28,178 nt of DNA from a virus: positions 1-28,178 of the IMG/VR virus record IMGVR_UViG_3300017720_000048. One strand, given 5' to 3'. The translations under genes and the position numbers were made by a program. Positions 1 through 28,178 of this stretch are shown here, one piece after another. Each line of letters starts with the position of its first letter. Position 1 is the stretch's first letter. The notes beneath the pieces were generated by a model. That model saw only the letters and a program-made list of their open reading frames with translations, ran no database searches and was not told the origin of the DNA.

Positions 1-123
1 CACTGAAAGACTTTACTATAATTCTTCTGCGTCTTATGATGCTAATAATTCTGGTAATTTATTTTACAATGCTGCTGTTCCCTTACAAGGTGTATTATTT
101 TCAGAATTAAAATATGCTATCAG
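1..123. repeat. Terminal direct repeat, left copy (circular-assembly overlap)
   Basis: The first 123 bases are identical to bases 28056-28178. The repeat lies inside one continuous gene, and the reading frame is kept when the two copies are merged. This fits the redundant end of a circular or circularly permuted genome better than a functional terminal repeat. The unit length is then 28,055 bp. Confidence 0.95.
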
Positions 124-1729
124 ATTACACACTTTAGTTCAAGCAATTGAAAGTTATTATACAACTGCTAATGGATTTGCAAAGAATATTGTATTTTCTA
201 AAGATTTTTTAAATTCTACAAATACAGAATATTTTAATCTGTTTATGTGGATGCATCGCAAAAGTGGAGGGGTAGAAGAAACAACACAGATAACACTTTA
301 TAGCTCATTAGTCAATACCTTTGATGTAAACACATCATCAAGCATTTATGCTCAAATGGTAGCTGATGGCTCAAATGCTGATGCTTCATTGACATCAACT
401 TTAAGACTTTATGCTCCAGCAGTGACATCAAATAGCTTGACTGTGACGGTTGATTCTGGAAGTGCTTCAGCAGAATTTCAAGTGGTAATATTAAAAAGTG
501 GAAGTGCATTTTTTAGTTCTACTTTTGCCACTGGTTCACGAACATTTACAGCAGCTGATTTTCCCGGTGGCGTATTACAAGCCGGAACTTACACAATCCA
601 AATAAATCAATCCGCTACTGGCACAATTAACTTCACAAGCTTCACATGGGCTTTGGCTGGTTCTGTATTTACTGGGGCATGGTCACAATCATTTACAAGT
701 AAATTGAATGCTATTGGAACTGGTATAAGCTTCGCTACTTCAGCAACTTTTGAATTCAATATTACCGCTCAAATTCCAGAACAAACTGTGATAAACTTTT
801 TGACTGGATTATTCAAGCTTTTTAATTTGACTGCATTTGTTGAGGATGATGTAATTGTTGTAAAACCTATAAATGAATATTATGAGCTTGAGGAAACTTG
901 GAGCACAACTGACACATTTTGGAATTTGACTGATGCTTTTTGGAACGAAGCTGGAACATCTGGGGCAACCACTCACTCAATAGATGAATTCATGGATATA
1001 AATTCAAGCGAGGTAGATGTCGCTTTACCTTTTAAACAAATTAATTTTCAATATGAAGGGCTTGGAACATTCTTGGCTAAGCAATATGAACAGCTTCAAA
1101 ATATAGGGTGGGGCACTATTGACTATACTTTAGATTCAGAAGTATATGATGCACCAAATGAAATATTTGAAGTTACTGTTCCATTTGAACATATGCAATT
1201 TGAACGGTTGATTAATGCTGCTGGTAGTGGTGTTGATAACGGCAACACGAATATTCAATATGGGTTTTGTGTGAATGAAAATCAGCAGCCTTTTATTGGT
1301 AAGCCTTTGTTATTTTATCCTATTTTTCAACCTTCTACTGGTAGTACTTTTCAGGCTTCTATTAGTTTTAGAAATACAGCTACAACAAATAAACAATTAA
1401 CAAGCTATATCATACCATCAAACAGCCTTTCATTAGATAGCACAATTGACGCATCAAACATTAATTTTAAACTAGAATTTAACGAGTTTACATTAGATGA
1501 TTCGTTCACTGGTACATTATTTCAAACATATTATGAAACCTATATCTCAGAAATATTTCACACCCAAAGGCGAATAATTAAAGTTTCTGCATTTTTACCT
1601 TTCAAAATCATATACAATATTGAGTTATTTGATAGTATTGAAATTAATAATAGGCTTTATAGAATAAACTCAATGACAACAAATTTTCAAACTGGAAAAA
1701 CAGACTTTGAATTAATTAATTTATTATGA
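1..1729 (+). CDS. Large tail/baseplate-type structural protein, 3' part of a gene split by the window ends
   Basis: The frame beginning at base 2 is open up to the TGA at 1727-1729 and is in phase with the gene that starts at 27367 once the 123-base overlap is merged. The complete protein would be about 805 aa. The in-frame ATG at 245 is therefore internal, not the start. This C-terminal part is rich in Ser, Thr, Asn and aromatic residues, has no signal peptide and looks like beta-structured virion protein. A Gly/Ser/Thr-rich section at roughly 415-660 resembles an inserted carbohydrate-binding or decoration-like domain. The section after that (KPINEYYELEETW onward) resembles tail proteins I know from Bacteroidetes prophages. 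The gene lies just upstream of the tape measure and overlaps a small ORF by ATGA at 1726. Tail/baseplate is a family-level inference; the exact role (hub, distal tail or receptor binding) is not visible. Confidence 0.8.
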   Translation, partial: TERLYYNSSASYDANNSGNLFYNAAVPLQGVLFSELKYAIRLHTLVQAIESYYTTANGFAKNIVFSKDFLNSTNTEYFNLFMWMHRKSGGVEETTQITLYSSLVNTFDVNTSSSIYAQMVADGSNADASLTSTLRLYAPAVTSNSLTVTVDSGSASAEFQVVILKSGSAFFSSTFATGSRTFTAADFPGGVLQAGTYTIQINQSATGTINFTSFTWALAGSVFTGAWSQSFTSKLNAIGTGISFATSATFEFNITAQIPEQTVINFLTGLFKLFNLTAFVEDDVIVVKPINEYYELEETWSTTDTFWNLTDAFWNEAGTSGATTHSIDEFMDINSSEVDVALPFKQINFQYEGLGTFLAKQYEQLQNIGWGTIDYTLDSEVYDAPNEIFEVTVPFEHMQFERLINAAGSGVDNGNTNIQYGFCVNENQQPFIGKPLLFYPIFQPSTGSTFQASISFRNTATTNKQLTSYIIPSNSLSLDSTIDASNINFKLEFNEFTLDDSFTGTLFQTYYETYISEIFHTQRRIIKVSAFLPFKIIYNIELFDSIEINNRLYRINSMTTNFQTGKTDFELINLL

Positions 1730-1872
1730 TAAAACTAATTTTACAGATGCTAGAATTTGCTAATGGTGAAACTGAAGAGATTCAAAGGGCACAAGGTAAA
1801 TATGCACACCCAGAAAGTTTTAAAGGTGCATGGCGTAAATTTAAAAAAGAGTTAAAATGGCAGAAAAAGTAA
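1726..1872 (+). CDS. Small basic protein between tail protein and tape measure (48 aa)
   Basis: The start ATG overlaps the preceding stop as ATGA and the 3' end overlaps the tape-measure start by 16 bases, so the ORF closes an otherwise empty gap exactly. The product begins MIKLILQMLEFANGETEEI and ends in a Lys/Trp-rich tail (WRKFKKELKWQKK). It has no recognisable domain. The tight coupling on both sides suggests a translated gene, perhaps a tail-assembly accessory factor or only a translational coupler. The function is unknown. Confidence 0.6.
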   Translation: MIKLILQMLEFANGETEEIQRAQGKYAHPESFKGAWRKFKKELKWQKK

Positions 1873-3605
1873 ACCTAGAATTAGAGGTAGAAGCAGCGAA
1901 AGCGATTAAGGAGGTTGAAGATTTAAGAAAAGAATTCAAAGAACTTAATGAGTTAGTTGAGAAATCAAACGCTATAAATGAGCAAGGTTTTGATGCATTA
2001 AAAAAGACTGGTGAATCATCTGCTAAAGGTATTAAGGCTATTGGCTCAAGTATTAAGGCAGCTGGTATAGGTGTGTTTTTAATCGCACTGCAAACTATGC
2101 AAGATTTATTCATGCAGAATCAAAAAGTGGTGGATATAGTGAACACCGCTTTTGAATCTTTAGCCTTAGTATTTAATGATGTGTTTGGGTTGCTTACTGG
2201 TGGTGTTGATTCAATTAAAAAGGTAGGTGAAGCTTTTGATAAATTCTTTGGAAAACCCATTGAAACAGCTGTAGCATCTTTTCAAAAATTTGGTAGTGCA
2301 TTTAGTAAGATATTTGGAGGTGATTTTAGTGGTGCTTTAGATGATGCAAAAGAAGGCTTTAGCGGTTTGGGTGATGCCATTAGCCAGACTGGTGATGGCT
2401 TTGTTGAAGCTGCTACTGATGCAGCTGAATATGTTGTGAATGTAAAAAATGCAGCGGTTGAAAACGTTGAATTAGCAAAAAGTGCTGAACTAGCTGAAGC
2501 TAAAAATGTTGGATTGCTAGAAAAGTTTGATAGGGCAGCTGAGAAGCAAAGACAAATCAGAGATGAAGAAAGAAACAGTATTGAAAAACGAATAGAAGCA
2601 AATGAAAAACTAGGCGAAATATTAGAAGAGCAAAATAAAACGATGCTTGAAAATGCCAACATTGCGTTAAAAAGTGCTCAAGCTAACTTCGACCGCAATG
2701 CATCAATTGAAAACGAGGTGGCTTTGATACAAGCACGAAATGAAGTTTTAGCAGTTGAAGCTACTGTGGAGGGTTTCAGGTCAGAACAAAAAGCAAATGA
2801 TTTGGCTTTAGATAAAGAGCGAATAGAATTAAAAAATACTGAAAATGAAGCTGACACAAACCGAAGATTAGATCAGCAAAAGTTTGAAGCCGAGCAAGAG
2901 TTAACTGAAACTCAAAGACTACAGAGATTGATTGAAATTAATCAACAAGAAAAATTGATCCAAGAAGAAAGGTTACAAGGTATAATTAATGAAGCTAATT
3001 TAGGAACTCAAGCAAGGATAGATGCCGAAGGTGCATTAAAAGATTTTACACAAGCTAACAATCAAGAGCTTATTACGCTGCAAAAACAACAAGCTGCAAA
3101 TATATTAGATGTTGAAAAGAAAGCATTAGCTGACAAACAGAAGTTAGAAGCCCAAAAAATTCAAGCCACATTAGTGAGTTTGAGTGCGGTTGCTACATTA
3201 GTTGACCAAGATTCAAAAGCTGGAAAAGCTATAGCTGTTGCTCAAGGTTTAATTAACACATATCTTGGAGTTACACAAGCATTAGCTTCATCACCGCCAC
3301 CATTTAACTTTATTGCTGCTGCTGCTACAGCTGCTGCTGGTTTTAAAGCTGTTGCAGACATAAACAGAACAACACTACCCTCACCAGAAGGGGGCAATTC
3401 AAACGTGTCAGCAACTGGAAGCTTTTCAGCTAGTGCTCCAGCAGAAGCAACACCCCCATCTTTTAATATTGTTGGGGCTACAGCGACCAACCAAATTGCT
3501 AATCTTTTATCGAATCAAGAACCAATTAAAGCTTTTGTTGTGAGTCAAGATGTAACCACAGCCCAAAGCCTAGAGCGGAATATTGTAGAAGGTTCAAGCA
3601 TATAA
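1857..3605 (+). CDS. Short tail tape measure protein
   Basis: The 582-aa product begins with a charged helical segment (residues 1-45) and has an apolar helix around residues 65-90 (AAGIGVFLIALQTMQDLF). A Phe/Gly-rich region spans about 100-170, and a long Glu/Gln/Lys/Arg-rich coiled coil spans about 205-440. Another apolar segment, AAAATAAAGFKAVADI, falls near 485-500, followed by a Ser/Ala/Pro-rich tail. Long helix plus apolar segments is the usual make-up of tape measures, which set tail length and enter the host envelope. At about 0.15 nm per residue the tail would be near 90 nm (family rule, not measured). The gene follows tail structural genes and ends the first late unit. It is small for a siphophage tape measure, but it is the only candidate in the genome. 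Confidence 0.75.
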   Translation: MAEKVNLELEVEAAKAIKEVEDLRKEFKELNELVEKSNAINEQGFDALKKTGESSAKGIKAIGSSIKAAGIGVFLIALQTMQDLFMQNQKVVDIVNTAFESLALVFNDVFGLLTGGVDSIKKVGEAFDKFFGKPIETAVASFQKFGSAFSKIFGGDFSGALDDAKEGFSGLGDAISQTGDGFVEAATDAAEYVVNVKNAAVENVELAKSAELAEAKNVGLLEKFDRAAEKQRQIRDEERNSIEKRIEANEKLGEILEEQNKTMLENANIALKSAQANFDRNASIENEVALIQARNEVLAVEATVEGFRSEQKANDLALDKERIELKNTENEADTNRRLDQQKFEAEQELTETQRLQRLIEINQQEKLIQEERLQGIINEANLGTQARIDAEGALKDFTQANNQELITLQKQQAANILDVEKKALADKQKLEAQKIQATLVSLSAVATLVDQDSKAGKAIAVAQGLINTYLGVTQALASSPPPFNFIAAAATAAAGFKAVADINRTTLPSPEGGNSNVSATGSFSASAPAEATPPSFNIVGATATNQIANLLSNQEPIKAFVVSQDVTTAQSLERNIVEGSSI

Positions 3606-3638
3606 TGCAAAATTGACTTTCAAATTCGTTATTAGTTT
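3605..3638 (+). promoter_or_regulatory. Candidate phage late promoter (CAAA box + CGTTA, copy 1)
   Basis: ATGCAAAATT begins at 3605 and CGTTA at 3627, 22 bases later. The A of the next ATG (3639) is 12 bases after the C of CGTTA. The same arrangement occurs before 5195, 7922 and 24570, all first genes of late units. It sits in the 33-base gap after the tape-measure gene. Confidence 0.6.
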
Positions 3639-4214
3639 ATGAAAATCATTGAACTAATAATAGATGAAGGTGAAGATAATGGCGTGAATGCCATCTCACT
3701 TGTAAAAAATCCAGCAATAGAATCAGATTTTTTGGCTTTAAAATCAGATGAAGTTTTACTTAAAACTATCAATGATGATAAAAGGCTTTTGGTTGGTGCT
3801 CTTTTGATACCCAACAAGCCTATCATGCGGAAAAATGAAGAAGGTAATTATTACATATACTTCTCAAAAGATACCGTAGAAAAAGCTTCACAAAAATTTC
3901 TCATGAATAACAATCAACACAATGCCACCCTTGAGCATAAAATTCCGCTAACTGGGATGACATTGGTTGAAAGCTGGATTATTGAAAACAAAAAGCAAGA
4001 TAAATCTGCATATTATGGGCTTGATGTGCCAGTGGGCACTTGGATGGGCACGATGAAAGTGCAAAATGAAGATACTTGGCAAGAAGTGAAGTCTGGGAAA
4101 ATCAAAGGCTTTAGTATCGAGGGGTATTTTGCAGATAAAATAGAAGCTTCAAAATATGATCCAGAAAAAGAAGCTGAAAATTTATTGAATGAAATCAAAA
4201 ATATACTTGCTTAA
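3639..4214 (+). CDS. XkdF-like prohead serine protease
   Basis: The 191-aa protein matches the layout I know for XkdF-type head maturation proteases: an N-terminal segment with NAISLVKNPAIESDF, a central region with two His residues (H94 and H100 in NQHNATLEHKIPL), the block VGTWMGTMKVQNEDTWQEVK, and KSGKIKGFSIEGYF with a candidate nucleophile S159. These enzymes trim scaffold and capsid proteins during prohead maturation. It is the first gene of a late unit with the CGTTA element in front, and the scaffold and capsid genes follow about 1-3 kb downstream. The assignment rests on motif recognition; which His pairs with S159 is inferred. Confidence 0.8.
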   Translation: MKIIELIIDEGEDNGVNAISLVKNPAIESDFLALKSDEVLLKTINDDKRLLVGALLIPNKPIMRKNEEGNYYIYFSKDTVEKASQKFLMNNNQHNATLEHKIPLTGMTLVESWIIENKKQDKSAYYGLDVPVGTWMGTMKVQNEDTWQEVKSGKIKGFSIEGYFADKIEASKYDPEKEAENLLNEIKNILA

Positions 4215-4215
4215 A

Positions 4216-4983
4216 ATGTATGTTAACAAGCTAAATCAAAGAGTCTTAAAATACTTCTTTGAATCTTATTCAGATTACCCAGATGCTGTAAAAAATAACG
4301 CCAAAAAAGGTAGAGAGCTTAATGAAAAAGTTGGTAATAAGTGTGCTACTAGGGTTGGCAGATTACGAAGTTCACAACTTGCTTCTGGTGCTTCAATTAG
4401 TGTGGATACTATTACACGAATGTATTCATTTTTAAGCAGAGCCCAAGAATATTATGACCCAAAAGATACCGAAGCTTGTGGAACAATCTCTTATTTGTTA
4501 TGGGGTGGTTTAGCTGGTTTGAGGTGGTCAAAATCTAAGCTCAAAGAATTGGGTGAATTAGATTTAGCTGAAATAGGTAAAAGGGGTGGAATAAAAAGAA
4601 GCAAAAAAGCCCCAAAGTCTGACACAAAAAACCCCAACCCAAAAGGTAAAGGCACTGCAAAAGGTAGTGCAAAGAATACCAGATCCGCAAAGGTTTCAAA
4701 ACGAGATGAAAAAACGCTTCAGAATAAATCTGATGAGTTTAATGAACGCTATAAAAAGAAGCTTGGCTATGGTGTGACTGTAGGAATGTTAAAAACAGTT
4801 TTTCAAAGGGGTTTAGGTGCGTTTAATGTGTCACATTCACCAAGAGTTCGAAGTGCTTCACAGTGGGCACAAGCTAGGGTTAACGCTTTTCTGTATTTAG
4901 TCAAGAATGGCAGACCACAGAACAAAAAATATACTGGTGATTTTGATTTGTTGCCAAGTAAACACCCCAAAAAACCTAAATAA
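4216..4983 (+). CDS. Two-domain head-associated protein (DUF5824-like C-terminus)
   Basis: I take the ATG two bases after the protease stop, giving 255 aa; an upstream ATG at 4189 would add 9 residues inside the protease gene. Residues about 20-110 carry a module (NNAKKGRELNEKVGNKCATR, then YLLWGGLAGLRWSKSKLKEL) that I know from phage head-maturation and portal-linked proteins. Residues 115-155 are a low-complexity Lys/Ser/Gly/Pro linker. Residues about 170-250 (LGYGVTVGMLKTVFQRGLGA...SQWAQARVNAFLYLVKNGRP) resemble DUF5824-type domains. The strongly basic linker suggests nucleic-acid or scaffold contact. Position next to the protease supports a head-assembly role, but no reaction can be assigned. 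Confidence 0.7.
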   Translation: MYVNKLNQRVLKYFFESYSDYPDAVKNNAKKGRELNEKVGNKCATRVGRLRSSQLASGASISVDTITRMYSFLSRAQEYYDPKDTEACGTISYLLWGGLAGLRWSKSKLKELGELDLAEIGKRGGIKRSKKAPKSDTKNPNPKGKGTAKGSAKNTRSAKVSKRDEKTLQNKSDEFNERYKKKLGYGVTVGMLKTVFQRGLGAFNVSHSPRVRSASQWAQARVNAFLYLVKNGRPQNKKYTGDFDLLPSKHPKKPK

Positions 4984-4984
4984 A

Positions 4985-5131
4985 ATGCAAGGTATTAATA
5001 GAAATAATGTCACCCCATCTAAATCTTCACCCAAAGGTGGAAACAGAGCTTGTTTGTGCCAGGATGGTAAGACTTACAAGAAAGAATGCTGTAAGGGTGG
5101 CATAAAAAATCAAGGTATCGGCAAAGTTTAA
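4985..5131 (+). CDS. Tiny Cys-rich protein (48 aa)
   Basis: The ATG lies one base after the preceding stop, so this start is preferred to an in-frame ATG at 4907 inside the upstream gene. The product is polar and basic and ends with GNRACLCQDGKTYKKECCKG followed by GIKNQGIGKV. The CxC...CC cluster with a Gly-Ile-Gly tail is a pattern I recognise from small proteins of Bacteroidetes and their phages. The four cysteines could bind a metal or form disulfides. It is the last gene of its unit. The function is unknown. Confidence 0.7.
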   Translation: MQGINRNNVTPSKSSPKGGNRACLCQDGKTYKKECCKGGIKNQGIGKV

Positions 5132-5160
5132 GTGGTATTTACAAAAAAAATTATTTTAAA

Positions 5161-5194
5161 ATGCAAATTTTTTTACATAAACCGTTAATTAATT
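5161..5194 (+). promoter_or_regulatory. Candidate phage late promoter (copy 2)
   Basis: ATGCAAATTT begins at 5161 and CGTTA at 5183, again 22 bases apart, with the next ATG (5195) 12 bases after the C of CGTTA. The gap after the preceding gene is 63 bases and otherwise AT-rich. Confidence 0.6.
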
Positions 5195-5881
5195 ATGAAA
5201 TCTACTGAATTATTAAATAAAGTAAAGGAGATTTTGAATATTCCAGTAACATTGGAAGAATCAAAAGAGGTAAAGTTAGAAGTTATGACTTTACAAAATG
5301 GCACAGTAGTAGAAGCTGAACGTTTTGAAAAAGGTGCTGAAATATTTATCAAAAGCGATGATGAAAAAATAGCATTGCCAGTAGGTGAATATGTTATGAG
5401 TGATGGAAAGCTTTTGGTGGTTAAAGAGGAGGGTGTAATTGATGACTTTAGAGTTGTTGGTGATGATGTACCAGCCAAAGAAATTACTGAAGATTTAAAG
5501 TATCATGATAAAGATAAAAAGATGAAAAAAGATGATGAAAAAGAGATGAAGGAACACGAGGAGGATGAGAAGAAAAAGATGGCAGATCATATAAATGTCG
5601 ACAAAGAAGGCAATATGATTGTCAAAATTGATGACTGGAAAGCTATGGAAGAAAGAATAGCCAATTTAGAAGTCGCTATCAACAAATTAAAAGGTGAAAA
5701 AATGGAAGCTTCTAAAACAATTGAAGAATTAGAAGAAAAATTATCAGCTGAACCAGCTGTGGAAGCCATTACTCATTCACCAGAAAATAATACAGAGGTT
5801 AAAGAACAACCAAAGTATGGTAGAAACAGACCCATGACAATGTCTGAAAAAGTTTTAGAAAGAATTTCAAATATTAATTAA
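5195..5881 (+). CDS. Probable capsid scaffolding protein
   Basis: The 228-aa protein has an N-terminal Val/Glu-rich beta-type region (residues 25-95). A highly charged Lys/Glu/Asp/His stretch covers about 100-135, a coiled coil about 145-185 (WKAMEERIANLEVAINKLKG), and the tail ends RPMTMSEKVLERISNI. An acidic, helical, low-complexity protein between the prohead protease and the major capsid gene is the usual profile of a scaffold that is cut away during maturation. The call rests on position and composition; no catalytic motif is seen. Confidence 0.6.
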   Translation: MKSTELLNKVKEILNIPVTLEESKEVKLEVMTLQNGTVVEAERFEKGAEIFIKSDDEKIALPVGEYVMSDGKLLVVKEEGVIDDFRVVGDDVPAKEITEDLKYHDKDKKMKKDDEKEMKEHEEDEKKKMADHINVDKEGNMIVKIDDWKAMEERIANLEVAINKLKGEKMEASKTIEELEEKLSAEPAVEAITHSPENNTEVKEQPKYGRNRPMTMSEKVLERISNIN

Positions 5882-5884
5882 ATT

Positions 5885-6304
5885 ATGGCAACTTATATAG
5901 ATACTTCAAATGATATTGTATTTAATCAAGTAAGACAAAATACAATCACAACATCAGTGAGCATTGCTGCTGGTGATGCTGGAATTGACCAGAATATTGC
6001 AACTGATGCTTTGGTTATTACTTTACCACAAATTCACAGTGGTAATATTGGTCTTAGTTATCTCTTTAGAAATACTGGGGCAGATGGTAATAATATCATC
6101 ACTTTAAGCCCACATTCTACTGATGGTTTCAATGGTTCTATTGCGAATGCAGCTGCTGACTCAGTGGCTTCTGGAGTAGTGGATAAAGATTGGGTAAACA
6201 CTAAAGCAACTGCTAACAAAGGTGACTATGTTATTATTAGAGCGGTAGCCCTTACACAGTGGTACATTGTTGGAGGGGTTGGAATATGGGCTTCAGAAGC
6301 TTAA
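5885..6304 (+). CDS. Probable head decoration protein
   Basis: The 139-aa product is short, rich in Ala, Gly, Thr, Asn and Ile, and predicted mostly beta-stranded (SLSYLFRNTGADGNNIITL-type segments, then DYVIIRAVALTQWYIVGG). It has no membrane segment or enzyme motif. It starts 3 bases after the scaffold-like gene and lies 26 bases before the major capsid gene, the common place for a capsid-stabilising decoration protein. A fibre-tip or other virion role is possible. Confidence 0.55.
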   Translation: MATYIDTSNDIVFNQVRQNTITTSVSIAAGDAGIDQNIATDALVITLPQIHSGNIGLSYLFRNTGADGNNIITLSPHSTDGFNGSIANAAADSVASGVVDKDWVNTKATANKGDYVIIRAVALTQWYIVGGVGIWASEA

Positions 6305-6330
6305 TTATTAATTTTTAAAATATAGAAAAA

Positions 6331-7260
6331 ATGAGAAACGTTGAATTAGCAACAACAACAAATATAACCACAAGTTACAGCGGTCAAGCGTCATCTGATT
6401 ATATAGCCGCGGCACTTTTTTCAGCGACTACTATTGATGATGGTGGGATCACTGTTAAAAGTAATGTAGCTTACAAAGAGGTATTACAAAGAGGGGCTAC
6501 TGGCTCAATTGTATCAGATGCAACTTGTGACTTTTCACCAAGTTCTACTCTTACATTAGATGAGAAAATTCTCGAACCAAAAGAACTTCAAGTAAATTTG
6601 CAAGTTTGTAAGCAAGATTTTTACAAAGATTGGCAGTCGGCTTCTATGGGATATGGTTTGAATCAAACTTTACCAAGTAAATTTTCAGATTTCTTGGTTG
6701 CTCACTGTGCTCAGAAGGTAGCACAAGCAACTGAAACCAGTATCTGGAGCGGTGCAGCTGGTGGTGCTGGTGATTTTCAAGGCTTAGTCGCAAACATGAC
6801 AGCTGATGCAACAGTGACTGACATTGCTGCTATTGGTGGCGGTTTAGCTGCTGGTAATATCATTGCTGAAATGTCTAAGGTAGTGGCAGCACTACCCAGT
6901 GCTATCTATGGGCAAGAAGATACTTATATTTACGTTAATAGCAAAACAGCTAGACTTTATATTCAAGCATTAGGTGCTCTTGGAAATGGTGTTCAAAACA
7001 TGGGTTCAATGTGGTACAATAACGGAACACTTACAATTGATGGAGTGAATGTTTTTGTAACCCCGGGATTAGCCGATGATACAATGGTTGGAGCACAAGC
7101 CAGCAATCTATTTTTTGGAACCGGAATTTTAAGTGATAATCAAGAAGTATCGGTTTTAGATATGCAACCAATCGATGGAAGTCGCAATGTAAGAATAATC
7201 ATGCGATATACGGCTGGGATTCAGGTGGGCTTCGGTTCTGATTGTGTGCTGTATAGTTAA
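6331..7260 (+). CDS. Major capsid protein (HK97-type, inferred)
   Basis: The 309-aa product contains features typical of HK97-fold capsid proteins. An N-terminal arm precedes a beta segment with YKEVLQRGATGSIV. A helical spine follows (residues about 110-140, LPSKFSDFLVAHCAQKVAQA), then an Ala/Gly-rich A-domain and a C-terminal block ending IMRYTAGIQVGFGSDCVLY. The placement protease, scaffold, decoration, this gene, tail tube matches a standard capsid cassette. The length is at the small end for the family. No sequence search was possible; the call relies on order and overall pattern. Confidence 0.8.
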   Translation: MRNVELATTTNITTSYSGQASSDYIAAALFSATTIDDGGITVKSNVAYKEVLQRGATGSIVSDATCDFSPSSTLTLDEKILEPKELQVNLQVCKQDFYKDWQSASMGYGLNQTLPSKFSDFLVAHCAQKVAQATETSIWSGAAGGAGDFQGLVANMTADATVTDIAAIGGGLAAGNIIAEMSKVVAALPSAIYGQEDTYIYVNSKTARLYIQALGALGNGVQNMGSMWYNNGTLTIDGVNVFVTPGLADDTMVGAQASNLFFGTGILSDNQEVSVLDMQPIDGSRNVRIIMRYTAGIQVGFGSDCVLYS

Positions 7261-7284
7261 TTGTTAACTTAAAATTATAAAGAT

Positions 7285-7839
7285 ATGCCATGTGCTGTAA
7301 GCAAAGGGCGTAGCCTTCCATGTAAGGCTGCGTTCGGCGGAATAAAGACCGCCTATTTTTTCGATCTGGGAGGGCTGGGAACAGTTACTTACGGAACTGG
7401 TGATGATGCTGGTAAAATTACCGCTATCTCTGGTTCACCAACTGTTTACCCTTATGAGGTTAAAAATACTTCAAGCCTAGAAACCACGATAAATAGCTCT
7501 CGCGAAACTGGCACTACATTTTATGAGCAAACGTTATCATTAACATTTACTTATTTAGACGTGCAAACGCAAGAGCAAATTAAACTACTCGCTTGGGGTA
7601 GAAATTCTGTCGCTGTATTAGATTATTATGATAACATAGTGATTTGTGGATTAGAACACGGTGTTGAGATGACTGCTGGAACTATTGGAACTGGCACACA
7701 GCCAGGAGATTTGAGCGGTTTCACCTTGACTTTTACTGGTCAAGAAGAGGATCCGGCCACATTTATCACTAGCTCTTTAATAGCTGCAAGTGCAACTCAA
7801 GGAGCACAAATTGATCCAACTTCAGCGGTAACGCCTTAG
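7285..7839 (+). CDS. Probable major tail tube protein
   Basis: The 184-aa product starts MPCAVSKGRSLPCKAAFGGI and continues with beta-rich segments (NSSRETGTTFYEQTLSLTFT, DLSGFTLTFTGQEEDPATF). I recognise this pattern from Bacteroidetes prophages, where it is usually left hypothetical. Length, beta content and a repeated small-Gly/Thr composition agree with a tail tube subunit. It is the last gene of the capsid unit and is followed 24 bases later by a strong terminator, which fits an abundantly expressed end gene. The alternative is another minor virion protein. Confidence 0.6.
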   Translation: MPCAVSKGRSLPCKAAFGGIKTAYFFDLGGLGTVTYGTGDDAGKITAISGSPTVYPYEVKNTSSLETTINSSRETGTTFYEQTLSLTFTYLDVQTQEQIKLLAWGRNSVAVLDYYDNIVICGLEHGVEMTAGTIGTGTQPGDLSGFTLTFTGQEEDPATFITSSLIAASATQGAQIDPTSAVTP

Positions 7840-7862
7840 TTTTGTTTTTTTAGTTAGTTTAG

Positions 7863-7889
7863 AAGCCCTTTTATTAGGGCTTTTTTTTT
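7863..7889 (+). terminator. Rho-independent terminator after the capsid/tail-tube unit
   Basis: AAGCCCT (7863-7869) pairs with AGGGCTT (7876-7882) across a 6-base loop, and an uninterrupted T run reaches 7889. The hairpin separates the capsid unit from the portal unit. Confidence 0.9.
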
Positions 7890-7921
7890 ACAAAATCATT
7901 AAAAAATAACGTTATCTAATT
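7888..7921 (+). promoter_or_regulatory. Candidate phage late promoter (copy 3)
   Basis: CAAAAT at 7891 lies in the same register as in copies 1 and 2. CGTTA starts at 7910, followed by TCTAATT and the ATG at 7922, 12 bases from C to A. It stands directly behind a terminator, as expected for a promoter that restarts transcription. Confidence 0.6.
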
Positions 7922-8284
7922 ATGATAATTGCTACAACGAGCACTGGGGCACAAAATTTTAAAGTAATTCCACGAGATTATTCATTAACTAGCTTTACAT
8001 TGAAGATAAGAGATGATCAAACAAACACAACGGTATCTTATTCAATTACTGGAGCTAGTGTTAGCACGAATTACGTTATATTTAGCAACACATTTAGCCC
8101 CGTTTTGGTTGATAATCATTATTATGATTTTACGCTTGTTAGTGCTGCCAATTTAATTATCTATAAAGACAGATTATTTTGCACTGATCAAACGATAAAT
8201 CAAGCTAATAATAATTATTACGATTTGAACGATGGTATTTATACAGAATATGATGGATTTGACAATGAATATATTGTAAGATGA
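7922..8284 (+). CDS. Small beta-rich virion-associated protein of unknown function
   Basis: The 120-aa product has repeated short beta-type segments and ends IYKDRLFCTDQTINQANNNY followed by a Tyr/Asp/Asn-rich tail (YTEYDGFDNEYIVR). I recognise related proteins from Bacteroidetes phages, normally near portal or fibre genes, without a known role. Its stop overlaps the portal start by four bases (ATGA), so expression is coupled. It could be a small fibre, head or connector component. Confidence 0.6.
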   Translation: MIIATTSTGAQNFKVIPRDYSLTSFTLKIRDDQTNTTVSYSITGASVSTNYVIFSNTFSPVLVDNHYYDFTLVSAANLIIYKDRLFCTDQTINQANNNYYDLNDGIYTEYDGFDNEYIVR

Positions 8285-10587
8285 GAAAAAAAAATAAAAT
8301 AAACATTCAAGCCACCGTTCCAAAAGCCAAAAAATCTATGAATGTAGGCTTTGTAAATCTAAGTTCTTTCGTTTTACCAGAGATTAAAGAAGAAACTGGC
8401 AAGTTTAAGTTTGTAAAGTTTGGTGAAAACAACGATTATTTTCAAGTTTTAATTGATAGGTATGTTGGAAGCCCAACAAATCACGCGATTATAAACAGTA
8501 TCTCACAGCAAATATATGGTAAAGGCTTAAACGCTACAGATGCAAACAAAAAGCCCGAAGAATATGCCATGATGATCCGAATGTTTTCAAAAGAATGCGT
8601 TCGAAGATTATGCACAGACTTAAAAATGCTTGGGCAATGTTCCGCTCAAATAATATATTCTAAAAATAGAACTAAAATAGTCAAGGTTGAACACTTACCA
8701 GTGGAAACTTTAAGAGCAGAAAAGGCTGATGAGAATGGCAAGATACCAGCTTATTATTATCATAAGAATTGGGCGGATTTAAAACAAGGTGAACAACCTA
8801 GAAGAATTCCAGCTTTTGGAATGAGTCAAGAACCTATTGAAATATTTTATATCAAACCTTATAAACCAAGTTTTTTTTATTATTCACCCCCAGATTATCA
8901 AGGCTGCGTTCAATATTGTATGCTTGAAGAAGAGATTAGCAATTATTTAATCAATTATGTACAGCAAGGGCTGTCGCCTTCTATGCTTTTAAACTTCAAT
9001 AACGGTATTCCAAATCAAGAAGAACGAGAATTAATTGAAAGTCGCATTGCACAGAAATTCACTGGCTCAAATAATGCTGGAAAATTTGTTTTATCATTCA
9101 ATGATTCTAAAGAAACAGCTGCTGATTTGATTAGTGTGCCAGTTAATGACGCCCACTTACAGTTTCAAACGTTATCTGATGAAGCTTCAAAGAAAATAAT
9201 GGTGGGGCATAGGGTAACAAGCCCAATGTTGATGGGTATTAAAGACCAATCTGGATTAGGTAATAACGCTGATGAAATAAAGACAGCTAGTTTGCTGTTT
9301 GATAATGTAGTTATTAGAACATTTCAAGAATTATTAATTAGTTCGTTTGACCAAATACTTGCTTTTAATGACATAACATTAAATCTATATTTCACTACTC
9401 TACAACCTTTAGAATTTACAGAAGTTGATCCAACGATCCAAGATTCTGAAGAAATCGAAGAAAAGACTGGGGTTGAAGTAGATGAAAATAAATCAGAAAC
9501 ACCAGTTGAAGAAGATGTAACTGATGAAGAAATAGAAAAAGTGGATGCTTCTTATAATGGAGCACAGATTTCAAGTGCCATTGCTATTATTGAGAAAGTT
9601 AAAGAAGGTATTTTAACAAATGAACAAGCTAAAACTTTCTTAATTCAATTTTTACAACTTCCAGAAAGTGTTGCTAATTCATTTTTTGATGAAGAAAATG
9701 TGAATTTATCAAGAGTTCGAGCATTTTTAGAATCAAAACGAGAAAAAACATCTGTTGAAAACTTAAAAAAAATAGATGGTCAAACAGTTTATGAAACTAA
9801 AGAAGAAGCTGAAGAGGTAGCTAAAACAATTGGCTGCAAAGGCTCACATATTCATGAGGAAGATGGCAAAGAGTGGCATATGCCTTGTGAATCTCACGAA
9901 GATTTAATTAGGGGTATTGATAGAGATTCTGATGACTTACAAGAATTCATAGATTTAGGTGAAGATGAAGAAGCTTTACTTGAAAATTATGATTTAATTG
10001 ATGTTTCGGAAGTTGATTATGAAGCAGAGGAAGCATTCGATGAGAAAATTAAAGAGCTAAATGATAAACACAAACCAACCAACCTAGTAAAGACTGGTGA
10101 TGCTTATGGCAGAAATAGAAAATCAGAGCAAGATGGCACATCAAAGCAAGATGAATCATTGAGGTTTTTGGTAAGGTATCAATATGCACCATTGAAAAAG
10201 CAAAAAGATACTAGAAAATTTTGCAACGCAATGGTAAACGCTAAAAAAATATATCGAAAAGAAGATATTTTGAAAATGAGTGACAAAAGAGTTAACCCAG
10301 GGTTTGGGGTTAAAGGTGCTGCTACTTATTCAATATGGTTATATAAAGGCGGAGCGAGATGTTTTCACAAATGGTTCAGAAAAACTTATGTAATAAATGA
10401 AGATAGAAATATTAACAAGAAACCATTGAGGAAAACTGATGAAATAACATCTACAAAAGCGAAATCAATGGGTTTCAAAGCTCCAATTAATGACCAACTT
10501 GTGCCAGTCGCACCACGAGATATGAAATTTGAGGGTTACACAAAAGCATACTGGGATAAAATGGGGTTTAAAAATACAGCAAAGTAA
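8281..10587 (+). CDS. Portal protein fused to C-terminal Cys/His and minor-head-type domains
   Basis: The 768-aa product is much longer than typical portals of about 400-500 aa. Residues about 40-375 look like a phage portal (SPTNHAIINSISQQIYGKGL; HRVTSPMLMGIKDQSGLGNN ADEI; the helical stem that follows). An acidic linker covers about 375-425. A helical segment at 427-470 (SSAIAIIEKVKEGILTNEQA) resembles C-terminal helices of portals. Residues 506-540 hold C519, H523, H525, H533, C536 and H539, a plausible metal site. Residues about 627-705 (FLVRYQYAPL...FCNAMVNAKKIYRKEDILKM...GGARCFHKWFRKTYV) match a domain I know from Bacteroidetes phage head proteins. The product would form the dodecameric head vertex; the added domains may replace a separate minor head protein. 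Confidence 0.75.
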   Translation: MRKKNKINIQATVPKAKKSMNVGFVNLSSFVLPEIKEETGKFKFVKFGENNDYFQVLIDRYVGSPTNHAIINSISQQIYGKGLNATDANKKPEEYAMMIRMFSKECVRRLCTDLKMLGQCSAQIIYSKNRTKIVKVEHLPVETLRAEKADENGKIPAYYYHKNWADLKQGEQPRRIPAFGMSQEPIEIFYIKPYKPSFFYYSPPDYQGCVQYCMLEEEISNYLINYVQQGLSPSMLLNFNNGIPNQEERELIESRIAQKFTGSNNAGKFVLSFNDSKETAADLISVPVNDAHLQFQTLSDEASKKIMVGHRVTSPMLMGIKDQSGLGNNADEIKTASLLFDNVVIRTFQELLISSFDQILAFNDITLNLYFTTLQPLEFTEVDPTIQDSEEIEEKTGVEVDENKSETPVEEDVTDEEIEKVDASYNGAQISSAIAIIEKVKEGILTNEQAKTFLIQFLQLPESVANSFFDEENVNLSRVRAFLESKREKTSVENLKKIDGQTVYETKEEAEEVAKTIGCKGSHIHEEDGKEWHMPCESHEDLIRGIDRDSDDLQEFIDLGEDEEALLENYDLIDVSEVDYEAEEAFDEKIKELNDKHKPTNLVKTGDAYGRNRKSEQDGTSKQDESLRFLVRYQYAPLKKQKDTRKFCNAMVNAKKIYRKEDILKMSDKRVNPGFGVKGAATYSIWLYKGGARCFHKWFRKTYVINEDRNINKKPLRKTDEITSTKAKSMGFKAPINDQLVPVAPRDMKFEGYTKAYWDKMGFKNTAK

Positions 10588-10588
10588 T

Positions 10589-11098
10589 ATGGCAACTAAA
10601 TTATTCATAAATCGAACCGATATGATTCGCAATTCTGTAATAGATGCGAACATTAATTCTGACAAATTTATTCAGTTTCTGAAGATAGCCCAAGAAATCA
10701 CAATTCAATCGTATCTAGGAACTGATTTGTACGATAAAATCACAAGCCTTTTGCCAACTGCTATTGATGATGCTGCAAACAGCGATTATAAAACGCTTCT
10801 AAACGACTATATTCAACCAGCATTGATTCATTGGGCTCAAGTTGAGTATTACCCCTATGCAGCGATAGAAGTTCGTGCTGGTGGCGTATTTCGACACGTA
10901 GCAGAAAACGCTGAAACAGCAAGTAGATTAGATGTTGATTATCTAGTTGAGAAAGAACGCACCCATGCAGAGTGGTACACTAGAAGAATGTTAGACTATT
11001 TGTCACAAAATAATTCAAAATATCCAGAATATAGCACTAATAGCGGTTCAGATGTATTCCCACAGTATGATTCACTATTCAATGGCTGGGTTTTATGA
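10589..11098 (+). CDS. Head-tail connector (DUF6712-like)
   Basis: The start is the ATG one base after the portal stop (169 aa); an ATG at 10529 inside the portal gene is rejected. The sequence carries blocks I recognise from connector-like proteins of Bacteroidetes phages: MATKLFINRTDMIRNSVIDA, FLKIAQEITIQSYLGTDLYD, IQPALIHWAQVEYYPYAA and the ending DSLFNGWVL. Position directly after the portal supports an adaptor that docks on the portal before tail joining. It is all-helical in appearance, with no enzyme motif. Confidence 0.75.
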   Translation: MATKLFINRTDMIRNSVIDANINSDKFIQFLKIAQEITIQSYLGTDLYDKITSLLPTAIDDAANSDYKTLLNDYIQPALIHWAQVEYYPYAAIEVRAGGVFRHVAENAETASRLDVDYLVEKERTHAEWYTRRMLDYLSQNNSKYPEYSTNSGSDVFPQYDSLFNGWVL

Positions 11099-11190
11099 GA
11101 GTAAAGCAAATAAATATTAAAAAATTAAAAGCATTTTTAGCTAAAATTAAAGATAATGGCGAGTCTGACAAACCAAAAAATATCAAATAG
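11095..11190 (+). CDS. Very small basic ORF (31 aa) before the tail fibre
   Basis: The ATG overlaps the connector stop as ATGA, and the 3' end overlaps the fibre start. The product (MRVKQINIKKLKAFLAKIKD...) is Lys-rich and amphipathic. It fills the 57-base gap and may mainly couple translation. The same ATGA-plus-downstream-overlap pattern is seen at 1726 and 14727, which raises confidence slightly. Confidence 0.4.
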   Translation: MRVKQINIKKLKAFLAKIKDNGESDKPKNIK

Positions 11191-13777
11191 TTACCTAGGT
11201 TTACTAAATACCACAAGCAATGGAGTATTAACAAGCTCATTGGCTCAAATTACTGACGGCAATGGCAATGGTTCACCCATTTATTTATCTACAGCTGCCT
11301 TAAATCTTTATAATAAATATACTTTTCCAGATGCAGTTCCAGCTAATGGCACATTTTTAAAAGCCACTGATAGTTCTGGAACGCTGGAATGGGTTGCTGA
11401 GTCTGGGGGTGATGTTAAAAAGACTGGAGCAATTACAATTAATACAATCGCGGTATGGAATGATGCAACGGAAACTTTAAGAAGTGATCCAGCCATGTCA
11501 ATAGTTAGTAACAGTATATCATTATTACAAAAAAATGGTTCTGGTACTGACACAACTTCTTATAATATAGGTGGAGGTAATATTGTTAATGTAACTGGTC
11601 AAAACAATGTTGGATTTGGTTCATCTAATATGCAGTCGGTCACAACTGGTAATAATAATACTGCCTTTGGCTCATCTGCTATAGGTGCTTTGACTATTGG
11701 TTCTGGTAATACTAGTATAGGCAAATCTTCTTTATTTGATTGTAATGAAGGAGATAATAACACTGGAATTGGGCTCAATAGTTTAACTAGTGTAACTACT
11801 GGTGATGACAACACTGCTGTCGGAATGGATGCTGGTCAAACTGTTACTACTGGTTCATCAAATACTTTTATTGGCAAGGATGCTGGTAGAGGAACAACTG
11901 GAAGCTCAAATACTTTTTTAGGTAATGATGCTGGAACATCTGTTTTAAGTGGTTCAAAAAATGTAATAATTGGTTCTAATAATGGTGGCACAATAGCCAC
12001 ATCTAGCAACAATATTATCATTTCAGATGGTGATGGGAATGCTAGAATACAAGTTAATAGTGTTGGAAGTGTCGGAATTGGAGGTTCACCTACTTCTAAA
12101 TTAAATGTTGTTGATAGTGCTAGTGGAGCAGCGATAAAAGTAAGTGGTGCAGTAACTGATACAAGTGTAGCTTATTATGGCTTTATGCACGATGGTACAG
12201 ATTTGCAAGGCACTACCCAAGTAAATATGTTTTACTCTGGTGGTGCAATTAAAGCAAGTACAACTATTGCAGAATTTGCAAGTTTTCGGATTGATGCACC
12301 ATCATTAAGTGCATCGGGTTCTGCAATAACGAATAGCTACGGTATTTATCAAGCAAGTACCGCACAAAAAAATTATTTTGCTGGTAGTATAGGGATTGGA
12401 GTTACTTCACCTATAGTGCCATTTCACATATCGGGTACTGCTGTAAATAATCCATCAAATGGAAGTGGTGGGTATGAAGTAATGCAAGTTTTTGATAATA
12501 CATCTGCTGCACAAAATGTAGGTGGTGGTATTGGATTAGGTGGTAATTTTACTGGAACTACTCCTACTATATTTGGTGAGATTAGAGGGTTAAAAGAAAA
12601 TTCTACAGATTCCAATTACGCAAGTGCTTTAACTTTTTCTACGAGAGAAAACTCAGCAAACATAACTGAAAGAATGCGCATCTCATCGGGGGGTAATGTG
12701 GGTATTGGAATAGCGCCAACTGCTTTTAGAACAAATGATAGGCAATTACAAATAAAAGATGCTACATCTTTATTTCAGTTAGATGGAATTAGTAGTTCGT
12801 ATTTAGCTTGGAATGCATATTTTGATGGTTCTTGGAAGAGACATAAAAGCGGTTATGTCAATATGCTTAGGTTAAATAATGACAATAACGGTATATCATT
12901 TTATCAAAGTGGAAATGGATCAGCAGATTCTGCTATTAGTTTTACTGAACCTTTAACCATCTCATCGGGGGGTAATGTGGGTATTGGAACTAGTTCACCT
13001 GATGATGTAAATGGTACAAGTTTATCTAGTCACACAAATTTACAAGTTTTTTCAACTAGCAACGCGGCTCACCTTATAGTCAATGGTGGTGTTAATGGTT
13101 CACTATTATTAAATGATAGTGGTGCAAGTGCAAACTCTAGACTTTGGAGGGTAATGTCAGATGGTGGTGTTTTTAGCATAAACGCTTTAACTGATGCTAC
13201 AGCTGCAAAACACAATACTCTTGAAATAAGTGAGGGGGGTACTGTGGCTATATATGGTGCTGCATCAAGTAGTCATCAATTTTTAATTCACGGATTTGAC
13301 AATGGTACAAACTTCAATACTTTTTCTCAAAACTTATCAGATCAAGAGTTATTTGGTGTACGAAATAACGGTGAATTTCAAACTGGTCAAGCAACAAATT
13401 CACCTGCAAATAATTCAACAACTGGAAGCGGTAATTGTTTTATCAATTCTGCTGGTACATTAGTCACTACAGGTTCTTCAAAAAAGTTTAAAAATACTAT
13501 TACAGATGCAACACACGGTTTATCTGATGTGTTAAAATTACGTTCTGTTACTTATAAAAGCAACAATACTAAAATAGATGGTGATAAAACATTTGGTGGA
13601 TTTATAGCAGAAGAAGTTAACGATATAGGATTAACAGAATTTGTGCATTACGATGATGATGATGAACCAAAATCATTGCATTATGCAAATATGGTATCAT
13701 TACTCACAAAAGCAATACAAGAACAACAAACAATAATAGAAGATTTAAAAGCAAGAATTGAAAAATTAGAATTATGA
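11156..13777 (+). CDS. Tail fibre with head-like repeats and C-terminal S74 chaperone domain
   Basis: The 873-aa product has an N-terminal virion-attachment type region (residues 1-110). Residues about 147-290 carry repeats of the type TGSSNTFIGKDAG, resembling left-handed beta-roll repeats of trimeric adhesins. The middle region contains two copies of ISSGGNVGIG near residues 507 and 600. Residues about 771-873 form a Peptidase_S74 type intramolecular chaperone (SSKKFKNTITDATHGL, FGGFIAEEV, MVSLLTKAIQEQ) ending in a coiled coil. Such fibres trimerise and usually cut off the chaperone at a Ser near its start; S772-S773 are candidates. The likely role is host receptor recognition. The next gene overlaps as ATGA. 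Confidence 0.85.
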   Translation: MASLTNQKISNSYLGLLNTTSNGVLTSSLAQITDGNGNGSPIYLSTAALNLYNKYTFPDAVPANGTFLKATDSSGTLEWVAESGGDVKKTGAITINTIAVWNDATETLRSDPAMSIVSNSISLLQKNGSGTDTTSYNIGGGNIVNVTGQNNVGFGSSNMQSVTTGNNNTAFGSSAIGALTIGSGNTSIGKSSLFDCNEGDNNTGIGLNSLTSVTTGDDNTAVGMDAGQTVTTGSSNTFIGKDAGRGTTGSSNTFLGNDAGTSVLSGSKNVIIGSNNGGTIATSSNNIIISDGDGNARIQVNSVGSVGIGGSPTSKLNVVDSASGAAIKVSGAVTDTSVAYYGFMHDGTDLQGTTQVNMFYSGGAIKASTTIAEFASFRIDAPSLSASGSAITNSYGIYQASTAQKNYFAGSIGIGVTSPIVPFHISGTAVNNPSNGSGGYEVMQVFDNTSAAQNVGGGIGLGGNFTGTTPTIFGEIRGLKENSTDSNYASALTFSTRENSANITERMRISSGGNVGIGIAPTAFRTNDRQLQIKDATSLFQLDGISSSYLAWNAYFDGSWKRHKSGYVNMLRLNNDNNGISFYQSGNGSADSAISFTEPLTISSGGNVGIGTSSPDDVNGTSLSSHTNLQVFSTSNAAHLIVNGGVNGSLLLNDSGASANSRLWRVMSDGGVFSINALTDATAAKHNTLEISEGGTVAIYGAASSSHQFLIHGFDNGTNFNTFSQNLSDQELFGVRNNGEFQTGQATNSPANNSTTGSGNCFINSAGTLVTTGSSKKFKNTITDATHGLSDVLKLRSVTYKSNNTKIDGDKTFGGFIAEEVNDIGLTEFVHYDDDDEPKSLHYANMVSLLTKAIQEQQTIIEDLKARIEKLEL
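12679..12710 (+). repeat. 32-bp direct repeat inside the fibre gene, copy 1
   Basis: An exact 32-base match to 12958-12989, encoding the fibre motif ISSGGNVGIG. It contains a G6 run. The copies are 279 bases (93 codons) apart, so recombination between them would delete or duplicate an in-frame fibre module. Confidence 0.9.
12958..12989 (+). repeat. 32-bp direct repeat inside the fibre gene, copy 2
   Basis: An exact copy of 12679-12710. The spacing is a multiple of three. Confidence 0.9.
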
Positions 13778-14034
13778 AAAAAATAGAATCAATAGACATT
13801 TGGCAGAATGGTACAACCAAAACTGCCACACAATTAAATGTAATAGGAACGGGAGTAGTTTTAAGTCAATCTGCATCTTTTGCTTGGCAACTACTAACAG
13901 AAGAAGGGCATCAAGTTTCACAAGGTAATATGGGCATTAGCGGTGAAGAGTATAAGGCTTGGGGTGCTAATGATGATTATGTTTATGAAATTGTTGCTAA
14001 AGATTTGAATTTAACGTTAGTTTTAGAAGAATAA
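13774..14034 (+). CDS. Small protein downstream of the fibre (86 aa)
   Basis: It starts inside the fibre stop (ATGA). The product MKKIESIDIWQNGTTKTATQ... QLLTEEGHQVSQGNMGISGE EEYKAW... is a compact alpha/beta sequence I recognise as a frequent neighbour of fibre genes in Bacteroidetes phages. It has no membrane or signal segment. Its placement suggests a fibre-attachment or assembly accessory protein; no function is known to me. Confidence 0.7.
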   Translation: MKKIESIDIWQNGTTKTATQLNVIGTGVVLSQSASFAWQLLTEEGHQVSQGNMGISGEEYKAWGANDDYVYEIVAKDLNLTLVLEE

Positions 14035-14054
14035 TTATCTTTAAGGCAAAAACT

Positions 14055-14282
14055 ATGAAAATTACAGAAGAAGAACTAAGCAAACTCAAGGAGCAAGAAA
14101 CTAAAAAGAATCAAATAGCCCTAGAAATGGGTGCTTTAGATTACAAAAAGCATAAACTTTCAAAACTGCTAGATGATTTAGTCGAATTGCAAGAGATGAC
14201 ACTTGAAAATTTGAATGAAAAATATGGTAATATTAATATTAATTTAGATGATGGTAGCTATGAAGAAAGAGAAGATAAGTAA
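14055..14282 (+). CDS. Small coiled-coil protein (75 aa)
   Basis: The product is almost entirely charged helix (residues 3-60, heptad-like Leu spacing) and ends NININLDDGSYEEREDK. I recognise the type from Bacteroidetes phages, where it lies between fibre and lysis genes. It overlaps the endolysin start by 23 bases. A chaperone or structural linker role is a guess from composition. Confidence 0.7.
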   Translation: MKITEEELSKLKEQETKKNQIALEMGALDYKKHKLSKLLDDLVELQEMTLENLNEKYGNININLDDGSYEEREDK

Positions 14283-14727
14283 ACACATAACATTTAATGA
14301 AGCTACAAGAAGCGAAACAGCAAAAGCTTTAAGTATTGATAACACACCAAATAAAAAAGAATTAGAGAATATTAAAAGGGTAGCTGAAGAGATATTTGAA
14401 CCGCTTAGAAAGTGGGCTGGTCACCCTATCAGAATTAATAGTTGTTTTAGAAGTGAAAAAACCAACAAAGCTATTGGTGGGAGTTCTACCAGTGCCCATA
14501 GATTCGGCTTGGCAATGGATTTAGATTCACTAGGTAAAAAAACCAATGCTGAATTATTTAAGTGGATGGAAAAAAACTTAAAATTTGACCAATTAATTTG
14601 GGAATTTGGCACAGAAGAAAACCCAGCCTGGATTCATGTCGGTATTTGTGAGGATGAAAAAAAATATAGAAATCAAAAGCTAACTGCAACCAAAAGCCGA
14701 AGCAAAACTCGTTACTCTTTTAGATAA
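14260..14727 (+). CDS. M15-family peptidoglycan peptidase (endolysin)
   Basis: I take the third in-frame ATG (14260) because MKKEKISKHITFNEATRSET is the usual N-terminus of this family; ATGs at 14248 and 14251 would add four or three residues. The 155-aa enzyme shows SAHRFGLAMD (H80 and D87, zinc ligands) and WIHVG (H126, third ligand), the Peptidase_M15_3 signature. It should cut the peptide cross-links of host peptidoglycan at lysis. There is no signal peptide, so a holin is needed for release; two membrane proteins follow immediately. Confidence 0.9.
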   Translation: MKKEKISKHITFNEATRSETAKALSIDNTPNKKELENIKRVAEEIFEPLRKWAGHPIRINSCFRSEKTNKAIGGSSTSAHRFGLAMDLDSLGKKTNAELFKWMEKNLKFDQLIWEFGTEENPAWIHVGICEDEKKYRNQKLTATKSRSKTRYSFR

Positions 14728-14861
14728 TGCCAATACCCAAACCCAAACCGAAAGAGAAAATTAATGCTTTCATGAAGCGGTGTATTCCATTCATGAAAAA
14801 AGAAGTAAAAGATAAACAAGCTGTGGCTATTTGCTACAAAGCATTCAAAGAAAAAAGATGA
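14727..14861 (+). CDS. Tiny basic protein in the lysis cassette (44 aa)
   Basis: The ATG shares its A with the endolysin stop (TAATG) and the stop overlaps the next ATG (ATGA), so both ends are coupled. The product MPIPKPKPKEKINAFMKRCI...QAVAICYKAFKEKR matches a short FxxRCI...AICY pattern I know from many phages. It has two Cys and no membrane segment. The role is unknown. Confidence 0.7.
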   Translation: MPIPKPKPKEKINAFMKRCIPFMKKEVKDKQAVAICYKAFKEKR

Positions 14862-15133
14862 CAAAAGTAGGAGTAGACATAGACGGTGATAAAAAACCAG
14901 ATTTTCATTTAGACATTAAGACTTTATTGATGGCAATTGGAATGATTGTATCAGTAGCCATGAGTTATAGTGTTCTTAAAAGCGAAATAGAGGTAGCAAA
15001 AACGCTGCCTAAGCCATTAATAGAACAAGATGATACTAGAGTAGTCAACCAAAAAATTGAGTGGCTTATAAAAGAGTTTGAAAGGCAAGATGAACGCTTA
15101 AAAGATATCGAAAAAAGAGTCTATAAAAAGTGA
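14858..15133 (+). CDS. Single-pass membrane protein, holin/spanin-like (91 aa)
   Basis: The start at 14858 overlaps the previous stop (ATGA); a longer version from 14831 is rejected. After a polar N-terminus containing DIDGDKKPDFHLD there is one membrane segment (residues about 30-47, LLMAIGMIVSVAMSYSVL), then a charged coiled-coil tail (KIEWLIKEFERQDERLKDIE). This layout fits an inner-membrane spanin or holin regulator. It is directly between the endolysin and a second membrane protein. Holin versus i-spanin cannot be decided. Confidence 0.65.
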   Translation: MTKVGVDIDGDKKPDFHLDIKTLLMAIGMIVSVAMSYSVLKSEIEVAKTLPKPLIEQDDTRVVNQKIEWLIKEFERQDERLKDIEKRVYKK

Positions 15134-15570
15134 AAAAATTTAAAGACACTAAACTTGGTGGTTTACTTTCTAAAATTGCACCTAAAATTTTAAATGTAGC
15201 TGGTGATTTGCTTCCAGATGCTGGTGTTTTGGGCATGGTAAGCAAAATGATTGCTGATGATCCTGATATATCACTAGAAGATAAGAAGGTTTTACAAGAA
15301 CATCATAAAGAATTATATAAACTTGAGGTAGAGGATCGAGATTCTGCCCGAAAAAGAGAAATTGAAATAGCTAAAACCAACAGAAAAGATTACATGATGC
15401 AGCTTACTGGAATAGTAGGGCTGTTATCATTCGCTTTTATTATCTACGCTGTGGTATATGTGCCCTCTGTAACTGACAATGATCTCTTTGTTCACCTAAT
15501 GGGCATGGTTGAGGGTGTGGTCATAAGTAATATATTCGCTTATTACTATGGCACAAGTGCCAAAAAATAA
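15130..15570 (+). CDS. Holin-like protein (GTA/3TM-holin type)
   Basis: The start is GTG at 15130, overlapping the preceding stop as GTGA. The 146-aa product has an amphipathic N-terminal half with the VEDRDSARKREIEIAKT block, typical of the 3TM holin family of gene-transfer agents and many prophages. Two apolar segments follow (about 93-110, LTGIVGLLSFAFIIYAVV, and about 120-140, LMGMVEGVVISNIFAYYYG). It would form the membrane lesion that frees the endolysin. The lysis cassette and the late region end here. Confidence 0.75.
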   Translation: MKKFKDTKLGGLLSKIAPKILNVAGDLLPDAGVLGMVSKMIADDPDISLEDKKVLQEHHKELYKLEVEDRDSARKREIEIAKTNRKDYMMQLTGIVGLLSFAFIIYAVVYVPSVTDNDLFVHLMGMVEGVVISNIFAYYYGTSAKK

Positions 15571-15580
15571 AAAAGTTTAT

Positions 15581-15588
15581 TATATTTG
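15581..15588 (+). promoter_or_regulatory. TATATTTG box after the lysis genes (possible promoter)
   Basis: TATATTTG matches the Bacteroidetes -7 consensus TAnnTTTG and lies 11 bases after the holin stop, 142 bases before ninG. No clear TTTG box is seen at the expected upstream distance, so this is weaker than the copies at 16224 and 23863. Confidence 0.35.
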
Positions 15589-15661
15589 GGTGTCATCAAG
15601 ACCAAACTTGCATTTTAATCGGTGCTTGGATCAGGCAAATATTTTTATTTCCTCCGTTGAA

Positions 15662-15679
15662 GGGGGGGTAAGGGGGGGG
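15662..15679 (+). other. Double G-run in the noncoding gap before ninG
   Basis: A G7 run (15662-15668) and a G8 run (15672-15679) are separated only by TAA. Runs this long occur nowhere else in this AT-rich genome. The tract could form a G-quadruplex on the + strand or mark a replication or packaging site. It lies at the junction of the late and early regions in a 159-base noncoding gap. Confidence 0.5.
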
Positions 15680-15696
15680 TTGCATAAGCTGTTTAA

Positions 15697-15716
15697 GCAT
15701 CCCCATAAAGGGATGC
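15697..15716 (+). other. Hairpin GCATCCC/GGGATGC before ninG
   Basis: A perfect 7-bp stem (15697-15703 with 15710-15716) has a 6-base loop and no T run behind it. It ends 13 bases before the ninG ATG. It may be a transcript structure, a protein-binding site or a weak terminator of the lysis operon. Confidence 0.5.
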
Positions 15717-15729
15717 GTATACTAAGAAT

Positions 15730-16110
15730 ATGGCTGAGAGAACTAAATTGATAAAGAAGCTTGACAAAATATTTAGCATTTGGGTAAGGCGAAAAGATTC
15801 AGTAGATGAAGAAGCTACTTGTTTCACTTGTGGATGCAGAAGAAACTTCAAAGAAATTCATGCTGGTCATTTTATGTCTAGAAAATATATGGCAACCAGA
15901 TGGTCAGAACTCAACGTTCAACCCCAATGTATCAAATGCAACATTTTTGACAACGGTCAACAGTATTTGTTTGCAAAAAATCTAGATAAAAAGTTCGGTG
16001 ATGGTACTGCTAATGAGTTACATTTAAAATCTCAGATGTTAACCAAGTTCACAAATGATGAACTTTTGGAAAAAATAAGATTATATACTAAATTAGTAAA
16101 AGAATTATAA
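15730..16110 (+). CDS. ninG: NinG-like recombination endonuclease
   Basis: The 126-aa protein has the NinG/Rap pattern: a basic N-terminal helix (KLIKKLDKIFSIWVRRKDS), a CxxCxC cluster (ATCFTCGCRR), HAGHFMSRKYMATRW, and a second Cys pair in VQPQCIKCNIFDNGQQY. These form an HNH-like zinc-supported nuclease that resolves recombination intermediates in lambda-type phages. It is a full-length short form. It stands alone between the G-run gap and a terminator. Together with ERF, the SSB-like protein and the FEN exonuclease it makes a recombination toolkit. Confidence 0.85.
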   Translation: MAERTKLIKKLDKIFSIWVRRKDSVDEEATCFTCGCRRNFKEIHAGHFMSRKYMATRWSELNVQPQCIKCNIFDNGQQYLFAKNLDKKFGDGTANELHLKSQMLTKFTNDELLEKIRLYTKLVKEL

Positions 16111-16124
16111 CTGTGGTGGTTTAT

Positions 16125-16155
16125 TGGGGCAGAGCTTGGTATTTTTACCGCCCCA
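16125..16155 (+). other. Structured RNA element after ninG
   Basis: TGGGGC (16125-16130) can pair with GCCCCA (16150-16155), and GGTA (16138-16141) with TACC (16146-16149) inside it, leaving a 7-base bulge. It lies just 8 bases before a true terminator. It might be part of a tandem terminator or an attenuator leader. Confidence 0.4.
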
Positions 16156-16162
16156 CTGATTC

Positions 16163-16191
16163 AAAAGGGTGATTAATTTCACCTTTTTTTT
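16163..16191 (+). terminator. Rho-independent terminator after ninG
   Basis: The core GGTGA (16168-16172) pairs with TCACC (16179-16183), extended by an A-rich left arm and a T8 right arm, over a TTAATT loop. It closes the ninG transcript. Confidence 0.85.
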
Positions 16192-16197
16192 ATCTAA

Positions 16198-16231
16198 TTT
16201 TGATTTATTAAATATTTGTTTAATATATTTG
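16198..16231 (+). promoter_or_regulatory. Host-type early promoter with overlapping inverted repeat
   Basis: TTTTG (16198-16202) and TATATTTG (16224-16231) are 21 bp apart, fitting the Bacteroidetes TTTG/TAnnTTTG promoter. TATTAAA (16206-16212) and TTTAATA (16219-16225) form a 7-bp inverted repeat with a 6-bp spacer that overlaps the -7 box, a possible operator. Bases 16204-16231 match 18825-18852 at 25 of 28 positions. Confidence 0.7.
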
Positions 16232-16239
16232 AAATAAAA

Positions 16240-16365
16240 ATGGAAAATAAACCAAAAGAAAATATATCATCTCAGAATAAAGATGATACTATTAAAAAGC
16301 TAGAGCAAAAAATATTGATGCTTGAAGCTTTATTGTCTGTTAACTCTAAAAAACAAAACTTTTAA
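16240..16365 (+). CDS. Very small first early gene (41 aa)
   Basis: The ATG lies 9 bases after the TATATTTG box and the stop lies 3 bases before the ERF gene, so it fills the space exactly. The product MENKPKENISSQNKDDTIKK LEQKILMLEALL... is charged, with a short Leu-spaced helix, and has no known domain. As the promoter-proximal early gene it may be a small regulator or host-interaction peptide; this is only position-based. Confidence 0.5.
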   Translation: MENKPKENISSQNKDDTIKKLEQKILMLEALLSVNSKKQNF

Positions 16366-16368
16366 TAT

Positions 16369-16920
16369 ATGAATATACACGATAAACTAACTCAAATACA
16401 GAATAGAATTAAAGTTGAAAAAAAACACTTTAATAAATTTGGAAAATACTATTACAGAAAAGCCGAAGATATACTTCAAGAGGTAAAGCCATTATGCCTA
16501 GAGTTTAAATGCTGCATTTTAATAAAAGAAAAATATTTATCAGATTCTTTAATTCAAAGCACAGCAATTATGAGAGATAATATCCAAGAGGTAAAAGCTA
16601 TAGCCATAGTAGGTGTGGATTTAAACCAAAAGGGTATGTCAACACCTCAACAATATGGGGCTGCTAGTAGTTATGGTAAAAAATATGCCCTTGGCAATTT
16701 GCTTGGTTTAGATGATTCAGCTGATGCAGATGCATTGAATAAGCATGAAAAACAAAAGCCAACATTACTGGCAAATACACCAGACTTTGACAAAGCCTTA
16801 AAAGCTTTGACCAAAGGTTATACCATTGCAGATATTGAAAAAAAATATACTGTAAACACAAGTGAATTAAATCTTTTAAATGAACAAATAAATAAACTAA
16901 CTGATGAGCACATTAATTAA
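16369..16920 (+). CDS. erf: ERF-family single-strand annealing protein
   Basis: The 183-aa product shows the ERF core: an N-terminal helix IHDKLTQIQNRIKVEKKHFN, GKYYYRKAEDILQEVKPL, and the diagnostic MSTPQQYGAASSYGKKYALG NLLGLDD near residues 89-115. ERF proteins anneal complementary single strands during phage recombination and genome circularisation. The C-terminal third is less conserved. The gene overlaps the SSB-like gene by 17 bases, the usual pairing of annealer with SSB. Confidence 0.9.
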   Translation: MNIHDKLTQIQNRIKVEKKHFNKFGKYYYRKAEDILQEVKPLCLEFKCCILIKEKYLSDSLIQSTAIMRDNIQEVKAIAIVGVDLNQKGMSTPQQYGAASSYGKKYALGNLLGLDDSADADALNKHEKQKPTLLANTPDFDKALKALTKGYTIADIEKKYTVNTSELNLLNEQINKLTDEHIN

Positions 16921-17200
16921 TTTTTATATTGATATAAATAGTTTGCCAAAAGATAAATTTAAAAAAGGCAAAAACGGTAAAGTATTTTATAACTTCACTG
17001 CTAATATTGAGGATGTAACTAATGAATATGGTCAAAATATATCTATATTTCAAGAGCAAACTAAAGAAGAACGTGATAATAAAATAAAAAGAAATTATCA
17101 TGGAAATGGTTCGGTAGTTTGGACAGATGGCAACATAGTAAAAGCTGAAAAGAAAAAATTAGCTAATTATGACAATAACAATAATGACCTACCATTTTAG
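16904..17200 (+). CDS. SSB-like single-stranded-DNA-binding protein
   Basis: The 98-aa product ends in NNNNDLPF, the acidic-tip-plus-hydrophobic ending by which SSB proteins recruit partners. The body (FYIDINSLPKDKFKKGKNGK VFYNFTANIED...) is beta-rich with Lys/Phe/Tyr, compatible with a reduced OB fold. It follows ERF with overlap and is followed by a terminator. It is shorter than bacterial SSB; the OB fold itself is inferred. Confidence 0.75.
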   Translation: MSTLINFYIDINSLPKDKFKKGKNGKVFYNFTANIEDVTNEYGQNISIFQEQTKEERDNKIKRNYHGNGSVVWTDGNIVKAEKKKLANYDNNNNDLPF

Positions 17201-17214
17201 GGTTAGGTTGATAG

Positions 17215-17243
17215 GGGTGGTTTAAAAGCCACCCTTTTTTTTT
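17215..17243 (+). terminator. Rho-independent terminator after ERF/SSB
   Basis: GGGTGG (17215-17220) pairs with CCACCC (17229-17234) over an 8-base loop and is followed by T9 to 17243. Confidence 0.9.
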
Positions 17244-17261
17244 ATTTAAACACACCACATT

Positions 17262-18083
17262 ATGACACACAAAGAAGCTCTTAAGCTCTGTTCAATTAAT
17301 CCAGATGCTAAAATTATTTACCCCCCAATAGCCCTTTCACTAGGTTCAAAGGTATTAGATACCAGACAAGGCAAGAAAGTTGTAGATATACCGATCGCGA
17401 CCTATTCAAATATTAGTGCAATTGGCTCACCGCCCAAAACTAAAAAGACATTTTTAACATCACTTCTAGTAAGTGCTTATTTACATCATAACCAGTTTTC
17501 TGGTAAGATAAAAACTCACCGCAAAGATGAGCTGGTTTTGCATTTCGATACTGAGCAAGGTGAATACCATGCTTCTAGGGTTTTTAATAGGGTGATAGAT
17601 ATGGCAAACTTAGATTTTAAAGAAGCTTACAAATGTTACGCTTTGAGGGTATTATCGCCCAAGCAAAGAATTGATTTTATTGAAAAAGAAATAGCATATA
17701 ATAAAAATGTGGGCTTGGTTATTATAGATGGTATTACTGACCTGGTAGCTGACATTAATAATATCGAAGAAAGCAATTTGGCAGTTCATAAATTAATGGA
17801 ATGGAGCGGAAAATATAAATGCCATATTATGACAGTGATACACACCAACTATAATTCCGACAAAATAACTGGTCATTTAGGTTCAATTCTACTCAAGAAG
17901 CTAGAAACATTAATCTCATTAGAACAAATTAATGATGAAATCAAAGTAAATTGCAAATTAAGCCGAGGTTTTTCATTTGAATCATTTAACTTTAAGATTA
18001 ATTCATTTGGTTACCCCGAAATTTGCGATAATTTTTATGACCCCCTTAGAAGCGATATTCAAGAAACACAAAAATTGGGTTAA
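17262..18083 (+). CDS. RecA-fold ATPase / replicative helicase-like protein (AAA_25 type)
   Basis: The 273-aa protein has a Walker A loop GSPPKTKKT (residues 55-63), an acidic catalytic position in HFDTEQG (about 94-100), Walker B LVIIDGITD (152-160) and a sensor-like TVIHTN (191-196). This is the layout of RepA/DnaB-type hexameric helicases of plasmids and phages. It probably loads or unwinds DNA at the phage origin. No primase domain is fused. The start follows an intergenic terminator by 18 bases; its 3' end overlaps the sigma-like gene. Confidence 0.8.
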   Translation: MTHKEALKLCSINPDAKIIYPPIALSLGSKVLDTRQGKKVVDIPIATYSNISAIGSPPKTKKTFLTSLLVSAYLHHNQFSGKIKTHRKDELVLHFDTEQGEYHASRVFNRVIDMANLDFKEAYKCYALRVLSPKQRIDFIEKEIAYNKNVGLVIIDGITDLVADINNIEESNLAVHKLMEWSGKYKCHIMTVIHTNYNSDKITGHLGSILLKKLETLISLEQINDEIKVNCKLSRGFSFESFNFKINSFGYPEICDNFYDPLRSDIQETQKLG

Positions 18084-18513
18084 TGTAGTTAAAAGTTTTG
18101 GGTGTGATGAGTATTTAGCCGATGATGTTGTTCAAGAAATGTACATAAAAGTTCAACAAAGGTTAAACAAAGGGCTAGATATCAGCTATGGTGATGACGA
18201 TTATAATGAATTTTATATTTTCAAGGTGCTCAGAAGCTTATTTTATGACCTAAAGCGAAAGCAATCAAAGGTAAAGCTTTATGATTTGCATGAAAACACT
18301 AAAACAACTGAAGAAGAAGTGTGCTATGAGTGCTTTGAAGCCAAAGTTGACAAAGCAAAACAAGAATTATTTTGGTATGATAGCCAAGTTTTTGACATTA
18401 TTGATGGGGGTTACTCCATTGCAAGGCTTTCACGAGAAAGCGACATAAGTTATTACAGCCTTTATAACACTTATAGGAAGGTAAAAAAGATTTTGACAGA
18501 TGAAATTGGGTGA
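18037..18513 (+). CDS. Sigma-70-like RNA polymerase factor
   Basis: The start ATG at 18037 (MTPLEAIFKKHKNWVNVVKS) is preferred; the ATG at 17977 lies deeper inside the helicase gene. The 158-aa product has a region-2-like block (residues about 10-75: SFGCDEYLADDVVQEMYIKV and FKVLRSLFYDLKRKQSKV), an acidic linker, and a C-terminal helix-turn-helix-like block (FDIIDGGYSIARLSRESDIS YYSLYNTY). It resembles small sigma-like factors I know from Bacteroidetes phages. It is a natural candidate for recognising the CGTTA late promoters found at four late units. It could also be a DNA-binding regulator without sigma activity. Confidence 0.7.
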   Translation: MTPLEAIFKKHKNWVNVVKSFGCDEYLADDVVQEMYIKVQQRLNKGLDISYGDDDYNEFYIFKVLRSLFYDLKRKQSKVKLYDLHENTKTTEEEVCYECFEAKVDKAKQELFWYDSQVFDIIDGGYSIARLSRESDISYYSLYNTYRKVKKILTDEIG

Positions 18514-18640
18514 TTTGATATATTATTTTACTAAATACACTGGTATTAAGTTTATTGTGGATGGGTTGAGTAAGTATTTTGGCTTTGATTGTAAATGTGA
18601 TGACCGCCGTAAGAAGCTTAATAATATAAAAAGATGGTAA
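18500..18640 (+). CDS. Small Cys-containing protein (46 aa)
   Basis: The ATG lies inside the sigma-like gene (14-base overlap). The product MKLGDLIYYFTKYTGIKFIV DGLSKYFGFDCKCDDRRKKL... follows a pattern I recognise from Bacteroidetes phages (LGDxI..FTKxTGIK, then a CxC-D-RR-KKLN end). The apolar N-terminal half could be amphipathic. The function is unknown. Confidence 0.75.
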   Translation: MKLGDLIYYFTKYTGIKFIVDGLSKYFGFDCKCDDRRKKLNNIKRW

Positions 18641-18819
18641 AAGCCGATAGAATTAAGTGGGAAGCATTCAAAGCGGTCAAAAAAACTACCATTACCCATG
18701 AAGAATACGAAATGGTTTGTCAATTTCATGCCAAATACTTCAATCATAAGATTGATTACCCTTGTAAATGCAGCCCCAAAAGAATCAATAGCTTCATCGC
18801 TGACCTAAATAATCTATAA
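18634..18819 (+). CDS. Small protein with PCKCSPKRIN motif (61 aa)
   Basis: It overlaps the previous ORF by 7 bases. The product has a helical N-terminus (IKWEAFKAVKKTTITHEEYE) and the block CQFHAKYFNHKIDYPCKCSP KRINSFIADLNNL, recognised from Bacteroidetes phage genomes. His and Cys residues could bind a metal. It is the last gene of the helicase transcript before a new promoter. Confidence 0.75.
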   Translation: MVKADRIKWEAFKAVKKTTITHEEYEMVCQFHAKYFNHKIDYPCKCSPKRINSFIADLNNL

Positions 18820-18824
18820 TATTT

Positions 18825-18852
18825 TTTATTAAAGATTTATTTGATATATTTG
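18825..18852 (+). promoter_or_regulatory. Early promoter element, near-copy of 16204-16231
   Basis: The 28-base element ends in TATATTTG (18845-18852) and matches 16204-16231 at 25 of 28 positions. The -33 box is only a T-rich stretch. It precedes the methyltransferase/exonuclease transcript; the ATG is 22 bases beyond the box. Confidence 0.6.
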
Positions 18853-18873
18853 TTTAGACTAACTAATAAACAA

Positions 18874-19026
18874 ATGAATTATCAATGGGGTTTTTCCTCT
18901 AAAAAGTCTGATTTAGAAGCTGCCAAGCAAAAATATCTATTAGAACGCAAACAAAATAAAAGTTCTTGGTTTTCAAGTTGGCTTGATTACTTGCATTTAA
19001 AAGATAAGTTTAATGAAAATTCTTAA
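18874..19026 (+). CDS. Small basic protein (50 aa) opening the methyltransferase unit
   Basis: The ATG at 18874 is chosen; an upstream TTG-initiated version would run through the promoter. The product MNYQWGFSSKKSDLEAAKQK YLLERKQNKSS... is basic, with two Trp residues near SWFSSWLDYL. Its 3' end overlaps the cytosine methyltransferase by 14 bases. The function is unknown. Confidence 0.6.
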   Translation: MNYQWGFSSKKSDLEAAKQKYLLERKQNKSSWFSSWLDYLHLKDKFNENS

Positions 19027-19660
19027 TTTATACGCTTGTTTAGGAGGTAATAGATATAAGTGGGGTAATGATCACGATATTACAGCGGTTGAATTAGATT
19101 CAGAAGCTGCTAGATTATATCAAGAACGTTTTCCAGGCGATAAAGTTATTGTTGCAGATGCTCACCAGTACCTTCTAGATCATTATAAAGAGTTTGATTT
19201 TATTTGGTCAAGCCCACCATGCCCAACACATAGTAGGGCAGCTTTTGGTGGTAGAAAATCAGATAAAAGTAATTTTAAAGTCGTTTACCCAGACATGACT
19301 TTATATCAAGAAATTTTATTATTAGATAATTATTTCAAAGGCAAATATTGTGTTGAGAATGTCATCCCATTTTACACCCCACTAATTCCAGCTCAAAAAA
19401 GAGCTAGACATTTATATTGGTGTAATTTTAAATTACCAGCAATTCTATCAAAAAGAGAAGTTTTAGTTTGTAGTGGTAAGAATGAGGTTAAAAAATTATG
19501 TGAATTTCACGATTTTAATTTTTATCAATACAAAGGCAAACAACCCACAAGCAAAATGGCTAGGAATTTGGTAGATTATGAAGCTGGTAAAACGATTTTA
19601 GATGCTGCCATTGGAATAATTAAGAAACAAAACGTAAACCAAATAGATTTATTCTCATGA
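19013..19660 (+). CDS. C5-cytosine DNA methyltransferase (compact)
   Basis: The 215-aa enzyme shows motif I (LNLYACLGGNRYKW), motif IV with the catalytic Cys in SSPPCPTHS (C70), motif VI (CVENV, 114-117) and a QKRARHLYW block like motif VIII. The family usually has 300 or more residues with a separate target-recognition domain; this copy is short and has little room for one. No restriction partner is adjacent, so it is probably an orphan protecting or regulating phage DNA. It overlaps the exonuclease start (ATGA). Confidence 0.85.
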   Translation: MKILNLYACLGGNRYKWGNDHDITAVELDSEAARLYQERFPGDKVIVADAHQYLLDHYKEFDFIWSSPPCPTHSRAAFGGRKSDKSNFKVVYPDMTLYQEILLLDNYFKGKYCVENVIPFYTPLIPAQKRARHLYWCNFKLPAILSKREVLVCSGKNEVKKLCEFHDFNFYQYKGKQPTSKMARNLVDYEAGKTILDAAIGIIKKQNVNQIDLFS

Positions 19661-20361
19661 AAATACTCGTAGATGCTGATTCTTTGATTTTTGCTAGTTG
19701 TTACCGGCCCAAAGAGGATCCGGAAACGTTTTATGATAATTTGGATGATGTTATTTTCAAGTTTGATGAAAGCTTTCAGAACATTATTAATGAATTAGAT
19801 GACATTTATGACTTATCGGAGGTGGTTGTGTTCAATGATTCACGTGGTAACTTTAGAAAACTCATCACAAAGACTTACAAAGCCAATAGAAAAGACCAAA
19901 TAAAGCCACCAATGCTTCCAGACATACACAAACACGTGCACGACACGTATAATGGCGTGAGGGGCTTCGGAGTAGAAACTGATGATATGGTTGCTAGTTA
20001 CTGGAAGAGCTATTCTGAAGAATATGGAAGAGATAATGTAATGATTGTTTCTATTGATAAAGATTATTTACAGCTTCCAGCCTTAATTTATAGGTATAAT
20101 CGAAAAGAATTTTTAGATGTGTCTAAATTTGATGCCCTAAAAAACTTTTATACTCAAATGATCACTGGTGATTCAGCTGATAATGTCAATTTTTTTCATG
20201 GAAAAGGTATAAAATTTGCTAAAAAATACCTAGATGTTGACACACCATATAAGTTAACAAAAAAAATATATAAATTATTCAAAGAAAAATACAAATCTAA
20301 GGCTAAAGAAAATTATATAAAATGCTACCACCTTTTAAAACTTAGAACAGATGTTAAATAA
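19657..20361 (+). CDS. FEN-type 5'-3' exonuclease
   Basis: The 234-aa protein has the metal-binding acidic residues of flap/5' nucleases: DAD (D6 and D8), YKANRK (a basic substrate clamp, about 74-79), ETDD (107-110), SIDKDY (D134, D136) and GDSADNV (171-177). T7 gp6 and T4 RNase H belong to this family. It would resect DNA ends for ERF annealing or remove RNA primers. The C-terminal part is shorter than in bacterial Pol I 5' nucleases. Confidence 0.9.
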   Translation: MKILVDADSLIFASCYRPKEDPETFYDNLDDVIFKFDESFQNIINELDDIYDLSEVVVFNDSRGNFRKLITKTYKANRKDQIKPPMLPDIHKHVHDTYNGVRGFGVETDDMVASYWKSYSEEYGRDNVMIVSIDKDYLQLPALIYRYNRKEFLDVSKFDALKNFYTQMITGDSADNVNFFHGKGIKFAKKYLDVDTPYKLTKKIYKLFKEKYKSKAKENYIKCYHLLKLRTDVK

Positions 20362-20569
20362 AAGCATATCAATTGAAAAAGCTACCCTAGATGAGCTTAT
20401 AAAGCTCAGAAATGATAGTTTAAAGCACATGATAAGTGACAAAACGCTTGATCCAAATGATTTAGCTAGATTATCTAAATACGTTAAAAGAATTAATAAT
20501 AAAATTAAAAAACTAGATGAAAAAAATAAAGAAATTAGTAAAAACAACGATTATCTTGACTTGTTTTAG
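20351..20569 (+). CDS. Small helical protein ending DYLDLF (72 aa)
   Basis: It overlaps the exonuclease end by 11 bases. The sequence is almost all charged helix (LDELIKLRNDSLKHMISDKT, then RINNKIKKLDEKNKEI) and ends in the short acidic/hydrophobic tail YLDLF. A similar DLF ending is seen in the methyltransferase at 19013 (QIDLFS). Such tails often serve as clamp- or partner-binding peptides, but this is only a hint. The function is unknown. Confidence 0.65.
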   Translation: MLNKSISIEKATLDELIKLRNDSLKHMISDKTLDPNDLARLSKYVKRINNKIKKLDEKNKEISKNNDYLDLF

Positions 20570-20622
20570 TACAAGCATACTAATTTATTCCGTAGCTAGT
20601 GGTTTAATTAGACACAATCCCC

Positions 20623-20748
20623 ATGTACGATAACCCATTTGTAATAAAATGTAATTATTGTGGCATAATTTATAATTCAAAATATAATAAATGCCCCAAA
20701 TGTAAAAATAAAAATGCAAAAAATGACTGCACAGCAAATTTCAGATAA
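20623..20748 (+). CDS. Small zinc-ribbon protein (41 aa)
   Basis: The product has CNYCG and CPKCKN, two CxxC knuckles 11 residues apart, a minimal zinc ribbon. It begins after a 53-base gap and overlaps the next gene by 35 bases. It could bind nucleic acid or a polymerase subunit. It is too short for a confident call. Confidence 0.55.
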   Translation: MYDNPFVIKCNYCGIIYNSKYNKCPKCKNKNAKNDCTANFR

Positions 20749-21094
20749 AATAATAAAGAAATCTGGCATAAATATCTTTGAAAACTCAAGAAAAAGACAC
20801 ATCATTCAATACCGCTCATTGTTAATACACATATTGAGAGACAAATTGAATATGAGGTGGGTATCTATAGCCATGTTTTTCAAAGCTAATGACAAAAATA
20901 TGACTGAAGCTTCTATAATTCACAGCTATGATCACTTTCCGATCTATCAAGAGCAAGATAAAAACCTAAAACAGATGCTAGAAGAGTTTAATTTTAAGCC
21001 TATTGATATTGATGTGCTTGACAAAATACATTATCTTAACAATAAAATTAAAAATCTTACTCAAAAACTAGAGAAATATGAGAAAATTGCTTGA
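20714..21094 (+). CDS. DnaA domain-IV-like DNA-binding protein
   Basis: The start is ATG 20714 or the in-frame ATG at 20723. The product (126 or 123 aa) contains SRKRHIIQYRSLLIHILRDK LNMRWVSIAMFF, then ASIIHSYDHFPIYQEQDKNL, a layout like the helix-turn-helix DNA-binding domain of DnaA (R-x-x-A/Y-x-Y-L...I/W-x-x-I...H-x-x-V/I-x-H). No ATPase domain is present. It ends in a coiled coil. It may bind host-type DnaA boxes or the phage origin, helping the helicase at 17262 to load. The similarity is weak and pattern-based. Confidence 0.55.
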   Translation: MQKMTAQQISDKIIKKSGINIFENSRKRHIIQYRSLLIHILRDKLNMRWVSIAMFFKANDKNMTEASIIHSYDHFPIYQEQDKNLKQMLEEFNFKPIDIDVLDKIHYLNNKIKNLTQKLEKYEKIA

Positions 21095-21257
21095 TAAATT
21101 TATAAATTTCTTTTTCGATCCAGACCCAATTCTTGATAATAACATCAATATTAGTGTACCCAAGACATTCGAGAGCAAGAAAGATCAGCAAATATTTCTT
21201 AGACAGACCAAAAACTTGATTTTGGAAAATACTACCATCGAAAAACCAGCTAAATAA
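21078..21257 (+). CDS. Small ORF between DnaA-like and methyltransferase genes (59 aa)
   Basis: It overlaps the preceding stop by 17 bases and ends 12 bases before the methyltransferase. The product MRKLLDKFINFFFDPDPILD NNIN... has an apolar/aromatic N-terminus and a charged tail. No domain is recognised. The tight fit suggests it is translated. Confidence 0.55.
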   Translation: MRKLLDKFINFFFDPDPILDNNINISVPKTFESKKDQQIFLRQTKNLILENTTIEKPAK

Positions 21258-21269
21258 AAAGTTATTAAA

Positions 21270-21872
21270 TTGATTACTAACGAAGATAATATGAATTTAA
21301 TGGCTAGGTATGAAGATAACTATTTTGACTTAGCTATTGTTGATCCGCCCTATGGTATTGGAAATTGGGTTCAGCAAACAGGAAATAAAAGAGGAAAAAA
21401 GGTTGATTGGAATGATAACATACCTAATAAGCAATATTTTAAAGAATTATATAGAGTAAGTAAAGAGCAAATTATTTGGGGTGCTAACTATTATAATTGT
21501 TTTAACAATAAAGGAGGTGCAATAATTTGGGATAAAAAAAACCCAAACCCAAAATTTAGTAAATGTGAAATTGCAAGTTATAGCAGATTAAAAAAAGTTG
21601 ATTATATATGTATTAAACATTTTGGATTTATATCTGATGATAATTATAATATTCACCCGTGTCAAAAACCAGTAAAACTTTATGAATGGCTTTTAATGAA
21701 TTACGCAAAAGAAGGTGATAAAATACTGGATACCCATTTAGGAAGTGGATCAATAGCTATAGCTTGTCATAATTTAGGGTTTGATTTAACAGCTTGTGAA
21801 CTTGACACAGAATATTATGAAAAAGCAATGAAAAGAATTAGCGATCATAAGAAACAAATAAGAATGTTTTAA
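21270..21872 (+). CDS. DPPY-type DNA methyltransferase (N6-adenine or N4-cytosine)
   Basis: There is no ATG before the conserved N-terminus; a TTG at 21270 gives LITNEDNMNLMARYEDNYFD, the usual start for this family, so TTG initiation is inferred (ATG 21291 would lose seven residues). The 200-aa enzyme has motif IV DPPYGIG (25-31), HPCQKPVKLYEWLL (129-142) and a motif-I-like ILDTHLGSGS (152-161), i.e. the circularly permuted beta-class order. THLGSGS replaces the usual FxGSGT. It is an orphan, perhaps protecting phage DNA from host restriction. Confidence 0.85.
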   Translation: MITNEDNMNLMARYEDNYFDLAIVDPPYGIGNWVQQTGNKRGKKVDWNDNIPNKQYFKELYRVSKEQIIWGANYYNCFNNKGGAIIWDKKNPNPKFSKCEIASYSRLKKVDYICIKHFGFISDDNYNIHPCQKPVKLYEWLLMNYAKEGDKILDTHLGSGSIAIACHNLGFDLTACELDTEYYEKAMKRISDHKKQIRMF

Positions 21873-21877
21873 TCAGT

Positions 21878-21885
21878 TATATTTG
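21878..21885 (+). promoter_or_regulatory. TATATTTG box just before terminase small subunit
   Basis: TATATTTG lies in the 17-base gap before the ATG at 21890, only four bases upstream of it. No clear -33 box is seen. If active, the transcript would begin at or next to the ATG. Confidence 0.4.
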
Positions 21886-21889
21886 AGTA

Positions 21890-22234
21890 ATGTATAAAAC
21901 AAACGACATAATCGAGAAGTCAATTGAGGTAATTAAAGAGCAAAACTTGATTTTTATAGGTGATATTTTTGCTTATACGATGTTTTCTAAAGATGCTTTT
22001 TATGATCACAAATGCCATGAAAACGAAGCGATAAAAAAGGAGCTGCAAAATAATAGGGTATTGATGAAGCAGAATATGCGAAAGAAATGGTATAAATCAG
22101 ATAATGCTGCCCTCCAGATATCTCTTATGAAATTGATTGGTGATGAATCAGAGGTTCAAAGGCTAAACAATTCTAAGCACGAAATAAAGCACGATAATAA
22201 AGACAATAATATCAACGTTAAAATCATCAAGTGA
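21890..22234 (+). CDS. terS: Terminase small subunit
   Basis: The 114-aa helical protein resembles small terminase subunits of Bacteroidetes phages (LIFIGDIFAYTMFSKDAFYD H, then MRKKWYKSDNAALQISLMKL IG, and a Lys/Asn-rich tail). It has an N-terminal helix-turn-helix-type segment for recognising phage DNA. It overlaps the large subunit as GTGA, the standard pair order. Confidence 0.8.
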   Translation: MYKTNDIIEKSIEVIKEQNLIFIGDIFAYTMFSKDAFYDHKCHENEAIKKELQNNRVLMKQNMRKKWYKSDNAALQISLMKLIGDESEVQRLNNSKHEIKHDNKDNNINVKIIK

Positions 22235-23391
22235 ATTTAGCTGCTAATGTGGTTTTTGAACATCTGCTAGAATCCACAAATAAAATTACCATTGAGCAAG
22301 GGGGTACAAGATCCGGTAAGACATACAATATTTTACTTTGGATAATCTTTTATTATTGTGCTAATAATACTGGCAAAATCGTTACTATTTGCAGACGTAC
22401 TTACCCAGCTTTGAGGGCTACTGTGATGCGTGATTTCTTTCATATACTGACACACCATGAAAGGTATGAGGATAATATGCACAACAAGAGTAACAGCGAA
22501 TATAAGCTCTTTGGTAATCTGGTTGAATTTATAAGCTTGGATCAGCCTATGAAAGTACGAGGTAGAAAGCGTGATTTATTGTTTTGTAATGAGATCAATG
22601 AAATAGACTATGAATCCTGGAATCAGTTAATATTTAGAACGAGTGAAAAGATTATATGTGATTATAACCCAAGTGAAGAATATCACTGGCTTTATGATAA
22701 GGTGCTTACTCGTTCCGATGTTGATTTTCACATTACTAATTATACACATAACCCTTTCATTGAAGATTCGGTCAAAGAAGAAATCACCAGATTAAAAGAA
22801 ACAGATGATCAATATTGGTCAATCTATGGGCTTGGTCAAAAAGCTAAGTCTAGGGCTACCATATTTGAATTCTCTGAATGTGACCAAATACCAACTAACG
22901 CAAAGATATTATCTTATGGCATGGATTTCGGATATACGAACGATCCAACAGCCTTTATTAGTACGTACATACTAGATTTCAATTTGTATGTAAAAGAGCA
23001 TTTATATAAGACACACCTTACCACAAATGATATATTTAATTTCTTAGTTGGTGAGGGCTTGGAAAATAAGCCCATCTATGCAGACAGTGCTGAACCCAGA
23101 TTAATCGAAGAACTGAGAAGGTTGGGTTCTGGGAGGTATACATTACTGCCAAGCGTAAAAGGTAAAGATTCCATCAACGCTAGTATTGATTTGTTAAAAA
23201 GGTATAAAATACATATATTGAACACAAGTGATAATCTCATTCGTGAAATGCGAAATTATAAGTGGATTGAAAAAGACAGAAAGCTTGAGAATGTGCCCAG
23301 ACCGGGTAACGATCATTTGATTGATTCACTGAGATATTCAACCTATTCAATTTTAAGTAAACCAAACTTTGGCAAATACCATGTTCGTTAA
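22231..23391 (+). CDS. terL: Terminase large subunit
   Basis: The start is GTG at 22231 (386 aa). The ATPase domain has Walker A GGTRSGKT (24-31) and Walker B DLLFCNEIN (115-123, catalytic E121), followed by CDYNPSEEYHWLY. The RNase-H-type nuclease has acidic positions at D232 (MDFGYTNDPTAF), D285 (IYADSAEPR) and D361/D365 (NDHLIDSLRYS). It packages DNA into proheads. The protein is short for the family, and the gene sits in the early region rather than next to the portal. Confidence 0.95.
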   Translation: MNLAANVVFEHLLESTNKITIEQGGTRSGKTYNILLWIIFYYCANNTGKIVTICRRTYPALRATVMRDFFHILTHHERYEDNMHNKSNSEYKLFGNLVEFISLDQPMKVRGRKRDLLFCNEINEIDYESWNQLIFRTSEKIICDYNPSEEYHWLYDKVLTRSDVDFHITNYTHNPFIEDSVKEEITRLKETDDQYWSIYGLGQKAKSRATIFEFSECDQIPTNAKILSYGMDFGYTNDPTAFISTYILDFNLYVKEHLYKTHLTTNDIFNFLVGEGLENKPIYADSAEPRLIEELRRLGSGRYTLLPSVKGKDSINASIDLLKRYKIHILNTSDNLIREMRNYKWIEKDRKLENVPRPGNDHLIDSLRYSTYSILSKPNFGKYHVR

Positions 23392-23815
23392 CCACTTCCA
23401 AAAAGATTTAGAGATTGGGCATAAAGCCGAGCTTCATGTGCTTCAAGAAATTAGAGCGAAATATCCAGCCGCTGTTCAAATCAAAGTCAAGTTTTCTGGC
23501 TATGATCTTTGGATTCCAGAAATATCTCAAGGGGTAGAAGTTAAATATGACTATGCTTCTAAGCGAACTGGTAACTTTGTTTTTGAACTAGAAGCCAATC
23601 ACAAGCCCAGTGGCATCATGACATCTACTGCCCACTGGTGGGTTATATATGACGGTGAAAAAAGCTATTACATTGAAAGAGATGAAATGCTTAAATTGCT
23701 AATCATGGCAAATATCAACTGGAAAGACTTCACCAATTCTTACGGTGAATATCGCAAGGTTATTTTTCTACCTACCAAATATTACAAAAGATACTTCAAA
23801 AGTAATCTGTACTAG
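23381..23815 (+). CDS. PD-(D/E)XK-like nuclease
   Basis: The ATG at 23381 overlaps the terminase end by 11 bases; an ATG at 23369 is rejected. The 144-aa product has an N-terminal helix (GHKAELHVLQEIRAKYP) and GYDLWIPEISQGVEVKYDYA, matching the pattern E...D...ExK of PD-(D/E)XK nucleases. A STAHWWVIYDGEKSYYIE strand follows. Small enzymes of this type in phages act as Holliday-junction resolvases or help clear DNA for packaging. The alternative is a protein with the fold but no activity. Confidence 0.65.
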   Translation: MFVNHFQKDLEIGHKAELHVLQEIRAKYPAAVQIKVKFSGYDLWIPEISQGVEVKYDYASKRTGNFVFELEANHKPSGIMTSTAHWWVIYDGEKSYYIERDEMLKLLIMANINWKDFTNSYGEYRKVIFLPTKYYKRYFKSNLY

Positions 23816-23838
23816 CCCCTAAATAAATAGTTATAAAA

Positions 23839-23870
23839 TTTTTGTTTGATAAGTTGTTTGTATATATTTG
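23839..23870 (+). promoter_or_regulatory. Host-type promoter before the 23899 unit
   Basis: TTTTTG (23839-23844) and TATATTTG (23863-23870) are 18 bp apart; the ATG is 28 bases beyond the box. It is one of the best matches to the Bacteroidetes consensus in the window. Confidence 0.65.
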
Positions 23871-23898
23871 TAATATTATTAATTAACCTATAACTAAA

Positions 23899-24258
23899 AT
23901 GAAAATAACTAAAAAACTAATTAAAGACTATTTGGCACGAATGCCCAGGGCTGTAGTTCATCACGGAATTGATGGTGATGTTGACACACAAACACACGAC
24001 TGGTACGACCCATGTACTGGATTGTCAGTATTCGCTGATGTTACAGTGGTTAAAAATGTAAAGGTAAAAGGGTATAGCGATTATCAATGGGAAGAACCCT
24101 GGGTGATTGATTATGAGGTTCACGTAAATAATATATCAGCTGACTTTGACAAAGTTGATGAAAATGGCAAAAGCCTATATTTTAAGAATGTGCCCAAAGA
24201 ATATTTTGGTATATTTGAGCAATACATAAAGCACAATGTGCACCCATACGAATGCTAG
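23899..24258 (+). CDS. Unknown protein in a small independent unit (119 aa)
   Basis: The product MKITKKLIKDYLARMPRAVV HHGIDG... contains WYDPCTGLSVFADVTVVKNV and WEEPWVIDYEVHVNNISADF, a probable alpha/beta fold with several His, Trp and Cys residues. I do not recognise the family. It has its own host-type promoter and shares a terminator with the next gene, between packaging and tail genes. That layout is typical of accessory (moron-like) genes. Confidence 0.7.
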   Translation: MKITKKLIKDYLARMPRAVVHHGIDGDVDTQTHDWYDPCTGLSVFADVTVVKNVKVKGYSDYQWEEPWVIDYEVHVNNISADFDKVDENGKSLYFKNVPKEYFGIFEQYIKHNVHPYEC

Positions 24259-24515
24259 ATGAAGTAAAAAGAATTAAATACTTTGGCAATGCTCAAATGG
24301 TATTTTCCATTTTATCAGATTGGCAGAAGCAAAAGCCCAATAAAAAACTAGAAGAATGTTTGGTGGCTCTTTACAATATGAATAAATACACCATTAATTT
24401 ACAAGATGACAGAGAGCTTTTGTTTGATCAGCTGAATCATGTCAAAAATGAGCGGAGTGAATGGGCAAAAAAAGCCTTAGATTATGAGAGACAACTGGAA
24501 TTATCCAAACTTTGA
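24252..24515 (+). CDS. Unknown helical protein (87 aa)
   Basis: It overlaps the previous stop by seven bases (ATGCTAG). The product is helical throughout: MLDEVKRIKYFGNAQMVFSI, NKKLEECLVALYNMNKYTIN, and a coiled C-terminus RSEWAKKALDYERQLELSKL. Its stop codon is part of the terminator region. The function is unknown; co-expression with the 23899 product suggests a common job. Confidence 0.7.
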   Translation: MLDEVKRIKYFGNAQMVFSILSDWQKQKPNKKLEECLVALYNMNKYTINLQDDRELLFDQLNHVKNERSEWAKKALDYERQLELSKL

Positions 24516-24538
24516 AGCGGTTTTACACCGCTTTTTTT
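24515..24538 (+). terminator. Rho-independent terminator before the late region
   Basis: AAGCGGT (24515-24521) pairs with ACCGCTT (24527-24533) over a 5-base loop and is followed by T residues to 24538. It insulates the early/accessory unit from the first late unit. Confidence 0.9.
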
Positions 24539-24569
24539 ATAAATTAAACTTTATAAACGTTATATAAAT
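24536..24569 (+). promoter_or_regulatory. Candidate phage late promoter (copy 4)
   Basis: CGTTA starts at 24558 and the ATG at 24570, 12 bases from C to A as in the other copies. The upstream box is weaker (ATAAATT at 24539, aligned with CAAAATT). It stands directly behind a terminator at the head of the tail unit. Confidence 0.55.
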
Positions 24570-25223
24570 ATGAAAGCTTCAATAACAATACCAACAGATT
24601 TATCTGAAATCACACTTTCTGACTATCAAAAATTTTTAGCAGTATCTGAATTGTACCCAGATAATCATAATTTTCTAGCTCAAAAAATAATAGAGATATT
24701 TTGCCATGTCAAGCCAGAAAATGTAAGGCTAATAAAAGCGGTTGATGCTGATTCTATTGTCAGAAAGATAACCAAAGTGCTTGAATCAAAGCCAAAAGAT
24801 TTGGTAGAAAACTTCAAGCTGAACGGTGTTGAATATTGGTTTCACCCCGATCTTGATGACATGAGCTTCGGAGAGTATATTGATGCTGACAGCTATTTAG
24901 CTGATATAAAAGAAATTCATGCAAGTATGAACGTATTTTACCGGCCCATAAAAAACAAAGTGGGTAACAAATACACACTTGAAAGCTACGATCCTGGAAA
25001 AAAAGATAGGCTTTTGAATATGCCTATGGATGCGGTCATATCTAGCATGGAGTTTTTTTTTCTTTTAAGCAATCAGTTATCGAACGTTATGACAACTTAT
25101 TTCAGCGATCCGAAGAATCAACAAGCCTTGAAGGCGGATTCAGCGCTCGATGGGGATGGTATGGATCAATTTTCTTACTTGCTCGAGAAAACATTAACGA
25201 AATTGAAAATACAGTTGCCTTAA
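24570..25223 (+). CDS. Tail assembly chaperone, unshifted form (gpG-like)
   Basis: The 217-aa product is helical and acidic (MKASITIPTDLSEITLSDYQ KFL...; NGVEYWFHPDLDDMSFGEYI). I know similar proteins from Bacteroidetes phages near tail genes. After FFF at residues 162-164 the zero frame continues for 53 residues to TAA at 25223. It heads the late tail unit, upstream of tail completion genes and the tape measure. It is called a chaperone because a second frame extends it in the manner of lambda G/GT; sequence alone gives only weak family support. Confidence 0.65.
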   Translation: MKASITIPTDLSEITLSDYQKFLAVSELYPDNHNFLAQKIIEIFCHVKPENVRLIKAVDADSIVRKITKVLESKPKDLVENFKLNGVEYWFHPDLDDMSFGEYIDADSYLADIKEIHASMNVFYRPIKNKVGNKYTLESYDPGKKDRLLNMPMDAVISSMEFFFLLSNQLSNVMTTYFSDPKNQQALKADSALDGDGMDQFSYLLEKTLTKLKIQLP

Positions 25224-25306
25224 ATATGCATACTTGTCTGAATGCTTTGAGTTATTTGAAAGATAAAAGCGAAGTTGAAATGAAAAAATTAAAAATTAAA
25301 ACATGA
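24570..25306 (+). CDS. Tail assembly chaperone, -1 frameshift product (gpGT-like, 245 aa)
   Basis: A -1 slip on T TTT TTT at 25055-25061 moves reading into a frame that is open from 25046 to TGA 25304-25306. The product keeps residues 1-164 and adds 81 residues beginning SFKQSVIERY. They contain ARWGWYGSIFLLARENINE I and NMHTCLNALSYLKDKSEVE, which look strongly protein-like and match a WGWY-type block I associate with Bacteroidetes phage tail chaperones. The shifted frame ends with ATGA overlap on the next gene, as a genuine cistron would. The overlap 25062-25223 is coding in two frames. Confidence 0.7.
25055..25061 (+). promoter_or_regulatory. Slippery heptamer T TTT TTT for -1 ribosomal frameshift
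   Basis: Within a T9 run (25053-25061) the zero-frame codons are TTT TTT TTT, followed by CTT. The heptamer satisfies X XXY YYZ with all T. A stop in the -1 frame lies at 25043-25045, ten bases upstream, so the frame is open only from here on. Confidence 0.7.
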
Positions 25307-25800
25307 GCACTAGCGAAAGAAGGGGCATAAGAGCTTATTATGAAATTACTGACACACTAAAAAACCAGTTACTTCTTGACCCAAATGTCAAAACTGTTAC
25401 ATCTGGTGACATCACTAGAATTAACTTAGAAAAAGCTGAGATATTTCCGCTTAGTCATGTCACGTTAAACTCAATGACACAGTCAGACAATGCTGGATCT
25501 GGTACGCTTACTTTTGATGTTACCATATTCTCAATGGATATAATTTCAAATGATCGCAAAACCGATACAGTAGACTTGTATATTGGCAACACGAACGAGC
25601 AAGACATTATCAACACCCAGCTTTCAGTTTCAAATTTGATAGTTCAAAGAATGAGGGGTGGCGATTTATTTAAAGATGAGTTCCAAGTTTTGGGTGATGT
25701 TTCTTACGAATTCTTTACCGAGCGTTTTTCAAATGAATTGGCTGGAGTGGCAGCTAGTTTCTCAATCACTACCTACAATGATATCTGGATTTGTACATGA
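25303..25800 (+). CDS. Tail completion / terminator-like protein
   Basis: The 165-aa product (MSTSERRGIRAYYEITDTLK NQLL..., SGTLTFDVTIFSMDIISNDR, then DEFQVLGDVSYEFFTERFSN) is an alpha/beta sequence resembling tail-terminator or minor tail proteins of siphophages. It lies between the frameshifted chaperone and a gp10-like protein. The start overlaps the shifted-frame stop by three bases and its own stop overlaps the next ATG. The role is inferred from size and order. Confidence 0.55.
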   Translation: MSTSERRGIRAYYEITDTLKNQLLLDPNVKTVTSGDITRINLEKAEIFPLSHVTLNSMTQSDNAGSGTLTFDVTIFSMDIISNDRKTDTVDLYIGNTNEQDIINTQLSVSNLIVQRMRGGDLFKDEFQVLGDVSYEFFTERFSNELAGVAASFSITTYNDIWICT

Positions 25801-26363
25801 AATTTGAAGAGGTAAATATCGCATTAAATGCGTTTGGTAGATACGTCATTCAGCAGTCTAGATCAAACCTTACTAGGGGCAAAAAGAATGTCACCAAAGG
25901 CTTGTATAATAGCTTAAAATATAAAGTCTATGAAGATGACAATAACAACTTTATACTTGATTTTTTAGGGGCAGATTATCAAGATTTTGTAGATGAAGGG
26001 GTGAGGGGTAAGAATCCAAACGCACTTCCAAAAGGCTCTAAAAACTTTGGTAAACAACAAGCCCCAAACAGCCCATTTAAATTTGGCTCTGGTCGTGGCG
26101 GTTCTGGTTTAAGAAGAGCAATCAATAAATGGGTGACACAAAAGAAAGCTTTTGGTGGTCAGATAAGAGATAAGAAAGGGCGGTTTATACCTAGAAAAAC
26201 TTTGCAGTTTTTAATTACCAGAAGCATTTGGTATAGTGGTATAAAGCCAAGTATGTTTTTTACTAAGCCCTTTACTAAGGCTTTCCAACGCTTACCAGCT
26301 GAGTTATTAGAAGCGTTTAAAATAGATGTTGAAAAAGGAATATTATTAGGAATTAAAAAGTAA
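25797..26363 (+). CDS. HK97 gp10-like tail component
   Basis: The ATG at 25797 overlaps the previous stop (ATGA); a TTG six bases upstream is rejected. The 188-aa basic protein has an N-terminal helix (FGRYVIQQSRSNLTRGKKNV TKGL) and DFVDEGVRGKNPNALP, then FGSGRGGSGLRRAINKWVTQ and IWYSGIKPSMFFTKPFTKAF, a pattern I know from gp10-like proteins that close the head-tail interface. It sits among tail genes. Confidence 0.7.
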   Translation: MKFEEVNIALNAFGRYVIQQSRSNLTRGKKNVTKGLYNSLKYKVYEDDNNNFILDFLGADYQDFVDEGVRGKNPNALPKGSKNFGKQQAPNSPFKFGSGRGGSGLRRAINKWVTQKKAFGGQIRDKKGRFIPRKTLQFLITRSIWYSGIKPSMFFTKPFTKAFQRLPAELLEAFKIDVEKGILLGIKK

Positions 26364-27367
26364 TGGCAAATATATTATTAAGAAGCCCAAGATATGAAGG
26401 TATCACAGTAAGCACTGGAAAAGCATCTGTAAAATTAGAAGCTTCATTTGCTGGTTCGCTTCGTTACACGTTAGTTAAAAATGCAACCGCTGGATCAGTG
26501 GTAACTTTTGAAATAGCTGAATTGGCTTTGGATTATTTATCTATTACTTATGCTGGTTCTTATAGTGCTCAGACATTAGCTATAAGTTTAACGTTTAAAG
26601 AATACACTGGGCAAAATGCTACTGGAACTGAGTCAACAAACAGCACAATTACTCACACTGGGTTTGATGGTTATGGCTTTTATATGCAAGGGGCAAATCC
26701 TACTATTGCAAACACCCAATGGCTAATCCCACAAAAAGAAAGTGATAATACTTATGAAGTATTTTTACCAGATAACACTGCTGGAGTAGTGCCATACATG
26801 AGTGATGGAGGTGCTTTTAGTTATGTCAGCATTGGTGCAAGTGATACTTCTATTGCTGCAAATAGTGGCTCTGTTCCTGGAAGTAATAACCCAGCTTTAA
26901 CCATCACCAGAAGAGGGTGTATTTCTTACAGATACACACCCAAAAAGCTCACCTTTGTTAATAGATTTGGAGCACTTCAAGACTTGTATTTTTACTTAAA
27001 AGAGGTGCTAACAACTAACACCGCACGAGAATCATTTAACTCAAATACCATATCTTTAAATGGTAGCAGCACAACTTACAGCGTAAATGCTCCGACCAAA
27101 AAGTTATTTGATAGAACAGCAAGTCAAAAAGTTAGCTTATCTAGTGGTTATTACCCAGAGTTTGCTACACAATATTTTGAAGATTTGCTTTTATCAAATC
27201 AAATATTCATGACACAACCAGATCCTCTAGATATATCATCAACTCAAATTGTGCCAGTCATAGCTACCACTTCTGAAATAATTAGAAAAACATCACTAAA
27301 TGACAAGCTAATAAATTATGTTATTGACTTTGATTTTGCTTTTGATTACATTAATAATGTTCGATAA
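26363..27367 (+). CDS. Tail/baseplate-type structural protein (334 aa)
   Basis: It starts within the previous stop (TAATG). The protein is beta-rich (SPRYEGITVSTGKASVKLEA, AISLTFKEYTGQNATG), with a Ser/Thr/Gly/Asn-rich middle and the block KKLTFVNRFGALQDLYFYLK, which I recognise from Bacteroidetes phage tail genes. It is followed with TAATG overlap by the 805-aa protein. A distal tail or baseplate position is inferred from order. Confidence 0.65.
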   Translation: MANILLRSPRYEGITVSTGKASVKLEASFAGSLRYTLVKNATAGSVVTFEIAELALDYLSITYAGSYSAQTLAISLTFKEYTGQNATGTESTNSTITHTGFDGYGFYMQGANPTIANTQWLIPQKESDNTYEVFLPDNTAGVVPYMSDGGAFSYVSIGASDTSIAANSGSVPGSNNPALTITRRGCISYRYTPKKLTFVNRFGALQDLYFYLKEVLTTNTARESFNSNTISLNGSSTTYSVNAPTKKLFDRTASQKVSLSSGYYPEFATQYFEDLLLSNQIFMTQPDPLDISSTQIVPVIATTSEIIRKTSLNDKLINYVIDFDFAFDYINNVR

Positions 27368-28178
27368 TGCAGAAGTTCCAGATATACATTGGTGATGATC
27401 GGCTTGATTTATTCAAAGATGAATCTATAACAGTAACTCAGTCTATTCAAAACGTTAAACAAATAGATAAGATTTTCACTGAATTTAGCCAGACTTTCTC
27501 AGTTCCAGCATCACCCACCAACAACAAAATTTTCAAGCATTACTATCAGTATGATATTGTTAATGGATATGATGCAAGGGTTAAATCAGCTGGAAGAATT
27601 GAGTTTAATTTTCTTACTTGGCGGAATGGGTTCATAGCCCTCAATGGAACTAGGTTAAAAAACAACAAGCCTTATTCTTATAAAATTACTTTTTTCGGTG
27701 AAACTGTAAATCTGAAAGACATTTTAGCAGATGATCAATTATCAGTTTTAACCCCCTTAAATACTTTCAATTTAGATTATGATGCTACTACAGTAGAAAA
27801 TAAATTAATTACTACCATAGATAATGCGACTGCTAAAAAGAATGGAGCAATTACAGCATCTACAGATTTGGTAGTAGATGGTAATTCTGGAACTATTGCG
27901 GTGGGAGATGTGGTAAATTGTGACGGTGTTAATGGATTAGTAACCATCGTTACAGTAACAGATCAAAATAATTTAGTGATGTCAAGTGCTCAAACCATAG
28001 CGGATGATGTTAATATAATATTTTCAAAAAGCATTTGTGCTCCATTAATCACACACACTGAAAGACTTTACTATAATTCTTCTGCGTCTTATGATGCTAA
28101 TAATTCTGGTAATTTATTTTACAATGCTGCTGTTCCCTTACAAGGTGTATTATTTTCAGAATTAAAATATGCTATCAG
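27367..28178 (+). CDS. Large tail/baseplate-type protein, 5' part (continues at base 1)
   Basis: This is the N-terminal part of the 805-aa protein whose rest is at 124-1729 (bases 28056-28178 equal 1-123). It begins MQKFQIYIGDDRLDLFKDES and contains FSQTFSVPASPTNNKIFKHY YQYDIVNGYDARVKSAGRIE, which I recognise as a conserved N-terminal block of tail proteins in Bacteroidetes phages, then PYSYKITFFGETVNLKDILA DDQLSVL. The frame has no stop to the window end. It starts inside the previous stop (TAATG). Confidence 0.85.
   Translation, partial: MQKFQIYIGDDRLDLFKDESITVTQSIQNVKQIDKIFTEFSQTFSVPASPTNNKIFKHYYQYDIVNGYDARVKSAGRIEFNFLTWRNGFIALNGTRLKNNKPYSYKITFFGETVNLKDILADDQLSVLTPLNTFNLDYDATTVENKLITTIDNATAKKNGAITASTDLVVDGNSGTIAVGDVVNCDGVNGLVTIVTVTDQNNLVMSSAQTIADDVNIIFSKSICAPLITHTERLYYNSSASYDANNSGNLFYNAAVPLQGVLFSELKYAI
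28056..28178. repeat. Terminal direct repeat, right copy
   Basis: Identical to bases 1-123. See the left copy. Confidence 0.95.

Follow-up and report, generated by a model that had tools for sequence, protein, structure and literature searches.

Putative late promoters abutting the start codon and their probable reader, a phage-encoded ECF-type sigma factor, in a family of Bacteroidota phages

Phages phiEco32 and 7-11 are podophages of enterobacteria and are larger than, and in host unlike, the ~28-36 kb phages of Bacteroidota considered here. To our knowledge, transcription control of Bacteroidota phages has been little described, and literature searches, the coverage of which did not extend to the P12024 genome paper, returned no account of the promoters and the sigma factor reported below in such phages. 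The closest described system is that of phiEco32 and Salmonella phage 7-11, which encode sigma factors with their own middle/late promoters (PMC4331800). In the available part of that account, these lytic phages have a small sigma factor of their own, a few well-conserved specific promoters before structural genes and host promoters for the early genes; the promoter consensus is TAATGTATA / TGATGTTATA, and fusion of promoters to start codons is not described in that part (PMC4331800). The family to which the window belongs (the window being the whole stretch of viral DNA analyzed, 28,178 bases) likewise combines a phage-encoded sigma factor with predicted phage-specific promoters before structural genes. 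Its promoters, in contrast, do not follow the TAATGTATA / TGATGT consensus but have the form TnCAAAA-N14-CGTTATATA, and those of the window are fused to the ATG. Since phage sigma factors with their own promoters are already known from phiEco32 and 7-11, the new part would be this fusion, together with the diversification of sigma/promoter pairs.

Another point of comparison is that of bacterial ECF promoters. In the Mtb sigma-H structure, the -10 element is read as G-11 T-10 T-9 in a promoter of the form GGAACA/GTT, N92 contacts base pair -11, and R84 is the melting residue (PMC6411747). The ECF promoters of F. psychrophilum are represented by motif SM6 with its CGT -10 box, and leaderless mRNAs account for only 5.5% of the mapped mRNAs of this bacterium (PMC9723704). 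The phage family shares with such promoters a two-domain sigma factor (regions 2 + 4), a CGT(T) -10 box and a rigid -35/-10 spacer (PMC6411747, PMC9723704). It differs in its -35 box, CAAAA instead of GGAAC, in the position of the window's -10 boxes exactly 12 bases from the ATG, and in that it would serve a phage late programme.

The first 123 bases of the window (1-123) exactly repeat the last 123 (28056-28178), and the record therefore probably represents a complete phage genome, circular or circularly permuted, of ~28.06 kb. Its late genes form four units, which are listed here with the early region and its signals:

24570 to 3605, across the junction via the 123-base end overlap: tail unit (tail, tape measure)
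24570..25223, + strand: lead gene of the tail unit (phrog_32199, 1.2e-19); the unit continues through 27367
1857-3605: tape measure gene (phrog_3336, 1.2e-9), reached across the end overlap from the tail unit
From 3639 onward: protease unit
3639..4214, + strand: prohead protease (XkdF/S78-like; Pfam PF14550, 1.1e-17), lead gene of its late unit
5195 to 7839: capsid unit (scaffold-like, capsid and tail candidates; functions by position)
5195..5881, + strand: scaffold-like protein, lead gene of the capsid unit (name inferred from position; weak phrog_24921 match)
6331-7260: capsid candidate, 3' of the scaffold-like gene
7861..7884, + strand: intrinsic terminator that closes the capsid unit
7922 to ~15.6 kb: portal/fibre/lysis unit (portal, fibre, endolysin)
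7922..8284, + strand: small protein with no function assigned, lead gene of the portal unit by its position before the portal
8281-10587: portal (phrog_33693, 3e-103)
~16.2-24.5 kb: early region (recombination, exonuclease, methyltransferase and terminase genes)
16199..16231, + strand: host-type promoter of the Bacteroidota sigma-A class, TTTG ... TATATTTG, where the early region starts
18037..18513, + strand: putative ECF-type sigma factor of 158 aa (residues 8-78 form region 2, and the C-terminal part a region 4-type helix-turn-helix)
23841..23870, + strand: host-type promoter, TTTG ... TATATTTG, ahead of gene 23899
24514..24534, + strand: intrinsic terminator upstream of late promoter 4

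Bacteroidota sigma-A promoters carry TTTG at -33 and TAnnTTTG at -7. Such promoters are present in the early region of the window, and the TAnnTTTG box is absent just upstream of all four late starts. From these host-type promoters and from relatives that infect Persicivirga/Nonlabens, a Bacteroidota host is inferred; a portal search of bacterial genomes returned no relative and therefore gave no direct host assignment, and a megablast search of the window against named phages found no match. A scan of this AT-rich window for sigma-70-type promoters was uninformative (72 and 81 matches as compared to 54 and 67 expected). The portal protein contains a stretch matching Pfam DUF3721 (2.7e-9), and the length of the portal differs among relatives, from ~600 to 770 aa.

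Each late unit is preceded by one copy of the predicted promoter:

3605..3635, + strand: predicted late promoter 1, before the prohead protease; -35 ATGCAAA (3605-3611), -10 CGTTATTAG (3627-3635)
5161..5191, + strand: predicted late promoter 2, before the scaffold-like/capsid unit; -35 ATGCAAA (5161-5167), -10 CGTTAATTA (5183-5191)
7888..7918, + strand: predicted late promoter 3, before the portal/fibre/lysis unit; -35 TTACAAA (7888-7894), -10 CGTTATCTA (7910-7918)
24536..24566, + strand: predicted late promoter 4, before the tail unit; weak -35 TTTATAA (24536-24542), -10 CGTTATATA (24558-24566)

The initial annotation of this DNA had described four such elements, in which CGTTA is followed by seven bases and an ATG, and all four were confirmed: CGTTA starts at 3627, 5183, 7910 and 24558 and the ATG at 3639, 5195, 7922 and 24570, with 12 bases from C to A in every copy and the CAAA box 31 bases upstream of the ATG. 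It had credited only copies 1 and 2 with a full CAAA box 22 bases upstream of CGTTA. This is correct for ATGCAAA at 3605 and 5161 and for the weak TTTATAA at 24536, but copy 3 has a full CAAA as well (TTACAAA, 7888), which brings the count to three of four. The proposed restriction to the lead genes of late units held, with 4 of ~46 genes carrying the element and each of these first in its unit, as did the position of late promoters 3 and 4 directly after the terminators at 7861-7884 and 24514-24534. CGTTA occurs 21 times on the + strand of the window, and the probability of four exact placements at ~46 gene starts by chance is ~2e-8 (binomial). The pattern CGTTAN7ATG was observed six times in the window, compared to a mean of 0.6 in dinucleotide shuffles. 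The statement that internal CGTTA copies never have an ATG at this distance is not entirely correct: the copy at 26469 (+) does, although it lies within gene 26363-27367 in another frame and lacks a CAAA box. One further match, also without a CAAA box, lies on the minus strand at 7897, and both extra matches look like chance.

The element is also found beyond the window. A portal query identified 80 relatives, and in 21 related phage genomes the bipartite TnCAAAA-N14-CGTTATATA stands ahead of the orthologues of the four lead genes (protease, scaffold, pre-portal and tail-unit). The proteins of these genomes are ~30-67% identical to those of the window, and the sequence of the inter-box spacer has changed. 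The initial proposal of a phage-specific late promoter set is thus supported by the presence of the element before orthologous late genes in these 21 genomes and in the cultured phage P12024S, on the late side and, among the IMG/VR matches listed, nearly confined to the family. The consensus was derived from 78 elements (65 distinct) of 22 genomes including the window, some of which are close relatives, so that they represent fewer than 78 independent cases. The distance from C to the ATG, which had been proposed to be fixed at 12 bases, is so in all four window copies but varies in relatives, being 12 in 61 of the 78 elements, 13-16 in 14 and 22-24 in three. The gap between CAAA and CGTTA with an ATG nearby was 15 in 52 cases and 14 in 14 cases among the portal-bearing relatives, other gaps being mostly represented by five cases or fewer. 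The rigid part is the CAAA-to-CGTTA spacing and not the distance to the ATG. A conserved -35 box and a CGT-type -10 box at rigid spacing (gap 14-15) are as expected of ECF promoters.

With a weight matrix from whose training the window and its near twin had been excluded, the four sites of the window ranked 1, 2, 4 and 6 among all positions on both strands, late promoter 3 (7888) being first and late promoter 4 (24536) second. Over the 22 genomes, 129 matches exceeded the threshold, compared to 46 in reversed sequence; the strong ones stand mostly before members of the four lead-gene families, and antisense matches are weak. The element was found 55 times on the late and three times on the early side of the genomes, whereas the host-type promoters numbered 18 on the early and nine on the late side. 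One matrix match, CGTTATACATCAAAACTTTGG in the ATPase-like gene upstream of the sigma gene, looks by inspection like conserved coding sequence and was rejected as a promoter.

An exact scan of 2.9 million IMG/VR contigs with the pattern CAAAA-N14-CGTTATATA-N3-ATG matched at least 120 stretches. Among the matches listed, 79 contigs with the exact element were new, and all of these except one (78) fall into this phage family; of the 94 elements, 89 stand directly before a protease (45), pre-portal (28), scaffold (15) or tail-unit (1) gene. The exact element is thus nearly confined to this family among the matches listed. When the spacer was set to 17 instead of 14 as a control, the whole IMG/VR collection yielded six matches.

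Cultured members of the same wider family are the Nonlabens (Persicivirga) phages P12024S and P12024L, which have a homologous portal, protease and sigma gene (gp33) but differ from the window in a sigma identity of only ~28%, a -10 box CGTTAATA and a -35 box AAAACAAA. P12024S (NC_018271) has seven AAAACAAA ... CGTTA elements, located before gp01, gp05, gp08, gp35, gp41, gp44 and gp45; the upstream box is weaker at gp01, and the ATG is 12 bases from C in six of the seven and 11 in one. The same elements are present in two metagenomic relatives of this phage. By synteny and annotation, the sigma homologue in P12024S is gp33, for which the annotation goes no further than a hypothetical protein with sigma-70 region 2. 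A tblastn search of the window's sigma factor against named phages gave no match at 0.01, though gp33 is a homologue.

The identification of the 18037-18513 protein as an ECF-type sigma factor is supported by profile and predicted fold. The window protein itself scores just below the cut-off for Pfam Sigma70_r2 (1.1e-4; 22.4 bits, cut-off 24) and well below that for NCBIfam sigma70-ECF (22.8 bits, cut-off 42.9). Among 23 homologues, sigma70-ECF was matched in 18 (best 4.7e-10) and Sig70_bacteroi1 in 10 (best 6.5e-13), and a profile search matched solved ECF sigma factors including SigE, SigL and SigH. In the AlphaFold2 model (pLDDT 84), a floppy linker of low confidence at 86-92 separates two helical domains, in agreement with the make-up of ECF (group 4) sigma factors, which consist only of regions 2 and 4 with a flexible linker between them. 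The top 25 PDB neighbours retrieved by Foldseek are all ECF-type sigma factors, among them region 4 on -35 DNA (2h27, TM 0.75). Near-complete relatives encode an ECF-type sigma factor of 158-180 aa. Of 14 long records selected through the portal gene, 13 have a homologue in conserved gene order, the exception being a 23 kb fragment. Conversely, the late module is present in the 16 long records selected through the sigma gene, and at least 15 of these have CGTTA elements before late genes; in this set, the informative direction is the late module given sigma and not the presence of sigma. In relative G023 a host-type promoter lies directly before the sigma gene, as expected if the sigma factor is made early. 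The start of the sigma gene overlaps the 3' end of the ATPase-like gene that precedes it (17262-18083; overlap 18037-18083), an arrangement that suggests translational coupling.

The bipartite architecture, the late location and the family-wide sigma gene are established at the level of sequence, and the four elements are almost certainly promoters that would switch on the late, particle-building genes. They are probably read by the small phage-encoded sigma factor. According to the proposed mechanism, the host RNA polymerase with its own sigma-A would first transcribe the early region from the TTTG/TAnnTTTG promoters, and the early products would include the two-domain ECF-type sigma factor. 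This protein would then direct the host core polymerase to TnCAAAA (-35, region 4) and CGTTATATA (-10, region 2), 14 bases apart. The CGTT of the element matches the ECF -10 box C-12 G-11 T-10 T-9; with CGTT at -12 to -9, transcription would start at, or within 1-2 bases of, the A of the ATG. This numbering predicts that late mRNAs probably begin at the start codon and that the lead genes of the late units would have leaderless mRNAs as their templates for translation. The strong preference for 12 bases fits leaderless mRNAs, and since leaders of 1-12 nt are implied in some relatives, strict leaderlessness would not be obligatory. One feature that counts against the reading by a phage sigma factor is the -35 box, since CAAAA is unlike the usual GGAAC of ECF promoters. 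We assign a probability of about 0.8 to the whole explanation, namely phage-specific late promoters read by a phage ECF-type sigma factor with a start at or near the ATG.

The same data bear on other explanations. A host ECF sigma factor could read the late promoters, with the phage sigma-like protein doing something else; flavobacterial hosts possess several such sigma factors as well as a -10 motif of the CGT type (PMC9723704). This is unlikely, given that the phage sigma gene is syntenic and kept through the family, that differences in the -10 box among the phage clades parallel those in the phage sigma, and that the exact element is nearly absent, among the matches listed, from viral contigs outside the family. 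A conserved bipartite element upstream of late units would also fit an operator or activator site for a phage late activator that works with host sigma-A. We regard this as very unlikely: the host -7 box is lacking just upstream of the four starts, the elements agree with ECF promoters in their spacing and in CGTT, and the conserved candidate for a regulator is a sigma factor.

The location of the element right at the start codon could point to a Bacteroidota-type ribosome-recruiting sequence, consisting of CGTTA and the AT-rich stretch, without promoter function; the available part of one study indicates that Bacteroidota lack Shine-Dalgarno sites and that initiation is tuned by other upstream sequence (PMC6847099). 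However, a signal of this kind would hardly be limited to 4 of ~46 genes, all first in their units and two of them directly after terminators, nor tied at a constant distance to a CAAA box that begins 31 bases before the ATG is reached, and the variable ATG distance, up to 24 in relatives, also argues against a ribosome site, so that this reading is slightly less probable still. The pentamer is short and the genome AT-rich, which would favour chance or shared ancestry of unselected sequence. The odds of this are practically negligible in view of the binomial estimate for the window and of the persistence of the element among phages with strongly diverged proteins and spacers, and it is refuted by the conservation in relatives, the IMG/VR scan and the spacing control.

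We consider it somewhat better than an even bet that the phage sigma reading extends to a large Bacteroidota phage family with its own ECF sigma factor, promoters welded to the start codon, leaderless late lead genes and distinct, possibly orthogonal sigma/-10 pairs (CGTTA, GGTTA and AT-rich). A gene annotated as hypothetical and an unannotated promoter would then explain the late switch in the whole family, including the cultured P12024S, and the proposal is hence directly testable. If 5' ends fall on the AUG, this would be a virus that uses leaderless messages for late proteins in a phylum without Shine-Dalgarno sites. If true, the family would also offer compact phage sigma/promoter pairs for expression tools in Bacteroidota, and the sigma/-10 pairs of sister clades a set of natural transcription systems that are possibly orthogonal.

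The sister clades have a different -10 box, GGTTA or an AT-rich sequence, and the sigma factor has changed with it. The freshwater-type genomes G006-G013 were found by inspection to keep AAAACAA with an AT-rich -10 box in the same register. In another clade, each genome has at least two copies of AACAC-N14-GGTTAACnTATTATG with the ATG at 12. In the sigma and portal trees, the CGTTA genomes lie on one side of a single branch (96/88; 100/100); there is therefore essentially one transition, and the co-change of sigma and motif does not represent many independent events. The position aligned with sigma-H N92 (D71) is D or N in all 23 CGTTA-class sigma factors and Q, T or R in the eight others, and that aligned with the melting residue R84 (K63, among the differing region 2 residues) is K/R in the CGTTA class as compared to I/F/V in the others. 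A residue code for the -10 box, pairing D71 with G-11, looks clean for the CGTTA and AT-rich clades but is blurred by the GGTTA clade, which keeps G-11 although D71 is replaced by T or Q. The correspondence between sigma residues and -10 bases is suggestive only.

A further -10 variant occurs in the relative L421 (G033), where TATTATATA replaces CGTTATATA at 2463, 10013 and 10804, with an upstream box AACACTTTT in two copies; no sigma gene was found in this 16.9 kb fragment. In the single contig G052 (L428), the pre-portal/portal stretch with a GGTTA promoter is present twice on the minus strand (~12.3-14.1 kb and 15.3-17.1 kb), either as a real duplication or as an assembly artefact. Ahead of gene 21890 of the window (21853-21890), AACAAAT...AGTTATATTTGAGTAATG can be read as a weak phage-type or host-type promoter, and CGTTAAAATCATCAAGTG (22216) precedes the GTG start of the terminase gene by 15 bases. 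The relatives G002, G003, G020 and G023 have a clear CGTTATATA element ~30 bases or more before an ORF near the terminase unit, which is perhaps a fifth late promoter. Extra CAAAA-N14-CGTTATATA elements of two relatives, at L274:4963 (+) and L299:2303 (-), stand directly before the gene for a ParB-like protein, a name given from sequence reading only.
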